In this document: positions 1 through 64,000 of the stretch, one piece after another
Numbering within the stretch: the stretch's first letter is position 1
Layout of the letters: the number at the start of each line of letters is the position of its first letter
Assembly: GCA_018818785.1 (NCBI GenBank)
Contig: JAHIRF010000005.1
Span: 339,513-403,512 of the forward strand
DNA from: Thermoplasmatota archaeon
GTDB lineage: Archaea; Thermoplasmatota; Thermoplasmata; UBA10834
Direction of reading: 5' to 3'
DNA: 64,000 nt
The notes under the pieces: generated by a model
What the model saw: the letters and a program-made list of their open reading frames with translations, nothing else
Databases searched by the model: none
What the model was told of the DNA's origin: nothing
Made by a program: the position numbers and the translations under genes

Positions 1-333
1 CAGAAGAAGACTATCGTGTACGTTGAAGACGCGATCGTCACCATCAATTTCCCACTAACCATGCAGGATTTCATGAAGCAGAAGGTGCGCACACGGGTCG
101 GTCATCTCGAATTGCGACGATGGTTCGATGCAGACGCCAATCGAAACATCTTCACTGAGATGAAGGAATATACTCGCGCTTTGAGATCGGGCACGATTTC
201 GGATATCGATATCGTCTCAATCCTTGGAGCCACCGTGCTCTCAATTTCTGTATGGATTCTTGTATATCTCAGAATCCACGTTCCGTTTTTATTCGGACAT
301 AAGGTCTGGACTCCCGTGCTGTCTACGAAATAG
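1..333 (+). CDS. C-terminal part of a family 2 (GT-A) membrane glycosyltransferase
   Basis: The frame is open from the first base and ends at TAG 331-333, so the gene starts upstream of the window. About 110 residues remain. The part 'FMKQKVRTRVGHLEL' followed by RRWF resembles the end of the catalytic domain of processive family 2 glycosyltransferases, where a QxxRxxxG-like stretch precedes the membrane segments. One clear transmembrane helix follows (around 'ILGATVLSISVWILVYL') and then a short polar tail. The assignment rests on this weak motif and on the adjacent GT-C-like gene 79 bases downstream on the same strand. The DXD and acceptor motifs lie outside the window, so the sugar cannot be named. 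Confidence 0.5.
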   Translation, partial: QKKTIVYVEDAIVTINFPLTMQDFMKQKVRTRVGHLELRRWFDADANRNIFTEMKEYTRALRSGTISDIDIVSILGATVLSISVWILVYLRIHVPFLFGHKVWTPVLSTK

Positions 334-412
334 TGATTCTGCACGGTGAAGCATCACTGGGCAGGTTCCCAAACTATTAATCTAGGGATATCTTCAGGTC
401 GAATGTCGAATC

Positions 413-2095
413 ATGGGTGTTAAGCACATTATGAGGTTTAGACTCCATTTCAGACGGGAGCATTCGATTCATTTCGGACTGCTCTTAGTCATAGCTCTCT
501 TGGCCTTCTCGACTCGGATACTTCCAATTGCGATTTCTCCGCTTCCCTACAACAATGATGGTCTGACGGAGTGCAGGATTGCTCAAGATATCGCGATTTC
601 TGGAAATCTAGAATATGTCGAAGGCAGCTACTATGCTGATACTCACTCAATCATAACGCCAGCATACGATGTCTTACTCGCGTTCACATCTCTGGTAATC
701 GGTACGGAGACTTACGACATCGCGCAATTATCCGTCGGCATCTTTTCGATGGTCACTATCATATGCATCTATCTTCTGACTCTTGAATTGACAGGGAGTC
801 GAAAATCGGCTTTGATCAGCGCGTTATTCCTGGGTCTATTCGGAACGTTTGTCTATCTCACTGGTTCGACGTGGAAGGAATCCCTGGGAGTCGCATTACT
901 GACCCTCTTCTATTATTCTTATGTCAAGCGAGCGGATAAGAGGATGCTGATTTTGGGCATATTAGTGCTTGGAATCCTTCCCTTTGTTCACCATCTGGTC
1001 ACGATCATGGCCTACCTCTCTTTCGCCTTCTTCACATTATGGTCACTATTTTTCGCCTGGCGCAATAATATCGTTCGAACCCGTCATTGGGTCGATCTGG
1101 CCGTCTTGATGGCGATTTCCGCGATTGCTCTTGGCTATTATAAGTTGAAATCCCATGACAGGATCGTCTATTTTTCGGACCCTATCGGATTGACCACGCT
1201 TCTCATATCATTCGCCGTCCTCTTCGCACTCGCATGCATCATCTTGTCTCAGAAGCGCCATGCTCGGATGACTTTTGCACCGATTCCAGCTATCGCAGTA
1301 TTCGCACTCTTTGTCGTGGATTATGTGCACCCAATCTTTCCCTACACCTCCGGTTCCCCTGTGTATACTCTATTATTGGCAGGAGCTATGTCAATAATGA
1401 TCTCAGTAGCATGGTTCGGATTCGAGAACATCATCGAATCGAAATCAAGGTATCGGGCAATACCGCTGGGTCTTCTGCTCCCGACAATGACCTTTCTCTT
1501 GTTTGCCGTACTCAAAGGTTTCAATACAACAAGTCATTGGATGCTCTATAGATCGTTTGACTTTGCAGATATCGGACTCGCAGTCGGAATCGGACTCGCT
1601 CTCATGCATTTTGCACCACGACCACGCGTTCAGGTCTTACTCACGGTCATCGTATTGGTTCTTCTCGTCATCACGTTCCCATTCGGTTACTTCACGAGCG
1701 AGTTAGTGGGCATTCGTCACGACACTCAGCAGTATGAGACCGATGCATTTGACTGGATTGCGGCGAATACGGATGGATTATATTCTGTGCAGACAGATGA
1801 ACGCCTATCGTATGTCGCAATGGCTTGGAGCAATTTCGAGAAGATCCCATATCTCCCCAGTCGAATCTCGGGGGATGGATTGCTCGGCAAGGGTGCTTAC
1901 TACGTCCTGGAGACCGAATGGACGACCATCGGTGTCAATGATTACCCGCGTGGCCATCCTGTCCTGGATCCGGTCGAAGTAAAGATGATATTGGAGTCTT
2001 CGCAAGTATGTTATCTTGGCGGACCGTTTGATAACCAATTGGCATTCTTCTACACATCGACTGATGGCCAGGATGCAATCTTCGGATACCACTGA
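413..2095 (+). CDS. Polytopic membrane protein, probable GT-C-fold glycosyltransferase
   Basis: 560 residues, about 11-12 predicted membrane helices. The first helix is followed by a large extracytoplasmic loop containing 'PYNNDGLTECRIAQDIA', which has the acidic residue expected just after TM1 in GT-C enzymes (oligosaccharyltransferase and PMT-like families using polyprenyl-phosphate donors). A soluble C-terminal domain of about 130 residues follows the last helix. The first ATG (413) is used here; a second in-frame ATG at 431 also fits and neither has a strong Shine-Dalgarno. It follows a glycosyltransferase remnant and converges, with a 10-base gap, on the lipid-linked GlcNAc-1-P transferase gene, so a role in glycan assembly is likely. 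Base composition is more AT-rich than the following genes. Not recognised as a specific named family. Confidence 0.65.
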   Translation: MGVKHIMRFRLHFRREHSIHFGLLLVIALLAFSTRILPIAISPLPYNNDGLTECRIAQDIAISGNLEYVEGSYYADTHSIITPAYDVLLAFTSLVIGTETYDIAQLSVGIFSMVTIICIYLLTLELTGSRKSALISALFLGLFGTFVYLTGSTWKESLGVALLTLFYYSYVKRADKRMLILGILVLGILPFVHHLVTIMAYLSFAFFTLWSLFFAWRNNIVRTRHWVDLAVLMAISAIALGYYKLKSHDRIVYFSDPIGLTTLLISFAVLFALACIILSQKRHARMTFAPIPAIAVFALFVVDYVHPIFPYTSGSPVYTLLLAGAMSIMISVAWFGFENIIESKSRYRAIPLGLLLPTMTFLLFAVLKGFNTTSHWMLYRSFDFADIGLAVGIGLALMHFAPRPRVQVLLTVIVLVLLVITFPFGYFTSELVGIRHDTQQYETDAFDWIAANTDGLYSVQTDERLSYVAMAWSNFEKIPYLPSRISGDGLLGKGAYYVLETEWTTIGVNDYPRGHPVLDPVEVKMILESSQVCYLGGPFDNQLAFFYTSTDGQDAIFGYH

Positions 2096-2105
2096 CCCTA
2101 TCGAA

Positions 2106-3068
2106 TCAGATGGAGAAATCAACGATTATAACTGTTGCACATGCGAGTGCCTCAATCAGCAGAATCATTCCTACGAGCCCATTCTCAGACACTCTCATGC
2201 TTCGCATGATGATGTGAGTCAGAGACTCAACACGGCCATGATATTCCAGATGTCCATTATTCGCTGTGGAGCAATAGTTCTCCGCTCTGAATTTGCCTCT
2301 CATCTTCAGGAAGAACTCTACGATCATGGGCATGAATATTATGATTGTCTGTATGTATAGGCTGGAAAGCATTCCTGCAACCGCGATTGTTGCTCCCATG
2401 AACAACATGAGGGTGTCTCCTGGGAATATCTTGGCGGGGTATTTGTTGAACCACATGAATGCCACTAGGCACCCAAGGAGTGGGATGAGCAGGTAAACGC
2501 CGTCCAGATCATCGTGTGCGAATGCAAGTATCACGAGGGTTGAAGACATTATTATTCCGAGTCCTGTGCCGAGACCGTTGAATCCTTCGAGCATATTGCC
2601 TGCATTCGCAGCGCAGGTGATCGCGAAGGGCGCGGCGATGATCATCAACGGTCCAAAATCAAAGTCTCCTATGAATGGAAGGTTGATCGTAGGCTCTAAA
2701 GCTGCTCCAAGTGGAAGTGCGAGCAGGAACGGGAAGAACGCCTTCTGTCGTTGCCTTAGTTCAAAGAGGTCGTCCAGCATGCCTATGAACGCGGCTCCGA
2801 GAACGACTGCGAGCGACACGTTCAGAAGCGAGACATTGGTGATGCCATCCACAGCGAGCAGGAGGCTCACACCTGCAAAGAAACCGATGACAACGGCGAT
2901 CCCGCCCATTTCGGCTACCTGCGGGGTGCCCGGTTTGTTGAGGTCTCTGCCGACGATGCCTCTGGCTTTCAACTTCGGCATCATCCAGGGTATGATGAGG
3001 AATGTCATCGCAAAAGCGATTGCGAAGGCTCCTATGTATGCGAACTCGTCAGCCAACTGAGTACCCAC
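2106..3068 (-). CDS. aglH: UDP-GlcNAc:dolichyl-phosphate GlcNAc-1-phosphate transferase (AglH/WecA/MraY family)
   Basis: 320 residues, about 10 membrane helices. The enzyme family transfers a sugar-1-phosphate from a UDP sugar to a polyprenyl phosphate at the cytoplasmic face, the first step in lipid-linked glycan assembly. Family landmarks are visible in order: 'FIGMLDDLFELRQRQK' with the DD Mg-binding pair, 'CAANAGNMLEGFNGLGTGLG' (NxxNxxDG-like, with E in place of D as in archaeal members), 'IFPGDTLMLFMGA' with the catalytic D. Start is GTG 3068 and archaeal homologues begin at the same point, just before the first helix. It fits the glycan genes that fill the right half of the window. AglH is inferred by family; UDP-GlcNAc as substrate is typical but not proved by the sequence. 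Confidence 0.85.
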   Translation of the reverse strand: MGTQLADEFAYIGAFAIAFAMTFLIIPWMMPKLKARGIVGRDLNKPGTPQVAEMGGIAVVIGFFAGVSLLLAVDGITNVSLLNVSLAVVLGAAFIGMLDDLFELRQRQKAFFPFLLALPLGAALEPTINLPFIGDFDFGPLMIIAAPFAITCAANAGNMLEGFNGLGTGLGIIMSSTLVILAFAHDDLDGVYLLIPLLGCLVAFMWFNKYPAKIFPGDTLMLFMGATIAVAGMLSSLYIQTIIIFMPMIVEFFLKMRGKFRAENYCSTANNGHLEYHGRVESLTHIIMRSMRVSENGLVGMILLIEALACATVIIVDFSI

Positions 3069-3154
3069 CTGTCATCTACCGGGTATATTTCATACTTTCC
3101 AGGTAACGATGTCTAAATAAATACATTCATGTCGCGCAGAATAGGTCATGACAA

Positions 3155-3826
3155 TCATCCCTGACTCTCAAGTTCCGCGGAACCTTCCATGAGCCTTATC
3201 CTCTTGGTCGAATGAGATGCCAGACTGGGATCATGTGTAGCTAGCACTATCGTAGTACCGAACTCCTTCCTTGCCAATTGGAACATTTCGATCACATTCT
3301 CCGCGTTCTCGTCATCTAGGTTGCCTGTAGGCTCGTCCGCGAGTATTATTCTAGGGTTGTTCATCATGGCCCTCGCGATAGCCGTCCTCTGCGCCTCCCC
3401 TCCGCTGATTTTGTTCGCCCTCTCGTCGGCGATATCAGCTATGTCAAACTTCTCGAGCAGCTCCCCTACCCTGCCCGCATCCTTCTTCTTGGAGAATCTC
3501 AACGGGAGCTCCAGATTCTCCCTTACCGTGAGATCGAGGAGCAGGTTGTAATCTTGGAACACGAAGCCGATTTTCTCGAGGCGTAGGGTGGCGAGCGCGT
3601 CCTCGGTCAGTCCAATGATGCTCATGCCGTCTATCGCTATGTCACCCGATGAAGGTCTGTCGAGTCCGCCTATGATGTTCAACAGCGTGGTCTTCCCACA
3701 TCCGGACTTTCCGTATACGGCCACGAAGTCCCTATCATCGACTAGAAAGGAGACACTGTTCAGGACCGGCTGTCTTCCGTCGTACGTCTTGACCAGGTCC
3801 TTGATCGCTATCACGGGTGGGGCCAT
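3155..3826 (-). CDS. ABC transporter ATP-binding protein, LolD/MacB type
   Basis: 223 residues, a single ABC domain. Walker A 'GKSGCGKTTLLN' (about residues 38-49), Q-loop 'FVFQDYNLLLDLTVREN', signature 'ISGGEAQR', Walker B 'IILADEPTG' with 'NLDDE', and the H-loop 'ATHDPSLA' are all present, so it should hydrolyse ATP. The sequence is of the MacB/LolD/FtsE subgroup, which works with FtsX-like permeases for lipoprotein or peptide release. No permease gene lies nearby: the neighbours are the GlcNAc-1-P transferase and a divergent TIM-barrel gene. Its partner must therefore be encoded elsewhere. Start ATG 3826. Confidence 0.9.
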   Translation of the reverse strand: MAPPVIAIKDLVKTYDGRQPVLNSVSFLVDDRDFVAVYGKSGCGKTTLLNIIGGLDRPSSGDIAIDGMSIIGLTEDALATLRLEKIGFVFQDYNLLLDLTVRENLELPLRFSKKKDAGRVGELLEKFDIADIADERANKISGGEAQRTAIARAMMNNPRIILADEPTGNLDDENAENVIEMFQLARKEFGTTIVLATHDPSLASHSTKRIRLMEGSAELESQG

Positions 3827-3895
3827 CTACGCTCTTGGCTACCCTCGCCTGAGGTAATAATTGTTTCTGAAATCCCTGCTCCTCGGATTGGTTTA

Positions 3896-3907
3896 CATAT
3901 TTTATAG
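3896..3907 (+). promoter_or_regulatory. Box-A promoter of the TIM-barrel gene
   Basis: AT-rich element 'catattttatag' centred 30 bases before ATG 3933. This spacing predicts a transcript starting at or a few bases before that ATG, so the mRNA would be nearly leaderless. It lies inside the longer open frame that begins at 3861, which argues against that upstream start. Confidence 0.5.
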
Positions 3908-3932
3908 TCCATCGCGCCCTTGGTTGTATTCG

Positions 3933-4724
3933 ATGCTTCGACTAGGCGCGATGGTCGGCTTGGATGATTTTTTCCGTATGAGAGTCCCTGACGCGGATTT
4001 CTCAGAACTGTTGTTGTTCAACGGGGATCTGCATATTATCGACGGACAGGTCGCGGATATGTGTTCCGCCACGCCTCGCATAGAGCTTGTACATGTCCAG
4101 GAATTCATGGAGTTCGAAGGGTCGGAGGTCATGGTCGATCTGTCATCCGAATCGGAGGCGGTAAGGGCGTCTTCCGTGGACATCGTATGCAGGACCAGAG
4201 ACGTCGCTGATTCGCTCGGTTGTAGGATGGTCGTCATACATCCTGGCGGCATCCACAGTTCGCGGGTCGATCGCTCGATTCTGCTGGAGAATCTGAAACG
4301 GTCATTAGCCGACCTCGGTCCTGAGAACCTCTTGCTCGAGAACATGCCCTGGTACTATTGGTACAGAAAGGAAGAACAGATGGTCTCTAACATCTGCGTT
4401 TCGATAGAGGACATGAAGCTCGTTCAGGACCTCGTCGACGGATTCACCCTCGACATGTGCCATGGATATCTCTCGCGTCCGGAAGGCGATGAAGGATACA
4501 ACAGACGATTCATCGAGACGTTTGGGCAGGATGTCTTGCACATACATGCCTCAGACGCGAAGGCGCCTGACCGTGAAGGTCTGCAGATCGGAGAGGGTGA
4601 AGTGGACTTCTCCATTCTGGGCGGATCAGGGGTTCCAGTACTAGTCGAGATATGGAACGGTCACGTGAATGATGGGGAAGGGTTCAGAATAGGAATAGAG
4701 CGCCTGCGTGAGATGTTCAGATGA
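3933..4724 (+). CDS. Xylose isomerase-like TIM-barrel protein (AP endonuclease 2 / sugar isomerase superfamily)
   Basis: 263 residues from ATG 3933; the frame is open from 3861 but a box A at 3896-3907 lies within that extension, so the later start is preferred. Metal-binding elements of the family appear in order: 'RMVVIHPGG' (His on strand 3), 'NLLLENMPW' (Glu), 'GFTLDMCHGYL' (Asp and His), 'VLHIHASDAK' (His, Asp) and 'VPVLVEIW' (Glu at the last strand). This fits a divalent-metal TIM barrel acting on a sugar or on abasic DNA. Length is close to endonuclease IV (about 280), but the pattern does not let me choose between a sugar isomerase/epimerase and a DNA repair enzyme. Divergent from the ABC ATPase gene. 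Confidence 0.7.
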   Translation: MLRLGAMVGLDDFFRMRVPDADFSELLLFNGDLHIIDGQVADMCSATPRIELVHVQEFMEFEGSEVMVDLSSESEAVRASSVDIVCRTRDVADSLGCRMVVIHPGGIHSSRVDRSILLENLKRSLADLGPENLLLENMPWYYWYRKEEQMVSNICVSIEDMKLVQDLVDGFTLDMCHGYLSRPEGDEGYNRRFIETFGQDVLHIHASDAKAPDREGLQIGEGEVDFSILGGSGVPVLVEIWNGHVNDGEGFRIGIERLREMFR

Positions 4725-4848
4725 GCGATAACGGACCGATCGTTATGCTCGCAGTCAGAGTCAGGACGAGGAATATCACCAGCACTGACCGAACATTGTT
4801 CAATCGGATCTTTGTCGCGAGCAATGGTTCCAGATGTTGATATTTCAA
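4717..4848 (-). CDS. Small single-pass membrane protein (43 residues), unrecognised
   Basis: Minus-strand frame starting TTG 4848 and ending TGA 4717-4719. About 20 mostly polar and basic residues (MKYQHLEPLLATKIRLNN) are followed by one strongly hydrophobic helix, 'SVLVIFLVLTLTASITIG', ending at the C-terminus. A Shine-Dalgarno-like GGAGAGG sits 7 bases before the TTG. The end overlaps the 3' end of the TIM-barrel gene by 8 bases in convergent orientation. A hydrophobic helix could occur by chance, but the combination of ribosome site, positive-inside N-terminus and clean helix supports a real small gene. No family recognised. Confidence 0.4.
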   Translation of the reverse strand: MKYQHLEPLLATKIRLNNVRSVLVIFLVLTLTASITIGPLSLI

Positions 4849-5010
4849 TCGAGTCCTCTCCTGTTTGTCGAAATGCTGAGAGAGTTTCAGTGCATCCCAG
4901 TGATGTGATTGTCATCGCTTCGATATCTAGTTTTTCTCCGTCAATCCTGTTTTGGCGCCAATCGAAAAGGACAAATGGTACGTTCGGCAATGCTCACCTG
5001 AGGCCCTGGG

Positions 5011-5256
5011 ATGCAGCTTTCTGAGAAGATAGCCCTTGCGATGTTGATCTGGGTATTCTTCGCCCTCGTGCTCTCGATGGGCGCTGGCCTCGAAGTATTC
5101 CTCACCCTAATATTGATCGGAGTGCTGGTCATCCGCGAGCTCACGGATTCGTTCACTCCTCTTCATCTGAAGGAACGCATCGATTTCTTCATCTACACGT
5201 TCCTGGTCGTCTTCGCGATCATAGTCGTGAGACGGGTCTGGGAGATATTGTCGTGA
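5011..5256 (+). CDS. Small membrane protein (81 residues), hypothetical
   Basis: 81 residues with three hydrophobic segments: residues about 6-24, 27-44 and 58-76, separated by a charged loop 'RELTDSFTPLHLKERIDF'. Start ATG 5011 follows a GAGG about 7 bases upstream. It lies alone between the TIM-barrel region and the convergent proC gene. The even hydrophobic pattern and normal codon use make it a likely real integral membrane protein; I do not recognise the family. Confidence 0.6.
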   Translation: MQLSEKIALAMLIWVFFALVLSMGAGLEVFLTLILIGVLVIRELTDSFTPLHLKERIDFFIYTFLVVFAIIVVRRVWEILS

Positions 5257-5322
5257 TGCAGGAATCCAATCTCGCTCCCGCTGGATCATGAACTATATGA
5301 CACATCGGTGAGACACGTGCGC

Positions 5323-6159
5323 TCACTCGGAGCTCTTATCCTTCCTCTTGATTCCGAGTTCCGCCGACCGCAGCGAAGCGACTTCTACCGCATCGATCAA
5401 CATGGCCTTGAGCCCGTTCCTCTCGAGCGAGTGGAGCGCGCTTATCGCGGTGCCACCGGGTGAGGTCACGAGGTCCTTCAGCTTCGCAGGATGCTCTTTC
5501 GTCTCCTGTATCAGCTTTGAGGATCCGATCAGCGTCTGCACTGCGAGTGTGTTGGCGATGTCCCTGGACAGGCCGACCTTGACTCCCGCGTCGGAGAGGC
5601 CTTCGAGTATCTGGAAGACGTACATAGGTCCGGTGCCGCTCAGGCCAGTGACGGCGTCCATGAGCACCTCTTCGACCTCGACCACTATGCCGACCGATTC
5701 GAATATGTGCGCGGCAGCGGCCATGTCCGTCTCAGTCGCATACTCGCCTGGACAGATTGCAGTAGCCGCTTCTCTGACCACAGCCGCGATGTTCGGCATC
5801 GCCCTGACGACATGAACCTTGCCGCCGGATTTCTTCTCCATCTCGGAGGTCGTGAGTCCGGCCGCTACAGAGATCAGGAGCTTGCTGTCCTTCAGGGCAG
5901 GCTTGATCTCGTCTATCACTTTGAGCAGTATCTGCGGCTTCACGGACAGGACTATTATGTCCGCGAACTGAGCCGCTTCGATATTGGAGTGTGAGACTTT
6001 GACCCCTGGCACCAGGTTCTTGATGTGCTCGAACCTCGACTTCAGAGGCTCGGCTACCATGATATGTTCCGGTGCTGCCCATGAGGTCTGGAGTATGCCC
6101 TTCGCAAGGGCGATACCCATGTTGCCTCCGCCGATGATGGCTATCTTCTTGTTGTTCAT
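5323..6159 (-). CDS. proC: Pyrroline-5-carboxylate reductase
   Basis: 278 residues, the usual length. Catalyses NAD(P)H-dependent reduction of 1-pyrroline-5-carboxylate to proline in the cytoplasm. The N-terminal Rossmann motif 'IAIIGGGNMGIALAKGIL' is present, then 'VLSVKPQ', 'ISVAAGLTT', 'HVVRAMPNIAAVV' (the RxMPN signature) and the ProC C-terminal signature 'GLSGTGPMYVFQILEGLSD' and 'VTSPGGTAISALHSLE'. Start ATG 6159 has AAGGGA 6-11 bases upstream. Single gene with its own promoter at 6197-6208; neighbours are unrelated. Confidence 0.95.
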   Translation of the reverse strand: MNNKKIAIIGGGNMGIALAKGILQTSWAAPEHIMVAEPLKSRFEHIKNLVPGVKVSHSNIEAAQFADIIVLSVKPQILLKVIDEIKPALKDSKLLISVAAGLTTSEMEKKSGGKVHVVRAMPNIAAVVREAATAICPGEYATETDMAAAAHIFESVGIVVEVEEVLMDAVTGLSGTGPMYVFQILEGLSDAGVKVGLSRDIANTLAVQTLIGSSKLIQETKEHPAKLKDLVTSPGGTAISALHSLERNGLKAMLIDAVEVASLRSAELGIKRKDKSSE

Positions 6160-6196
6160 GGTGGTCCCTTGTCTGTTATATTGGCCACAATGAGCC

Positions 6197-6208
6197 GGAT
6201 ATATAATC
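6197..6208 (-). promoter_or_regulatory. Box-A promoter of proC
   Basis: On the minus strand the element reads 'gattatatatcc', centred about 43 bases before the proC ATG. It would give a short leader carrying the AAGGGA ribosome site. Confidence 0.5.
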
Positions 6209-6373
6209 TAAACGGTACAGAATTGGACGTTCTCCCCGCTGCTTGGTCGCCATCACGACGTGGGTCGAATATACAATTGCGTATATGACAAGAATGTATT
6301 ATACTTAAATGTATATTGGAGTAGCGTACATGCATTGGCGGGACTGTAGTGCCAGAGGTCGCGTCCAGGGAGT

Positions 6374-7516
6374 ATGGAAGATATGGCCAACCCGTTCGTC
6401 TACGGCTCGAGCGTCACGGGCGATGATTTCGTCGACAGGGATGAGGAACTCGCGAACATCGAGCGAGAGCTCAGATCCGGCATCAGTGTCATATTGTACT
6501 CGCACAGACGCATGGGCAAAACATCGCTCATGTGCGAGCTAGCGAGAAGGAAGCCGAAGGGACTCGTGTTCGCTTTCATCGATTTGTATGGCGTGACATC
6601 GACCGAGAGACTCCTTGAGCAGATCGTCAGCAAATCTGCCGTGGCATGTCTTGGTGGCGTGGAGAGGTTCGCAATGTCTGCATGGTCCCTCTTCAGGAGT
6701 ACGAGGCTCCGTCTAGCAGTCACGCCTGAGGGGGAGCTGGCAGTCGATTTCGTGAGGGGCGGTCCCACAGTGGCTGAGACTGCGGACGCCCTCGACATGC
6801 CGGAGAGGCTCGCCTCGTCCAAGGGTAAGCGGTTGGTCGTAGTATTCGACGAGTTCCAGGAGGTCTCAGTCCTGGGCGGTGTGTCGCTCCTCAAGACCAT
6901 GAGGTCTCGGTTCCAGCATCACCGGAACGTCTCATACGTCTTTTCCGGGAGCAAGGTGCACCTGCTCCGGCAGATCTTCGAGGAGCACGAGGGTGCCTTC
7001 TACAAGTCAGGGGTGTCAGTGGACCTGGGACCGATCGGCGTGGAACCCTTCTCCGAGTTCATAGTGCGCAAGTTCCGACTCGAGGGCGGGAAGATATCCA
7101 AGGACCTGGCTCGCGCGCTGGTCCAAAGGACAGGCGGGCACCCGTACTACACGCAGCAACTGGCCCACGAGCTATGGAGCATCTCGAACGCTCCCTCGGG
7201 GACGTTAGAACTCGATGAGGCGATGGAACGCGCTATGGAGCACCAGGCTCTCGCCTATCTCTATGTCTGGGAGTCCATGAAGAGCCCGGTCCAGAAGCGC
7301 CTGCTCTTGGCTCTCGCTTCGGAACCGGAACCCACCATGGGTGTGGACTTCATCCTGAGGCACAGACTCCTGTCCCGCTCCCATGTCCAGCGGGCCGAAG
7401 GTCATCTGGTCGAGCGTGGGCTGATCGAGCGCGGGCATGTGGTCGATCCCATGTTCGCAGCTTGGCTGAGGAGGATGTCCGGTCTTACGCTTCCCTCTAC
7501 GCGCAAGAATGGGTGA
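6374..7516 (+). CDS. Archaeal P-loop ATPase (PF01637-type, STAND-like)
   Basis: 380 residues. The N-terminus 'NPFVYGSSVTGDDFVDRDEEL' precedes the Walker A region 'SHRRMGKTSL' and Walker B 'RLVVVFDEFQEVSVLGG', followed by 'YVFSGSKVHLL', the sensor-like segment. The C-terminal third holds a winged-helix region ('PTMGVDFILRHRLLSRSHVQRAEGHLVERGLIER'-like, positions 325-365). This domain order is typical of the archaeal ATPase family, whose function is mostly unknown and which is often linked to toxin-like or transport roles. Single gene; an AT-rich promoter 'acttaaatgtatattgg' lies at 6303-6319. Start at ATG 6374; ATG 6383 is a possible alternative. Confidence 0.8.
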   Translation: MEDMANPFVYGSSVTGDDFVDRDEELANIERELRSGISVILYSHRRMGKTSLMCELARRKPKGLVFAFIDLYGVTSTERLLEQIVSKSAVACLGGVERFAMSAWSLFRSTRLRLAVTPEGELAVDFVRGGPTVAETADALDMPERLASSKGKRLVVVFDEFQEVSVLGGVSLLKTMRSRFQHHRNVSYVFSGSKVHLLRQIFEEHEGAFYKSGVSVDLGPIGVEPFSEFIVRKFRLEGGKISKDLARALVQRTGGHPYYTQQLAHELWSISNAPSGTLELDEAMERAMEHQALAYLYVWESMKSPVQKRLLLALASEPEPTMGVDFILRHRLLSRSHVQRAEGHLVERGLIERGHVVDPMFAAWLRRMSGLTLPSTRKNG

Positions 7517-7610
7517 AGTCGAGAATAGCGACGGGCGCATTTGGTGGTAGTGAGATGCTATCGGTCTCGTCGCGTCCCTCGTGTTCTACTTCATCGAGGC
7601 CCTCGTCCGA

Positions 7611-8564
7611 TCATTCCCTCGGAGACACAATGAGCCATAGGTGCGTCCCTCTGTAGGAGTCCTGCGTGAGCGGCTGCCCCTCGATGAACAGCAGGAACTG
7701 CAGCTTCCATGTGCCTTCCTCGGTGACATTGAAGTCGAAGGTCTGGTTGTAATACTCCAGATGATCGATCGAGAAGTTCTGCGCTATGGCAGAATATGGT
7801 GTCATGGCATTGGTCTGACCCCAATCGATCGAGTAATCGTCCACCGTGAAGTTGTAATCGGTCGCATTCGTCAACACGATCACGATCGTGTAGTTCATCG
7901 GCTCGTGCTCGAATGATTTCACACTCAGCAGCACCCTCGCATCCTCACCTACCGTAAGGTTCCTGGGATAGTCACTGGCCATGCCGTCAGGGCCCAGTAA
8001 CGCCAGCTGTGTGAAGGTCTCCCCTTCCCTTGGCGTGGTGATAGCCCATGCGAGCACCACGACCGATGCGATCAGCATGACCGCGATGCCTATCGTGAGC
8101 ATCTTGTCGACCATCGGCATGCCTTTCCAGTCCATCTCGAAGTCGACGACGATCGCGAACCGCTCGTCCTCTGGTATGCTGACCCTTCGGTACCATCCGA
8201 TCAACGATGCGGCGATTATGAATGCTGAGACGCTCGCTAGTATCGGGTCCAGCCGTATCCCGAATGGTGTGAAATTAAGTGCAAGGCCTATGAGCGGGAC
8301 GATCGCTATGCTGAGCCCGAAGCTGAGGGCCACCCTCTCTATCCCGTCTATCTGCTCGTTCTCTGGAAACAGAGCTGCGGTCGCCGCATACCCTGGCAGG
8401 AACAGAACGAATATGAGTCCGAGTATCTGGCGCGCAAGACTGTCGGGGACGAATAGGACCAGGGCGACGAGCACCAGTGCGAGCACGATGCACGTCAGCA
8501 GGTCGTAGGGTCTTTCCCTGACCTCGAGATGGAACCTGAACGGTTTCGTGTCCTCTTCCGCCAT
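7611..8564 (-). CDS. DUF1616 family membrane protein
   Basis: About 317 residues from ATG 8564; a GTG seven codons upstream (8585) is also possible. After a short cytoplasmic N-terminus there are two paired helices ('LTCIVLALVLVALVLFV', 'IFVLFLPGYAATAALFP'), two more ('LSIAIVPLIGLALNF', 'ASVSAFIIAASLIGW') and a fifth near residue 165, then an extracytoplasmic beta-rich domain of about 130 residues. The FLPGY motif and overall layout match DUF1616. Members are common in archaea near archaeosortase or surface-protein genes. Function unknown. It lies directly divergent from the MoxR-DUF58-archaeosortase cluster. Confidence 0.75.
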   Translation of the reverse strand: MAEEDTKPFRFHLEVRERPYDLLTCIVLALVLVALVLFVPDSLARQILGLIFVLFLPGYAATAALFPENEQIDGIERVALSFGLSIAIVPLIGLALNFTPFGIRLDPILASVSAFIIAASLIGWYRRVSIPEDERFAIVVDFEMDWKGMPMVDKMLTIGIAVMLIASVVVLAWAITTPREGETFTQLALLGPDGMASDYPRNLTVGEDARVLLSVKSFEHEPMNYTIVIVLTNATDYNFTVDDYSIDWGQTNAMTPYSAIAQNFSIDHLEYYNQTFDFNVTEEGTWKLQFLLFIEGQPLTQDSYRGTHLWLIVSPRE

Positions 8565-8730
8565 GCCTCTATCCCCGGATGCCACTAAAGGCCATGGTGT
8601 GAAGTGGATTACGGTATATCAAAGCTGTCAGCATGAGCATGGCTTACGAACATGCCGGCGAGTGCGTTGATATGCAGCCGGCCAGTTCGGCGAATTTACC
8701 GGAATACGGCTCTTTGTCTGCATATGGTAG

Positions 8731-8739
8731 GTTTTATAC
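8731..8739 (+). promoter_or_regulatory. Box-A promoter of the MoxR cluster
   Basis: Element 'gttttatac', about 55 bases before the MoxR ATG. It supports transcription of the gene from the 8792 start rather than from the longer frame that opens at 8633. Confidence 0.45.
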
Positions 8740-8791
8740 AGAACGAATTGAATCAAGGTCGAGACCCTTCCCCCATATTAGGAGGACTCGC

Positions 8792-9769
8792 ATGGATTTG
8801 ATTATCGAAACCCCCGCGGATGCGCGGAAAGCACTGAGAGACGTCATCAGCGAGGTGGCGAGGGCCGTCGTAGGTTACGAGCAGACCATCTTCGATTTCA
8901 TGGTGGCGCTGTCCGCTGGTGAGCACATACTCCTGGAGGGCGTGCCTGGCATAGCGAAGACCACTCTCTCGAAATCGGTGGCCAAAGCGATGGCGATAGA
9001 CTTCAACAGGATACAGTTCACGCAGGACCTCCTACCGACGGACATCACAGGGCACAACTACTACAACCAGCTCACGAAACAGTTCGAGATGAGGAAGGGG
9101 CCAGTGTTTACGGAGCTTCTCCTGGCGGATGAGATCAACAGGGCACCTCCGAAGACGCAGTCCGCCCTTCTCGAGTCCATGCAGGAGAAGCAGGTGACCA
9201 TCGAAGGCTCGACGCTCAAGCTGCCTGAACTATTCATGGTCGTAGCCACTCTGAACCCCATCGAGACGGAGGGCGTCTACCCACTCCCGGAGGCTCAGAT
9301 AGACAGGTTCATGCTCAAGATCAAGATGGACTACCCCGACGAGGACGATGAACTGACCATCCTCAGCCTGAAGAACCTGTTCGAGGAGGAGCCTCAGTCA
9401 GTCATGACTCGGGAGAACGTCCTACAGCTGCGAAAGCTGTGCTTCAATGTCCACGCGCACAGGAGCATACTCACCTACATCAACGGTATCACGAGGGCCA
9501 CGAGGTCTCGGGAGAACGTCGAGCTCGGGTTGAGCCCGAGAGGAGGGATACACCTGCTCGAGAGTTCCAAGGGCAGGGCGTTGCTCTCCGGTCGACCGTA
9601 CGTGATCCCGGATGATGTGAAGGCCATGGCGCACGCCGTCATGGACCATCGGCTCATGCTCTCGCCCGAGGCCGAGCTCGAGGGGCTGACCGCGGGCGGC
9701 ATCACCGAGTCCATTCTCTCCGAAGTGCCCGTCCCGAAGGGGGATTTCGGCGAGGACAAGAAGAGATGA
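8792..9769 (+). CDS. MoxR family AAA+ ATPase
   Basis: 325 residues from ATG 8792, chosen because a perfect AGGAGG lies 6 bases before it. The frame is open to 8633 but that part lacks family similarity. Domains: Walker A 'LLEGVPGIAKTTLSKS' (about residues 45-60), 'RIQFTQDLLPTDITG', Walker B 'LLLADEINRAPPKTQSALL', sensor 1 'VVATLNPIE', arginine finger region 'PEAQIDRFMLK', and the C-terminal lid with 'SPRGG'. MoxR ATPases act as chaperones that mature or activate partner proteins, usually with a DUF58/von Willebrand protein encoded next door, as here (gap 11 bases). Confidence 0.92.
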   Translation: MDLIIETPADARKALRDVISEVARAVVGYEQTIFDFMVALSAGEHILLEGVPGIAKTTLSKSVAKAMAIDFNRIQFTQDLLPTDITGHNYYNQLTKQFEMRKGPVFTELLLADEINRAPPKTQSALLESMQEKQVTIEGSTLKLPELFMVVATLNPIETEGVYPLPEAQIDRFMLKIKMDYPDEDDELTILSLKNLFEEEPQSVMTRENVLQLRKLCFNVHAHRSILTYINGITRATRSRENVELGLSPRGGIHLLESSKGRALLSGRPYVIPDDVKAMAHAVMDHRLMLSPEAELEGLTAGGITESILSEVPVPKGDFGEDKKR

Positions 9770-9780
9770 TGTGATCCGAT

Positions 9781-11232
9781 TTGCAGACTCAGGCCTCTGG
9801 AATAGTGTTGTTCGTATCCGCCGCCGTGTTCGCCCTAGCTGGCATACTCTTCCCTAGCCTGCCGTTCGCCCTCATGTGCCCCGTGCTCCTCGGTGTGCTC
9901 ATCTACGCGCGTTCCAAGTTCATGGGCGAGGTGCAGGAGACCGAGCTCATCGTCAACAGGTCCACGCACGACGAGGTTCCATTCGCGGGGCAGCCGATCG
10001 CCCTGAGCGTCGAGATACTCAACGCGGGTCCTGCACCCATACGCTGCGTGCTCGAGGATGTGATTCCAGAGGACTGCGAGGTCGCCGCTGGATCAAACAG
10101 GTACTCTGGACTCATCCCAGCCCGGTCGCAGACGACCATATCCTACACGCTGGTCCCGCACAAGAGGAAGGTCTATACGTTCGAAGGGTTGAGACTCGAG
10201 ATGCGGGATGAATACGGCCTCTTCTCCCACACATCTTCTGTAGAGGACGGCACCAAGATCGCAGTGCACACTTCGAAGAGGAGCCTCCAGGCCGCCAGGA
10301 GGATTGCTGGCAGGGAGCACCTGGAGCACTCCGGGAAGTCGAGGCACCTCGCGGCGGTGATGCACGACCTGGAATTCGACAGACTCAGAGACTACCTTCC
10401 GGGCGACAGACCCAGGGACATCGACTGGAAGTTACTATCCAGGCTCGACAAGCTGTTCACGAAGGTCTACACCAAGGAGGGTGCGATACAGACCATGATA
10501 TTCGTGGACTGTTCAAGGAGCATGCGTACGGCCGGATCTGGCATCACGAAGCTCGACCACTCAGTCGACCTCTGCCTCCAGCTGTCGAGGGTGTTGCTGA
10601 GCAGTCACCACGCGGCCGGCGTCGCGTTGATAGACGAGGTCACGGTCATCGACCAGCTACGTCCTTCGCTCATCCGCCATCAGTTCGAAAGGATCATACA
10701 GATGCTCAGGAACGCACCTTCCACCGTGCCTGGTAATGTACACGAATCGATAGACACCCAGCCCATGGCGGATGCGCCAGATGGGCTGACAGCCAATGGC
10801 AACACGGAAGAGGCCGCGCAGATGGAGAAGTTCCTGTCCGCAGTGAGGGATATCGGGGTCCGCACATCCAAGCGTTCGAAGGGGGTCGGGCTCGACGAAG
10901 TGATCTGGAAGCTCCTCACCGGCGCCAAGGACCAGAAGCAGATGATCATCGTGATATCCGACCTCATATCGTCTCGGGACGCCGTCCTGGCCAGCGCGAA
11001 GCTATGCCAGAAGAAAGGCAGTCAGATGCTGGTCCTGCACATTTACGACGACTGGTACGAGAGATCGGAGACTCCCTTGGAAGTCGGCGAGGCCGAGAGG
11101 ATGTATGGAAACCTGCTGAACTACCTCGATGTCGAGGTCAAGTTGCGGAAGATGGGTGCGTCTTATGTGAAAGTCGGTCCAGCCGATGCGACGGCGAGCA
11201 TCGTGAGAACGATAAGGTGGGGTAAGGCATGA
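9781..11232 (+). CDS. DUF58 domain protein with vWA-like region
   Basis: 483 residues, TTG start 9781. Two hydrophobic helices lie at residues 5-40, then an extracytoplasmic-type beta domain (about 60-150), then the DUF58 signature around residues 205-230 ('RDYLPGDRPRDIDWKLLSR') and a von Willebrand-like metal site, 'MIFVDCSRSMRTAG' (DxSxS). It continues with a C-terminal vWA part including 'MIIVISDLISSRDAVL'. DUF58 proteins partner with MoxR ATPases. Coupled to the next gene by a 4-base ATGA overlap, and 11 bases after moxR. Confidence 0.88.
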   Translation: MQTQASGIVLFVSAAVFALAGILFPSLPFALMCPVLLGVLIYARSKFMGEVQETELIVNRSTHDEVPFAGQPIALSVEILNAGPAPIRCVLEDVIPEDCEVAAGSNRYSGLIPARSQTTISYTLVPHKRKVYTFEGLRLEMRDEYGLFSHTSSVEDGTKIAVHTSKRSLQAARRIAGREHLEHSGKSRHLAAVMHDLEFDRLRDYLPGDRPRDIDWKLLSRLDKLFTKVYTKEGAIQTMIFVDCSRSMRTAGSGITKLDHSVDLCLQLSRVLLSSHHAAGVALIDEVTVIDQLRPSLIRHQFERIIQMLRNAPSTVPGNVHESIDTQPMADAPDGLTANGNTEEAAQMEKFLSAVRDIGVRTSKRSKGVGLDEVIWKLLTGAKDQKQMIIVISDLISSRDAVLASAKLCQKKGSQMLVLHIYDDWYERSETPLEVGEAERMYGNLLNYLDVEVKLRKMGASYVKVGPADATASIVRTIRWGKA

Positions 11233-11744
11233 ACCGGTTCAGGATGCGAATGCTGCTTATGTTCTCGACATCCATCATCGCCATACTCGTCTTCTCGAGG
11301 ATGAGTTCTTACAGCCTATTCGTGCTTGCCTTCGGAGCGCTCATCATGCTGATAGCGTTCGCCAGCTACTACAGGCCAGCAGGTTTGTTCGGCCTGTTCA
11401 TCGTGGCGATATCCGCGACGATGTCCATGCAGATCGACACGCTCATCGAGACTGGCCCTATGATCGCCGTCGCGGTTGGCATGCTGATCCCCATGACGCT
11501 GCTCACGCTGTTCGCGCTGTCCAGCGAGAGCGATGGGGAGAACGGCTACTTCCAGAGGCGCCCCGTTTTCCTGGGCGCCGCGTACATCGGCTGTTGCCTA
11601 CTGTCCGTTGCCGTGGTCATAGCCATCACAGGGCTGGTATTCCCTCACATGTCGTTGCGGTTCTATGGCCTGATGGAGATATCCATACTCCTGATGGTCT
11701 CCGCGGTCCTAGCGATCGCCCTTACATCGCGCGATCCGGAGTGA
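11229..11744 (+). CDS. Four to five-helix membrane protein, hypothetical
   Basis: 171 residues, almost wholly hydrophobic, with about five membrane helices and an internal polar loop near residues 97-112 ('ALSSESDGENGYFQRRP'). It overlaps the DUF58 gene by 4 bases (ATGA), so translation is coupled and it very probably works with the MoxR/DUF58 pair. No family recognised. The archaeosortase gene follows after 43 bases but has its own promoter. Confidence 0.7.
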   Translation: MNRFRMRMLLMFSTSIIAILVFSRMSSYSLFVLAFGALIMLIAFASYYRPAGLFGLFIVAISATMSMQIDTLIETGPMIAVAVGMLIPMTLLTLFALSSESDGENGYFQRRPVFLGAAYIGCCLLSVAVVIAITGLVFPHMSLRFYGLMEISILLMVSAVLAIALTSRDPE

Positions 11745-11757
11745 TTCAGTCCGAACC

Positions 11758-11767
11758 GTTATATATC
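11758..11767 (+). promoter_or_regulatory. Box-A promoter of the archaeosortase gene
   Basis: Element 'gttatatatc', centred 26 bases before GTG 11788. The spacing predicts a leaderless transcript beginning at the GTG and separates archaeosortase expression from the MoxR operon. Confidence 0.55.
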
Positions 11768-11787
11768 CGCGTAAGTTTGGTTCAGGT

Positions 11788-12843
11788 GTGAGATTCTCCT
11801 GGGATTGGAGGCTGCTGATCGGCTCCTTGCTCATCATAGGTGCATTGTACAACCACTATCTCGGGCACTCCGTCCTTGTTTTCGAGTTGGTGCTTCTAGC
11901 GATTGGTTCCGTGCTCGGTCTGCTATCCATCGGACCATCACTCCGTTCGAGGGCGGAGCTAGCGGAACACGGCATGTTCACACGCTTCCTCATGAGGTTC
12001 GCGAGCGAGAGACTGGTCGTGTTCGCGATACCGCTCTTGGGCATCCTGCTGCTCATCGGCTGGTCTGCCTGGAAGGTCCTCTCCGTGGGCGAATCGAACC
12101 TTCGCATGGAAGACATCGTCGTGACGTTGTTCGCCCTCTCGCTCGTGCTCTACCAGTCAGGGCCATCCAGGTTCTACGACCAGAAGGATTTCGTCGTTCT
12201 CTTCCTCCTGTTCCTGACGATCGTGTTCGCAGTCATGTGGAAGATATACACGATCGTGACGGGTGAGTCCTATGGGCGCATCACGGCCTACTCGGAGTTC
12301 TACTTCATCACTCAACCCGTCGTCGCGATAGTCAATCTCTTGGGCGTCAACGCCACGGCGGTCCTCAACTTCAGCGGGATCGGGCTGTCGAACGTGATCG
12401 AATATTTCTACGATGGCAGACTCGTCAGACTCGGGATCGGGTCCGGCTGCAGCGGTCTTTACTCGGCAGGACTCTTCTTCTCCGCTTTCCTGGCGTTCGT
12501 GCTGGTGAGATACAAGACTCTGAACGTGCGGATCATCGCAGGTCTCGGGATCGGGCTCCTTGTCACCTGGTTCTCCAACATAATCAGGATGGTCGTGACC
12601 GTCTTCGTCGGGGCTGCATATGGTCCCATTGCGCTGGCGACATTCCACATGTATTTCGGAATTCTCCTATTCGTAGGCGTCGTCCTTGTGTTCTGGTATG
12701 TCGTAACGGGTTGGCTCGACAAACACATCCCTTATGAATCATCAGAGAAAGGCCCCGCCATCGATTCAGGAGACCCTGGTCCAGCAAGTGACGAACTTGT
12801 CGAGAATATTGGCGGTCCGGTTGACGAGGATACGTTAGACTGA
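11788..12843 (+). CDS. Archaeosortase/exosortase family transpeptidase
   Basis: 351 residues, about 8 membrane helices. The family removes a C-terminal membrane anchor from surface proteins and probably transfers them to a lipid, at the outer face of the membrane. The catalytic triad is visible: Cys221 in 'GIGSGCSGLYSAGLFFSA', Arg267 in 'SNIIRMVVTVF' and His287 in 'ATFHMYFGILLF', in the expected order and spacing. The C-terminal 45 residues form a polar cytoplasmic tail. Start GTG 11788 is placed by a box A 26 bases upstream. A PEF-CTERM-like sorting signal is encoded 6 kb away (18868-19086), which suggests a matching target class, but the archaeosortase subclass cannot be fixed from sequence alone. 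Confidence 0.88.
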   Translation: MRFSWDWRLLIGSLLIIGALYNHYLGHSVLVFELVLLAIGSVLGLLSIGPSLRSRAELAEHGMFTRFLMRFASERLVVFAIPLLGILLLIGWSAWKVLSVGESNLRMEDIVVTLFALSLVLYQSGPSRFYDQKDFVVLFLLFLTIVFAVMWKIYTIVTGESYGRITAYSEFYFITQPVVAIVNLLGVNATAVLNFSGIGLSNVIEYFYDGRLVRLGIGSGCSGLYSAGLFFSAFLAFVLVRYKTLNVRIIAGLGIGLLVTWFSNIIRMVVTVFVGAAYGPIALATFHMYFGILLFVGVVLVFWYVVTGWLDKHIPYESSEKGPAIDSGDPGPASDELVENIGGPVDEDTLD

Positions 12844-12847
12844 GATC

Positions 12848-15800
12848 TCAGCGTTGCCCCTGACGAGGTCTGCCTGAGCTGTTCATCATTTGCATCTTTT
12901 GCATCCTCGCATATTGCTCGCGCGAGACCGGTACCTTCACGACCATCTTGCCCGCGTTTGATGTATTGTGCCTCGGGCGCGCCGTCCCCGACATCGTATT
13001 AGTTCTGGGATTCGCAGCGGTGACTGGCGAGGGCTTCGGCGTGGTCGATGTCGAAGCGCGGTTCGCCTCTGCAGCTGCATGCACCGGCTTCTTTGGATTG
13101 TTGGTTCTGCGCCTCCTGACCTTCTCTTCCGCAAGTCTTCGGGACCTGAGGATGAGGATCATCGAGAGCAGTGAAGCCGCGCCTCCGGCAGCGATGATTC
13201 CGGCGATCGTCAGGATCATTCCATCTGATTTGTCTGTCTGGTCGTCCGCGCCGGGCGTCTCATCCGGCACCTCGTCATCGACGATAGGTCCCTCGATGAG
13301 TGACATGGTCAGATGCTCGCTCTCAGCGACATTGCCGGCGAAATCTACTGCGATCACATAGGCATCCATGCCGTCCCACATCGCGTCCGAGCCAATATCT
13401 GCAGTGTATGTTCCTCCGTTGGCCTGCATCTGGATGGCTGAGTAGGTCCCGTTGCCGTTGTTGTAGTAGAGTGTGACGGATTGGACTCCAAAGTCATCCG
13501 ATATGATCGCGGATATGATGGCGGTCCCGTCTGAAGAGTATGTGCAGTTATCGTTCATTCTGATGACAGGGTTCATCCCGTCCACATAGAGTGACTGGTT
13601 GTGCCAGCTGGTCTGTCCCGAGAAGTCCCGGGCGTAGACCTGGAATAGGTACCATCCCGGACTCCATGCCGCTGTATCGATCGTTTGCGGGGCTGTCATC
13701 TGTTCGAAGTTCTCGCCATCTATCGACCAGGCTGCCTCCGAAAGGAACGCGTCCTCCACGGACACCTCGATCGGTGTTCCCGCTTTGAGAGAGCTTCCCG
13801 AGGCGGGGTCGACTGTGATGGTAGGCGGGGTCGAGTCCATCGCGAATGCATATGATGCATGCGCCTCGTTCCCTGCCAAGTCGTAGACGATGACTGTCAC
13901 GGTAAAGTAACCATCCGCGGGGCAGTTAGTGAGTGATATGTAGATATCGTGGTACGGGCTCGTCCTCATCTCTCCCCAGAGCATCCAGCTTACGATATCC
14001 AGGTGCTCCTCGGTGATATCCAGTGTTATTGTATCATCGGGGTTGACGAACGAGCCGTCGATCGGGGATGCGAGCATGATCTCTGGTGGCGTGTCGTCCA
14101 CGGTTACCGTGAATGTCTTCTGTGCCGACTGGTCATGATCGTTGGTTGCGTTGACCGTAACCTCGTACACGCCTTCGCTCCAGTCTTCGGTCTGTATCGT
14201 GTAGGGTTCTTCCAGGTCATGCCAGGAACCGCCGATGGTCCATATGGCAGTCATATCTCCCAATCCGAGGAACGAGAATTCGAGTGGAACACCAGATTGC
14301 ACGACGGCATCGTCACCGGGGCTCTCCAGCAAGATGACTATGAACTGATCGGATATCTCGAAACTAGTGGATGCTGAGGCTGAATTCCCGAGCAGGTCTG
14401 TTGCCGTGACCTCGACAGTGTGCGTCCCGATCTCCCACCCCGTCATATCTATCGTGTAGGGTGTATCGAAGACCTGCGGGGCGCCGCTGTCCATGCTCCA
14501 GACCACCGAAGCGAGATGCTCGTCGCTCACCGATGCGGTAAGTGTATCGCATTGAGGAATCAGCATGCCATCTTCCGGATAGGTGATCGCAACGATCGGG
14601 TCCGATCCATCGACCTCGAACACGAACGACGCCTCTGTCTCTCCTCTGAGGTCGTCCGTCGCGACCACGGTCATGGTATGGGTCCCATCTTTCCAGGTGC
14701 TTGTCGAAACGTCCCAAGGTGAGGACAACGCTCCCATCGGTGCGCCGTCCAGATACCACTGCGCCGTTACCGTGCCGTCATCCTCCACAATGAGGTCGAT
14801 TCCCGTCCCAGGTGCGATCAGACTGCCGTCGCCGGGTGAGACGAGCGTTATGCTGGGTAGCGTGTTGGAGTATTCTCCAGATGTGAATGCGATAGTCCTC
14901 GTGACGCTCTCGTATATCCCTAGGTCGAAAGTCGCCGTGACGAGGACCGTATCACCCTGTGCGGTGAAGAGGTCTAGTGGGTTGAAGTGCCACTCGAAGC
15001 GTATCGCGCCGTTGTGCTCGTGGCCGTCCGAGGTGACATACTCGTCCAGGATTACGCCGATTTTAACACCATCGACCGTGAGTTCGATCGGGACTGCGCC
15101 GCTTGCGTGGAGTGGCTCGCCGGACATGTCCGTGAGCTCTCCGTATAGGACGACAACCTCGTCGGCACTTCTGTATCCGATCTCAGTCTCGTCCGTTGTA
15201 AGCTGGAATGTAACCGGCACCTGCATCAGCGCTGCGTTTGATGCGGTGTACTGTATGTAGTTGCCGGATGAATCCGTGACCTTCATCAATAGGTCGATTG
15301 CTGTGTCGCTCCCATCGGTCTGTATGCTTGTCTTGTAGGCTCCGCCACCGAGGTTAGTCACTGTGAGCGGATTCCATGCGGAGACATCGTCCGATCTCCA
15401 GCTCACTTCGACCGTCCCTATGGTAGACGCGTCGGTGGTCGTGAATTCCAGGTCCACAAGGTCCCCTGGAACGAACTTCTGGGACATCGCGAGCGAGGTT
15501 ATTGCTGGCGGATCCGAGTCGACGCTGGGTGAGGTGAACCCGAGCTCGATGATAACATTGTCACATATCTGCGCCGATGGTGTATAGGTAATTCTTGCGA
15601 CGTAGCTGCCGGCACCCATCAAGTCCATCGTCTTGACTGCATCTGGTCTGGACAGGAACTCTGAGAGCTGGTACACTCCGACAAACTGACCATTCTTGTA
15701 GAGATTCAGCACAGGTGTACTGATCCCTCCGACCTTGGCCCCAGCCTGGTCCCTGAGGAGCGGGTGGTACAGGACCATCGTATCGTCTCCGTTTATCGTG

Positions 15801-18607
15801 TAGACCGATGGATAGAATGGTCCAGCACCGAGTCTATCCGACTCCGTCAGATCACCGATCGGTTCGAGGTAGGTGCGGTCCGGGAGTTCTATATTCGAAG
15901 CTGTCGCGGTTGCGACGAGATGGTCGTAGTCCGCTGTGTAGTATGCCCTTTCCGAGTACCCTCCGAATATGCTCTGTGGGAAGTACAGCTCAGAGAACAC
16001 ACCTTGGACTATCGTCGTCCTGGTCATGCCCGAGAAGAAGGAGTTGAGGGAAGTGTCCGTGTCCCTTCTTGTGAAGAATGCAGCATCTCCACCTATCGAG
16101 AGATGGTTGCCCCAGTCTCCCCAGATATCTGTGAGCTGGCCAGAGATGTCGTACTTTGTCTCGTATACGGAGTATTGTCCGTCGATTAGTGTGAGTGTAG
16201 TGGGCGTGCTCGCGTCCACGCCGTCGAACTCCCATGCGAGGAGGTACTGGAGATCTGCGTTGGCCTCGATGTAGAACTCAGTCGAGGTTCCGCTGGTGTA
16301 CTCGTACCAGTTGTGCCAGTTCCTGCTCATGAACTCCCACATGGGGGCGGTATATGAGAAGCCTGAGACCGATATGCCGATGCTCTCGGTCGTATCGGAT
16401 ACGAAGATGTACTTGGAGTGCGGGATGGAGAAGACATCGCTGCCGGACATCGAGTAGTCCGAGCCGATGAGATGGAATGATATGTTCTTCGTCCCCTCGT
16501 GTCTGAGGTAGACGCGATAATCCTTCACGTATATCGGAAGTCCCTCGTCCGTTTCGAGATCGAGAGTCATCTTCCTTGCGGTCGACATCGTGAGGTAGAC
16601 ATCGACTGTGGACAGTCTGCCGACAGTCACGGTCTTGGATAGAAGGTACGGATCCACGTAGTTGTATATGTCCTGATGGCCCGCAGCGCTCACGGAATAA
16701 TCACCCGACGGCACGAGGAAGCTAGCCGGAGGTGCAGGGTTGATGTTTCCCCTCGCCATCATGGTCAGATCCGCATCCGGGAGCCTATATGCCCACACTC
16801 CTCCGAACGGGTCGTTGACCTCCTTGCCGTTCTCATCCAGGACATGCACGTTCAGGGTCGATAGAGCAGCGAATCCAAAGGGTATGATCACGCTCTTGGA
16901 GGCGTATGTCAACCTCACTTCGCCCTCGAAGTATCCTTCATCAGTGTTCGGACCAGGTGCGGGTACTGAGAGGGTGACTGCCCCGCTCATACCCGAGCTG
17001 ATGGGTATCGAAGAGGGAGATACGCTGGAAGTGTTCGCCCAGACCATAAGGTTCGTGACGCCGTCTGCCGAGAGCGAGAGCCAATCGTCGGTAGAGCTGG
17101 CGAGGTTCACATACAATCCTATGTTGGTCACCGTAGCTGTCTGCACAGGCGCTCCTGCGAAGCCGTATGAGATAAGCGCGGGCACCGGGAACAGAGTCGT
17201 GTCCGCAGCGGCCGGGAGCCACATCTCGCCTGCACCGACGCTCCACAATGATGCGTCCAAGTCGTTCGCGCTGGTTATGATTGCTGATTTGATCTGTTGA
17301 GGAGTCCATTCTGGATGAAGTTGCAGAAGGAGTGCCACACCACCGCTGACGTGCGGGGTGGCCATCGAGGTTCCGCTAGCTGCGAGATACCCTGTCGGTG
17401 AGCTGAGAGAACCGCTGGTAGGCACGGTCGAGGTTATTGAGACGCCAGGAGCGGATATCTCCGGCTTGATCGTCAGATCTGGGATGGTTCCCCTGGAGCT
17501 GAAAGCTGCCAGCACGCCGTCGTCATCGACCGCCCCGACGGTTATCGCATCGAGCGCGACCCCTGGAGACGCAACGGTCCCCATCGCCGGTCCTGCATTG
17601 CCCGCAGCAACCACGACCACGATCCCTGCTTCCACTGCTCTCGTTACTGCGAGACAGACCGGGTCGGATGCTTCGCCGGCACCACCGAGGCTCATGCTTA
17701 TGACGTCAGCCTGGTCGGAGGTGTCGCCGTCGCCGTTGGGGTCCATCGCCCTGTCGATGGCTGCTATGACATCGCTCATGCTGCCCTGCCCGTCGGGTCC
17801 CAGGGTCTTGTACGCGAGCAGTTTTGCGTCGGGTGCGACGCCCTTGATCCCGCCGTTCGCGGCGATCGTTCCTGCCACATGAGTCCCGTGGCCGTTGTCA
17901 TCCATCGGGTTTGAGTCATGATTATAGAAGTCGTATCCGCCGATCACCTTGTAGGTCGGACCGAACCCGCCGCCTAGATCGGGATGAGTGTAATCGATGC
18001 CAGTGTCGATGACTGCTACGACGATTCCCCTGCCTGTCACTGGGTATCCGTTTGAGTCCGTGCGCTCCCAGAGCTCGTCGGCGCCTATCTGCGTGACGCT
18101 CTCCGTCAAGAACGCCTCGACCGGGAGGTCGGGATAGACCGAGATGGACTCATCGAGTGATAGGATTTCGTCCAGGGTCTGTATCGTGACTCTGGCTGAG
18201 AATCCTGTGAATGCATATGTATACTCGCTTCCGGAGGTCAACTGCATGTCGAAGAACCGTAGCCCTCCTTCCGAGTCGGTGTGCTGATAGGTGTAACCCT
18301 CGGGTACCGATACGATTATTCCTATGTAGCCCGCCTCGTCTGCCATGCTATCCCAGTCCCACTGCTGTCCGTTCCAGGATGGGGATAGTCTCGTGATCGT
18401 GTTGGCGTCTCCGCTAATTGCGACCTCATGCGGTTGGCTTTCGGTGGACGAGGTCAATGCTGAGAGCGCACCTGGTGAGGAGAATAACATGAGGGCCGCT
18501 ATCGTGAGGGCGAATAGCATCACCGCTGAGAAATGGACCGACATCAGCCCGCGCTCTTCGGTTGTTCTGCAGCCGTTGCGCAGCCGCAGCGAATACTTCC
18601 TTCTCAC
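12848..18607 (-). CDS. Giant membrane-anchored subtilisin-like serine protease (S8) with Ig-like repeats
   Basis: 1919 residues. An N-terminal signal peptide (hydrophobic part about residues 28-45) is followed by a propeptide-like region and the peptidase domain (about 170-450): catalytic Asp in 'VVAVIDTGIDYTHPDLG' (about 200), His in 'DNGHGTHVAGTIAANGG' (about 240), oxyanion Asn in 'VVVAAGNAGP' (about 334), Ser in 'ASGTSMATPHVSGG' (about 412). After a long middle region, six Ig-like repeats occupy about 1240-1790. One membrane helix follows (about 1797-1822) and then a basic cytoplasmic tail of about 97 residues rich in R, K, P and S. Start GTG 18607 has GAGAGGGTGA just upstream. It is cell-surface anchored and converges on the archaeosortase gene with a 4-base gap. 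It is not itself an archaeosortase substrate: the tail after its helix is far too long. Confidence 0.93.
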   Translation of the reverse strand: MRRKYSLRLRNGCRTTEERGLMSVHFSAVMLFALTIAALMLFSSPGALSALTSSTESQPHEVAISGDANTITRLSPSWNGQQWDWDSMADEAGYIGIIVSVPEGYTYQHTDSEGGLRFFDMQLTSGSEYTYAFTGFSARVTIQTLDEILSLDESISVYPDLPVEAFLTESVTQIGADELWERTDSNGYPVTGRGIVVAVIDTGIDYTHPDLGGGFGPTYKVIGGYDFYNHDSNPMDDNGHGTHVAGTIAANGGIKGVAPDAKLLAYKTLGPDGQGSMSDVIAAIDRAMDPNGDGDTSDQADVISMSLGGAGEASDPVCLAVTRAVEAGIVVVVAAGNAGPAMGTVASPGVALDAITVGAVDDDGVLAAFSSRGTIPDLTIKPEISAPGVSITSTVPTSGSLSSPTGYLAASGTSMATPHVSGGVALLLQLHPEWTPQQIKSAIITSANDLDASLWSVGAGEMWLPAAADTTLFPVPALISYGFAGAPVQTATVTNIGLYVNLASSTDDWLSLSADGVTNLMVWANTSSVSPSSIPISSGMSGAVTLSVPAPGPNTDEGYFEGEVRLTYASKSVIIPFGFAALSTLNVHVLDENGKEVNDPFGGVWAYRLPDADLTMMARGNINPAPPASFLVPSGDYSVSAAGHQDIYNYVDPYLLSKTVTVGRLSTVDVYLTMSTARKMTLDLETDEGLPIYVKDYRVYLRHEGTKNISFHLIGSDYSMSGSDVFSIPHSKYIFVSDTTESIGISVSGFSYTAPMWEFMSRNWHNWYEYTSGTSTEFYIEANADLQYLLAWEFDGVDASTPTTLTLIDGQYSVYETKYDISGQLTDIWGDWGNHLSIGGDAAFFTRRDTDTSLNSFFSGMTRTTIVQGVFSELYFPQSIFGGYSERAYYTADYDHLVATATASNIELPDRTYLEPIGDLTESDRLGAGPFYPSVYTINGDDTMVLYHPLLRDQAGAKVGGISTPVLNLYKNGQFVGVYQLSEFLSRPDAVKTMDLMGAGSYVARITYTPSAQICDNVIIELGFTSPSVDSDPPAITSLAMSQKFVPGDLVDLEFTTTDASTIGTVEVSWRSDDVSAWNPLTVTNLGGGAYKTSIQTDGSDTAIDLLMKVTDSSGNYIQYTASNAALMQVPVTFQLTTDETEIGYRSADEVVVLYGELTDMSGEPLHASGAVPIELTVDGVKIGVILDEYVTSDGHEHNGAIRFEWHFNPLDLFTAQGDTVLVTATFDLGIYESVTRTIAFTSGEYSNTLPSITLVSPGDGSLIAPGTGIDLIVEDDGTVTAQWYLDGAPMGALSSPWDVSTSTWKDGTHTMTVVATDDLRGETEASFVFEVDGSDPIVAITYPEDGMLIPQCDTLTASVSDEHLASVVWSMDSGAPQVFDTPYTIDMTGWEIGTHTVEVTATDLLGNSASASTSFEISDQFIVILLESPGDDAVVQSGVPLEFSFLGLGDMTAIWTIGGSWHDLEEPYTIQTEDWSEGVYEVTVNATNDHDQSAQKTFTVTVDDTPPEIMLASPIDGSFVNPDDTITLDITEEHLDIVSWMLWGEMRTSPYHDIYISLTNCPADGYFTVTVIVYDLAGNEAHASYAFAMDSTPPTITVDPASGSSLKAGTPIEVSVEDAFLSEAAWSIDGENFEQMTAPQTIDTAAWSPGWYLFQVYARDFSGQTSWHNQSLYVDGMNPVIRMNDNCTYSSDGTAIISAIISDDFGVQSVTLYYNNGNGTYSAIQMQANGGTYTADIGSDAMWDGMDAYVIAVDFAGNVAESEHLTMSLIEGPIVDDEVPDETPGADDQTDKSDGMILTIAGIIAAGGAASLLSMILILRSRRLAEEKVRRRRTNNPKKPVHAAAEANRASTSTTPKPSPVTAANPRTNTMSGTARPRHNTSNAGKMVVKVPVSREQYARMQKMQMMNSSGRPRQGQR

Positions 18608-18867
18608 TTGCGTTCACCCTCTCTTGTGATGTTCTAGCGGGCGCGCGTAATATGAAGGCATATTGCGTAGTTATCACTCACAGAAACATATCCCATCCCT
18701 TCACGAGATCGCTCACCGAGTGACGTTCAAGGCTTGCCTAGGCGAGCCTGGCATGATACTGACGCGTATAAAACATTATTCTCAATCTTGATACCCGTAG
18801 GTACAAGTTTCAATAGGTGAAGAAATCGGTATCAAGGGGTTTGGATGTATCCGTCTGGCGTACCGGT

Positions 18868-19086
18868 TCAGCGGCGTCTCTTCATCGCGACGACCGCGAT
18901 TCCGACGGCGCCGATCGCACCGCCAGCGAGCAACAGGCCGAAGTAGCTGCCGAACTCAGGTATTTCGAATGTGAATGATACGTTCACCCATTGATAGGGT
19001 GCTGACGTGGCGATCGTGGAGTTGGGCGGTTGCTGTGCAGATTCAGGATCAAGAATCCTATGGCCGATGTGAGACATCTTATGCAA
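18868..19086 (-). pseudogene. C-terminal fragment of a surface protein with a PEF-CTERM-like sorting signal
   Basis: 72 residues from TTG 19086. The C-terminus reads 'FEIPEFGSYFGLLLAGG', then a hydrophobic helix, then the basic end KRRR: exactly the three-part layout (PEF motif, helix, basic tail) of archaeal PEF-CTERM sorting signals, the targets of archaeosortases. The N-terminal part has no signal peptide and no ribosome site, and the frame is closed by a stop about 14 codons upstream of the TTG. I read it as the surviving 3' end of a longer secreted protein. It could also be a short real gene. It lies 6 kb from the archaeosortase gene. Confidence 0.6.
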
Positions 19087-19373
19087 GAGAATGATGCGTG
19101 ACCTGATTATGAATGAATAGAATCAATTGACTGCTCAAAGCAATCTTTTCTTTCTCCACGATTGCGGGTGGTGCGGAATCAATTGTGATGGTTCGTGGGA
19201 AGAATCCCTGGTCCAATTTACTGGGACGATGCCCTTCGGGACAATCCTTTTTGTAGGAGTTCAACATACAGTCTCAAAACCACAAATCACTCGGCGCCTC
19301 TGGCACTTCTGGACGCATTGATTAGAGGCGGACCGCATAGACTGTGGAGAAGAAGACGATGAGCTGAAAACGG
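19087..19373. other. Intergenic region, no gene seen
   Basis: Contains stops in all frames within short distance. It probably represents the lost 5' part of the PEF-CTERM gene on the minus strand, now unrecognisable, and the leader of the MttB-like gene on the plus strand. I see no RNA gene or repeat. Confidence 0.4.
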
Positions 19374-19383
19374 AAAAGGAGGC
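19374..19383 (+). promoter_or_regulatory. Ribosome binding site of the MttB-like gene
   Basis: 'aaaaggaggc' followed by 7 bases and then ATG 19391. It is one of the strongest Shine-Dalgarno sequences in the window and fixes the start. Confidence 0.7.
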
Positions 19384-19390
19384 GAGAAAC

Positions 19391-20839
19391 ATGGAGGGTA
19401 TCAAGTGTGGACCCAAGCTGAAGGTTCTGACGGATGAACAGGTCGATGCGATTCACGAGGCTACGCTGAAGATTCTTGAGAAGACCGGCGTTAGGTTCGA
19501 TAGCGAGAATGCTCTCAAACGCCTCATAGCTGCCGGGGCAGTCATGCACCCGACCAGGAAGAACGTGCTTACATTCCCGAGGAGCATGGTCGAGGAATGT
19601 ATCAAGAAGATCCCACACTACGGGACCTACCTCGCGAGAGATCCAAAGAACGATGTTGAATTCGACGGGGAGACCACCTTCGCCCACTGCCTGGGCGGCA
19701 ACCCGTTGATGAAGGACATCGACACGGGTGAACCGAGGATGTCCACTCTGAAGGACGTCGAGGATGCAACGAAGCTCATGGACGCGCTTCCCAACTGTCA
19801 TACGATCTCCAATCTGGTGGTTGCTACGGACGTGCCACCAGAGATCCTTTCCATCAAGACGATGGAGGCCATGATCAAGAACACCAGCAAGTGCGTCTCC
19901 GGTTACGCACTGAACATACCGACCGTCGATGCGATGGTCAAGATGTGGGCCGCGGTCGCCGGCAGTATGGACGCGCTGATGAAGAGGCCTCTGTTCTCCG
20001 TGTACGGTTCGCCGAGCAGCCCGCTCACTTGGGACGAGCACGCTGCGGACGTCATGCTGAAAGGCGCGGAGTATGGAGCGTTCGTCGACATAGTGCCCTG
20101 CCCGATCTGCGGAGGCACGGCACCAATCACACTCAGTGGCGGTCTCGCGCAGCAGAACGCAGAACTGCTCTCCGGTGTCATGCTCATACAGACGGAGAGC
20201 GCGAAGATCCCGATGCAGTACTCCGGCAGGTTGAGCATGCTCGACCTCCGAACGGGCAAGAACATCTGGGGAGTTCCCGAGATGGCTCTGGTATCCGCTG
20301 CGACGGTACAGATCGCTCACAGGTACAACATGATCGCTGATGTGTACGGCGTCACCACCGATGCAAACGACTGGGGCATGCAGGTCGGACTAGAGAGGAT
20401 GATGGCGGGGATGCTGCCGGCGATGGCAGGCGCGGACAATCTGTCCGGCATCGGCGGAGCATGGGACAATGCCGCGAGCTACGAGATGCTTGTCATTGAC
20501 AACGAGATCTATGCAGATATCTTCCAGGCGATGCGCGGGATATCCTTGGACGACAACAAACTCGCACTCGACATCATAGACAAGGTCGGTCCGATGGGCA
20601 ACTACCTCGCACAGATACACACGATGAAGAACATGAAGGACATCCGCATATCGCCTCTGTACGACAAGCGCCCGGCGGACAAGGCGAGGAAGGATGGCAT
20701 ACGCCCGTTGCAGGACCTCGCGAGGGACGCGGCCAAGAAGATCCTGAAAGAGCACCAGCCAACTCCGTTGGACAAGGACCAGCTCAGGGAGTTGGAAAAG
20801 GTCGTGAAGGAGTCCGAGAAGATACTGATGAAGAAGTGA
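19391..20839 (+). CDS. Trimethylamine methyltransferase (MttB) family protein without pyrrolysine
   Basis: 482 residues, the full family length. MttB-family enzymes move a methyl group from a quaternary or tertiary amine to a corrinoid protein. The reading frame has no in-frame UAG, so it is a non-pyrrolysine member of the MttB superfamily (like glycine betaine methyltransferase MtgB); the part around 'GMLPAMAGADNLSGIGGAW' (about residues 337-355) is where true MttB carries pyrrolysine. N-terminus 'LTDEQVDAIHEATLKILEKTGVRF' is characteristic. No corrinoid protein, MtbA-like or RamA-like activase gene is nearby, so its partner must be elsewhere. The substrate cannot be named. Start fixed by a strong ribosome site at 19374-19383. 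Confidence 0.88.
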   Translation: MEGIKCGPKLKVLTDEQVDAIHEATLKILEKTGVRFDSENALKRLIAAGAVMHPTRKNVLTFPRSMVEECIKKIPHYGTYLARDPKNDVEFDGETTFAHCLGGNPLMKDIDTGEPRMSTLKDVEDATKLMDALPNCHTISNLVVATDVPPEILSIKTMEAMIKNTSKCVSGYALNIPTVDAMVKMWAAVAGSMDALMKRPLFSVYGSPSSPLTWDEHAADVMLKGAEYGAFVDIVPCPICGGTAPITLSGGLAQQNAELLSGVMLIQTESAKIPMQYSGRLSMLDLRTGKNIWGVPEMALVSAATVQIAHRYNMIADVYGVTTDANDWGMQVGLERMMAGMLPAMAGADNLSGIGGAWDNAASYEMLVIDNEIYADIFQAMRGISLDDNKLALDIIDKVGPMGNYLAQIHTMKNMKDIRISPLYDKRPADKARKDGIRPLQDLARDAAKKILKEHQPTPLDKDQLRELEKVVKESEKILMKK

Positions 20840-20882
20840 ACCATCCCTCACCGGTATCCCTGCAAACCCGTTCAAAAAACCC

Positions 20883-23800
20883 TTACTTCGTTTTCATCTT
20901 TCGAACGAACAGGTAGCCCGCTGCGCCTATCACTGCGACGATTCCCGCGACCGCGCCGATGACCGCCCAAGGACCGACGGGGCCATTGAGACTGAATACA
21001 CTCGTCTCGATGGAGAACATGATGGTAGTGGTCTGTGAATTGTTCGCTTCGTCATACAGTGTGATGACCAACTCGTGTTCGCCATCCGCCAGGTCCGTCA
21101 GTGTGATGCCATCGATCATCGCGGTGATCGGATCGCCGCTATTCAGTTGGCAGAGAATGATGCATGGGCCACTCATTTCGTCGGAGCAAGTCCATGTGAT
21201 ATCGATCATGTTCGATGTGGATCTGAAGCCCGATGCTCGATCAGGGGTCACCACGGGTTCATCCGTGTCAACCTTCACGACAATCGATTTAACGGGCTCG
21301 ACATTCCCTGAGAAATCGACGGAGTAATACTCCAGGAGGTGGACGCCATCTCCCAGGATTATCTCCGAAGAGTAGGTTGACCATTCCTCGGAATCGATCC
21401 TGATGAACGTCATGTAGACGTCGCTCGCATTATCTACTCCTGTGAAGCTGACAGTGACCGGCGAGACATACCATCCTCTTCCGCCTTGAGTTCCGTTCTT
21501 CGAGAACTCGGTGTGCGGAGCCTCGGCATCGATTCCGAATGAAATCTCTTGTGCATCCTCTATGTTGCCCGCGATATCGACAGAATAGAATTCGATCGTA
21601 TGGAGCCCTTCGCCTTCGACGGTGAACGGTGCTGAATACTCCTGCGCTGCATCACCGTCTAAGCTGTAAAACATGCCAGCAACGCCGCTCAATCCATCAT
21701 ACGCTGATAGGTTCACCTCCACTGGTGAGCGGTACCAGTTGAAGTGTCCCCACGTTCCTGACAAATCGCAGCTCGTCACGGGCGCAGTGCCATCGATCAT
21801 GACCTCGATTGATTTCGACGATTCGCTGTTGCTGTAGCAATCCACGGAGTAGTACTCGACATGGTGAACCATGTCTCCGAGGAGAATGATTGGGAATTCG
21901 TAGACATACCATTCGCCACCGTCGACTCTGCAATATGTCACGGGGTCGGGATCGAAATCGTCCATCGCGTAGAGAGACACCGCGACCACGCCGGTGTACC
22001 AGCCGTCAAGACCCTCTGAACCGTTCCATATCACGAACGTGAACGGGGCCTGGTTGTCATAGACCTCCACTGTGATAGATGCACTATCCGTGCTGCCCGA
22101 TGAGTCGCGCACCTCCAGACCTACGGTGTACGTCCCGATCGTGGAATACGAGTGCGTGACCATCTTATCCGTGGACCAATCCACATCCCAAACACCATCA
22201 CCCTCCCAATCCCATCGAACTTCCAATGAGGACGCAAGATCGATATCATCAGTGCACCCAGTAGCATCGAACTCGAATATCGTGGACACATTTCCCGATG
22301 ACGGCGTCACGGTAACTTCTGCGACGGGAGGCTGATCCAGGATATCGGACGACATCGAGAATCTGACGAAGGGTGCGCCATATGGCATCAATCCGACCCT
22401 GTCCCATTCATTCTCCAGATAGCTATGGGCAACCTGAGTGTTCGACCACTCCCACATATCGATCGGACCGACGAATGCCAATGTGCGCGTCAGTGGATCA
22501 ACGAATATCTGGTCCTCGAAATCTGTCCACATGGGCTCGGAATAGATGCAGGTCATCGACTCGTATATCTCGTTGATTACACCAGTTCCGGCGTTTTCCA
22601 GGAATAGTTGCTCCTCTGCAGGCCACTCGAAGAAGAGCGATTCTCCTTCAGACAGATTGAACGCACCAGGGACATTGTGATACCGCACATACTCGCCATA
22701 TCTCGCAGATCCGGGAGTCAGGCTCAGCCGCTCCTCATATTCGTAGGCATCATAATCGGAATATGGATGCTGAATGCTCGAAGGCACGTAGTCTTGACAC
22801 ACAGGCTCCCAGACCCAGCAAGGATCGCCCCCGACAGATGATGCGAATGCATACATCGCATAATCGACCACCGTATCGATATCGATGTTCGATGATTCAG
22901 GACCGATCTCCGCGTGCATCGAGAAGTCCTCGAACCAGTACTCTGAATCATCCATCCACGCGTCGTGCAGCCATCTTGCCATGAGTGCCTCGAATCCCCA
23001 TGATACGATCTGCTGGTTCACGACCACGGTGTCCCCTACACGCTCAGCCGTGAGCTGGTGCATGAACACCTGCAACGGATACTCGTACATGCAGTAGATG
23101 TCTAGTCTATCATTCGCTTCAGAATCGATGTAATCCCACCATGCGAACCTGACGGATTCGCTTTCTGCAGACCACCAGGATGCGAAGTCATCCCACGCAT
23201 CCACGGGCATGCCCAAGACGGACATAGCTGCAGTCTGGTCGAGAATCATCTCACCGTCGAATATCGTGATCCATCCGTCGTTGTTGTCCGCAGCGACCGG
23301 TGATAAGATCTCCAGTTCTGCATCGGTGCCGTATGTGAAGTACCAATCGAGCGTGACGTTTCCACCACTTGTGGTCCCAAGGTTCGGGACGAACAAAGGC
23401 TTCTCAATCATGTTGATCTCAGGCATGTTCCTTCCAGTTATGTCCAAGCGCATGTTGGAATATGTCCAGACGTTGCCCTCCTGAAATCCATCGACCCAGT
23501 CATAGATGTAGGGATAACTGTCACTCCATGTGATCTCGTCGCTCCTCTTCTCGTACCATTCACCGAAAGGAACGTTGAACATGTCGTACCATCTGTATTG
23601 CATGGACCTCTCGTCTCCATAGCCTGGAAGGACTGTCACCACAAGCGAATCGAATGCCGATTGATCATCTTTGTCGGTGACGGTGAGCGTCACATCGATG
23701 TTGCCATCCGAATAGAAGCATGTGACCACGGACTGCCCGAACATGTCGTACGAACCATCGGGTCCGTCGAAGGACCATGTCCAGTTCAGAGATTCGATCG

Positions 23801-25628
23801 AGTCATCGGGGTCAATTGCGCTCCCGCTGAATACTACTGGAACGCCTTCATTCACAGTGACATCCTCACCTGCATAGACATCCATCGGACCAGTATATTC
23901 GTTGAGCTCGATCGACAGGTAGAACCATGGTCCTGCAGGGGACATGTTGGGATTCTCATGCATATCTGGATAGTTGGTCCAGGTCATCTCGTCGTACGCC
24001 ACCAGTGTGTACGGGTACCAGAGGACTACATACGGAGAATCGTGGTACAGAATATCCTGCATCTCGTACACGATATCCTGTCGGATCGCATCATCCGTCT
24101 CGGCCAACTGCTCTTCGTACAATTGATCATAATATGAGTTTGAGTAGAACGAATCGGACCAAGCGGTCCAATCGGTAGGAGATTCCGGTATCATATCCGT
24201 GGTCATAACGGATAGCGCGAAGCTGGGGTTAGCAGATCCTCCATATCCGAAGTCCCACCCCCAAATGAACAGGTCCAGACTGCAACTAAGCCAGTAGTTG
24301 TAGAGCATGCCCTCTGATATAGCGGTCACTGAGGTAGAGATGCCTATTGATGCTAGGCAGTCCGATATCAAGTTCGCTGCGGCAATATCGGCGGTCTCAT
24401 CGTTCCGGACATGAATAGTGAAATCCAATGGAACACCGCTCGTGACATTCTCCCTGATGCCGTCGCTATCGATGTCGATATATCCTGCCGCGTCCAACAG
24501 TGAGGCTGCAGCATCTAGGTCGAATGGCAACTCAGATTCATCCGGGATATCTAAGTGCCAATACTTCATCGTCTCAGGGAGCAGCGTCTCCCCTACTCCG
24601 GCATGACCGTCCAAGATCGCGTCCACCATATATGTCTGGTTCACGCACATGGCAATTGCTTGCCGCACTGACCTGTTCGTCGTCTCGAGGTTATCACTTG
24701 CCTTATAGAAGTTGGTCCTGATCTCCTCCGAGGCGCAGTTCACGCCAAGCTCAATGATACTCCCAGATTTGATGGACTGGCCTCCGATCCCCGGAGTTGC
24801 GACGAGAGACTCCCAGTTCATGGCGGGAACATCATATGCTAGGTCTATCGAACCAGCCATGAGTGAATTGATAATTCCTTCCGGAGTTGAGAACATCTGG
24901 AAGAGTAATGTATCGAATTTTGCAGCTCCCAGATGATACATGGCCCAACTGGTCATGCGGACATAATTATTGTATACGAACTCATCCAGTATGAACGGTC
25001 CTGAGCCGATCGGGCCATCAGGGAAGTATGCTGAACTCAAGACATCGACATCGCTCAGGATACTGGGGGGCACGTTGCTCCATATATGCTCTGGTAGTAT
25101 GGGGATCATCGAGTAAGGGAGGTCCGCCGTTGGAATGCTTGTGGTTATCTGCACGGTGTTGCTGTTCAGAGCGATGACCTCGGTCACATCGGTCAAGAGT
25201 CTGATGTACAAGGAGCACTCAGCTGGGTTGGACAGGATCAAGTTGTAAGTGAATGCGACATCGTCCGCGTGAACCTGCTCACCGTCGTGCCAGTAGACGT
25301 CGTCGTCTATTACGAATGTCCAGACCAGCTCCGATTCGTCGCAATCCCATGACGATGCCAGCATGGGCGCAGGCATCATATCCGAATCGACCGATGTCAA
25401 TGATTCGTACATCAGGGATAGTATGGTGTGGGAATTCCGCAAGACCGCCCTGAACGGATTCAACGTATCGACGCCACCAGTTGTTCCCACGATGAACATC
25501 GCAGCGTCTGCGCCTTCCACGTCATCCGCGATGTATAGCAGGTAGGCAAATGGCGAAATCACCAATGCAACGATCAAAAGAGATACCTCTACGATTCTGA
25601 ACTTTTCAGCGTTAGCGGGCCAACCCAT
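20883..25628 (-). CDS. Family 5 extracellular solute-binding protein fused to PKD and Ig-like repeats, membrane anchored
   Basis: 1581 residues. N-terminal signal/anchor helix (about 12-32), then a peptide/nickel-type SBP_bac_5 domain (about 45-575) with 'GGVDTLNPFRAVL' and 'LVWTFVIDDDVYWHDGEQVHADDVAFTYNLI'-like signature (about 100-130; only part quoted in sense). It continues with PKD domain 1 (about 583-670), a large unassigned region, PKD domain 2 (about 1098-1190), three to four OmpL47/Ig-like repeats with the pattern 'GWYxSPVxVxLxAxD...LxGDGxHxxEYYSVDxxGN' (about 1197-1500), and one C-terminal helix with a basic end (RKMKTK). Start ATG 25628 follows GGGAGGAAGT. No ABC permease or ATPase adjoins it. 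It is probably a surface protein anchored at both ends or by its C-terminus, catching peptides or sugars. Confidence 0.88.
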   Translation of the reverse strand: MGWPANAEKFRIVEVSLLIVALVISPFAYLLYIADDVEGADAAMFIVGTTGGVDTLNPFRAVLRNSHTILSLMYESLTSVDSDMMPAPMLASSWDCDESELVWTFVIDDDVYWHDGEQVHADDVAFTYNLILSNPAECSLYIRLLTDVTEVIALNSNTVQITTSIPTADLPYSMIPILPEHIWSNVPPSILSDVDVLSSAYFPDGPIGSGPFILDEFVYNNYVRMTSWAMYHLGAAKFDTLLFQMFSTPEGIINSLMAGSIDLAYDVPAMNWESLVATPGIGGQSIKSGSIIELGVNCASEEIRTNFYKASDNLETTNRSVRQAIAMCVNQTYMVDAILDGHAGVGETLLPETMKYWHLDIPDESELPFDLDAAASLLDAAGYIDIDSDGIRENVTSGVPLDFTIHVRNDETADIAAANLISDCLASIGISTSVTAISEGMLYNYWLSCSLDLFIWGWDFGYGGSANPSFALSVMTTDMIPESPTDWTAWSDSFYSNSYYDQLYEEQLAETDDAIRQDIVYEMQDILYHDSPYVVLWYPYTLVAYDEMTWTNYPDMHENPNMSPAGPWFYLSIELNEYTGPMDVYAGEDVTVNEGVPVVFSGSAIDPDDSIESLNWTWSFDGPDGSYDMFGQSVVTCFYSDGNIDVTLTVTDKDDQSAFDSLVVTVLPGYGDERSMQYRWYDMFNVPFGEWYEKRSDEITWSDSYPYIYDWVDGFQEGNVWTYSNMRLDITGRNMPEINMIEKPLFVPNLGTTSGGNVTLDWYFTYGTDAELEILSPVAADNNDGWITIFDGEMILDQTAAMSVLGMPVDAWDDFASWWSAESESVRFAWWDYIDSEANDRLDIYCMYEYPLQVFMHQLTAERVGDTVVVNQQIVSWGFEALMARWLHDAWMDDSEYWFEDFSMHAEIGPESSNIDIDTVVDYAMYAFASSVGGDPCWVWEPVCQDYVPSSIQHPYSDYDAYEYEERLSLTPGSARYGEYVRYHNVPGAFNLSEGESLFFEWPAEEQLFLENAGTGVINEIYESMTCIYSEPMWTDFEDQIFVDPLTRTLAFVGPIDMWEWSNTQVAHSYLENEWDRVGLMPYGAPFVRFSMSSDILDQPPVAEVTVTPSSGNVSTIFEFDATGCTDDIDLASSLEVRWDWEGDGVWDVDWSTDKMVTHSYSTIGTYTVGLEVRDSSGSTDSASITVEVYDNQAPFTFVIWNGSEGLDGWYTGVVAVSLYAMDDFDPDPVTYCRVDGGEWYVYEFPIILLGDMVHHVEYYSVDCYSNSESSKSIEVMIDGTAPVTSCDLSGTWGHFNWYRSPVEVNLSAYDGLSGVAGMFYSLDGDAAQEYSAPFTVEGEGLHTIEFYSVDIAGNIEDAQEISFGIDAEAPHTEFSKNGTQGGRGWYVSPVTVSFTGVDNASDVYMTFIRIDSEEWSTYSSEIILGDGVHLLEYYSVDFSGNVEPVKSIVVKVDTDEPVVTPDRASGFRSTSNMIDITWTCSDEMSGPCIILCQLNSGDPITAMIDGITLTDLADGEHELVITLYDEANNSQTTTIMFSIETSVFSLNGPVGPWAVIGAVAGIVAVIGAAGYLFVRKMKTK

Positions 25629-25781
25629 GCCTACTTCCTCCCGAACACCCGATCCGATAGATACCGGATGCAGTCAATATACATGATAAAACGCTATATT
25701 AATGTTGAGTCAGACAACCACATAGACTCATGAGCAAGGTCTAATGTATGCGCAATCCATTCTGTAATCTGGTGGGATTCG

Positions 25782-26774
25782 GTGCTCTGTCCGAACTGTG
25801 GGAAGGAGAATCTGTATGATTCGTTGTATTGCATGACTTGCGGATCTGCGATACGACAAGTCAAATCGATCACGAGCAATGAACTCTCGAAGCCAAGAGA
25901 GGCGATCAAGGATGCGATAAGCCAACGGACAGCTTCCGACAAAATCCTGCCACCTTGGATCGTCATGATCCCATTCATGATATCGATAATGGGTGGAACA
26001 GTCATCTTTGCCGTCGCGCTAAGCAAGGCGTTCGAATACTTCTCTGAGAATAACGAGATCGTGGACGATTATGATTTCATAGCCGGTTCCGAATGGATAC
26101 TCATACTCGCACTTGCGATCTCTGCCATATTCTACTTCTCATATGGATTGATCACATACCAATTGATAGACAGGATGAACAAGCACAGCGCTAGGGAGAT
26201 CAGTCTGAGGTTGTCGGTCTCTTCCTATATCGAGACGCTCACCAGTTCGTCCGCTCAAGGAGGCAGGAGCGAGTTGGGTTGGAGTTGGCTAGGGGACCAA
26301 AGCTTCCTATCATCCGACAATGTGAAGCGAAGGTCTCCGACCCTATGGATGGTAATCATCGCCTCACCGATCATAGGGTCGATCTTGCAGGCACTCCTCT
26401 ACTTTGCATATGACTACGATACCATGTCCAGATATTCGCTACTCGTAACCGCGATGTTGCTGATAATCGGAGTGTTCATGCTGTATCTGTTCAACTCCCT
26501 TATGAAAGAAATTCACGAGCACGACCGTAGATGGATCGAGTTCACTAGGGATGTGAAGGTATCATTGGCAAGGGCGGGGTTCACCGCTGGCACGTTGCCC
26601 GATCACTCCCTGCTCGAGAAGCGTTCATTCGCGCTGTACTTCGTCCTATCATTTGTCACCATGGGATTGTTCATGATATACTGGTGGTACATAATTCTGA
26701 AGGACCCGAACGATCACTTCAAGAAGCAATGGGAGTTCGAGGACGGGCTGATGGAATTCATATCTCCGAGATAG
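25782..26774 (+). CDS. Zinc-ribbon membrane protein
   Basis: 330 residues, GTG start. The N-terminus is a zinc ribbon with two CxxC knuckles, 'LCPNCGKENLYDSLYCMTCG' (residues 2-21). Four to five membrane helices follow (about 60-85, 107-130, 195-220, 225-245, 285-305), with a coiled polar section between the second and third. The last helix part, 'SFVTMGLFMIYWWYIIL', resembles the end of DUF4234-like proteins. It is an archaeal zinc-ribbon membrane protein of unknown role. It converges with arsM, gap 24 bases. Confidence 0.65.
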   Translation: MLCPNCGKENLYDSLYCMTCGSAIRQVKSITSNELSKPREAIKDAISQRTASDKILPPWIVMIPFMISIMGGTVIFAVALSKAFEYFSENNEIVDDYDFIAGSEWILILALAISAIFYFSYGLITYQLIDRMNKHSAREISLRLSVSSYIETLTSSSAQGGRSELGWSWLGDQSFLSSDNVKRRSPTLWMVIIASPIIGSILQALLYFAYDYDTMSRYSLLVTAMLLIIGVFMLYLFNSLMKEIHEHDRRWIEFTRDVKVSLARAGFTAGTLPDHSLLEKRSFALYFVLSFVTMGLFMIYWWYIILKDPNDHFKKQWEFEDGLMEFISPR

Positions 26775-26798
26775 CCAAAGGCTCGTTGATGAGCACGC

Positions 26799-27686
26799 CT
26801 ACGGCTTCTCTGCGATTATCCTGTAGCTCGCGATCATGTTGGATAGGTCGGTCCCTTGGGAGACTTTGATGATGTTATTGTCAGGAGGTGCGAGGGAGAG
26901 CGATGTCTGGACATCCGGGACGTAGGCCCTCATCTGTTCGTAGGTGTAGATGACCTTGTCTTGGACCTTGATGTTGACGAAGCCCGCGAGCTTCATCCCA
27001 CCGATATAATCCTCCTCAGATACCGCTCCGCTGACGCAGCTCGACCATGCAGCGAGGTTGGTCTTGAGTTCATCTGGAAGCTCGCGCAACAGGATTATAT
27101 CGGATACGGCAAGCCGTCCACCTGGTTTGAGTATCCTGAACGCCTCGTTGAATACCTGCTGCTTGAACGGTGATAGATTTATTACGCAATTGCTTATCAC
27201 GACATCCGCGCTCGAATCCTGGAGTGGGATGTGTTCGATCTCTCCCAGCCTGAATTCGACATTATCGAACCCGTTCTCCTTTGCGGTCCTGCGGGCTCTT
27301 ACGATCATCTCTGGTGTCGCGTCGATCCCTATCGCCCTTCCTGTCGGACCGACCTTCTTGGCCGACAGGAACACGTCGATGCCTCCACCGCTGCCGAGGT
27401 CGACCACGGTCATGCCGGACTTGAGGTCTGCGATCGCGGTCGGGTTGCCGCATCCGGCGCTCACCGCAGCCGCATCGGATGGAAGTGATGCGACATCTGA
27501 ATCCGAATAGATGGTCGAGCAACCGCACATCGTGTTCACCTTCGGACCGCAGCATGAGGTCTCCTGCTCTGCCAATGCCCGGTATCTCTTCCTCACCGCT
27601 TCTCGTATCTGCGATTCCTCGACATCTTCGGACTTCACTCTCTTCTCGTGATCGTTGGACAAAGGAGACACCTCGGTGATTACCAT
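26799..27686 (-). CDS. arsM: Arsenite S-adenosylmethionine methyltransferase
   Basis: 295 residues from ATG 27686; the frame is open to 27755, but a box A ('aatatatc', 27709-27716) lies in between and predicts a leaderless start at 27686. Motif I of the SAM fold is 'VVDLGSGGGIDVFLSAKKVG', followed by 'IGIDATPEMI', 'VISNCVINLS' and 'ILKPGGRLAVSDI'. Cysteines expected for arsenic binding are present: the N-terminal pair 'ETSCCGPK' and 'MCGCS', 'SNCVINLS' and 'SSCVSGAVSEEDY'. The enzyme methylates As(III), giving volatile or less retained forms. Divergent from a thioredoxin-fold gene over a palindrome at 27755-27774. Confidence 0.9.
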   Translation of the reverse strand: MVITEVSPLSNDHEKRVKSEDVEESQIREAVRKRYRALAEQETSCCGPKVNTMCGCSTIYSDSDVASLPSDAAAVSAGCGNPTAIADLKSGMTVVDLGSGGGIDVFLSAKKVGPTGRAIGIDATPEMIVRARRTAKENGFDNVEFRLGEIEHIPLQDSSADVVISNCVINLSPFKQQVFNEAFRILKPGGRLAVSDIILLRELPDELKTNLAAWSSCVSGAVSEEDYIGGMKLAGFVNIKVQDKVIYTYEQMRAYVPDVQTSLSLAPPDNNIIKVSQGTDLSNMIASYRIIAEKP

Positions 27687-27754
27687 ACACACTAGCTCGT
27701 TCATCCGATATATTCCTTCCATATGCGCGATCGTGAGCCAAACCAACCCCATCA

Positions 27755-27774
27755 CGTACTACTCTCGTAGTACG
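27755..27774. promoter_or_regulatory. Perfect 8-bp inverted repeat, candidate operator
   Basis: The arms 'cgtactac' and 'gtagtacg' are separated by 4 bases (tctc). The site is between divergent arsM and the thioredoxin-fold gene, upstream of the box A of arsM and 31 bases from the box A of the other gene. Size and position suit a dimeric repressor (ArsR or similar). No regulator gene is adjacent. It could alternatively be a small hairpin. Confidence 0.5.
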
Positions 27775-27803
27775 ATTATCGTAACAGTGCTCCGTTTCTC
27801 AAC

Positions 27804-27816
27804 AATTAAATATACT
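27804..27816 (+). promoter_or_regulatory. Box-A promoter of the thioredoxin-fold gene
   Basis: AT-rich element 'aattaaatatact'. It lies about 75 bases before ATG 27885, which itself has GGAG 8 bases upstream. This gives a leader of about 50 bases. Confidence 0.4.
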
Positions 27817-27884
27817 CATAATGTTGAATAAGGACGTGTGGGTCGAAAGAATCTGGTACGATCAGAGTAAGCTGGAGAAATGGT

Positions 27885-28535
27885 ATGATGGGTGCATCAT
27901 CAGGGAAGATAGTCCGAATCGAAATGAAAGACGAAGTCACAATACGCCTGTTCGTGGAAGAGGGCCCGAAGATAACAAATGAATTGACCGATCTGGCAAA
28001 TTCTATGGCCGAGTCGAATGATAAGCTCAAGGTCGACATCGAGTACGTCGACCGTGGCAGGAATGAACTGCTCAAACAATACCACATCGAGCATTGGCCT
28101 TGCATTGTGCTTGAGAAGGATGGCGTCTCCAGGATCAGGTATTATGGAGTGCCTTCCGGCTACGAGCTCGTGGCCATGAAGGATGCGATACACGAACTAT
28201 CGACATCGAGACCTCGTCTATCCAACATGTCGCTCGAATCGCTGTCGAAGATAAGGCGAAAGGCGAGTGTGAAGGTGTTCGTCCTGACGACCTGTCCTTT
28301 CTGTCCGAGCGTCGCGAGGCATGCATACAGGGCGGCGATCGTATCCGAGAACGTCACCACGGAGATCATAGACTTCTCCATGTTCCAGGACCTTGCGCTG
28401 AGACACTCGGTCATGGGCGTGCCGAAGATGATCCTGAACGATAACATAGACGTCACCGGCGTGGTCGATGAAGTGGATTTCTTCAAGCGATTGAGGGACG
28501 CGGACATGTCCCTCTTGGACGGTATGTATCAGTGA
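27885..28535 (+). CDS. Protein disulfide oxidoreductase-like protein (two thioredoxin folds, one active site)
   Basis: 216 residues. The layout matches archaeal PDO/Grx-like proteins with two tandem thioredoxin folds: N domain about residues 15-105 with the cis-Pro strand 'HWPCIVLEK', C domain about 125-212 with the redox motif Cys137-Pro-Phe-Cys140 ('LTTCPFCPSVARHAYRA') and cis-Pro 'VMGVPKMILND'. The N domain has no CxxC: the segment 'FVEEGPKITNEL' is where it would be. It is therefore a one-site PDO. It is divergent from arsM over a candidate operator, so it may supply reduced thiols for arsenic handling, which is inference only. Confidence 0.8.
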   Translation: MMGASSGKIVRIEMKDEVTIRLFVEEGPKITNELTDLANSMAESNDKLKVDIEYVDRGRNELLKQYHIEHWPCIVLEKDGVSRIRYYGVPSGYELVAMKDAIHELSTSRPRLSNMSLESLSKIRRKASVKVFVLTTCPFCPSVARHAYRAAIVSENVTTEIIDFSMFQDLALRHSVMGVPKMILNDNIDVTGVVDEVDFFKRLRDADMSLLDGMYQ

Positions 28536-28567
28536 TGATCTGATCGTTCATCCATCGATACGACCGC

Positions 28568-29437
28568 TCACCATTCTCTGATCGACAAGGTGTATGTGAC
28601 GGTGTCGCCCGAGATGCTGTCCACCTTCTCGATCTCCACCATCTTCCCCGTCGCCCTTGCAGCGGCTGTCAGGATGCACGAACATCCGAAGCAGGGCATC
28701 TGCCTGCAAGTGTCCGGCCGTTCCTTCCTTATCGCCGTGCATTGCTCCAGCAAGCCCGAGTACTCCACCCTGAGGACCGTCTTGCCGTCGCGCTCCTTGA
28801 AATGGAAGTCCCCCATGAGGCCATAGCCGTGCTTCAGTATCTGTAGGTACCCTTCCGTCGCTTCCAACCCCGCATCGACGAACCGGACATCCAGCTTCTG
28901 CTCGATGTCGTCGAGGAGTGCCTTCCCGAGAGGCTCCACGAGAAGTCCTGGGGACGACCCGTCCTTTCCCAGCAGCAACGTGAGATCGTCGGAAGCAACC
29001 ACCGGAGGCGAGGCTGGTCCCGTCGTCGCTGGCACCAGGACCCTCTCCGATGAGAGGCCGTGCTTGGCCGGAAGGAAGGTGGCGTTTCCTGGCAAAGAAA
29101 GTGCAGAGACCACGTCGCCTGAGACCCTGGCAGTCGAGCGCATCTGCGACTCTGGGACCGACGAACTCATGTTCCTCTCCGTCAACACGATCGCGGAGAA
29201 AAGCCCCAGGAAGATCGCGCCCGTGGAGCACAGGAGGAATATGTTGCGTTCGTCCTGCAGCTGCGTCACGCGTTCCTGCACTGCAGGGTCCGTCGTCTCC
29301 CCAATGGAACTGATATCGAACTGCGCGGACAACGCGATGAAAAGGAGGAATGCGCCGATGATGACCATCGCGGCGCCGACCATGTGTGGAGGCGTGACCA
29401 CTACGGACCGCCCCATCATTTTCAGCCTGAGCTGCAT
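28568..29437 (-). CDS. Two-helix membrane protein with a Cys-rich cytoplasmic domain, hypothetical
   Basis: 289 residues from ATG 29437; the frame is open to 29536, but that would overlap the preceding gene and adds a polar stretch before the first helix. Two membrane helices ('MVGAAMVIIGAFLLFIAL' and 'FLLCSTGAIFLGLFSAIVL') flank a charged loop. The remaining 190 residues form a soluble alpha/beta domain ending with a Cys cluster 'CRQMPCFGCSCILTAAARA' (CxxxxCxxCxC). It is the last gene of the DUF4129-DUF4350 operon and is probably part of that system. No family recognised. The Cys cluster could bind zinc or an iron-sulfur cluster, or be structural. Confidence 0.6.
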   Translation of the reverse strand: MQLRLKMMGRSVVVTPPHMVGAAMVIIGAFLLFIALSAQFDISSIGETTDPAVQERVTQLQDERNIFLLCSTGAIFLGLFSAIVLTERNMSSSVPESQMRSTARVSGDVVSALSLPGNATFLPAKHGLSSERVLVPATTGPASPPVVASDDLTLLLGKDGSSPGLLVEPLGKALLDDIEQKLDVRFVDAGLEATEGYLQILKHGYGLMGDFHFKERDGKTVLRVEYSGLLEQCTAIRKERPDTCRQMPCFGCSCILTAAARATGKMVEIEKVDSISGDTVTYTLSIREW

Positions 29438-29513
29438 GGTAACCTGTGCAGAGAAGAGCGTACTATGATTTGTAAGTATGCAGGATGGACATGCGGCTCG
29501 AGGACATGGATTC

Positions 29514-30731
29514 TCACTCGGAATCGGATTTCGCATGATCGATAAGTGTTGTCTTCTCCGTCAATTTGCCGAGGAATTCGTTGTGCCGATTCCTTTCCCG
29601 GAGGGCGTGCCTGAGGAGTCCGACCTTCCATTCCGGATGGAGCTCCATCATCTTTGCCAGGAGCTCCTCGACTGTTTCCGGAGCGACGGGCTCAGGTTCT
29701 ATGGCATTGCGGCCTAGCAGTCGCAGTATTCTTCCCCATATGCGTCTCATGCCCTGTACGACTGTCCCGACAAGACGGCCTATGTAGTCCGTGGTGACCC
29801 ACACGAGAAGCACGAATGCCACGATCAGTACGTGGAACTTGTCCGAGTCCGATATCTCGGCCGTTAACTGCGTAGTCGCGGTTATCGGGTCGAAGTAGTC
29901 GCGGTGGCTCTCATCGAAATAGACGGCCAACCTCAAGCTGCAGATGTCGGTCACGAGGTTATCCGCGAACACCCCGTTGTCCAGCTGGTCTATCATCCCG
30001 TTGATGAGTATGCTCGGGTCGGATAGAAGCAGTATGCTGCCCGAGCCCATGCGTTCCCGTACTATCAGCGGGAACGGTCCCTGCGGCTCCCCCAGGTCCC
30101 TCGTTCTGTCACCATCGGAGTCGAGCCAGCTGGCCACGCTGGATTCCGCGATGACGGTGGTCCCGGATCCCGATACGGAGATCGAGGTCGGGTAGTTCAT
30201 CAAGAGTCGGCTCACGTTGGCCGTGAGTGGATCTTCTTTCAGATCGAAGCATACGGAGAACTCCGGACTACGGTCGAATGACAGGTCCATCATGAGTTTC
30301 CCCGAGAACCTGGAGCTGGCCCCCATGCCTACCAGCAGGCCGTTCCCCGTGCCGAAGTCGTCGGCGAGGACCAGGAGACCTCCGGCCTTCACGAAGGCGC
30401 CGACCAATCCGCTCTCGGCGGTAGTGAATGATTTGGTCGGACCGAGGATCATGAGGACATCCGTTGTAGGGTCGAGGTCCATCTCGAAGAGGTCGGAGTT
30501 GATGATGGTGAGGTCGGTGCCCGTGGCCTCGACGGTGAGCGCAGGAGCGAACCTTCCTAGTTGGTAGGTCGCAACCGCGATGTTGCTCGCGCCGTTCCAG
30601 CTGGTGTTGTATATGGAGAAGTCGTTCGTCGATGAGAATATCGGGGTGGCCATTGTGACCGCGAACAACGCGACCACGAGGAGCAGCACCGCCACGGAGA
30701 CGTAGGCGCGCTTGACCCTACTACCCTGCAT
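29514..30731 (-). CDS. DUF4350 domain protein
   Basis: 405 residues from ATG 30731 (MQGSRVKR); the frame is open further to 30773, but the overlap with the upstream gene makes the later start natural (11-base overlap). N-terminal signal helix, then the DUF4350 domain (about residues 30-260) with 'TDVLMILGPTKSFTTAE' and 'GGLLVLADDFGTGNGLL', then 'GSGSILLLSDPSILING', one transmembrane helix about residues 295-320 and a cytoplasmic C-terminus. DUF4350 proteins usually occur in operons with MoxR, DUF58 and DUF4129 genes. Here the operon holds DUF4129 only, with the other partners at 8792-11232. Confidence 0.85.
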   Translation of the reverse strand: MQGSRVKRAYVSVAVLLLVVALFAVTMATPIFSSTNDFSIYNTSWNGASNIAVATYQLGRFAPALTVEATGTDLTIINSDLFEMDLDPTTDVLMILGPTKSFTTAESGLVGAFVKAGGLLVLADDFGTGNGLLVGMGASSRFSGKLMMDLSFDRSPEFSVCFDLKEDPLTANVSRLLMNYPTSISVSGSGTTVIAESSVASWLDSDGDRTRDLGEPQGPFPLIVRERMGSGSILLLSDPSILINGMIDQLDNGVFADNLVTDICSLRLAVYFDESHRDYFDPITATTQLTAEISDSDKFHVLIVAFVLLVWVTTDYIGRLVGTVVQGMRRIWGRILRLLGRNAIEPEPVAPETVEELLAKMMELHPEWKVGLLRHALRERNRHNEFLGKLTEKTTLIDHAKSDSE

Positions 30732-32871
30732 GCGCACCCCACCTCCCCGCTGGTTTCTTGAGTTGATCGACATGATAGACCATCACCATCATGTCGGTGT
30801 CCGTAACGTTTGTCCCAGAGTATCTTGCCAGCTCGAACAATGAGGTCATCTTTTCTACGAGCGATTCCGAATAGCCTAGGCTCCCCAACAGCCGGGCGAT
30901 CTCCCAATGGGTCATGCTGTCTCTGATCCCGACCTTCCGCTCCTGCGATAAGAACCTGAGGAACGAGTTGTAGTTCCACACGATCAATTCTTTCGGTGTG
31001 TTGGGCGGCCCGTCGAATTCGATCGAACGGGCTGGAGCGAGGTCCTTGATATCCATCTCTGCGGCTCTAAGGTCGACCTTCATTTGTTCGAGCGCCTTCT
31101 GCTCATTGGTCCACCTACGAACCTTCAGTTGCTTATGCATCTGTAGGGCCTTGACCACGGCGCCTATAGTCGCTATGACTAGGAGCCAGAAGTAGTACGC
31201 GTACTGTCCGAAGAACAGATCGCTTGCAGTAAACGGGACTCCTCCCCAACCTGGTATGATCGGCCAGAATGGGTACTTGTCAGTCTTCTCTACGATGTAT
31301 ATTAGGAACTCCGCCTCGTCATGCGAAGTCCTCCAATATGAATTCGGGGGATTGAAATCCACCTGGATATGGTGCGATCCTATGGATAGCGTATATGCTG
31401 GTATTGAGAAGGCGAACGAACCTGTGTCGTTGGTTGTCGCGTTGATCAGCACTATGCCATCTATGGATAATGTGACATTCATTCCAGGAAGGGGATCGCT
31501 TGCATTGCCGGCAAGAGTAAAATCGCCCACGACGAAATGGCTCAAGTAGAATACGTCGGAGAACATGTTCAGAGTCAATGTTGTCGGCACGTCGACCACT
31601 ACGGTCTGCACCCCGGAAGCACATGATGCATATGGAAGTGAACCGTTGTATTCGGCATGGATCGTGTGCGTACCGACCTCCAGGGTCCCGGCAGGGAAGA
31701 CCTGTTCGTACCCACCCGACAGGCTGGTTCTGAACTCTACCAACTCGTCATCCAACGACAGCGTGCAGGTCTTGTTGGCGAGTGATCCGCCATAGACATC
31801 GCGCAGTGTTATGGACACCGTCAACGATTCTTCGGGAGATAGGACCGTGCCGCTCAGAACGACCGTCAACGAGGTCGGGATCAGTGAGATCGAGATTGAG
31901 ACGGGGTCGGATGTGAGGTTTCCAGATTCGAAGCCCGTTCTAGATATGAGGACATGTGCACCAAGCAACGACTCGTTCAGCGGGATCTCCCAAGAGAAAT
32001 CGAACCTGCCCAGCGCACCGGTCACGACCTCGGCGATAACAGCATCGCCCATGACTATTTCAACATGGCAGTCTGACCTGAAGCTGCCGTTGAAGAACAA
32101 GTAACCTCCACCGACGATCTCGTCTCCCAAGTATAGGCTGCTGTCCGATATCCAGAATGTTATGAACGGTTCCACCGATTCCCAGAGGTCGTCGTTATCG
32201 ACCATGAAGTCGTAGATCTCCTCCTCCAATGGTATCAGGAGTTCCCTCAACTTCTCAAGCAGCTCCACTAGACGGTTGCCCGAGAACGGTTCGGTCTCCT
32301 CCACAGACAGGGCGGTTATCTCATCCGCCATCACGATCAACGAATCGATCGTGTCGTTGAAAGATCCGATCAGGTGCGATGCGCGGTCTATTGCGCTCAT
32401 CGCATAGACCGCATCCTCTCCCTCCAAGGACGAGATGTTCGAAAGCGAGGCCACAAGGACCATGGCTTCGAGCAGCTCCTTTTCGGTTTGGATGAGCCCC
32501 TCCTCGCCGTCAATGAAGTCCGAGAACGGGGGGATCAAGAAGCTGAGGTCCGCATAGCTATCTGCGATATCGGGTGCTTCGTCCAACAGCTCAGATGCAG
32601 GCGTGATCAGCGAGGCCGCCGTCGCCAGCTCCTGAGTTCCACCGCCTATGTCCTCGACGTAGAGCAGCTCGAGCGAGTGCTCGAAGTACTGTATCGACGT
32701 GTTAAGCAGCGCAACGACGATCTCAAGGTCCGACGTGACGTAGTCGTAGTTCTCGTGAGATATCTCGGCTCTGGCACCCAACGATGCTACTGGTACCAGC
32801 AGTAGTAACGCGAGCGCAGGGACGATGAGTCTGCGTGCACCTCTTGATGTGTGCTGCGGGGGGCGCATCAT
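30721..32871 (-). CDS. DUF4129 domain protein with Ig-like extracellular region
   Basis: 716 residues; start ATG 32871 (TTG one codon upstream possible). Signal peptide (about 12-32), then an alpha-helical extracytoplasmic domain of about 220 residues, then about three Ig-like/beta-sandwich repeats (about 230-520, for example 'PTSLTVVLSGTVLSPEES'), one membrane helix near residue 560 ('YFWLLVIATIGAVVKAL') and a C-terminal DUF4129 domain with 'SMTHWEIARLLGSLGYS' and 'TSLFELARYSGTNVT' (the Tyr-Ser motif). DUF4129 is linked in many genomes to transglutaminase-like and MoxR/DUF58 genes. First gene of a three-gene minus-strand operon; an AT-rich promoter around 32893-32905 predicts a near-leaderless transcript. 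Confidence 0.82.
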   Translation of the reverse strand: MMRPPQHTSRGARRLIVPALALLLLVPVASLGARAEISHENYDYVTSDLEIVVALLNTSIQYFEHSLELLYVEDIGGGTQELATAASLITPASELLDEAPDIADSYADLSFLIPPFSDFIDGEEGLIQTEKELLEAMVLVASLSNISSLEGEDAVYAMSAIDRASHLIGSFNDTIDSLIVMADEITALSVEETEPFSGNRLVELLEKLRELLIPLEEEIYDFMVDNDDLWESVEPFITFWISDSSLYLGDEIVGGGYLFFNGSFRSDCHVEIVMGDAVIAEVVTGALGRFDFSWEIPLNESLLGAHVLISRTGFESGNLTSDPVSISISLIPTSLTVVLSGTVLSPEESLTVSITLRDVYGGSLANKTCTLSLDDELVEFRTSLSGGYEQVFPAGTLEVGTHTIHAEYNGSLPYASCASGVQTVVVDVPTTLTLNMFSDVFYLSHFVVGDFTLAGNASDPLPGMNVTLSIDGIVLINATTNDTGSFAFSIPAYTLSIGSHHIQVDFNPPNSYWRTSHDEAEFLIYIVEKTDKYPFWPIIPGWGGVPFTASDLFFGQYAYYFWLLVIATIGAVVKALQMHKQLKVRRWTNEQKALEQMKVDLRAAEMDIKDLAPARSIEFDGPPNTPKELIVWNYNSFLRFLSQERKVGIRDSMTHWEIARLLGSLGYSESLVEKMTSLFELARYSGTNVTDTDMMVMVYHVDQLKKPAGRWGAHAG

Positions 32872-33210
32872 CAAACCAATAATCGTTTATCCTATATCTA
32901 TGAATAGCGAGGCTTCCTAGAAGGAAGCGGTCCTAGATGCCTTTGCATTGAAAAACCAATATTTCTTTGGCATTGCACGCTTCTTGGGAAGGTCCTGATC
33001 CGCTCAAATATCCTTCCATAGACCAATGGGCCAGTATTCTGACGAGGTTCATTCCGCCTCGGGATACATGTGCGGTAAGGCTCTAATCATGGATGCGAAG
33101 ATACCATCACGTACTGCCACTCGTGCCAACTTAGGACGTCTCACATTTTAAGTATCGGGACATTTTCATGGCGGAACAATACGGCACCAGATTGCGTTTC
33201 GGACAGTGCG
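32872..33210. other. Divergent promoter region, no gene
   Basis: 339 bases between the divergent DUF4129 and MFS genes. It carries the minus-strand promoter near 32893-32905 and a plus-strand box A 'ttttaagtatc' at 33147-33157, about 60 bases before the MFS start. I see no open frame with coding character, no RNA gene and no repeat in the middle part. Confidence 0.5.
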
Positions 33211-34653
33211 ATGATGAAACCGACGAACAATAATGGCAACGGTCGAGCGATCAAGAACTCGACCTTCGTGCTCATACTCCTGGCATCTATAGCCATCATG
33301 GTCATGTACGTCGAGGCGATGGCCTTCCCATCGCTGCCGATGGTGATGGAAGACTTCGGGCTGACGCCCCAGGACTATTCCCTCGCCTCATGGATCATCA
33401 CGATATACCTCGTCGTCGGGGCAGTTTCCATACCTGTGTTCGGCAAGCTGGGCGACATCTACGGCAAGAAGAAGATGCTCGTCATCGCGATGTCGTTGTA
33501 CACGGTCGCGGTGACATTGACGGGTTTCTCCAGAGACTTCTCAGATTCGATATACGTCATGATCGCCTTCAGGGCGTTCCAGGGGCTGGGCATGTGCATG
33601 TTTCCTCTGGCCTTCTCGATCATAAGGGACGAGTTCCCCAAGGGCCAGATCGCTGTGGCCCAGGGAGTGATATCCGCTATGTTCGGGGTGGGAGCCGCGG
33701 TAGGCTTCGTCCTAGGTGGATATGTCACCGACGCGCTCGGATGGGCATGGACCTATCATACCGTTGTGCCATTCATCGCGATAGCCACCCTCCTGGTCGC
33801 GTTCAAGATGAAGGAGTCACCCGTGAGGTACAAGGGCAAGGTCGATTACATCGGCGCTTCGTTCCTCGGGGGCACCCTGGTCACCTTCCTGGTAGGAATG
33901 ACAGAGACGAGCAACCGCGGCTGGACCGACCCCCTCGTCCTGTCTCTGCTAGCTTCATCTGTCGTGCTGCTGTTCATGTTCATATTCTGGCAGACCAGAG
34001 CGAAGGAACCTCTCGTCCGTCCATCTCTGATGGCTCAGAGGGAGATCGCTCTCACGAACATCATCGCGTTCCTGATCGGCTTCGCGATGTTCACGGTGTC
34101 GCAGACCATCGCTGCGCTCGCGGGCTTCAACTTCGGGCTGGGAGCCATGGAGATCGGCTTGCTGAACCTGCCCATGTCCGGAATAATGCTGATACTTGGA
34201 CCCACCGCCGGATTCTTGGTCAAGAAACGCGGCCCCAAGTGGCCTCTGACAATGGGCATGATCATCGGTATCGCAGGCTTCCTCTATATGTACAGCTGGC
34301 ACTCGACCCAGCTGGACGTGATGATCGGCATAGCCATCATGGGCTCTGGATTAGCATTCGCGATGGTCAGCAGCATCAACATAATCATCGTGTGCACGCC
34401 TAAGGAGGAGACGGGCATATCGACTGGAATGAACATGATCATCAGGACCTCGGGTTCCGTCGTGGGTCCAGCAGTCGCAGCCGTCATCATATCCGAGCAT
34501 TCGGTCTTCAACCCAGTCACGATGACATCGATGCCTGGCGACAGCGCGTATCAGCTCATATTCCTCATGAGCTCCGTGTTCATGGGCGTGGGCGTGTTAC
34601 TATCCCTGTTCATCAGGCATAAGAAGACGATCCCTGGTGAAGGGGACGAATAG
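33211..34653 (+). CDS. MFS drug-exporter family transporter (14-TM, EmrB/QacA-like)
   Basis: 480 residues with about 14 membrane helices, the size of the DHA2 (EmrB/QacA) group. Signatures: 'VEAMAFPSLPMVMEDFG' in the first loop region, 'SWIITIYLVVGAVSIPVFGKLGDIYGKKKMLVI' (about residues 57-90, MFS motif A with GKLGDIYGKKK), 'FRAFQGLGMCMFPLAFSII' and 'GVGAAVGFVLGGYVTDALGW' (motif C). It should export small molecules by proton antiport. Start ATG 33211 or 33214. Stands alone with its own promoter. Substrate unknown. Confidence 0.9.
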   Translation: MMKPTNNNGNGRAIKNSTFVLILLASIAIMVMYVEAMAFPSLPMVMEDFGLTPQDYSLASWIITIYLVVGAVSIPVFGKLGDIYGKKKMLVIAMSLYTVAVTLTGFSRDFSDSIYVMIAFRAFQGLGMCMFPLAFSIIRDEFPKGQIAVAQGVISAMFGVGAAVGFVLGGYVTDALGWAWTYHTVVPFIAIATLLVAFKMKESPVRYKGKVDYIGASFLGGTLVTFLVGMTETSNRGWTDPLVLSLLASSVVLLFMFIFWQTRAKEPLVRPSLMAQREIALTNIIAFLIGFAMFTVSQTIAALAGFNFGLGAMEIGLLNLPMSGIMLILGPTAGFLVKKRGPKWPLTMGMIIGIAGFLYMYSWHSTQLDVMIGIAIMGSGLAFAMVSSINIIIVCTPKEETGISTGMNMIIRTSGSVVGPAVAAVIISEHSVFNPVTMTSMPGDSAYQLIFLMSSVFMGVGVLLSLFIRHKKTIPGEGDE

Positions 34654-34741
34654 TCTGCGAGTGATCGCTATACAGGCAGATACTTTACATAGTTCGCAGA
34701 TACAATCAGGTCCCTTCGGGGTCTGGTGATGGTGGCGGAGC

Positions 34742-36070
34742 TTGAAGCGGTTATTGTTCAGGGCGGTCTATGAACTCGCATATCCGGGATTCTTGCGAGA
34801 GTATCGCAGGTTGATGGGGAACCAGTGGAAGGGATATGCTACGCTGAAGGAAGAGCAGAACGCCTCGCTCAAGAAGCTCGTATCGTTCGCTTACGATAAC
34901 GTGCCGTACTACCACAGATTGTTCAAGGAACTGAACCTGAAGCCAGAGGACGTCCGCACTGTTGATGATCTCCAGAAACTGCCTATCCTCACGAAGGCGA
35001 TCATCAAGCGCAACTGGGACGACCTTAGGCCCATGAACCTGAGAGATATCAGATATGTCGACAAGGCCACGGGCGGTTCCACTGGCACACCCCTGGAATA
35101 CAGGATGAGCAAAAGAGACCAGCGTATGAGCGTGTGCCTTCTGTACCGCGGATGGAGCTACGCGGGATATCATCTATCTGATCGAGTCGTCTTCATGGGC
35201 GGCTCCTCGCTGATGCCCGGGGCGAAGTCTTCTGCTACCAGACGCATGCACGAGATACTCAAGAACATCAGGATGCTCTCGTCGTTCGACATGTCTGAGG
35301 CGGCGATGGAGGACTACGCACGCGAGATAAACAAGGCCGCTCCGAAATACCTGTTCGGCTACGCATCATCCATCTACCATTTCTCTTCCTGGCTGGAGAA
35401 GAACGGTAAGGGCATACATCGGCCGGACGGGATATTCACGACTGCTGAGAAGCTGTTCCCGAAGGCGCGCAAGACCATCGAGGAGACATTCATGTGCCCG
35501 GTCTACGACACATATGGTCTGAACGACGGGGGAGTGTCCGCCTTCGAGTGCAGCGAGAAGACCGGGTTCCACATAGACACCGAGAGAGCGATACTGGAAG
35601 TGGTGGACAAGGATGCGAGGCAGTTGGAGAAGGGCGAAGGACTGATACTGGCCACCAGCCTTCACAACTATGCGATGCCATTCATCAGGTACGACACCGG
35701 GGATGTCGGCGTGCTGTCGGATGAGGTATGTCCCTGCGGTCGCGGTTACCGCCTGCTCAAGGAGATCAAGGGTCGGGAGCAGGAGATGCTCATCACTCCG
35801 GAGGGCATGGCGATACACGGGGAATTCTTCACGCACATATTCTGGGATGTCCGTAACGTGAAGGAGTTCCAGGTCGTACAGGATAAGAAGGACCATCTGA
35901 CGATCAAGATAGTGCCGGAACCTGACTTCGACAAGCGGGAACTGGAGAACGTGAGGGCGTTGATCGCTAAGCGCAGCCCTGCATGGAATGTGGATTTCGA
36001 CATAACTACCAGCATCGACCGGACCAAGGCTGGGAAGTACAGGTTCGTCATAAGTGAGATAATACCATGA
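34742..36070 (+). CDS. CapK-like AMP-forming ligase (phenylacetate-CoA ligase family)
   Basis: 442 residues, TTG start with GGCGGAG just upstream. Adenylate-forming motifs are present: 'YVDKATGGSTGTPLEYRMS' (P-loop, TGGSTGTP), 'FTTAEKLFP', 'VYDTYGLNDGGVSAFEC' (the YGxxE-type motif) and 'FIRYDTGDVGVLSDEVCPCGR' (YxTGD). It belongs to the PaaK/CapK subgroup found in capsule and archaeal polysaccharide clusters, where it may activate an acyl group for sugar decoration. It heads the glycan region and overlaps the next glycosyltransferase gene by 4 bases. The actual substrate is unknown. Confidence 0.85.
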   Translation: MKRLLFRAVYELAYPGFLREYRRLMGNQWKGYATLKEEQNASLKKLVSFAYDNVPYYHRLFKELNLKPEDVRTVDDLQKLPILTKAIIKRNWDDLRPMNLRDIRYVDKATGGSTGTPLEYRMSKRDQRMSVCLLYRGWSYAGYHLSDRVVFMGGSSLMPGAKSSATRRMHEILKNIRMLSSFDMSEAAMEDYAREINKAAPKYLFGYASSIYHFSSWLEKNGKGIHRPDGIFTTAEKLFPKARKTIEETFMCPVYDTYGLNDGGVSAFECSEKTGFHIDTERAILEVVDKDARQLEKGEGLILATSLHNYAMPFIRYDTGDVGVLSDEVCPCGRGYRLLKEIKGREQEMLITPEGMAIHGEFFTHIFWDVRNVKEFQVVQDKKDHLTIKIVPEPDFDKRELENVRALIAKRSPAWNVDFDITTSIDRTKAGKYRFVISEIIP

Positions 36071-37242
36071 GTCCGAAGAATCTCTTAGTCATCACCAACA
36101 GCTTCCCCGACGAGAAGGACCAGACGATCGGGAGCATATTCGTGAAGGAGCAGTTGAGGTATGTATGCTCCAGGTTCGACCAGGTCCATGTGTTCTCGCC
36201 ATCGATGTTCGGCATCGGCCATAGGCCCAAGGCACTGTTCAAGGATTACACGTACGGCAATGTGCATGTCCACTTCCTGAACTACTTCAACATCCCCTTC
36301 GGGCTGAGGTTCATGCGAGAGGTCTTCGTGAAGCTCATGGCGAAAGCCATCTCGAACGAGGTCGACAGGATCGGCGTCAGGTTCGACCTCGTACACGCAC
36401 ACTTCACCTGGCCATCTGGTAGAGTGGCGGTGGAACTGAAGAGGCGGTACAAGTTCCCGGTCGTCATCACTGAGCATACTTCGCTGACTTTCGCGCGCGC
36501 GATCGCGAAGAAGGACAAGCAGTTCGTGAAAGCATGGACTGGATGCGACAGGATAGTCAGGAATGTGTCTTCCGATGTGGGGGAGTTCCAGAAGGTCGGC
36601 ATCCCCCCGGAGAAGGTCGCGTACATCCCGAACGGGTTCGACAGTTCCAAGTTCAGATCGCTCGACAAGGTCGAATGCAGGAGGAAGTTGAACCTGCCTG
36701 AGGACATGAGGATCCTGCTCAGTGTCGGAATGCTCGACGAGGTCAAGGGCTTTCATCATTTGGTCGATGCGATGGCAGATGTCCATCGCGCGCGTGACGA
36801 TGTCATGTGCGTAATAGTCGGAGGCGGCATGTTGCAGGGTGCGCTCGAGACGCAGATACTGCGGCACGGGCTCACGGACTTCGTGAAGCTCGCCGGCAGG
36901 AAACCCTATGGCGAGATGCCTCTGTGGATGAACGCGTGCGACATGCTCGCCCATTCCAGTCTTTCCGAGAGCGGTCCGATGGTCATGTTCGAGGCGATGG
37001 CATGTGGAAGGCCATACGTGGGTACGCGCGTGGGTTCCGTCCCCGATGTCGTGACATCCGACGATTATGGATTAGTATGCGCACCAGGTGATCCCAGTGC
37101 CCTATCCGGGATAATCCTGAAAGCTCTCGATGTCGACTGGAGTGCAGAGAAGATAATCGCGCACGCGCGCAAGTTCGATTGGTCGGAGACGGTGAAACCC
37201 TTGCTTTCGATCTACGACGAGTTGCTCGTGAGAACGACCTAG
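36067..37242 (+). CDS. Family 4 glycosyltransferase (GT-B)
   Basis: 391 residues, ATG 36067 overlapping the previous stop (ATGA). N-terminal GT-B domain with 'NLLVITNSFPDEKDQTIG' and 'DLVHAHFTWPSG'; C-terminal domain with 'RILLSVGMLDEVKGFHHLV' and the EX7E motif region 'LAHSSLSESGPMVMFEAMA' (donor nucleotide sugar site). Typical retaining family 4 glycosyltransferase working at the cytoplasmic membrane face. Coupled with the CapK-like ligase. The sugar donor is unknown. Confidence 0.9.
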   Translation: MSPKNLLVITNSFPDEKDQTIGSIFVKEQLRYVCSRFDQVHVFSPSMFGIGHRPKALFKDYTYGNVHVHFLNYFNIPFGLRFMREVFVKLMAKAISNEVDRIGVRFDLVHAHFTWPSGRVAVELKRRYKFPVVITEHTSLTFARAIAKKDKQFVKAWTGCDRIVRNVSSDVGEFQKVGIPPEKVAYIPNGFDSSKFRSLDKVECRRKLNLPEDMRILLSVGMLDEVKGFHHLVDAMADVHRARDDVMCVIVGGGMLQGALETQILRHGLTDFVKLAGRKPYGEMPLWMNACDMLAHSSLSESGPMVMFEAMACGRPYVGTRVGSVPDVVTSDDYGLVCAPGDPSALSGIILKALDVDWSAEKIIAHARKFDWSETVKPLLSIYDELLVRTT

Positions 37243-37258
37243 GGGACATCCGAGATGC

Positions 37259-38347
37259 TCACAGCGCATCCTTGACGATCCTAGCTATCTCCTTCGATGC
37301 CTTGCCCTCTCCGTAGAACCTCATCGGGTCGATGGCTTTGGGCTCCGAAGTCAAGAACCTCCTCACGGCACGGTCTACCTTTTTCGCGTCAAGTCCGGTT
37401 ATGATGTTCCAGGCAGTATCGACGGATTCTACCCATTCTGTGACATTCCTCAGAGTGACCGCGGGAGTGCCGAGAATGAACGCCTCCTTCTGCAATCCCC
37501 CGCTGTCCGTGAGCACTATCCGCGCATCCTTCGTCATCCGCAAGCTAGTGAGATAGCTCACGGGTTTGATCATGTGCACCCCCTCGACCTTCCGCAACTC
37601 TTCCGCGAGTCCCAAGTCCTCCAACCTCTTCTCGGTCCTCGGGTGGACGGGGAAGACGATATCGAGCCCATGCTTCTTGGGGAATCGTGATAGTATGTCG
37701 ACTACGGTCCTGAGGTTCTTCGGGTCGTCGACGTTCTCCGCCCTATGAGTCGTGACATATGCGAATCCCTTTTGACCAACATCGACTGGCAGCGGAGTCT
37801 TCGATATCCTGCCCTTCAACATCGCTATGTTGTCCGCCATGACATCCCCGGTCCTGAAGACCTTCTTCCTCGGGATGCCCTCTCTTATCAGATTATCGTA
37901 ACCCACCTTCGTGGGCGCGAACAGGAGATGGGACATGTGGTCCACGAGCACCCGGTTGATCTCCTCCGGCATGTACTCGAGCCAACTCCTCAGTCCAGCT
38001 TCCACGTGACCGACAGGTATGCCCTTCTTCACTGCCGCGAGCGCGCCCGCGAGCGCACTGTTCGTGTCCCCGGGGACGATGACGAGCTTCGCACCTTCGA
38101 GCGCCTCATCGAGTTTCACGAGCATGTTGCCCGTCTGCACCCCCTGCGAACCGCTGCCTATCCCGAGATGCGCATCCGGCTTCGGGAGTCCGAGCTCCTT
38201 GAAGAATATCTCGTCCATGTCGAAGTCGTAATGCTGTCCAGTATGTACGATGGAGTACTCGATGCGCTTCGCGTCGAACGCCTTCACGAGCGACGCGAGC
38301 TTTATCACCTGAGGTCTCGTCCCTACGACTATCCTGACTGGCTTCAG
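37259..38347 (-). CDS. wecB: UDP-N-acetylglucosamine 2-epimerase, copy 1
   Basis: 362 residues if started at CTG 38347. The conventional frame (GTG 38308) begins at residue 14 and would cut off the essential N-terminal strand 'KPVRIVVGTRPQVIKLASL' with the GTRP motif. CTG 38347 lies in frame, and GGAGG sits 7 bases before it, so a CTG start is the best reading. Motifs include 'YSIVHTGQHYDFDMDEIFF', 'VIVPGDTNSALAGALAA', 'IPVGHVEAGLRSW', 'MPEEINRVLVDHMSHLLFAPT', 'ATTHRAENVDD'-like 'VTTHRAENVDDPKNL' and 'VLTDSGGLQKEA'. It interconverts UDP-GlcNAc and UDP-ManNAc. It follows the epimerase gene (gap 25 bases) in one operon. Confidence 0.88.
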   Translation of the reverse strand: MKPVRIVVGTRPQVIKLASLVKAFDAKRIEYSIVHTGQHYDFDMDEIFFKELGLPKPDAHLGIGSGSQGVQTGNMLVKLDEALEGAKLVIVPGDTNSALAGALAAVKKGIPVGHVEAGLRSWLEYMPEEINRVLVDHMSHLLFAPTKVGYDNLIREGIPRKKVFRTGDVMADNIAMLKGRISKTPLPVDVGQKGFAYVTTHRAENVDDPKNLRTVVDILSRFPKKHGLDIVFPVHPRTEKRLEDLGLAEELRKVEGVHMIKPVSYLTSLRMTKDARIVLTDSGGLQKEAFILGTPAVTLRNVTEWVESVDTAWNIITGLDAKKVDRAVRRFLTSEPKAIDPMRFYGEGKASKEIARIVKDAL

Positions 38348-38372
38348 AGCACTTCCTCCTTGATATGTTCGG
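38348..38372 (-). promoter_or_regulatory. Ribosome site that decides the CTG start of wecB copy 1
   Basis: On the minus strand 'aaggaggaagtgct' directly precedes CTG 38347. No ATG, GTG or TTG in the wecB frame has a comparable site, and the only GTG nearby is out of frame. Confidence 0.5.
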
Positions 38373-39320
38373 CTAGCATACTTTCAGATATTCATCGACG
38401 ACGATCTTCGCGGCCTTGCGGATGGCATCCTCGCTGTTGTGCTTCGGCTTCCAGCCCAGCTCCGACATCTTCTTCGTGTCTAGCAGGAACTTGGGCACAT
38501 CCCCCTTCCAGCCGCTCTCGCCCCCGGTATAGTTGATCTTGACGCCCTTCAGCTTGGTCTCATCGACGAGCACTTTGACGATCTTCTTGACGGATATCTG
38601 GTCCTGGGAGCCCAGGTTGAAGTAGTTCACCTTGTCCTTCGAGTTCTTGAAACCGTAGACCATGCCGTCGACGCATTCGTTCACCAGCAGGTACGACTTC
38701 CTCTGGTTGCCGTCGCCCAGCACTTCCAGCTGGGTCGGGTCGCAATTGAGCTTCTGTACGAGGTCGAACAGTATGCCGTGCGTGCTCCTGTGTCCTATGA
38801 TGTTCGCGAACCTGTAGATGTATGCCCTGATGCCGTACAGCTCGGCATATGCGGACACCAGCGCCTCGCACGCGAGCTTGGACGCGCCGTAAAGCGAGAT
38901 GGGCATGAGTGGTCCGTAGTCCTCATGTGTCGGGACCTTCTTCGCCCTGCCGTATACTGTGGAGGTCGATGAGAACACGACGCTCTTCACATCCGCTCTT
39001 CGGGCGCATTCCAATACGTTGAATGTGGCGAACGTGTTCTGCTCGAGGTCGAGCATCGTGGATTCAGTGCCCTTGCGTATGTCTGGGTTTGCGGCCATGT
39101 GCCAGACTGTGTCGTGACCCTTCATGTTCTTGATCAGCTTCTCGATATCGAGCAGGTCCGCCTTGACGAACTTGAAACCTTTCCTGCCCTTGTGATGGCT
39201 TATGAACTCCTGCCTTCCGCTGCTGAGGTTGTCGTATACGGTCACCCTGTTCTTCGGCGCGAACCTGTCCACGACCGCGCTCCCTATGAACCCGGCTCCG
39301 CCCGTTATGAAGTAATCCAA
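38373..39320 (-). CDS. NAD-dependent nucleotide-sugar epimerase (GalE-like, extended SDR)
   Basis: 315 residues, TTG start preceded by GGGAGG 8-9 bases upstream. Glycine motif 'YFITGGAGFIGSAVVDRF' at the very start; 'VWHMAANPDIRKGTESTM', 'VVFSSTSTVYGRAKKVP' with catalytic Ser, and YxxxK in 'PISLYGASKLACEAL'. Ends with the substrate-binding part 'ELGWKPKHNSEDAI'. The family includes UDP-glucose 4-epimerases and UDP-GlcNAc or GDP-sugar epimerases; the exact substrate cannot be read. Upstream it faces the TnpB element (39411) that now lies between this gene and the divergent wecB copy 2. Confidence 0.85.
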   Translation of the reverse strand: MDYFITGGAGFIGSAVVDRFAPKNRVTVYDNLSSGRQEFISHHKGRKGFKFVKADLLDIEKLIKNMKGHDTVWHMAANPDIRKGTESTMLDLEQNTFATFNVLECARRADVKSVVFSSTSTVYGRAKKVPTHEDYGPLMPISLYGASKLACEALVSAYAELYGIRAYIYRFANIIGHRSTHGILFDLVQKLNCDPTQLEVLGDGNQRKSYLLVNECVDGMVYGFKNSKDKVNYFNLGSQDQISVKKIVKVLVDETKLKGVKINYTGGESGWKGDVPKFLLDTKKMSELGWKPKHNSEDAIRKAAKIVVDEYLKVC

Positions 39321-39410
39321 TCTATCATCCTCCCGTCTACTGACAGCCCATCTTCTGAGAACATACAGTCATCGAGGCTCTGGAGTAATAAATGTTGGGT
39401 GCGGGAGGTT

Positions 39411-39430
39411 CTGTATAGTTATCGGGTGGT
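39411..39430 (+). repeat. Left inverted end of the TnpB element
   Basis: Sequence 'ctgtatagttatcgggtggt'. It matches the complement of 40760-40778. Confidence 0.65.
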
Positions 39431-39500
39431 GTTGTTGATGGTGCCTTTTCCGATGCCGCAAGTATCTCATCGACAGCATGTGTAATGTGCAAGTAGTCAT

Positions 39501-40757
39501 GTGGGGGATATGCCCATAGCCAGATCCTCCCCCTTGATGCTCCACAGAGCGGTCGTGTTCCACATACATGGGGAACTCCCATTTGAGGCCAGGATGCTCA
39601 TGGAGGATTTCCGCCTGGCCGTCAACTCTGCTATCAGAGCCGGCTTGCATGCGAAGGTAACCTCCAGGAACGCCCTGACGAAGCTGGCGTACAAGGACTT
39701 CAGGATAGAGCACCCGAACATGTATGCTCAGCACCTGGTCTCCTCGTTCGAGGTCGCGGGTTCGGTGCTGAAGAACCTACGAAGGCGTTGGGGAAAGGGT
39801 CCGATTCATCGCATTCCATACGTGCGTCGACTGATGATGAAGGCGGAGAACCAGGCATACAAACTCGACCGGGAGAATGGTGTGGTCGACCTTCCGATAC
39901 GGGCTGGATGTCATGTGAAGCTGAGACTCGTCCTGAGCGATTACCATCGCATCTTTCTGAACGACAAATCCCTCTCCCTCGGTTCACTGACACTCCTACC
40001 TGACAGGGTCATAATAGCCTTCAGGAAGAGTGCACCTAGACCGTACACTCCAGAGACGGCCCTGTCGCTCGATACCAATGAAAGGAGCTTGGACGGCGTG
40101 TTCCTGAGCAAAGGGGGGAGTACGCCGGTTCAAGCAGCATTTCCTGATGTCGCCGTGATCCAGGCACGGCATCACAATCGGCGGAAGCGCCTTCAGAAGA
40201 CGAAAGCGCACGATCGACGGACATCGAGGCGGTTGTGCAACAAAGAGGGGAGGAGGGAACGCTGTCGAATCGAGTACCGTATGCACCAAGTGGCCAACGC
40301 AGTGCTCAGCTTCGCGGAGGAGCACAGGGCGGCGGTCGTGCTAGAGGACCTGAATGGTATGATTGGTCGGAAGCGCGGAAAGTCGTTCAACAGACGATTG
40401 AGTTCATGGCCTCGGAGGAAACTGCACAACATCATCGAGTACAAGGCGGCCTGGAATGGCGTGCCAGTCATCAAGGCCGACCCATACAACAGCAGCAGGA
40501 GGTGCCCGATATGTGGGAGGATAAAACATTCCCGAATGGGCGCCGAGTTCGATTGTGAGTGCGGTTGGCGTGCGGATAGGCATGTCAATGCCGGCATAAA
40601 CCTGTTGCAGACAGCCTTCCCGGAAGGGATGGCAGGGGGCTTACGGTTCAGCCCCGGCGCGTTCCAGCATGACGTTATGATGATCCTCTACGACCCAGAG
40701 ATGGGCGCACGGTCGGAGCCGAATGGAACGAGTCAATCGATGGGGCGGTCATTATGA
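39501..40757 (+). CDS. tnpB: RNA-guided nuclease TnpB (IS200/IS605 family accessory protein)
   Basis: 418 residues, GTG 39501 (ATG 39510 in frame). TnpB proteins are RNA-guided DNA nucleases (ancestors of Cas12) that use an omega RNA from the 3' end of the element. RuvC parts: Asp191 in 'ALSLDTNERSLDGV', Glu282 in 'AVVLEDLNGMIG', and a zinc finger with CPIC (about 340) and CEC (about 355). In the third RuvC motif the usual D-x-N-A is 'RADRHVNAGINLLQ', with His361 at the canonical Asp place and Asp359 two residues earlier. Cleavage activity is therefore uncertain. The C-terminus ends in 'ARSEPNGTS', common in archaeal TnpB of this group. No tnpA. Confidence 0.9.
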   Translation: MGDMPIARSSPLMLHRAVVFHIHGELPFEARMLMEDFRLAVNSAIRAGLHAKVTSRNALTKLAYKDFRIEHPNMYAQHLVSSFEVAGSVLKNLRRRWGKGPIHRIPYVRRLMMKAENQAYKLDRENGVVDLPIRAGCHVKLRLVLSDYHRIFLNDKSLSLGSLTLLPDRVIIAFRKSAPRPYTPETALSLDTNERSLDGVFLSKGGSTPVQAAFPDVAVIQARHHNRRKRLQKTKAHDRRTSRRLCNKEGRRERCRIEYRMHQVANAVLSFAEEHRAAVVLEDLNGMIGRKRGKSFNRRLSSWPRRKLHNIIEYKAAWNGVPVIKADPYNSSRRCPICGRIKHSRMGAEFDCECGWRADRHVNAGINLLQTAFPEGMAGGLRFSPGAFQHDVMMILYDPEMGARSEPNGTSQSMGRSL

Positions 40758-40759
40758 CC
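40747..40759. repeat. Short hairpin at the right end of the TnpB element
   Basis: 'ggtcattatgacc': arms ggtca and tgacc around a three-base loop. It overlaps the last codons of tnpB and lies in the region where an omega RNA and the recognised end would be. Confidence 0.5.
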
Positions 40760-40778
40760 ACCACCCGATAATTGACAG
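40760..40778 (+). repeat. Right inverted end of the TnpB element
   Basis: 'accacccgataattgacag', complementary to 39411-39430 with 12 consecutive matches. Confidence 0.65.
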
Positions 40779-40805
40779 AACCCACGCATCCTATACGCGG
40801 TCCGG

Positions 40806-41939
40806 ATGAGCCAATCACCAGATAGGATTATTTCCGTGGATGGGCATCGGCTTGTCATGACGGTATCCGTCGTCGTGGGCACCAGACCCGAGATAATCAA
40901 GATGGCTCCGGTCTACTTCGCGCTCAAGAAGGCGCGAATGAAGCCGAGACTGGTGCATTCAGGACAGCATTACGATTACCAGATGTCGCAGGTGTTCTTC
41001 GACGAGCTCGAGCTGCCGGAACCGGACTCGTTCCTCAGCATCGGCTCCGGAACGCCAGGGAAGCAGACCGGGGAAGCGATCATCAAGTTCGAACAGGAGT
41101 TCGTAGACCACGATGCCGATTGTGTCCTTGTCGAAGGAGATACCAACACGGTCCTTGCAGCCGCACTCGCTGCCATGAAGAACGGGATCAAGGTTGGCCA
41201 TGTGGAAGCCGGGCTCAGAAGCTACGACCTCAGAATGCCCGAGGAGCTCAACAGGCGGCTCACGGACCATGCATCCGACTACCTGTACGCGCCGACAAAG
41301 GACTCGGTAGACATCCTCAGGAATGAGCATGTCTGGGGCAAGGTGTATCGCACTGGTAACACGGTCATAGACGCCACGGTGATGTATCTCCCGAAGGCAC
41401 TCAAGAGATCCAAGGTGATGTCACAGGTCCCTGGGGACGGGTTCGCCCTCGCAACGCTGCACAGGGCGGAGAACGTCGACGACCCGAAGACCTTGAAGGG
41501 CCTGGTCGAGGTACTCAAGGGATCACCTCTCCCCGTCGTGCTCCCGCTGCATCCGAGGACCGATCTGCGACTCCAGGAGAGCGGTTTGAAGGGCGAGGTC
41601 GAGTCATCCGAGAACATCAAACTCCTCCCACCTGCTGGCTATTTCGACCTCTTGACCCTGATGAAACATGCTTCGTTCATATTGACTGATTCTGGCGGTA
41701 TTCAAGAGGAAGCATCTTCTCCTGTGTTGAAGAACCGGGTATTCGTGATGAGGCTCTCCACTGAACGTCCCGAGGCCGTGAGGGCGGGATACTGCACGAT
41801 GGTCGGGACGAATCCTCGCACGATCCTGCGCGTGCTGCGGGCGCACATGAAGGACCCGAAGACGAGGTTCGCCCCGTGTCCATATGGGAAGGGCGATGCC
41901 GCGGAGAGGATTGTCGGTTCCCTGAGACGCGACCTGTGA
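40806..41939 (+). CDS. wecB: UDP-N-acetylglucosamine 2-epimerase, copy 2
   Basis: 377 residues from ATG 40806; the family normally starts at the MTVSVVVGTRP strand, which begins at ATG 40857, so the first 17 residues may not be translated. Motifs: 'VVVGTRPEIIKMAPVY', 'VHSGQHYDYQMSQVFF', 'VLVEGDTNTVLAAALAA', 'KVGHVEAGLRSYD', 'MPEELNRRLTDHASDYLYAPT', 'ATLHRAENVDD', 'ILTDSGGIQEEASS'. It makes UDP-ManNAc from UDP-GlcNAc. The TnpB element ends 28 bases upstream, so the promoter region has been altered by the insertion. With the dehydrogenase at 50594 it can make UDP-ManNAcA. Differs clearly from copy 1 at 37259. Confidence 0.9.
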   Translation: MSQSPDRIISVDGHRLVMTVSVVVGTRPEIIKMAPVYFALKKARMKPRLVHSGQHYDYQMSQVFFDELELPEPDSFLSIGSGTPGKQTGEAIIKFEQEFVDHDADCVLVEGDTNTVLAAALAAMKNGIKVGHVEAGLRSYDLRMPEELNRRLTDHASDYLYAPTKDSVDILRNEHVWGKVYRTGNTVIDATVMYLPKALKRSKVMSQVPGDGFALATLHRAENVDDPKTLKGLVEVLKGSPLPVVLPLHPRTDLRLQESGLKGEVESSENIKLLPPAGYFDLLTLMKHASFILTDSGGIQEEASSPVLKNRVFVMRLSTERPEAVRAGYCTMVGTNPRTILRVLRAHMKDPKTRFAPCPYGKGDAAERIVGSLRRDL

Positions 41940-42004
41940 GCCCGGAACCAGGCAACCCTATTATAGCCCCTAAGTCTTGGGCAGATTGTCAAGGAGATGA
42001 GTGA

Positions 42005-42511
42005 TTGAGTGGCGGGCCGAAAAAATGGTTCATGCTCCAGATGTGGAGGTTCCAGCAGATATCGCAGATCGCGACCCTGGCGCTCCTAGCGCTCAACCTC
42101 GCGCTCCAGATATACAACTTCATGAACTGGCGCGGGTCCATATTCTCGTCTCCGTACACCGCGGTCCCATTCATAACACTGGTACTCGTCGCCTGCATCT
42201 GGGCCTTCGCGATCTTCTGGGACATGCGGATGAAGATGTGGCGTGAGCAGATGGCCGTCGTGATGGAGAGGAACCCGTACGCCAAGGAGCGGATGTATTC
42301 CAAGGAACTCGTCGTGTACTCCATGCTCTGGCTGCCGTTGCTGGAGAACCTTGGCGAGAAGGACCCCAAGTTAAAGGAGAGTGCTGACCATCTCAGGGCC
42401 TGGCTCAAGCAATCGTATGTGGACGACAAGTCATTGAAGGGCGAGGTCGACGACATACTGAAATACATGGGCGCCAAGGACGACGACATATTCGGCCTGC
42501 TCAAGAAGTGA
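42005..42511 (+). CDS. Two-helix membrane protein, hypothetical
   Basis: 168 residues, TTG start with AAGGAG 8-9 bases upstream. Two membrane helices lie at about residues 20-40 and 53-72; the remaining 90 residues are a soluble, charged, mostly helical domain ('MKMWREQMAVVMERNPYAKE' onward). It lies between wecB copy 2 and the Rmd-like gene on the same strand. No family recognised; an accessory role in the glycan region is possible from position only. Confidence 0.65.
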   Translation: MSGGPKKWFMLQMWRFQQISQIATLALLALNLALQIYNFMNWRGSIFSSPYTAVPFITLVLVACIWAFAIFWDMRMKMWREQMAVVMERNPYAKERMYSKELVVYSMLWLPLLENLGEKDPKLKESADHLRAWLKQSYVDDKSLKGEVDDILKYMGAKDDDIFGLLKK

Positions 42512-42600
42512 GCGCCGAACCCCGAAAGATTGACTAGGGTCATGTCTATACGAGTGCCAGGACTGTTCCCGGGGGAGCGCGTTCCGAGGAGGCAAGAGGC

Positions 42601-43554
42601 TTGAAGATATTAGTCACGGGCATCACGGGCTTTGCAGGGGCACATCTCGCAGCCCTTCTGAAACAACAGGGCGGGGCGGAGATCCACGGCACCAAGCACG
42701 CCTCCGCGAGGATGAGCCCCGTATTCGATTCGTCAGGCATCGTCATGCACGAGCTCGACATGACCGACATGGCTGGAGTGTCCGCCCTGGTCATATCGTT
42801 GCGGCCTGATATCATCTATCACATGGCCGCGTTCGTATCCGTCGCTCGCTCGTTCGAAGAGCCTGCGAGGACCTTCGAGACGAACGTTGTCGGCACCATT
42901 CATCTCCTTGAAGCGGTCAGAAAACACTGCCCGGAAATCAAAGTCGTCATCCCTGGTTCAGCCGAATCATACGGAAAGGTGGATCCTGAATCGATGCCTA
43001 TCAAAGAATCGCAACCGTTGAGGGCCAGGCACCCGTACGGCATGAGCAAGGCCTCGCAGGAGATGGTCGGGCTTTACTATCACGAGGCTTTCGGCCTCAA
43101 GACATATCTAACGCGTTCCTTTCACTATACTGGGCCTGGACAGCCGGCAGGTTTCGTGTGCTCCGATTTCGCGAAGCAGATATCGGAGATAGAGGCCGGG
43201 AAAAAGGAACCCGTGATATCCGTGGGTAACCTGAAGGCGAAGAGGGATTTCCTGGACATCAGGGACGTGGTACGATCGTACACCGCTATCGCGGACAAAG
43301 GTAGGCCAGGTGCGATATACAATGTGTGCAGAGGTGAATCCGTGGCTATATCTGACATCCTCGACATGCTCGTGGGATTGTCCTCGAAGGAGATATCCAT
43401 CAAGGTCGACCCTGCCAAGCTCAGACCGGTCGACGTCCCGGACTTCGTAGGCGACAACGCTCTTCTGAAGGGGGACACGGGATGGACGCCAGAGATCGAG
43501 CTGAGCCGTAGCCTCGGGGATGTGCTGTCTTTCTGGAGGGGGAACCCGGCATGA
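42601..43554 (+). CDS. GDP-4-keto-6-deoxy-D-mannose reductase-like (Rmd-type) extended SDR
   Basis: 317 residues, TTG start with GAGGAGG upstream. 'ILVTGITGFAGAHLAALL' glycine motif, 'DIIYHMAAFVSVARSFEEP', 'KVVIPGSAESYGKVD', 'HPYGMSKASQEMVGLYYHEA' (YxxxK), and the Rmd/GMD-typical '[20 protein letters not shown]'. This pattern is characteristic of Rmd (GDP-D-rhamnose forming) enzymes and their relatives that act on GDP-4-keto-6-deoxymannose. It overlaps the DegT gene by 4 bases, so the two should work on the same GDP-sugar. Substrate by similarity only. Confidence 0.8.
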   Translation: MKILVTGITGFAGAHLAALLKQQGGAEIHGTKHASARMSPVFDSSGIVMHELDMTDMAGVSALVISLRPDIIYHMAAFVSVARSFEEPARTFETNVVGTIHLLEAVRKHCPEIKVVIPGSAESYGKVDPESMPIKESQPLRARHPYGMSKASQEMVGLYYHEAFGLKTYLTRSFHYTGPGQPAGFVCSDFAKQISEIEAGKKEPVISVGNLKAKRDFLDIRDVVRSYTAIADKGRPGAIYNVCRGESVAISDILDMLVGLSSKEISIKVDPAKLRPVDVPDFVGDNALLKGDTGWTPEIELSRSLGDVLSFWRGNPA

Positions 43555-44786
43555 GCGCGAAGGGCCAGAAGTTCGTTCCCGTCGGGGACTTCAGACTCAT
43601 GGAGGACGAGAAGGCTGCGATCATGGAGGTACTCGATAAGGGGAGGATCTCCGAGTGGCAGAAGGTCGCGGAGTTCGAGCGAGTGTTCGCCAAGTACGTG
43701 GGCTCGAAGCATTGCATAACGACAAGCTCCGGTACCTCCGCATTGATCCTATCGCTCCTTGCACTCAGATACGACGGCAGGTGGCCGAGGTTCAAGCATG
43801 GCGGCAAGGTCATAACCTCTCCTGTATCGTACATCGCCACCAGCAATGCACTGTGCCTTTCGAACCTCGAGCCCGTGTACGTCGATATCGACCCCAGGAC
43901 ATTCAAGCTCGACATATCATCTCTTGAGCGTCTCCTCGAAGAGGAGGGTGGCGATACGTTCGCCGGGATGCTGCCCGTCCATCTGATGGGATATCCGAAT
44001 GATATGGACCGGATCACGAAGCTCGCGAACGAGTACGGACTCGCGATCGTGGAGGATTCCGCACAAGCGCACGGCTCGAGATACAACGGCCGCAGGACCG
44101 GCTCGATCGGGATCATGGGCACCTTCTCTTTCTTCATAGCGCACAACATCCAGGCTGGGGAGATGGGATGCGTCACAACGAGCGACGAGAAGCTCCTGAA
44201 GCTGATGAGGCAGTTGAAGGCGAACGGTCGCGTGTGCGACTGTCCCGTGTGCACCCGCTCTGCTGGGATTTGTCCACACCTGGGTCTCGCGGACGAAGGT
44301 GAGGACCTTGACCCTAGGTTCACGCACGAGTACATATCATACAATTTCAAGACTATGGAGTTCCAGGCAGCGCTGGGAGTATGCCAGATGAAGAAGGCCG
44401 ACTGGATTTTCCAGAGGCGGCTCGATAATGTGAAGTACCTCAACGACAAGCTGAAGAAGTTCTCACATGTGCTCGACCTTCCATTGTTCAGCGAGGATGT
44501 GGGCTATCTCGCATACCCACTCGTGCTCAAGGAAGGATGCGGCATATCGCGCCTGAATGCGCGGGAGGGTCTGAGGCAGAAGGGCGTGGAGAACAGGCCT
44601 TTGTACGGCTGCATCCCGACCCAGCAACCAGCGTACGCCGCCTTCAAGGAAAGGTACGAGGGCAGATTGCCGAACGCGGAACGGGTAGGCAGGGACGGGT
44701 TCTACATCGGCTGTCATCAATACCTCGAGAGGGACGACCTCGATCACGTTGTCGAAGCATTCGAGGAGGTCTTCGGCGGGCTCTGA
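43551..44786 (+). CDS. DegT/DnrJ/EryC1 family enzyme with His for Lys, probable sugar 3-dehydratase
   Basis: 411 residues, PLP-fold family of aminotransferases. In the place of the internal-aldimine lysine it has His198 in 'TFSFFIAHNIQAGEMGC' (aminotransferases have K here, for example the nearby PseC with 'SFHPVKHITTGEGG'). In ColD and the E1/RfbH enzymes this histidine makes C3 deoxygenation possible. A cluster of cysteines follows: Cys207, Cys229, Cys231, Cys234 and Cys241 ('RVCDCPVCTRSAGICPH'), which could bind a [2Fe-2S] centre as in E1, although the spacing differs from the described E1 pattern. It overlaps the Rmd-like gene by 4 bases and lies in the GDP-sugar block (gmd, fcl), so a 3,6-dideoxy hexose product is predicted. 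ColD (no Fe-S) is the alternative. Confidence 0.8.
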   Translation: MSAKGQKFVPVGDFRLMEDEKAAIMEVLDKGRISEWQKVAEFERVFAKYVGSKHCITTSSGTSALILSLLALRYDGRWPRFKHGGKVITSPVSYIATSNALCLSNLEPVYVDIDPRTFKLDISSLERLLEEEGGDTFAGMLPVHLMGYPNDMDRITKLANEYGLAIVEDSAQAHGSRYNGRRTGSIGIMGTFSFFIAHNIQAGEMGCVTTSDEKLLKLMRQLKANGRVCDCPVCTRSAGICPHLGLADEGEDLDPRFTHEYISYNFKTMEFQAALGVCQMKKADWIFQRRLDNVKYLNDKLKKFSHVLDLPLFSEDVGYLAYPLVLKEGCGISRLNAREGLRQKGVENRPLYGCIPTQQPAYAAFKERYEGRLPNAERVGRDGFYIGCHQYLERDDLDHVVEAFEEVFGGL

Positions 44787-44813
44787 TTCCAGCGTCACCG
44801 GGTGTGCTTATTC

Positions 44814-46031
44814 ATGAATGTCGCTATCGTCGTCTGGCATCTGGATGTGAAGGGCGGGACACAACGTCAGGCCCTCGAGCTCGCCAGACATCTCAAGTCA
44901 AAAGGGGACGAGGTCACGCTGTACTGCGCGCATCTCGATCGCGACTCATGCTACTCGGAACTCCTCGAAGGGTTGGAGATCGTTTCTTTGCATGGCTCCT
45001 CCAGGCAGCGCCATATGGGAAAGCTGCGCTGGATATCGTATCCTGTGGAACCTTTGTTCGTCGGGGATGAGCGCAGACTCGCGCGTATGATCGGGCATCA
45101 TGACGTGATCAACTGTCACGAGCACAGAGCCTACAGGACCGCATGCTTCCACAGGAAGGCTTCCGGCACGCCGATCGTATGGATGATGAACGACTTGCCT
45201 GCGAGCTTCAAGAAGCCTAGAAGACCGAGGAATCTCAATGCGGTGAAGGACCTCGCACACTACCTGCTCATAGGGGGGCTCATCGGCCGTTGGGTGGATC
45301 TGCGCAGGGTGAAGACGATCGACCGCATCGTGGTGCTCGACAGGCTCAACCACGGCCTGCTATTGAACAACACCGGCATGACGAGCACCGTCATAAGGAG
45401 CGGCCTGGATCTCGCCAAGTTCGGCTTCGTCGAGCGCTCCGCTGCCGAAGCGACCGGCCCGTTCACGATATTCACGATAGGCATATTCTTCCCGCACAGG
45501 CGGTTCGAGGATATGGTGTCTGCCCTCGGGATTCTCAAGAAAGACGGTCGAGACGTGCGCCTCCGTTTGGCTGGTCTCGAATCAAAGGACCGCGTGTACT
45601 CTGCAAGAGTGAGGGCGCTCGTTAGATCGCTGGAACTCGAGGACCGAGTGGAGTTCCTAGGTGCGATAAGCGAGGAGCAGCTGGTGAGAGAATATTCCAC
45701 AGCAGATGCGTTCGCGTTCCCACACAGTCCACAGACATGGGGCTTGGTGGTGTTCGAAGCGATGGCCAGCGGCGTTCCTGTCATCGTCTCTAGAGGTTGC
45801 GGTGCGTCCGAGATGCTGGTCGATGGCGACACGGCTATGCTCGTGGAACCCGCACGGCCTGACGGATTCGCAACGGCGATCAGGAAATTGATGGACGATC
45901 CCTCCCTCAGGAACATGCTGAGCGTATCCGGGAGGAGGTTCGTCGAGGGGAACATACGCTGGGATCTCTACGCCGACAAGATGATGGATGAGTTCACGCG
46001 AGTTTGCGGAAACAAGGAGAGGTGGCCATGA
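44814..46031 (+). CDS. Family 4 glycosyltransferase (GT-B)
   Basis: 405 residues from ATG 44814 (the frame is open from GTG 44802). 'MNVAIVVWHLDVKGGTQRQA' is a good GT-B N-terminus with the GG acceptor loop. C-terminal domain: 'TIFTIGIFFPHRRFEDMVS', 'VEFLGAISEEQLVREYSTA' and the EX7E motif 'WGLVVFEAMASGVPVIVS'. It has no partner in sequence on the other side; it is co-transcribed with the next glycosyltransferase (ATGA overlap) and the previous DegT gene 27 bases upstream. Confidence 0.88.
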   Translation: MNVAIVVWHLDVKGGTQRQALELARHLKSKGDEVTLYCAHLDRDSCYSELLEGLEIVSLHGSSRQRHMGKLRWISYPVEPLFVGDERRLARMIGHHDVINCHEHRAYRTACFHRKASGTPIVWMMNDLPASFKKPRRPRNLNAVKDLAHYLLIGGLIGRWVDLRRVKTIDRIVVLDRLNHGLLLNNTGMTSTVIRSGLDLAKFGFVERSAAEATGPFTIFTIGIFFPHRRFEDMVSALGILKKDGRDVRLRLAGLESKDRVYSARVRALVRSLELEDRVEFLGAISEEQLVREYSTADAFAFPHSPQTWGLVVFEAMASGVPVIVSRGCGASEMLVDGDTAMLVEPARPDGFATAIRKLMDDPSLRNMLSVSGRRFVEGNIRWDLYADKMMDEFTRVCGNKERWP

Positions 46032-47185
46032 GTCCTGGGAAGACATGCATGGTCACTTCTGCCCGGGCGCCTCCGCAGATCGGTGGCACTCCCACAGTCA
46101 TGTACGAGCTGCTACGGCATTTTCCGAAGGATTCTGTATTGCTCGTGACCAAGCACCAGAGCGGTCGGACCTCCGAAGATGACCGTGTGCTCGACATGCC
46201 GACCGTGAAGGTCACGAGGGCCGGCGCGTTCATCTATCCGACGATGTTCCAGCTGCTGCTCATGCCATTGACATTCGTGGAGATGTTGTTCGCTGCGAGG
46301 CGTTCACGCCCCCGATGCATATTCGCGGTCTTCCCTTCTCTCGACTTCCTGTTGTGCTCGCTCGTGCTCGGAAGGCTCATGAACGTATCCGTGTTCGTCT
46401 ACCTGCACGATTGCATCGTCGAGACCGCGGGGAACGCCTTGGAGAGGTTGTTTTCTGATAGAGCTGAGAGATGGACCTTCTCGAAGGCATCCAAAGTCTA
46501 CTCCATGAGCGAACCCATGAAGAAATTCTACGAAGCGAAAGGCCTTCGGACCGAGGTGCTCCCACACGGACTGGATCCGAGTCTGGAACGACTCTCCATG
46601 GCAAGGACGCGTAGCGGTCCGCTCAAGGTTGGCTTCTCAGGCGGCATCTACGAGAACAACCTCCAGGCGATATCCGACCTGCTCGAGGCGAAGAAATCCT
46701 CGGGCGATTCGTTCGAGTTCCATCTTACATGCCCTGCACAATCGGTCGAACTCCTGAAGAGCAGAGGACTTTCGGATTCGATCGATTCGATCAGCACCCT
46801 ACCAACACGGGATGAAGTCATCGATTTCCTGTCCGGATGCGACCTTCTGTTCATACCGATGAGTTTCGAGTCCAAGGTCAGGGAGGATCTGCTGACGATA
46901 TTCCCGACCAAGGTGACAGATTACTGGCTCGCTGGAAGACCGATCCTGGTATACGGTCCAAAGGAGTACTCGTTCGTCCCATTAGCGGAGACGGACGGAT
47001 ATGCAGCCATCGTCTCGGAACGATCTCCTGAGCGACTCGCGGAGGCTATCAATGCCTTGGCGAATTCCCAGGAGACTGCGGATCGGCTCGCTGCCGCATC
47101 TAGTGAGATGGTCCGGAGGCACGATGGTTCCATGATCGCGAAGAGGCTCATGGGGGACCTCGGGCTCATGCGAGCAAAGGGTTGA
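46028..47185 (+). CDS. Glycosyltransferase (GT-B type)
   Basis: 385 residues from ATG 46028, with AGGAGAGG 5-6 bases upstream and a 4-base overlap with the preceding gene. The frame is open to 46004 but the ribosome site decides for 46028. N-terminal domain with 'SARAPPQIGGTPTVMYELL' (glycine loop), a hydrophobic helix near residue 70, and 'IFAVFPSLDFLLCSLVLG'. C-terminal domain 'KVGFSGGIYENNLQ', 'DFLSGCDLLFIPMSFESK' and 'KVTDYWLAGRPILVYGPKE'. GT4-like retaining enzyme with unknown donor. It is followed 46 bases later by gmd. Confidence 0.82.
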   Translation: MSPGKTCMVTSARAPPQIGGTPTVMYELLRHFPKDSVLLVTKHQSGRTSEDDRVLDMPTVKVTRAGAFIYPTMFQLLLMPLTFVEMLFAARRSRPRCIFAVFPSLDFLLCSLVLGRLMNVSVFVYLHDCIVETAGNALERLFSDRAERWTFSKASKVYSMSEPMKKFYEAKGLRTEVLPHGLDPSLERLSMARTRSGPLKVGFSGGIYENNLQAISDLLEAKKSSGDSFEFHLTCPAQSVELLKSRGLSDSIDSISTLPTRDEVIDFLSGCDLLFIPMSFESKVREDLLTIFPTKVTDYWLAGRPILVYGPKEYSFVPLAETDGYAAIVSERSPERLAEAINALANSQETADRLAAASSEMVRRHDGSMIAKRLMGDLGLMRAKG

Positions 47186-47231
47186 GATAGGTTGAAGTCG
47201 CTTGAAGTGTGGATAGTAGGAGGGACACGGC

Positions 47232-49236
<2,005 letters not shown>

Positions 49237-49317
49237 ATTCATCCATGAGATCAGCGATCATCTCCAGGCGCTGTCTCCGATTGCTTCCGCAAATCGCTGT
49301 AATCGTGGCTCCAGATC

Positions 49318-49890
49318 TCAATGGACTTTCCTGATGAGCCAAAAGACGGCTTCCATGAAATTCCTGGCGACGAAATCCGGTTTGACCGAGGCGCTGTCGA
49401 CCTCCGGATCTTGCGCGGACATCCCAGGTTCCGGGACCAGGATGCTCTTTGCCCCTATCTCGAGCGCCACCTCTATGTCCGCGATCCTGTCCCCGATGAT
49501 GACGGACCTCTTCAAATCGATCCGATGCTTCTCAGAACCCTCGAGGAGCATCTGGGATGTTGGCTTGTGCCCATTGTCTCCGCCGTTCTCTGGGGTGGGG
49601 ATGTGGGGGCAATATAAGATGTCCCTTATCTTCACGCCGTTCTGGGACAGTATCTCGAGGATGCGGTCGTGTATCTCACCCTGCTCATCCTCGGTGAACT
49701 GTGACCTGCCATTATCCGATTGAGTTGTGATTATGAAGACTGGCAGGCCTGTATGGTTCAGTCTCTTGAGCCCGTCCAGAACGGTCGGGATGAATTCAGG
49801 ATCTCTATTCCCGTCCTGGTCGAGCCTAGCAAAACACATCGTACCGTCACGGTCAACGAAGACCGCGGGCCCATTGCCCTCATCCATCAT
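49318..49890 (-). CDS. HAD-family phosphatase, GmhB-like (histidinol-phosphatase type)
   Basis: 190 residues; ATG 49890 with a box A at 49914-49923 predicting a leaderless transcript. HAD motifs: 'AVFVDRDGTMCF' (DxDGT), 'LPVFIITTQSDNGR' (motif II T), the Zn-site region 'ILYCPHIPTPENGGDNGHKP' and 'SVIIGDRIADIEVALEIGAKS' (motif IV). GmhB acts on heptose 1,7-bisphosphate and is common in sugar-nucleotide clusters. The zinc loop is not the canonical CxH-x-CxC form and the substrate is not certain. A dead relative's 3' end is at 50075-50180. Confidence 0.8.
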   Translation of the reverse strand: MMDEGNGPAVFVDRDGTMCFARLDQDGNRDPEFIPTVLDGLKRLNHTGLPVFIITTQSDNGRSQFTEDEQGEIHDRILEILSQNGVKIRDILYCPHIPTPENGGDNGHKPTSQMLLEGSEKHRIDLKRSVIIGDRIADIEVALEIGAKSILVPEPGMSAQDPEVDSASVKPDFVARNFMEAVFWLIRKVH

Positions 49891-50074
49891 AGCATCTAAC
49901 TGATGCTGGTAGGGTTATTTAAGGAATGCTGGTTTGTATACATTATCCGTAATTTGCATAGGAACCCACTTTTTGGCTGTCCATATGTAAATCGGACATG
50001 ATTTGCCTTTACAAATGGTCCATTTCTTACGTTATCAAGCGTTCATCTGCCGAAATGAACGTAGTGCTAGTTCC

Positions 50075-50180
50075 TTAGAAGCCAAAGGACTGCTTCGATG
50101 AATGTCTTCGTTCCGAAGCTCCGGCTTCTCAGAAGATGCTTTTCAATGCCATGCTATCGACTTGACATCTGACATTATTG
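50075..50180 (-). pseudogene. Remnant of a second HAD phosphatase 3' end
   Basis: On the minus strand the last codons read TKTFIEAVLWLLRN and stop at TAG, equivalent to the intact gene's 'NFMEAVFWLIRKVH' end. Just before this, KPE matches KPD, but 19 bases instead of 18 separate the two segments, a one-base insertion. Similarity fades upstream (around 'gatgtcaagtcgata'). It has no start and is followed on the same strand by the rmlB remnant upstream. Confidence 0.7.
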
Positions 50181-50204
50181 ATTACATTGCCAGGTCGGAT
50201 GGTC

Positions 50205-50375
50205 ATAGGTTCATTAGCGGTTCCCACCATGGTTTGTTGTCTAGATACCATTCGACTGTCTCGCGCAAGCCATCATCGAACTTGAACTTCGGGCTCCAAA
50301 TCATCCTTTCTATTCTTTCCCAATCCACACGTGTTGAGTACGAATTGCATCATCACAAATTGTCTGGGTTCTAGA
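50205..50375 (-). pseudogene. Remnant of a second rmlB 3' end
   Basis: The minus strand ends with 'DGLRETVEWYLDNKPWW' then EPLMNL and stop TGA, matching the C-terminus of the intact RmlB (51986-52936). The core 50216-50298 is identical to 51996-52078 at 82 of 83 bases. Further upstream the match drops to roughly 60 percent: 'WERIERMIWSPKFKFD' against 'WERIKEMGWSPKFKFD', then a frame disturbance near 'GHDFRYSL'. The rest of the gene is gone. Confidence 0.85.
50216..50298. repeat. 83-bp direct repeat, copy 1 (second copy 51996-52078)
   Basis: 82 of 83 bases identical to the 3' end of rmlB; the single difference is G at 50232 against A at 52012. The two copies flank the dehydrogenase gene in the same orientation, 1780 bases apart. 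Confidence 0.9.
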
Positions 50376-50520
50376 ATCCGAGAGAATAGAACGCCCATTT
50401 TTCGAGACTAGTCCAATTTCAAATTTCAGTCTATGCAATTCCAACGAATGGACGTTCGGATTGATTCTAGCATGGTCCTCTCTGAACGATATTTCAGCCG
50501 ACAAGTCGAGTATGGATGTG

Positions 50521-50530
50521 TTTTTATACT
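50521..50530 (+). promoter_or_regulatory. Box-A promoter of the nucleotide-sugar dehydrogenase
   Basis: 'tttttatact', about 25-30 bases before the expected transcript start near 50550. It lies after the first in-frame ATG (50516), so that ATG cannot be used from this promoter. Confidence 0.45.
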
Positions 50531-50593
50531 ATTGGCTACCGTGCATTCGCAAGCCTAAGTGTGCAAGAAACGCCCCTCGAGGACGTGAATGGA

Positions 50594-51934
50594 ATGGTCA
50601 AGAATAGTCATCTCTTGGAGACGAAATCTAGGATTGATTCGGGTGATGCGAAGATAGGGATCATCGGTCTCGGATATGTCGGCCTGCCACTGGCTGTTGC
50701 TTTTTGCGAGAAATACGTTGTTTTCGGATACGATTCAGACGAGGACAAGTGCAAGATGCTCACGAAAGGGAAGTCATACATTGATGACATTCCCGATAGT
50801 TCAATCAAGAACTTGATTGGAAAGAGACTGAAGGTCATCAGTCGCGAGTCCAAGTTGAAGGAGTGCGATGCAGTCATCATCTGCGTACCGACCCCTCTGG
50901 ATGTTCGTGGGATTCCTGACCTCTCGTACATAGCACATTCAGCAGACATCATAAGGAGAGTTGCAGGAAAGGGAATGCTCGTGGTACTTGAGAGTACCAG
51001 TTACCCCGGCACTACAGAGGAATACTTGGGCCATGCGATTAAGGGTGTGGGATTGGTTCCCGGTGTGGACGTCGCACTGGCATTCTCACCAGAGAGGGTC
51101 GATCCTGGTAACAAGAAGTTTGGTATCAAGAACACTCCCAAGGTAGTGGGCGGAGTGAACGAAGAATCCACAGAGCTGGCGGCATCGTTGTATGGGTCGA
51201 TAGTTGAGGCCGGTGTTGTCAAGGTCAGGGATTGCAAGACTGCAGAGGCGACGAAGATCGTTGAGAACATCTTCCGTGGCGTGAACATTGCGCTGATAAA
51301 CGAGCTCGCTCTGATATTCGAGAAGATGGGGATAGACACGTGGGAGGTCGTCCGGGCAGCGTCGACGAAGCCATTTGCGTTCATGCCACACTATCCGGGA
51401 CCGGGGGTCGGCGGTCACTGCATCCCGCTCGATCCGCTCTATCTGTCTTACAAGGCGAAGCAATACGGCATAGTCCCACGTTTCATCGAGCTCAGTCGTG
51501 AAGTGAACGAGTTCATGAAGAATCACACGATCAATCTCGTGATGGCCGCTATGGATGAAGCTGGCATGGAACCTCTAGATGCGACTGTAGCTGTAATGGG
51601 CATTGCATACAAGAAGAACATTTCAGACACGAGGGAATCGCCAGCCGCTGAGATCATAGAGGAACTCTCGAAACGTGTTGGAAAGGTTCTCGTACACGAT
51701 CCTCTGGCCAAGAACATTCACACTCATCGCGGGGATTTCAAAACATCCACGATGAAGACCATCATGGGCGATGCGGACTGTCTGGTGTTCGTTGCTGACC
51801 ATGATGAGTATATTGTTCAATTCCCCGGAGCCTTCAAAGGGTCGAAGGCGAAGGTGGTCATCGACACCAGAAATATGTTCGATGCTGAGATCCTGAGGCG
51901 GATGGGTATCAAATACAGATGCATCGGGAAATGA
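50594..51934 (+). CDS. wecC: UDP-N-acetyl-D-mannosamine/glucose-type nucleotide sugar dehydrogenase
   Basis: 446 residues from ATG 50594 (frame open from 50516; the promoter at 50521-50530 argues for the later start, GTG 50585 is also possible with GAGG upstream). Two-step NAD-dependent oxidation of a UDP-hexose to a uronic acid. Motifs: 'KIGIIGLGYVGLPLAVAF' (Rossmann), 'VIICVPTPLD', 'LVVLESTSYPGTTEE', 'FSPERVDPGN', the catalytic Cys in 'HYPGPGVGGHCIPLDPLYL' and 'MGIAYKKNISDTRESPA'. With two wecB genes in the region, UDP-ManNAcA is the likely product, but a UDP-GalNAc/GlcNAc 6-dehydrogenase is not excluded. It lies between the two rmlB-derived repeats. Confidence 0.85.
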   Translation: MVKNSHLLETKSRIDSGDAKIGIIGLGYVGLPLAVAFCEKYVVFGYDSDEDKCKMLTKGKSYIDDIPDSSIKNLIGKRLKVISRESKLKECDAVIICVPTPLDVRGIPDLSYIAHSADIIRRVAGKGMLVVLESTSYPGTTEEYLGHAIKGVGLVPGVDVALAFSPERVDPGNKKFGIKNTPKVVGGVNEESTELAASLYGSIVEAGVVKVRDCKTAEATKIVENIFRGVNIALINELALIFEKMGIDTWEVVRAASTKPFAFMPHYPGPGVGGHCIPLDPLYLSYKAKQYGIVPRFIELSREVNEFMKNHTINLVMAAMDEAGMEPLDATVAVMGIAYKKNISDTRESPAAEIIEELSKRVGKVLVHDPLAKNIHTHRGDFKTSTMKTIMGDADCLVFVADHDEYIVQFPGAFKGSKAKVVIDTRNMFDAEILRRMGIKYRCIGK

Positions 51935-51985
51935 TGTGCGCGGATGACGACCGCTCAAAGATGGCAATAATCCTATGGCCCATGA

Positions 51986-52936
51986 CTATTGGATCAGCGG
52001 TTCCCACCATGATTTGTTGTCTAGATACCATTCGACTGTCTCGCGCAAGCCATCATCGAACTTGAACTTCGGGCTCCAGCCCATCTCCTTGATCCTCTCC
52101 CATGTGAGCGAGTATCTGAAGTCATGACCTGGGCGGTCCGTGACATATGTTATGAGGCTCTCTGGCTTGTTCATGTACTTGAGGATCATCTTGGCGACCT
52201 CTATGTTGGGGACCTCGTTGCTGGAGCCGATGTTGACGACATCGCCTGCCTTTCCTTTCTGAAGAACGACATCTATCGCCCTGCAGTTGTCCTCTACATG
52301 CAGCCAATCCCGGACATTCAGCCCCTTCCCGTAGATGGGTAGAGGTTGATCGTTCAGGGCTTTGATGATCAAGACTGGTATGAGCTTCTCGGGGTATTGG
52401 AACGGTCCGTAGTTGTTGGATGAGCGTGTGACGACCACGTTCATGCCATAGGTCCTGACATAGGATCGTGCGAGGAGTTCTCCGCCGGCCTTGCTTGCGG
52501 AATATGGTGATGATGGGTCCAGGTTGTCTAATTCAGAGAACGAGCCGGATACCGTGGAGCCATAGACCTCGTCCGTTGATATCTGGACGAACCTCTTGAT
52601 GTCCCTGCGTCTAGCCTCTTCCAGGAGGGTGAATACGCCGAGGACATCGGTCCTTACGAAGTCCTCAGGGGATGTTATGCTCCTGTCTACGTGGCTCTCA
52701 GCTGCGAAATTGACTATCTGGTCGCAATCCTTCATCGCTTGCTCGACGACCTTCTTGTCGCATATGTCTCCCTTGACGAACTCTATGCGGTCCTTGATCT
52801 CCTCCAGGTTCTCCAACCTGCCTGCATATGTGAGCTTGTCGAGGACGACTATCTTCTTGTCGGGGTGCTCTTTGAGCATGTGTCTAACGAAGTTGCAGCC
52901 GATGAACCCGGCTCCGCCTGTTATGAGTATCTTCAT
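51986..52936 (-). CDS. rmlB: dTDP-glucose 4,6-dehydratase
   Basis: 316 residues. Second step of dTDP-rhamnose synthesis. 'ILITGGAGFIGCNFVRHML', 'VVLDKLTYAGRLENL', 'FVKGDICD', 'IVNFAAESHVDRSITSP', 'FVQISTDEVYGS', 'DPSSPYSASKAGGELLARSYV' (YxxxK), 'VTRSSNNYGPFQYPEKL' and 'VEDNCRAIDVVL' are diagnostic for RmlB. The C-terminal 83 bases are duplicated at 50216-50298. It follows rmlC with a 6-base gap. The codon bias and GC of this block are slightly lower than the gmd block. Confidence 0.95.
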   Translation of the reverse strand: MKILITGGAGFIGCNFVRHMLKEHPDKKIVVLDKLTYAGRLENLEEIKDRIEFVKGDICDKKVVEQAMKDCDQIVNFAAESHVDRSITSPEDFVRTDVLGVFTLLEEARRRDIKRFVQISTDEVYGSTVSGSFSELDNLDPSSPYSASKAGGELLARSYVRTYGMNVVVTRSSNNYGPFQYPEKLIPVLIIKALNDQPLPIYGKGLNVRDWLHVEDNCRAIDVVLQKGKAGDVVNIGSSNEVPNIEVAKMILKYMNKPESLITYVTDRPGHDFRYSLTWERIKEMGWSPKFKFDDGLRETVEWYLDNKSWWEPLIQ

Positions 52937-52942
52937 TCGGGA

Positions 52943-53410
52943 TCACACCTTCTTGCGCCAGTTGTAGCCGATCTCTGGGTCGTTCCAGTCCTTTCTGTGC
53001 TCGTCTGGTTCCTTGTAGTTGTAGAGTTCGGTGGGCGTGTTGATGACCCATATGTCGTTGTCGTCTAGAGGGGTGAAGCCATGGTAGACGAGGGGTGGTA
53101 TCTTGATGAATTTTGGATCCTTTTCCCAGACCTCGACCTCTTGGATGACTCCTTTCGTCTTTGAATCAGGTCTGGCATCGTAGAGTCCTATCAACGCGTT
53201 GCCCCTGATCGGGACGAAGTGGTCATATTGCAGCTTGTGATAGTGCCAGCCCTTGACGACGCCGGGCTTACATGTGGTAATGTAGGTCTGGCCGAACTTC
53301 TGGAACTCTGGCCAGTCGCTCCTGAATATCTCCATGAGCCAGCCTCTTTCGTCGTGGATCCTCCTCAGTTCGCGTACGCGGACCCCGTCTATAGTGCCCA
53401 TTATTGCCAT
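52943..53410 (-). CDS. rmlC: dTDP-4-dehydrorhamnose 3,5-epimerase family cupin
   Basis: 155 residues, a little shorter than usual RmlC (about 180). Cupin with 'RRIHDERGWLMEIFRSD', 'VVKGWHYHKLQYDHFVPIRGN' (catalytic His region, here GWHYH for the usual GLHYQ), 'FIKIPPLVYHGFTPLDD' and 'WVINTPTELYNY'. GGAGG lies 5 bases before ATG 53410. First gene of the rmlC-rmlB unit and divergent from rmlD-rmlA over a shared AT-rich promoter region (53436-53445). Position makes RmlC the best call; the altered residues could indicate a related ketoisomerase. Confidence 0.8.
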   Translation of the reverse strand: MAIMGTIDGVRVRELRRIHDERGWLMEIFRSDWPEFQKFGQTYITTCKPGVVKGWHYHKLQYDHFVPIRGNALIGLYDARPDSKTKGVIQEVEVWEKDPKFIKIPPLVYHGFTPLDDNDIWVINTPTELYNYKEPDEHRKDWNDPEIGYNWRKKV

Positions 53411-53435
53411 CGTATCCTCCAGGGCATGCTCCTAG

Positions 53436-53445
53436 TAAATTATTA
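53436..53445. promoter_or_regulatory. Shared AT-rich promoter region of rmlCB and rmlDA
   Basis: 'taaattatta' between the divergent starts, about 30 bases from rmlC ATG 53410 and 45 bases from rmlD TTG 53487. It is a usable box A on both strands. Confidence 0.4.
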
Positions 53446-53486
53446 AGGTGTCCTCGCCTTTGACAGGAGTAGCTGGGGTCAGTGAT

Positions 53487-54386
53487 TTGGAGAAACTCCT
53501 AGTCGTAGGTGCATCGGGGCTCCTCGGAAGCAAGATAATGGTACAGGCCAGAGGGAGGTACGATGCAATCGGCACATACAATCCTGAGGTCGACGGTGCG
53601 GATCTCTGGCGATTGGAGTCCTTGGATGTCGGCTCCAAGGATGAGGTAGAGAAGCTCTTCGCGGAAGTTGTTCCGAATGTGGTGATCCTGACTGCGGCAA
53701 TGACCAATGTGGATGCATGCGAGAAGCAACCTGTAGTTGCCAATCGAATCAACGCATCCGGTCCTGCTCTTGTGGCACGTGCCTGCAAATCTGCAGGTGC
53801 TAGACTTGTTCATGTGTCAACTGATTACGTTTTCGATGGAACGAAGAAGAGGAAGTACGTTGAAACTGATCATCCGAGACCGATCTCGGTATATGGTTCG
53901 AGCAAACTCGCAGGTGAGAAATCTGTTCTTTCTTCGTTGCCTACTGCTGCAATTGCGAGGACGGCAGTATTGTATGGCTGGAACCCGATTGAAGGTAAGG
54001 AGAACTTCGTCACTTGGTCGTTGAAGAAGTTGAGAGCCGGAGAGAGGGTCACCATGTTCCAGGATCAGCACATATCACCTACTTTCGCGGATAATCTTGC
54101 TGGTGCTCTCTTGGGTCTTGCAGGAACTGATGCATCTGGTGTCTTCCACGTGTCTGGGCCAGATTGTTTTGATCGGGTAGTATGCGGAAAGATGATAGCT
54201 AACATATTCAATCTTGATGAGAACCTGATCATACCGGTCAAATCCAACACATTATCGTTGCCGGCAAAGAGGCCTGCATATTCGTGTTTGGATATTTCGA
54301 AGATAGAGAAGTTGTTGAACCGGAAGATGGAGTCGTTCGAATCCGGTCTCCGAAAGATGAAATCACAGGAGAGTAAGAAACGATGA
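53487..54386 (+). CDS. rmlD: dTDP-4-dehydrorhamnose reductase
   Basis: 299 residues from TTG 53487 (frame open to GTG 53448, which overlaps the promoter). Last step of dTDP-L-rhamnose synthesis. 'KLLVVGASGLLGSKIM', 'PNVVILTAAMTNVDACEKQP', 'ARLVHVSTDYVFDGTKK', 'PISVYGSSKLAGEK' (YxxxK), 'RTAVLYGW' and 'DQHISPTFADNLAGALL' follow the RmlD pattern. Overlaps rmlA by 4 bases. More AT-rich than the neighbouring gmd genes. Confidence 0.93.
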   Translation: MEKLLVVGASGLLGSKIMVQARGRYDAIGTYNPEVDGADLWRLESLDVGSKDEVEKLFAEVVPNVVILTAAMTNVDACEKQPVVANRINASGPALVARACKSAGARLVHVSTDYVFDGTKKRKYVETDHPRPISVYGSSKLAGEKSVLSSLPTAAIARTAVLYGWNPIEGKENFVTWSLKKLRAGERVTMFQDQHISPTFADNLAGALLGLAGTDASGVFHVSGPDCFDRVVCGKMIANIFNLDENLIIPVKSNTLSLPAKRPAYSCLDISKIEKLLNRKMESFESGLRKMKSQESKKR

Positions 54387-55459
54387 AAGGATTAGTTCTA
54401 GCTGGTGGTTATGGTACTGGGTTGAGGCCGTTGACCCATACTGGCCCGAAGCAGTTGATACCGATCGCTAACAAGCCGAACATCCTGTACTGCATCGAAG
54501 ACCTGCGCGATGCGGGCATTACTGATATTGGCATCATTCTTGGGAACATGATGCCTGAGAAGGTCCAGGAATTCCTCGGTGATGGCTACAAATTCGGGGT
54601 AAAGCTCACTTACATAGTTCAAGGGCAGCCGAAGGGAATTGCCCATGCGGTCAACTGTTCGAAGGAATTCATGGGAGACGATTCGTTCATTGTCTATCTT
54701 GGAGACAATTTGCTGAAGAATGGGATCAAGGCGATACCCGCGAAGATGGTTGATGAGATGGCAGACTGCGTGATATCTCTGATGCCCGTGAAAGAACCTC
54801 AGAGATACGGGATAGCAGAACTCTCCGAGGATGGCAAAAAGGTTCTCAGAACTGTCGAGAAACCAAAGGAGCCGAAGTCCGACCTCGCAGTCATCGGCAT
54901 CTACGCCTTCAACTCGTCATTCTTTGAGATATACCCGAAGCTCAAGCCTTCGTGGAGGGACGAGATGGAGGTAACCGATGCGATCTCCCTGTTGATAGAC
55001 TCCGGATTCAAGATCGTGCCCCACAGGGTCGAAGGCTGGTGGAAGGACACTGGAAGACCCGAGGATATCCTTGAGGCGAACCATCTCATCTTGGATGGCA
55101 TCGAATCATCCAACGAGGGAGTCGTCGAGGGCGGTTGTTCAGTTCTAGGCAGGGTCAGAATCGGGAAGGGGGCCATCATCTCTGAAAGCTCTGTTATTCG
55201 AGGTCCAGCAGTAATCGGAGAGGATTGCAGAATTGGTCCGAACGCGTATGTGGGGCCGTACACCGCCGTTGGCGACAGAAGTCAAGTCATTTCCGCTGAG
55301 GTAGAAGACTCGATAGTGATGGAGGATGCGGTCATCAACATCGAGAGAAAGATTGTGCGAAGCCTTATCGGCAGACATTCACGGATAATCAGTTCCAGCG
55401 GCCTTCTCCCGAAGGGGGAGCGACTAATCGTCGGAGAGAACACTACCCTGTATCTCTAG
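54383..55459 (+). CDS. rmlA: Glucose-1-phosphate thymidylyltransferase, long form with beta-helix domain
   Basis: 358 residues: nucleotidyltransferase domain (about 1-240) and a C-terminal left-handed beta-helix (about 245-358), the archaeal long form. 'GLVLAGGYGTGLRPLTHTGP' then 'KQLIPIANKPNILY'. The signature is normally GGxGTRLRP; here Gly13 replaces the Arg (GGG at 54419-54421), an unusual change since this Arg contacts the triphosphate. 'IVYLGDNLLKNG' (catalytic Asp), 'EKPKEPKSDLAVIGIY' and 'WWKDTGRPEDILEAN' are as expected. Completes the dTDP-rhamnose set. Activity may be reduced if the base is real. Confidence 0.88.
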   Translation: MKGLVLAGGYGTGLRPLTHTGPKQLIPIANKPNILYCIEDLRDAGITDIGIILGNMMPEKVQEFLGDGYKFGVKLTYIVQGQPKGIAHAVNCSKEFMGDDSFIVYLGDNLLKNGIKAIPAKMVDEMADCVISLMPVKEPQRYGIAELSEDGKKVLRTVEKPKEPKSDLAVIGIYAFNSSFFEIYPKLKPSWRDEMEVTDAISLLIDSGFKIVPHRVEGWWKDTGRPEDILEANHLILDGIESSNEGVVEGGCSVLGRVRIGKGAIISESSVIRGPAVIGEDCRIGPNAYVGPYTAVGDRSQVISAEVEDSIVMEDAVINIERKIVRSLIGRHSRIISSSGLLPKGERLIVGENTTLYL

Positions 55460-55482
55460 ACGGCATCCGCGGTATCCTACGG

Positions 55483-56519
55483 TCAATCGTCCGGTTTCCG
55501 GACCAGGATCCATATCCTGGGCGAGAGCAGGTCGCTGGTGGTCAAGTTCTCCTTCAGCCTCCTGCACTGCGCCAGAGTCTCCCGGTCGATGGCGGCTAGA
55601 CCGCTCCGGTCCTCCCAAGTGCACAGAGCGAGGATGTCGAACCACGCGTCGGAGCAGAAATCCCGCAGGTCCCTATGGTCATCCTGTTCAGGCAGTGGTT
55701 GTAGAAATTCATCGAGACGTCGAGTCCCTGGGGCCTGTACTCTCGTACATAGCGCTCGAAGTCCCCGGCCGACAGCCTCGCATGTCCGTATGGGAAGTCG
55801 AGCGTGCACAAGCTGTGTCCCCCCTCCAGGCTGTAGAACGAGTTGTAATCGTGGAAGCTCATTCCCCCAGGACGAAGGGCCCTGAACATGTTCGCCATGG
55901 CCTTCCGGGGATCTGTGATGTGCTCAAGCGTCTCCCAGCTGACTATCAGGTCATATGCGTTCTCCCTGTCCAGGTCTCCTACGTCAAGGTCGAAGAAATC
56001 GACACGGTCTGCGACCGCCCCGTCGCGGAACGATTTGGCGCACGCCGTTCTGAGGTCCGACAGTCGCCGAGTCTGCTTGTCGAGCGATTGCGTGTCAGGC
56101 TCCCCACCCATCCCCTGAAGCACGCCGTACACCGGGATGTCTATGGCGTCGACGTGCTTGGCACCGAGGGTCGCCACCGCATACGAGTTTCGCCCGTCGT
56201 GACAACCAACCTCAAGTACGTCCTTGCCAGCCACGTCGAAACCGAACTTTTACAGGAACTCGTTCACCGTCTGCGTCTGTCTCACGGTACTGTCCGGGTT
56301 GAACTTGACCGAGGAAACGTCGGGCGGCGGCAGGAACATGTCACGCCAGTTGGGTTTGACCAGGTCCCGATATCCCTTCAGTCTCTCATGGCCGTATCCG
56401 GACGAGTCGTAGAACACGCCCTCTCGTGGCAGTTTCCTGGTGGAATCCGCAATCTCCTCCATACCCTCCGTTCTGCAGCGGACAATGTCGTAGCCGAATC
56501 GCCGCATGACTGACGCCAT
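55483..56519 (-). pseudogene. Broken SAM-dependent methyltransferase
   Basis: Reading from ATG 56519 (GAGGAG just upstream, a box A near 56596-56603), the frame gives 'ASVMRRFGYDIVRCRTEG', reaches an in-frame TAA at 56250-56252 (...VNEFL, stop, KFGFDVAGKDV...) and continues in the same frame with motif I 'DVLEVGCHDGRNSYAV', 'YDLIVSWETLEHI' and 'FRALRPGGMSFHDYNSF'. At about 55674 one base is missing: frame one ends in 'NHCLNRMTIGTC', the next frame gives 'RDLRDFCSDAWFDILAL' to 'LLSPRIWILVRKPDD'. Repairing both gives a 345-residue protein whose length comes out exactly. It belongs to the class I methyltransferases that modify sugars or lipids. Either a decaying gene or two sequencing errors. 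Confidence 0.85.
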
Positions 56520-56664
56520 GCGTCTCCTCAAATTCAGACTTATACCCACCAAGACCCAGTCACGCGGTTCCGTGAGCTGGATGATTGCGTGAGCTATAAA
56601 CCTTATGCGGACACGAGTCGGGACGTCCATGCCGCGGATCTCCTGAAGCGCATACGCGCCGGAA

Positions 56665-57456
56665 TCATCCGTCCAAGTCGTTCTCGCCATCGGCGAGAGA
56701 ATCATCTTCAAGGGATTTCTGGTATCCCGCATCCCTCGGGATTCCCCGATTGATGTCCGCCAACTCGGGCATCCTCGAAAGCAGTTCGAGGACCTCCTCG
56801 GTCGTGAAGAAGCGCCCCTCCTCGTACAGATGCTTGTGGATCTCTCTCACGAGCTCGAGGTCCCTCTCCTCGTCGACGCTCCATCTGTACGACGAACAGT
56901 CGCGGTCCATCCCGACCGCCCCTATACGGAACAGGTGCTCGTTCTTCCATATGTACGGCGTCACGTGCTCCCGTTCGGATTTCAGTCTCGCTTCCCTCCA
57001 CGCCCTTTCAAGGGCTGCGAAGGAGAACACCTCGGTATCCAGGCCGTTCGGGTACCTGCTGGGCCTCGCCATCCCGACGTAGTCGTACTTGTCACTGTTG
57101 TCGATGTAGTGGCGGACCATTCGGTCGATCAGCTGTGGGTCGATGAGCGGACAGTCGGCGGTTATGCGGACGATCACGTCGGCGCGGTAGGCCTTGGCGG
57201 CCTGGTAATATCGGTCAAGGACGTCATCCTCGCTCCCACAGAACGTGCCGACTCCGTTCTTCTCGGCCAGGTCCTTGACGGCCCGGTCCTCTTCATTCGT
57301 CGTCGTGGCGACCACGACCGTTCCGACCTCGGCACACCCTTTGGCGCGGTTGACCACATGCCACAGCATCGGCTTTCCTGATATCAACTTCATGACCTTG
57401 CCAGGGAGTCTGGACGACCCCATCCTGGCCTGGATGATCATGACGACCCTGCTCAT
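56665..57456 (-). CDS. pseF: CMP-sugar cytidylyltransferase (PseF/SpsF type)
   Basis: 263 residues. Activates a nonulosonic acid with CTP. 'VVMIIQARMGSSRLPGKVM' is the nucleotide-binding start (SpsF/PseF signature QARMxSxRLPGK), 'SGKPMLWHVVNRA', 'DVIVRITADCPLIDPQLID' (metal-binding DCP), 'YPNGLDTEVFSFAALERAW' and 'YRWSVDEERDLELVR' (VDxxxD). Overlaps pseI by 4 bases on the same strand. Position in the pse cluster supports CMP-pseudaminic acid or a related sugar; sequence alone cannot fix the isomer. Confidence 0.87.
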   Translation of the reverse strand: MSRVVMIIQARMGSSRLPGKVMKLISGKPMLWHVVNRAKGCAEVGTVVVATTTNEEDRAVKDLAEKNGVGTFCGSEDDVLDRYYQAAKAYRADVIVRITADCPLIDPQLIDRMVRHYIDNSDKYDYVGMARPSRYPNGLDTEVFSFAALERAWREARLKSEREHVTPYIWKNEHLFRIGAVGMDRDCSSYRWSVDEERDLELVREIHKHLYEEGRFFTTEEVLELLSRMPELADINRGIPRDAGYQKSLEDDSLADGENDLDG

Positions 57457-58472
57457 AGGTCCACCACTTCCTCCGTGAGAAGATCACCCTTCCTCAGGGC
57501 GCGTTTCGTCGCGCGCCCGATGATCGTCTCGAATCTCTTAGGAGGGATGGCACCTTCCGGCGCAGGCCTCACTATCATCAGAAGACCCCTTTCCAGGAGG
57601 GCGCCCTTCGGGATGTCCTCCGCCGCGTATATGGCTCTTCTCTGAAGCCGCGTGACGACATCTCTGCCCGAAGGCTCCAGACTACCGTCGCCCAACATCC
57701 TCTCGACCTCCCGTATCCCGAGGACCATCTTCCCGAACTCGTCTGGCTCCGTCGCGTAGGAGTGGTCGGGCCCCGCGAGCTTTCTGGATGTCGTGAGATG
57801 CTTCTCGATGATGTTCGCACCCATCGCGACAGCTGCAGTCGCCGCTCCAGCGATGGTCGTGTGGTCGGAAAAGCCGACGGGGCACCCGAATTCCGTCTTG
57901 AGAGTCAGCATGGCCCTCAGGTTCAACTCGTCCACCTCTGTGGGATACTGAGAGATGCAGTGGAGCAGCGCGACACTCGCGTTGCCCGTAGCGTGGGCCG
58001 CGTCGACGGCGTCCCGTATCTCAGACTCGTTCGCCATCCCAGTGGAGAGCAACATCGGCTTCATCTTGGTCGCGACGTACCTGATCAACGGGATGTGGTT
58101 GAGCTCTGCGGACGCTATCTTGAACGCCGGTGCCCCTAGCCCATCGACAAAATCCGCCGACTCCTCGTCGAAGACGCTCGTGAGGAACACGATCTTTCTG
58201 TGTTTCGCGTGATTCATCAGCTCCTCGTGCCATTCTCTGTGCAGCTCGATCCCGGACAACAGTTCGACCGTGTCCTTGTTTGTGAACTCGTTGTACAATC
58301 GTTCCGCCTCGAAGGTCTGGAACTTCACCGCGTCGGCGCCCGCGTCCGAAGCGGCGTCTATCAACTCCTTCGCTTGGTCCAACTTGCCGTCGTGATTCGA
58401 CCCTGCCTCTGCGATTACGAAGCAGGGATGCCCGTCGCCGATTTCTCTGTCCCCTATCCTGATGCTGGCCAT
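57453..58472 (-). CDS. pseI: Nonulosonic acid synthase (PseI/NeuB family)
   Basis: 339 residues. Condenses phosphoenolpyruvate with a 6-carbon amino sugar to form a nonulosonic acid. 'CFVIAEAGSNHDGKLDQA' (NeuB start with the EAGxNHxG metal site), 'GADAVKFQTFEAERLY', 'KPMLLSTGMANESEI', 'LLHCISQYPT', 'GFSDHTTIAGAATAAVAMGA' and 'NIIEKHLTTSRKLAGPDHSYA', then a C-terminal SAF (antifreeze-like) domain from about residue 275 ('AIYAAEDIPKGALL'). Placed between pseC (gap 11) and pseF (overlap 4). PseI is favoured over NeuB/LegI by the adjoining PseB. Confidence 0.9.
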   Translation of the reverse strand: MASIRIGDREIGDGHPCFVIAEAGSNHDGKLDQAKELIDAASDAGADAVKFQTFEAERLYNEFTNKDTVELLSGIELHREWHEELMNHAKHRKIVFLTSVFDEESADFVDGLGAPAFKIASAELNHIPLIRYVATKMKPMLLSTGMANESEIRDAVDAAHATGNASVALLHCISQYPTEVDELNLRAMLTLKTEFGCPVGFSDHTTIAGAATAAVAMGANIIEKHLTTSRKLAGPDHSYATEPDEFGKMVLGIREVERMLGDGSLEPSGRDVVTRLQRRAIYAAEDIPKGALLERGLLMIVRPAPEGAIPPKRFETIIGRATKRALRKGDLLTEEVVDL

Positions 58473-58483
58473 TCAAATCCTCT

Positions 58484-59617
58484 TCAGGGTTCCTTCTTAT
58501 CGTAAGCCGCGAGCTTGTCACAGATGAACCTGACGTCCTTCTCTTCGAGCGAGGGGTGAAGCGGCAGAGTCAGTATCCTCTGGAACACGTCTTCGGTTAC
58601 CGGGAAATCCTTTGGACTCAACTTGAACCTTCCTCTGTAGTAGGTGAACCTGTATGTCGGTATGTAATGGACGTGAGCGCCGATGCCGTGCCCCCTCAGA
58701 TATTTGAAGAGCCCGTTCCGGTCCTTCCCGTTCACCAGGACGGTGAACAGGTGCCAAGCGTGCTTGACGTCCCCGTCGACCTCGGGCGGTTCGACGTACT
58801 CGATGCCAGGCAGCGTCTCCTGGTACATCTTCGCCAATCGGGTCCTCTCGTCAATGAACGATTCCAGCTTGGCCAGTTGTGATATTCCGAGGGCGCATTG
58901 GAGATCCGTTATCCGGTAGTTGTGGCTCAGCGCGCTCACATCGTAGACATAGTCGAGCCCCTTCTCCAAGCCCTCCGGAGTCTCCTTGGTTATTCCGTGA
59001 TGCCGCAGCATCTTGAGTCTGCCATCAAGATCCTCGCTATCCGTCATGACCGCCCCGCCTTCGCCCGTCGTGATGTGCTTCACCGGGTGGAAGCTGAAAA
59101 TGGTCATATCGGCGAAAGTGCCGACCTTTCTGCCGCGGTATTCCGCCCCGAGGGCATGGCATGCATCCTCTATCAGGTGCAGGCCGTGTTGGTCTGCGAT
59201 CTCCCTCATCTCGTTCATCCTGCACGGATGTCCAGCGTAGTCGACGTAGATGACGGCCTTCGTGTTCTTCGTGATATTCTTCCTCACACTCTCAGGGTCT
59301 ATGTTCCGCGTTCCCGGTTCTATGTCCGCGAAGACCGGCTGGAGGTTGTTGTGCAGAATGGAATTCGCCGTCGCCACGAATGTGAACGGGGTTGTGATGA
59401 CCTCCGAGCCTCGAGGCAGGTCGAGCGCCCTCACCGCGATGTCCAATGCACTAGATCCCGAGCTGATGACTGTCGCGTGCTTCGCCCCGACTCGGTCACA
59501 CAAGGCTTCCTCGAACTCGCGGACCTTGGGGCCGGTGGTGATCAGGTCGCTCCTGAGCACCTTCGCTACCTCTTCTATATCAGCATCGTCGATGTTCTGG
59601 CGCCCGTAGGGTATCAT
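58484..59617 (-). CDS. pseC: DegT-family aminotransferase, probable PseC
   Basis: 377 residues, PLP-dependent. Amino group transfer to the C4 keto sugar produced by PseB. 'AKHATVISSGSSALDIAVRAL', 'VITTPFTFVATANSI', 'IEDACHALGAEYRGRKVG', and the PLP lysine in 'TIFSFHPVKHITTGEGGAVM' (contrast with the His in the gene at 43551). ATG 59617 overlaps the stop of the 57-residue frame upstream (ATGA), so translation may be coupled. 'UDP-4-amino-4,6-dideoxy' product inferred from family and neighbours. Confidence 0.87.
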   Translation of the reverse strand: MIPYGRQNIDDADIEEVAKVLRSDLITTGPKVREFEEALCDRVGAKHATVISSGSSALDIAVRALDLPRGSEVITTPFTFVATANSILHNNLQPVFADIEPGTRNIDPESVRKNITKNTKAVIYVDYAGHPCRMNEMREIADQHGLHLIEDACHALGAEYRGRKVGTFADMTIFSFHPVKHITTGEGGAVMTDSEDLDGRLKMLRHHGITKETPEGLEKGLDYVYDVSALSHNYRITDLQCALGISQLAKLESFIDERTRLAKMYQETLPGIEYVEPPEVDGDVKHAWHLFTVLVNGKDRNGLFKYLRGHGIGAHVHYIPTYRFTYYRGRFKLSPKDFPVTEDVFQRILTLPLHPSLEEKDVRFICDKLAAYDKKEP

Positions 59618-59787
59618 CTGCTCACCTCGTGTGGAAACGTGCCTCTCGCGACCTCGGTTGCTTCGTCGAATGCCACCGCACTCGATTCGCTGCCCGGGCG
59701 GTTGACGAAGATGCGCGTCCCCATCGGAGGGACGCAGGCTGATAGATGGTCATCGGCCATCTTGTCAAGGGTTCCTTCGAACGACAT
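59614..59787 (-). CDS. Small protein (57 residues) coupled to pseC, unrecognised
   Basis: ATG 59787 to TGA 59614-59616. The TGA lies in 'atga' with the pseC ATG, the same coupling seen for other operon pairs in this region. The sequence (MSFEGTLDKMADDHLSACVP, then PPMGTRIFVNRPGSESSAVA) is acidic, without a signal or helix, and not recognised. The box A 'gttaataa' about 50-60 bases upstream would start a transcript just before it. A leader peptide or a real small protein are both possible; coding by chance over 57 codons in GC-rich DNA is not excluded. Confidence 0.4.
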   Translation of the reverse strand: MSFEGTLDKMADDHLSACVPPMGTRIFVNRPGSESSAVAFDEATEVARGTFPHEVSR

Positions 59788-59910
59788 AGGTGCATCAGTC
59801 CTTGTATCTGGGTGGACCGACGCTCCAGATGACCGTTTGGCTTATTAACGGTATTCGTCTACTCTCATCGGCGAAATCGCGCCGCCGAATTCGACGCCAG
59901 GATAGTCAAG

Positions 59911-59918
59911 GTTATATG
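59911..59918 (+). promoter_or_regulatory. Box-A promoter of pseB
   Basis: 'gttatatg', about 30 bases before the probable transcript start near 59940 and 53 bases before ATG 59971. Confidence 0.45.
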
Positions 59919-59970
59919 CCAATTCACTCATGGAGGCAGGTCGACATTCTCTCCCGTGTGGTGAATCAGA

Positions 59971-60954
59971 ATGGAGTGGAGCGAGAAAGTAGTACTGGTG
60001 ACTGGTGGGACCGGTTCCTTTGGGAAGCGGTTCGCAGAAGTGATGCTCAGGGACCATCACCCCAAGAAGCTCATCGTCTTCAGCCGAGATGAGCTGAAGC
60101 AGCACGAGATGCAGAGGGGGGGTTTCGACCACAAGAGCATACGATATTTCATCGGCGACGTTAGGGACGACAAACGTCTTACGCGGGCCCTCGAGGGCGT
60201 GGATATCGTCGTGCACGCCGCCGCCCTGAAGCAGGTTCCCGCCTGCGAATACAACCCCATCGAGGCGGTCCTCACGAATGTCATGGGTGCCAGGAACATC
60301 ATCGACGCATCGCTCGATTGCGGCGTGGAGAGGGTACTGGCGCTGAGCACGGACAAGGCCGTCAACCCGGTCAACCTCTACGGCGCGACGAAGCTCGTGG
60401 CCGAGAAGCTGTTTGTGCAGGCGAACTCGTACGGTGGGAGCAAGAGCACTCGGTTCAGCTGTGTTCGATACGGCAACGTTGTGGGTAGCCGTGGCAGTGT
60501 GATTCCACTGTTCCTGAATCAGAGGAAGGCCGGTCGGTTGACGGTCACAGACCCACGTATGACTCGGTTCTGGATAACGCTCGATCAAGGAGTCCAGTTC
60601 GTGATCTCCTGCATAGAAAATATGCACGGTGGAGAGATATTCGTGCCCAAGATCCCGAGCATGAAGATCACCGATCTCGCGGAGGCGGTCGCTCCCGGAT
60701 GCGAGATCGAGCACAGCGGCATAAGGCCCGGAGAGAAGATACACGAACTCCTGATCTCCGAAGACGAGGTGCGCACTACCATCGAGTTGGATGACAGGTA
60801 CGTGGTGCAGCCGCCCCATCCATGGTGGAAGGAATGGGTGTGGGAGGGCGGCAGGCCGATGGAGGCCGGGTTCAAGTACTCGAGCGATTCGAACAAGGAC
60901 TGGGTCACCGCCGACCAGCTCGGAGAGATGATTCGGGAATTCAATTCTGAGTGA
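59971..60954 (+). CDS. pseB: UDP-GlcNAc 4,6-dehydratase (inverting), PseB
   Basis: 327 residues. First step of the pseudaminic acid pathway: 4,6-dehydration with C5 epimerisation of UDP-GlcNAc. 'VVLVTGGTGSFGKRFAEVML', 'LIVFSRDELKQHEMQ', 'IRYFIGDVRDDKRLT', 'VVHAAALKQVPACEYNPIEA', 'VLALSTDKAVNPVNLYGATKLVAEKLFVQAN' in parts (STDKA and YGATK are the SDR Ser/Tyr/Lys motifs), and 'SCVRYGNVVGSRGSVIPLF' are all PseB hallmarks. Transcribed opposite to pseC/I/F and to pseG, from its own promoter at 59911-59918. Confidence 0.93.
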   Translation: MEWSEKVVLVTGGTGSFGKRFAEVMLRDHHPKKLIVFSRDELKQHEMQRGGFDHKSIRYFIGDVRDDKRLTRALEGVDIVVHAAALKQVPACEYNPIEAVLTNVMGARNIIDASLDCGVERVLALSTDKAVNPVNLYGATKLVAEKLFVQANSYGGSKSTRFSCVRYGNVVGSRGSVIPLFLNQRKAGRLTVTDPRMTRFWITLDQGVQFVISCIENMHGGEIFVPKIPSMKITDLAEAVAPGCEIEHSGIRPGEKIHELLISEDEVRTTIELDDRYVVQPPHPWWKEWVWEGGRPMEAGFKYSSDSNKDWVTADQLGEMIREFNSE

Positions 60955-60968
60955 GGGACCGCAGGAAC

Positions 60969-62024
60969 TCAGCCTACAGACATCTCCTTCATGCAAGTCA
61001 GAGCCCTGGCGACTCCCTTGCCGTCGACGGCTGCCTGGCCCAGTCTTGCCATTTTCGTTCGTCTGTCCTTGTCCGCCATCATCTCGCGAATACTTGCAGC
61101 CATTCTCTGTGGGGTAAGGTCTTCGTGCCAGCCAAGGTCGACAGCCATGCCCCTCTCGGCCAGGAGGGGGGCTCCTCGTCTCTGGTTGTCTGCGACCTGC
61201 ACCAGAAGCGCAGGAACACCCATGAACGCAAACTCGTAGGCGGTCGAACCCGCTGCAGAGACGGCCAGGTCCGCCCAGTCCAGCATTTCGGACATCGACT
61301 GGACATTGCTGAGAACCTCTGCCTCGAGGTTCCCCTCCCGTACCTGGGTGCGGAGTTCGTCGAGTCGCGGGTTCGAGGGACCTACCACTACCTTCAGTTC
61401 GAAATCACTTTCGATATCGGCCATGGCCTGCAAGGCAGTCCCAGTCATGTTGCGTGGGTCGCTCCCGCCGAAGGTGATCAGAGCACGCCTCATCTCATCG
61501 ACACGCTTCTTCTTCCCCTGCCAAGTCCAGAAATCCTGTCGCAGCAGAACGTGGTCGAGGCCCGGCAACAACCGTGAGTCCTTGCCCAATGCCTGGTAGT
61601 TCTGAGCACGGGCATAGACGTTCTGATTGAGCACGATGTCGGCGCTGTAACTCGGCTCATCGGCGAAGTCGTCGATGACGAGCAGGCGCAGCCCCGCCTC
61701 CTTGATCCGAGACTGATAGTCGCTGTGGAGATGGTAGCCGTCCTGAACCACCCAGACTGCTTTGGCATCCCGGGCCTTGGTTATCAGTCCGGATGCATCG
61801 GCGGAGTCGCCGGCGAAATGCAGTGCTTTGGAGACCCTGCAGCCGGATCTGCGCAAGATTTCCTCTAGCATCGGTGCGAGGGGAGCGGTGTGGAATATGA
61901 CCGACCCTCCGAGACGGTTCCAGGCCTGCGCAAGGGCGACGCATCTCATGACATGTCCAGTGCCTGTGACGGGGTCAGCGTCCGCCCTGATGACCAAGGT
62001 CTGGCCCACTATCCATTCACCCAA
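60969..62024 (-). CDS. pseG: UDP-2,4-diacetamido-2,4,6-trideoxy sugar hydrolase (PseG)
   Basis: 351 residues, TTG start 62024 (or GTG 62009). Removes UDP from the 2,4-diacetamido sugar to give the substrate of PseI. 'TLVIRADADPVTGTGHVMRC' (the PseG GxGHxxR motif), 'LLVIDDFADEPSYSADIVLNQN', 'RRALITFGGSDPRNMTGTAL', and 'MLDWADLAVSAAGSTAYEFAF' with 'GVPALLVQVADNQ' are characteristic of the MurG-like GT-B fold of PseG. Converges on pseB (gap 14 bases). It is 250 bases downstream of the acyltransferase gene on the same strand. Confidence 0.9.
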   Translation of the reverse strand: MGEWIVGQTLVIRADADPVTGTGHVMRCVALAQAWNRLGGSVIFHTAPLAPMLEEILRRSGCRVSKALHFAGDSADASGLITKARDAKAVWVVQDGYHLHSDYQSRIKEAGLRLLVIDDFADEPSYSADIVLNQNVYARAQNYQALGKDSRLLPGLDHVLLRQDFWTWQGKKKRVDEMRRALITFGGSDPRNMTGTALQAMADIESDFELKVVVGPSNPRLDELRTQVREGNLEAEVLSNVQSMSEMLDWADLAVSAAGSTAYEFAFMGVPALLVQVADNQRRGAPLLAERGMAVDLGWHEDLTPQRMAASIREMMADKDRRTKMARLGQAAVDGKGVARALTCMKEMSVG

Positions 62025-62275
62025 GGATTCGTCCTTGATCCCCCAAAGGTCGGTCGTGTGGGATTTTGGGGCAAGCGTATTCAGCTGCGAGTCACCTCCT
62101 CGCCCCAGGAATGGAAACGGTCGTAGATGATTCTGCTGCTACGTTTCCTCGGGGACATTTGATGGGATTCCCTTCTGCCTCGGGCATCGCAGCACCCAAT
62201 CTATAACATATACCTTCATTGCACCGTCAAGGGTCCTTCCCCCAAGGTCCGATTCAAATCAAGTTCACGGAAGCG

Positions 62276-62902
62276 TCATTCGCTACCGTTCAAGGCCGCC
62301 TTGAGTTTCACTTCCAGTTCCAGGGCGTTCATGTTTCGTGGCTTGCCCGCCTTGCAGGGTATGCCCCAGTATATCGTCCATGGGTCGAGATTCTTGGTCA
62401 CGAGGCTCATGGCGCCGACGGCTGCACCCTCGCCGATCTGTACCCCTGGCATGACGATGGACCCCGCCCCGACAATCGAGTGCCGTCCAAGTCGCACCGC
62501 CCCCGCGACCTCTCTCTTGTATTCCGCAGGGACCGTCGGATTGGTCATCCATTCGCCGGAATAGTCGTCACTGGTAGAGTAGACGAGCACCCTGGCCGAT
62601 AAACCACTGAAATCATCCATGACAACGCCGTTCTGTCCGTAGACGGCGGTGTATGCGGCGATATGGATGTATGATCCGAGGGTGACAAGCCCGCTCAGTA
62701 CGGTGAAGTCGTCTATGCGCACATTGTCACCGATGCTGACCTTGTCTGGGTTGTAGATGCTCGACTTGCGACTTATGCGTACGTCATCGCCATATTCCTT
62801 GAGGCCAAGGTCCTTCATTTCAGTGGCAGTGTAGAACGTCTCCATCGGTGACCCGAGGACGGTAACTCGATAGCCGTTTATTATGGGTTCGGTAATCTGC
62901 AC
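62276..62902 (-). CDS. Left-handed beta-helix acyltransferase
   Basis: 208 residues, GTG 62902. Hexapeptide repeats dominate residues 35-190: 'SKSSIYNPDKVSIGDNVRID', 'YIHIAAYTAVYGQNGVVMDD', 'RLGRHSIVGAGSIVMPGVQI', 'GEGAAVGAMSLVTKNLDPW'; ends with the trimeric C-terminal part. Galactoside/sugar O- or N-acetyltransferase family. A canonical PseH (GNAT type) gene is absent from the cluster, so this enzyme could supply the N4-acetyl (as PglD/WbpD-like enzymes do in other amino-sugar pathways) or O-acetylate the product. Box A 'cgataaatg' on the minus strand just upstream; shares a 57-base divergent region with the SDR gene. Confidence 0.85.
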   Translation of the reverse strand: MQITEPIINGYRVTVLGSPMETFYTATEMKDLGLKEYGDDVRISRKSSIYNPDKVSIGDNVRIDDFTVLSGLVTLGSYIHIAAYTAVYGQNGVVMDDFSGLSARVLVYSTSDDYSGEWMTNPTVPAEYKREVAGAVRLGRHSIVGAGSIVMPGVQIGEGAAVGAMSLVTKNLDPWTIYWGIPCKAGKPRNMNALELEVKLKAALNGSE

Positions 62903-62922
62903 TCAAGGGTCGGCCGACGAAC

Positions 62923-62930
62923 ACATTTAT
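62923..62930. promoter_or_regulatory. Divergent promoter of the acyltransferase and SDR genes
   Basis: 'catttatc' serves as box A about 30-35 bases before the SDR ATG 62960. On the complement it is 'gataaatg', about 25 bases before GTG 62902, which predicts a near-leaderless acyltransferase message. Confidence 0.4.
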
Positions 62931-62959
62931 CGGCTCGTGGCGCGATAGGGTGCCTCGAT

Positions 62960-63709
62960 ATGAACGACGAGCTATCGAAGGTCGCGATTGTGACTGGCGG
63001 ATCAAGGGGCATCGGTCTGGCGATATCGAAGGAATTGGCTCGGACTGGCATTGGTCGGATCGTCGTGTGCGACATCGACGACGAAGAGGGCCGGCTGGCC
63101 TCCGAGGAGCTGCAGAAGGATTTCGGAATCCAGTCAGACTTCATAAGGATGGATGTCTCGAACGAACAAGAGGTCGTCGCAGCCTTTTCGAAAATCTGGG
63201 ACGAGGCCGGGAGACTGGATGTCCTAGTCAACAACGCTGGCGTAGTCGATGATGCGTTCCTCGAAAAGTTGGACTTAGAGAAATGGAACCGAGTCATCGG
63301 AGTCAGCCTGACCGGGACGTTCAACTGCACGAAGCAGGCGATTGGCCTGATGAAGCGGAACGAAGGAGGCAGGATACTGAATCTAGCCTCAGTATCGGCT
63401 GAGATCGGAAATATCGGACAGGCCAACTACGTCGCTGCGAAGGGCGGGATCATCGCCTTCACGAAGACAGCGGCGAGGGAATGCGCTAGATATGGCATAT
63501 TGGTCAACGCAATCGCGCCAGGTTTTGTGCGGACGAGGATGACCGCTTCTATACGGCCGGATATCACGGAGAAGATAGTCTCGCAGATACCGTTGAGGAG
63601 ATACGCGGAGCCCGAGGAGATCGCCAGGTTGGCCAGGTTCCTCGTATCGGAGGAGAACACGTACATCACCGGACAGACCGTCAATATAAACGGCGGCCTG
63701 TACGTCTGA
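62960..63709 (+). CDS. Short-chain dehydrogenase/reductase (FabG-like)
   Basis: 249 residues, ATG 62960. Classical SDR: 'VAIVTGGSRGIGLAISKELA' (TGxxxGIG), 'VLVNNAGVVDD' (NNAG), 'ILNLASVSAEIGNIGQANYVAAKGG' in parts (catalytic Ser and YxxxK), 'LVNAIAPGFVRT' (PG motif) and 'NINGGLYV'. NAD(P)-dependent oxidoreductase of unknown substrate. It ends the cluster and is divergent from the acyltransferase gene. It may act in sugar or acyl decoration, but FabG-type SDRs have many roles. Confidence 0.88.
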   Translation: MNDELSKVAIVTGGSRGIGLAISKELARTGIGRIVVCDIDDEEGRLASEELQKDFGIQSDFIRMDVSNEQEVVAAFSKIWDEAGRLDVLVNNAGVVDDAFLEKLDLEKWNRVIGVSLTGTFNCTKQAIGLMKRNEGGRILNLASVSAEIGNIGQANYVAAKGGIIAFTKTAARECARYGILVNAIAPGFVRTRMTASIRPDITEKIVSQIPLRRYAEPEEIARLARFLVSEENTYITGQTVNINGGLYV

Positions 63710-64000
63710 ACTCCGACGGTCCGTGGACCATGCTTCGTCTAGCTAGCATTCGACCGACGCCAATTAGCGGGGCAATGATGTTGGCACCCTCTAATCGGGT
63801 TTGGCGTGATTCGCTCCTCTCGCTCATCGATTGATTCCTGAGTGAGAGTGGGTTGATGCCAGAGCGGCTGAAGTCTATTTCTCAAAGGATTAGTCGTCTT
63901 TGATGGATCGGCGAGTTGCCGAGTTCCATAGGATGCGGCACGAGACACTGCTGACGTCCCGTCTCTCCTGCATTTCTGTGACACGCTCAAAGGCGAGGCT
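63710..64000. other. End of window, no convincing gene
   Basis: 291 bases after the SDR. An 83-residue minus-strand frame (63739-63990) has no family, no ribosome site and low-complexity basic composition; a second minus-strand frame is open at the window end and stops at 63897-63899. I cannot support a gene here. Confidence 0.3.

Follow-up and report, generated by a model that had tools for sequence, protein, structure and literature searches.

A clade of predicted GDP-sugar 3-dehydratases with a histidine at the lysine position and a conserved four-cysteine loop

The locus and the histidine at the lysine position

The window, by which we mean the whole stretch of 64,000 nucleotides that was analyzed, comes from a contig of a Thermoplasmatota archaeon. 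On its + strand, at 43551 to 44786, it carries an intact gene for a 411-residue protein, exactly where the first-pass annotation had put it. This protein has the DegT/DnrJ/EryC1/StrS fold (PF01041, 284.6 bits, E 1.7e-84 in a Pfam search, where the gathering score is 19.8 bits) and it is predicted to be a PMP-dependent GDP-4-keto-6-deoxy-mannose 3-dehydratase. Its start overlaps by 4 bp (ATGA) the stop of a gene at 42601 to 43554 (+), the product of which has as its best PDB match 2pk3, a GDP-6-deoxy-D-lyxo-4-hexulose reductase (1.1e-77), and is without the epimerase Cys and His of Fcl; we predict that this RMD-like 4-ketoreductase is the non-epimerising partner. Directly downstream of the dehydratase gene are two genes for GT4-type glycosyltransferases, at 44802 to 46031 (+; PF00534, PF13439) and 46004 to 47185 (+; PF13439). 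These are followed by gmd at 47232 to 48287 (+), which codes for a GDP-mannose 4,6-dehydratase (TIGR01472, 487.8 bits, cut-off 415) that would supply GDP-4-keto-6-deoxy-mannose, and by a gene for an Fcl-type GDP-4-keto-6-deoxy-mannose epimerase/reductase at 48289 to 49236 (+), which matches the GDP-fucose synthases in the PDB (best 8.8e-63) and has the Cys/Tyr/Lys/His catalytic residues (TCYKH). Elsewhere in the window there is a gene for a GmhB-like HAD phosphatase (49318 to 49890) and, inside the glycan gene region, one that was read from its sequence as a TnpB-like transposase (39501 to 40757). On the - strand, at 56665 to 59617, genes for a NeuB family protein, a DegT aminotransferase, and a cytidylyltransferase lie together beside dTDP-rhamnose-type genes, which suggests a pathway for a nonulosonic (legionaminic/pseudaminic-type) acid.

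When the dehydratase was compared by sequence with all PDB chains the best matches were to E1 (RfbH/AscC, CDP-6-deoxy-L-threo-D-glycero-4-hexulose 3-dehydrase; 3bcx, 8.5e-58, and 3bb8, 1.5e-56), followed by ColD (GDP-4-keto-6-deoxy-mannose 3-dehydratase; 2gms, 1.3e-50), the identities being about 30% and 28%, respectively. The PLP-aldimine lysine that marks the sugar aminotransferases is absent. In its place is His198 (codon at 44142 to 44144, +), which aligns with His220 of E1 and His188 of ColD and is invariant, together with Asn199 and Gln201, in all 80 relatives described below. The chain 3bb8 is the H220K mutant of E1 and its mutant lysine falls in the same column as His198; the H188K mutant of ColD (3gr9) is also among the PDB matches. 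The claim of the first-pass annotation that His198 replaces the PLP lysine, as it does in ColD and E1, is therefore confirmed, and the protein bears the mark of the nucleotide-sugar 3-dehydratases (the E1, ColD, and SpnQ group). Automatic annotation based on the family only would label the proteins of this clade as aminotransferases.

The AlphaFold2 model of the protein (pLDDT 96.2, pTM 0.93) is about equally close to GDP-perosamine synthase (PerA; 3bn1, 3dr4; Z 50.5, rmsd 1.5), to E1 (Z 49.3), and to ColD (Z 49.0), and two of these three, PerA and ColD, act on GDP-4-keto-6-deoxy-mannose. PerA, the closest by structure, is a transaminase that has the PLP lysine and, unlike the protein described here, a short loop free of cysteine.

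A separate clade and its cysteine loop

When 84,980 species genomes were scanned with a profile, 80 loci were obtained with relatives that are 45 to 58% identical. Their bacterial carriers are Nitrospirota, Planctomycetota (Scalindua), Chloroflexota, Omnitrophota, Bacillota, Thermodesulfobacteriota, and Elusimicrobiota, and the archaeal carriers are methanogens, Methanoperedens, Lokiarchaeota, and several DPANN phyla; the clade is also on two viral contigs. Within the window's own class its distribution is patchy, with a clade member in 7 of 300 genomes, the matches in G044 and G213 being more distant. In maximum-likelihood trees these proteins make up one side of a branch with an SH-aLRT support of 98 to 99, and this branch persisted when the cysteine loop and the active-site columns were removed. 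E1 and ColD group together (99 SH-aLRT) apart from the new clade. A branch with a support of 99.6 divides all the His-type proteins from the lysine aminotransferases that were sampled, and since the tree is unrooted either one or two origins of the histidine would fit. Three lobes meet near one node, namely, E1 with ColD, the lysine aminotransferases, and the new clade with viral proteins and the L011/L112 pair. When the cysteine-bearing forms (the new clade, E1, and L011/L112) were constrained to group apart from ColD, L013, and the lysine types, the log-likelihood was lower by 38 with an AU p value of 0.07, so that one origin of these forms is disfavoured without being rejected. The tree that the first-pass annotation had called for thus places the protein outside E1, ColD, and the sampled lysine types in a well-supported clade of its own and not with true aminotransferases. 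In a literature search that extended to only a minority of subscription papers no description of this clade was found, and it is a widespread and apparently uncharacterised branch.

Several related proteins were also noticed. L011 (1438 to 2679), from an archaeon of the same class, and L112 (6007 to 7212), on a plasmid of Solidesulfovibrio magneticus, form a smaller sister pair; the L112 copy is flanked by genes annotated as GDP-L-fucose synthase and NAD-dependent epimerase/dehydratase. One of the two viral members of the clade is on a 173-kb contig (L004/L108, IMGVR_UViG_3300028920_000029), where gmd, the 3-dehydratase gene, and an Fcl-type gene are in tandem (about 3977 to 7111 of L004), followed by genes that were named CMP-sialate-synthetase-like and NeuB-like by reading of the sequence. 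The other (L005/L109, IMGVR_UViG_3300035698_011700; 2187 to 6188 of L005) is just downstream of phage genes for the two terminase subunits, small and large (PHROGs 51 and 38). Synechococcus phage S-CAM7 (L113, 3088 to 6942) has a cassette of gmd, GDP-fucose synthase, GT11, and a cysteine-free, ColD-like dehydratase of the His type that sits on a long branch in the tree. A plasmid of the haloarchaeon Haladaptatus pallidirubidus (L115, 1007 to 4137) has gmd, a reductase gene, and a ColD-like, His-type dehydratase gene in tandem, the last being annotated merely as an aminotransferase. Four viral contigs (L006, L007, L008, and L110) code for His-type DegT proteins that share IGCHQ with the new clade and have no loop cysteines, and these are possibly another lineage of 3-dehydratases.

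The clade is marked by a loop that in the window protein (44235 to 44273, +) has the sequence C229-D-C231-P-V-C234-T-R-S-A-G-I-C241, the four cysteines of which are candidate ligands of an Fe-S cluster (or of Zn). In the alignment the exact spacing C-x1-C-x2-C-x6-C is found in 74 of the 80 relatives, with Cys229, Cys231, and Cys241 each kept in 79 and Cys234 in 75. The motif was also present in all four held-out members (L120 to L123), which come from other genomes of the class and had no part in defining it. Its conservation in the relatives and in the held-out genomes is far beyond chance. The first-pass annotation had counted five clustered cysteines. All five are where it put them, but only the four of the loop are conserved as a motif; Cys207 is rejected as a ligand because it is Cys in only 4 of the 80 relatives and Ala in 74, and because the cluster-free ColD has a Cys in that column too. 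Cys388 was likewise rejected as cluster-linked because, though 79 of 80 relatives keep it, its motif IGCHQ is also in the loop-less viral proteins L006 to L008 and L110. Cys354, which is present in 67 of the 80, was considered too.

At the corresponding position E1 has a loop that is likewise rich in cysteine (GRxCxC). The [2Fe-2S] motif of E1 reportedly has the spacing C-x57-C-x1-C-x7-C. In the sequence of E1 Cys193 is within EDCCDALG and the loop is C251-Y-C253-A-P-G-C257-D-N-T-C261, where C257 is extra to the motif; C251, C253, and C261 occupy the position of the loop cysteines here. The column of Cys193 is Ala171 in our protein (among the 80 relatives Ala in 66, Ser in 13, and Cys in one), a difference that the first-pass annotation, which had noted the other spacing, had missed, and hence the arrangement is not that of E1: judged from the sequences, all four candidate ligands are within a single loop with the pattern CxCx2Cx6C. 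The L011/L112 pair is also without Cys193 and has the loop CxCx2Cx8C. Some members of the clade depart from the motif. Four DPANN relatives keep only three loop cysteines with the spacing CxCx9C, and Cys39 and His254 (columns 39 and 254) are candidates for a compensating ligand in them. In L089, the only relative that is missing any of C229, C231, and C241 and the sole one with a Cys at column 171, all four loop cysteines are lost together, as is expected if they act as a unit. The three-cysteine DPANN members and L089 show that a cluster would not be universal within the clade. From the position and conservation of these cysteines it is probable that the loop holds an Fe-S cluster.

Gene linkage and the predicted substrate

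Genes for GDP-mannose metabolism recur next to the dehydratase gene in the relatives. In 38 of 71 loci gmd, fcl, or an RMD-like gene lies immediately upstream and in 23 of 74 immediately downstream, while at a distance of four genes the count is 0 of 94. Within 1.5 kb a gene of this type is found in 57 of 83 loci, contig ends having cut many of the others. Such a set, gmd with a ColC/Fcl-type enzyme, is what ColD has in its cluster, and it is present both in the window (47232 to 49236) and in the relatives. An RMD-like gene is directly upstream in L028 and L031 too, which are the closest relatives. The neighbours of E1/RfbH, namely, rfbF, rfbG, and rfbI, make up a different set: rfbF and rfbG are each in 6 of the 83 loci, nearly always beside a separate E1, and a homologue of the E3-type reductase (RfbI) was not found in any of the 83. 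In the genome from which the window comes, the sole match to PF00970 (FAD_binding_6) and to RfbI is a subunit in a hydrogenase-type operon on another contig.

Six loci also contain a true E1. In four of them (L041, L042, L046, and L098) E1 and CDP-glucose genes (rfbG in all, rfbF in three) are on the same contig stretch where the new enzyme adjoins fcl with gmd nearby, a layout that speaks for distinct GDP and CDP arms. These mixed loci are the best argument that the new enzyme and E1 use different nucleotide sugars. We consider it very likely that the substrate is a GDP sugar and, with equal confidence, that the reaction is a 3-dehydration; the GDP sugar is very probably GDP-4-keto-6-deoxy-mannose. 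The suggestion in the first-pass annotation of a distinct variant of the ColD/E1 type that works on a GDP sugar supplied by gmd is supported by the separate clade, the gmd/Fcl/RMD linkage, the best matches to E1 and ColD, and the conserved loop.

The partner reductases are of two kinds. All 36 Fcl-type proteins in which both sites were readable, including the one in the window, have the epimerase Cys and His, whereas the RMD-type neighbours all lack both residues. We therefore predict products of the colitose type (L) with Fcl, that is, GDP-colitose, and GDP-3,6-dideoxy-D-mannose with RMD. Since the overlapping partner in the window is RMD-like, 3,6-dideoxy-mannose in the D configuration is for this locus a more plausible guess than colitose.

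The proposed reaction and its alternatives

In the literature that was consulted the characterised sugar 3-dehydratases are E1, which acts on a CDP sugar and has an Fe-S cluster, SpnQ of spinosyn biosynthesis, which acts on a dTDP sugar and has an Fe-S cluster, and ColD with its Campylobacter relatives, which act on GDP sugars and have no Fe-S cluster. In E1 and ColD, PMP forms a Schiff base at C4, the cofactor is deprotonated by the histidine, and the C3 hydroxyl is lost; in the route of E1 and SpnQ the intermediate is then reduced by electrons that arrive through the Fe-S cluster, while in the ColD route it is hydrolyzed to an enamine and glutamate restores PMP (PMC8987622). The new protein has the histidine of these enzymes but, by its sequence, is neither an RfbH, the score and motif of which it does not reach, nor a cysteine-free ColD. 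We take as a working model SpnQ, a [2Fe-2S] PMP enzyme that is served by general ferredoxin or flavodoxin pairs (PMC8987622). SpnQ differs in its dTDP substrate and, according to the literature, has the motif of E1; it was compared by description only, and a Streptomyces RfbH-type protein (L114) stood in for it.

On this model PMP would form a Schiff base with the 4-keto group of GDP-4-keto-6-deoxy-D-mannose, and His198 would act as the base that takes a proton from the cofactor as the C3 hydroxyl leaves, as in E1 and ColD. Cys229, Cys231, Cys234, and Cys241 would hold the Fe-S cluster, through which electrons from a ferredoxin-like general donor would reach the PMP-bound intermediate to give GDP-4-keto-3,6-dideoxy-mannose. 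Reduction at C4 by the RMD-like enzyme of the overlapping upstream gene would turn this into GDP-3,6-dideoxy-D-mannose (tyvelose-type); relatives that have an Fcl partner would make GDP-L-colitose. The adjoining glycosyltransferases would then move the sugar onto a surface glycan. The conserved loop argues for the E1/SpnQ route. With no E3 homologue in the 83 loci, a redox cluster in the loop would have to draw on a general donor, as described for SpnQ, and Fe-S chemistry fed by a general ferredoxin is likely. The whole of this proposal, a GDP-linked PMP 3-dehydratase that draws Fe-S electrons from a general donor and makes a sugar for a surface glycan, is the explanation that we favour, with a confidence somewhat better than even. 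What counts against it is that no E3-type reductase turned up in the 83 loci, that the three-cysteine DPANN members and L089 lack the full loop motif, that two glycosyltransferase genes separate the dehydratase gene from gmd in the window, that ColD needs no cluster for a substrate of this kind, and that the model is as close to GDP-perosamine synthase as to E1 and ColD.

The alternative that survives best, though we consider it unlikely, is a ColD-like GDP-sugar 3-dehydratase in which glutamate, as in the ColD-type enzymes (PMC10440746), regenerates PMP without external electrons and the four cysteines bind a zinc ion with a structural role. The predicted substrate and the Fcl/ColC-type partners are the same as those of ColD, and an HQ near the C-terminus is common to ColD (VGNHQ) and our protein (IGCHQ). 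The lack of a dedicated reductase in the 83 loci and the members with three loop cysteines or, like L089, with none keep the ColD route in contention. Against it, the loop occupies the place of the [2Fe-2S] ligands of E1, with GRxCxC in both, and ColD and the cysteine-free His-type proteins L006 to L008, L110, L113, and L115 indicate that the fold needs no metal there. ColD itself has neither the loop nor a cluster and is on a separate branch.

It is improbable that the substrate is another GDP sugar such as GDP-4-keto-6-deoxy-heptose, which is used by the Campylobacter C3-dehydratases. Relatives of ColD with that substrate do exist (PMC10440746) and the GmhB-like phosphatase gene is nearby, but the window gmd is above the cut-off for GDP-mannose 4,6-dehydratase and genes of the gmd/fcl/RMD type recur as neighbours in unrelated genomes. 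A little more improbable still is that the protein, in spite of the missing lysine, is an aminotransferase for an amino sugar of the perosamine type. The fold is nearest to GDP-perosamine synthase, by a small margin, and Gln172 is in place of Asp194 of E1, as in many aminotransferases; however, none of the 80 relatives has a lysine at the PLP position, E1 and ColD have no transaminase activity, and E1 H220K is non-catalytic (PMC8987622). SpnQ does transaminate in the absence of its reductase (PMC8987622). Least probable of all is an E1/RfbH orthologue that acts on CDP-4-keto-6-deoxy-glucose and has a cluster motif that has shifted slightly, because, even though the best match by sequence is E1 in the PDB and RfbH in NCBIfam, the RfbH score (NF011936) is 227.8 bits, far below the curated cut-off of 423, Cys193 is absent, the clade is separate with E1 nearer to ColD, most loci are without CDP-glucose genes, and true E1 genes occur beside the new enzyme.

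A GDP-linked clade with its own cysteine arrangement would fill the combination, GDP with Fe-S, that is missing among the characterised enzymes. We give an even chance to the broader proposal that these proteins are a third class of PMP 3-dehydratases, GDP-linked and Fe-S-driven, with all four ligands in a single loop in place of the split motif of E1 and a general ferredoxin as donor, that serves archaea, anaerobic uncultured bacteria, and some viruses for making the colitose or 3,6-dideoxy-D-mannose of surface glycans. The clade lends itself to asking under which circumstances the deoxygenation requires electrons and under which glutamate is enough, and the mixed clusters (L041, L042, L046, and L098) and the natural cysteine-loss variants (L089 and L096) offer ready comparisons. 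Tyvelose, paratose, and abequose are found primarily in Salmonella and Yersinia (PMC7725333). The clade predicts that many archaea and uncultured bacteria would have 3,6-dideoxyhexoses in their glycans.

Follow-up and report, generated by a model that had tools for sequence, protein, structure and literature searches.

How did the dead 3' ends of two sugar genes come to lie side by side within a nucleotide-sugar cluster, and do they preserve an older gene order? The locus is part of a 64,000-nucleotide stretch (the window) of a 1.97 Mb archaeal genome assembled in 12 contigs, whose nearest rmlB relatives are Thermoplasmata/Euryarchaeota metagenome-assembled genomes (MAGs). The cluster occupies 40–61 kb of the window and includes gmd, fcl, a HAD phosphatase gene, a wecC-like dehydrogenase gene, rmlB, rmlC, rmlD, rmlA and pseB, as well as others. 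The live GmhB-like HAD-IIIA phosphatase gene lies on the minus strand at 49318–49890 with its start codon at 49890, the wecC-like nucleotide-sugar dehydrogenase gene on the plus strand at 50516–51934, and live rmlB, encoding dTDP-glucose 4,6-dehydratase and scoring above the TIGR01181 cut-off, on the minus strand at 51986–52936, where it is convergent with wecC across 51 nt. Between the live HAD gene and wecC is a non-coding gap with 42–49% G+C compared to the window average of 55%, and both dead tails fall within it on the minus strand; no Rfam match was found in 49800–50700. A preliminary description had regarded these tails as the fossil of an ancestral rmlB–HAD order into which a new block, including the dehydrogenase, was inserted or exchanged by recombination.

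That both tails are real is borne out by comparisons with shuffled sequence, which each of them exceeds. The rmlB remnant (50212–50328, minus strand) corresponds to RmlB codons of about 277–315 in frame (279–315 by frameshift-aware alignment), with weak homology that may reach as far as ~50375, and its alignment score of 172 is far above the highest shuffled score, 39; it can be aligned to RmlB at the protein level and is truncated, as would be expected of a pseudogene fragment, and appears to have no evident function. Together with the live 3' end it forms a direct repeat (50213–50322 and 51993–52102) with a spacing of 1780 bp. The earlier placement of live rmlB 1.8 kb to the right and of the live HAD gene 0.2 kb to the left is correct. 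The reported identity of 82 of 83 bases is also correct for 50216–50298 against 51996–52078 of the live gene, noting that this was counted by eye from the position map and that the shifted span 50213–50295 gives 81/83.

What the preliminary description had missed is that this identity is confined to a patch. Mismatches between the remnant and live rmlB number 10 in the 27 nt upstream but only two in the 83 nt of 50213–50295 (Fisher p = 8e-6 for that step), and 30-nt stretches farther out on either side of the repeat have 22 mismatches each. When the rmlB ends of nine relatives were compared over the same tract, most had 51–62 matches in ~72–82 aligned nucleotides, or about 70% (G007 was lower), which makes the match within this genome a recent one. 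As even the best relative, G017, reaches only 62/82 (~76%) and both flanks are sharply diverged, the tract has the character of a recent recombination or conversion patch and not of a uniformly decaying copy. We read the patch as a recent exchange between the two rmlB copies of this genome, with the rest of the rmlB tail apparently older or derived from elsewhere. Matches to rmlB in viral contigs were remote (34–52% identity).

The second tail (50073–50142, minus strand) is what remains of a GmhB-type HAD-IIIA phosphatase gene, its final ~23 codons, and reads KASSEKPE[+1]..TKTFIEAVLWLLRN*, including the one-base insertion noted before. It had been placed immediately downstream of the rmlB tail; it is indeed downstream and in the same orientation, but across a gap of ~70 nt. 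Its single-frame scores are higher than those of all 300 dinucleotide shuffles and its frameshift-aware score of 59 exceeds the maximum of 42 from 100 shuffles, so that a C-terminal sequence above chance is combined with a broken frame. The case for this remnant is made at the protein level, as the match to the live HAD gene using nucleotides only is weak (47 compared to 42). It does not closely copy the live HAD gene; the GmhB sequences of relatives fit it at least as well. Nor is it copied from other sequence in the genome. Given that only ~23 codons are left, the tails may have been brought together by a deletion, with the join between them as its junction. In most of the g2 relatives which have the gene, gmhB closes an hddA–gmhA–gmhB set (from gene order and Pfam), and in G008 this set directly follows gmd–fcl, the slot taken by the live HAD gene in the window. 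No gmhA or hddA homologues were found in the source genome, and the live HAD gene therefore looks orphaned; tblastn searches using gmhA, hddA and GmhB of relatives gave no gmhA or hddA remnant in the stretch that holds the two tails.

If the tails were left by the vertical decay of an ancestral rmlB–HAD operon with no special exchange, relatives should retain HAD directly after rmlB. Our survey covered 300 genomes of the class, 92 of which had rmlB at the threshold used, and among the HAD matches listed this order was seen in 0 of the 92; nor was HAD found in any of 80 further rmlB loci. Among the matches listed, HAD and rmlB occur within 10 kb on one contig only in this genome, in G004, where HAD is upstream of rmlB and 4 kb apart, and in G024, where the two are 8 kb apart. 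The same-genus genomes G001 and G002 have an unrelated gene after rmlB (a homologue of the one in G002 is found at 3.9–4.5 kb of the window), and gene order near rmlB varies among the relatives examined. With none of the relatives surveyed having rmlB and then HAD, the ancestral order put forward in the preliminary description is unsupported. The shared orientation and ~70 nt spacing of the tails are what decay of an operon would leave, but the uneven density of mismatches and the missing adjacency in both surveys make this explanation improbable.

The part of the earlier proposal in which recombination inserted or exchanged the dehydrogenase block fares better, as the dead tails were most likely left by recombination and the block lies exactly between two copies of the rmlB end in direct orientation. 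Relatives provide further evidence. The wecC orthologues of G015 (67% identity) and G018 (66%), which belong to a sister genus, each have an rmlB tail convergent with them at the 3' end. The clear case is G018, where the tail covers RmlB codons 224–315 with stops and a frameshift and lies 36 nt from wecC; stumps of gmhA and hddA are found upstream of it. It is probable that G015 also carries such a tail, and we note that this is the weaker case, as the stump alone scores 49, below the shuffle maximum of 52, and is recognised by alignment with G018. Judged by these alignments, rmlB tails, heptose genes and wecC come together at breakpoints in two of the family's genera. We also observed that the G018 region (L175, G018:C197, 1303–2098) consists of a broken hddA C-terminus, a gmhA N-terminus and the rmlB C-terminus facing wecC, and that in G015 (L174, G015:C19, 1–247) an rmlA fragment without a start lies beside the stretch resembling an rmlB tail that adjoins the 3' end of wecC, which may be another breakpoint or a contig artefact (the contigs of the relatives are short MAG pieces).

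We favour, with moderate confidence, the explanation that a variable surface-glycan cluster was scarred here by recombination, the wecC segment having entered by crossover at the 3' end of rmlB; the arrangement of the repeats supports insertion or exchange of the wecC-like block at this end. The incoming DNA would have carried a diverged rmlB 3' tail facing wecC, the order present in G018 with adjoining gmhA and hddA stumps, and homologous recombination at the resident rmlB 3' end, by a single crossover or insertion-duplication, would have rebuilt a complete rmlB next to wecC. A second rmlB tail would have been left beyond wecC and fused to the former downstream DNA, namely the live HAD gene and the GmhB stump, with the GmhB gene having already been reduced to that stump by deletion. 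That a crossover took place, when it did and in which direction are inferences; the pattern of diverged, identical and again diverged sequence is as expected where diverged homologues have crossed over or undergone conversion. A genome with the pre-insertion order was not seen among the family members compared, which are represented by short MAG contigs, and there is no further short direct repeat, nor any inverted repeat of at least 14 nt, near the junctions.

A substantial, though tentative, alternative is that the arrangement with rmlB facing wecC is old, and that an older, independent stump upstream of wecC was recently overwritten by live rmlB over 83 nt through local gene conversion. The two sharp borders of the patch are explained as well by this as by a crossover, and the pairing of an rmlB tail with wecC in another genus would suggest that the order is old. 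The live rmlB 3' end also appears native: we had considered whether it might be foreign, but compared with relatives it is not unusually diverged relative to the gene body, and as it looks no more diverged than expected, a donor origin for that end is not visible. However, local conversion needs a stump of the same orientation to have arisen separately next to the 5' end of wecC and is silent on why the wecC block is bounded by repeats; it accounts for the patch only, whereas a crossover insertion in the rmlB end accounts jointly for three features, namely repeat, patch and diverged flanks. Site-specific integration would make the wecC block a small integrated element and the 83-nt tract its attachment site in the 3' end of a gene. 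This would fit the direct repeats of a gene 3' end on both sides of the block and the intact end of the live gene, but there is no integrase ORF in the 1.8 kb between the repeats and rmlB homology runs past the tract on the element side instead of being limited to an att core, and we consider this explanation very improbable. An assembly duplication might be suspected in a 12-contig assembly, but is very improbable as the copies differ, the remnant has unique sequence on both sides, and the HAD stump has no source elsewhere in the genome from which it could have been duplicated.

The favoured crossover scar has parallels in other glycan clusters. Those of Salmonella O antigens include wzy remnants, recombinant junctions and recombination within rml genes (PMC3715488), and here too truncated stumps and junctions mark past glycan-gene exchange with rml genes as the sites of recombination; unlike Salmonella, this is an archaeon, the rmlB and gmhB tails lie beside a dehydrogenase gene, and we noted neither an insertion-sequence remnant nor a transposase at the junction. 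Replacement flexible genomic islands, in which glycan islands are exchanged via homologous recombination in Archaea as well (PMC4033161), similarly involve surface-glycan clusters swapped through homologous ends, but there whole clusters are exchanged, whereas the block here is shorter than 2 kb. Haloferax glycosylation clusters, in the part of the account we draw on (PMC5867893), are likewise archaeal and variable, with recombination occurring inside genes; they belong to another lineage and involve other genes, and no such stumps are described in that part. As comparable remnants and exchange are documented in Salmonella O antigens and archaeal islands, we judge the scar most likely to be an ordinary but well-preserved one, with a similar form in two related genomes. 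A bolder proposal, which we think unlikely, is that the rmlB tail is a recurrent exchange handle: small blocks of sugar genes carrying the 3' tail of rmlB would travel from one archaeal glycan cluster to another through recombination at rmlB, in a homology-driven, cassette-like manner.

These comparisons localise a recent exchange within the glycan cluster of an uncultured archaeon and show that rmlB 3' ends recur next to wecC breakpoints in more than one genus, so that strain comparison could test for recombination at this lineage's conserved sugar genes. Finally, we note that a TnpB-type gene is located upstream of the cluster at 39501–40757 of the window, and that an 85%-identical copy (L177, 10176–11390) lies ~68 kb leftward on the same contig.
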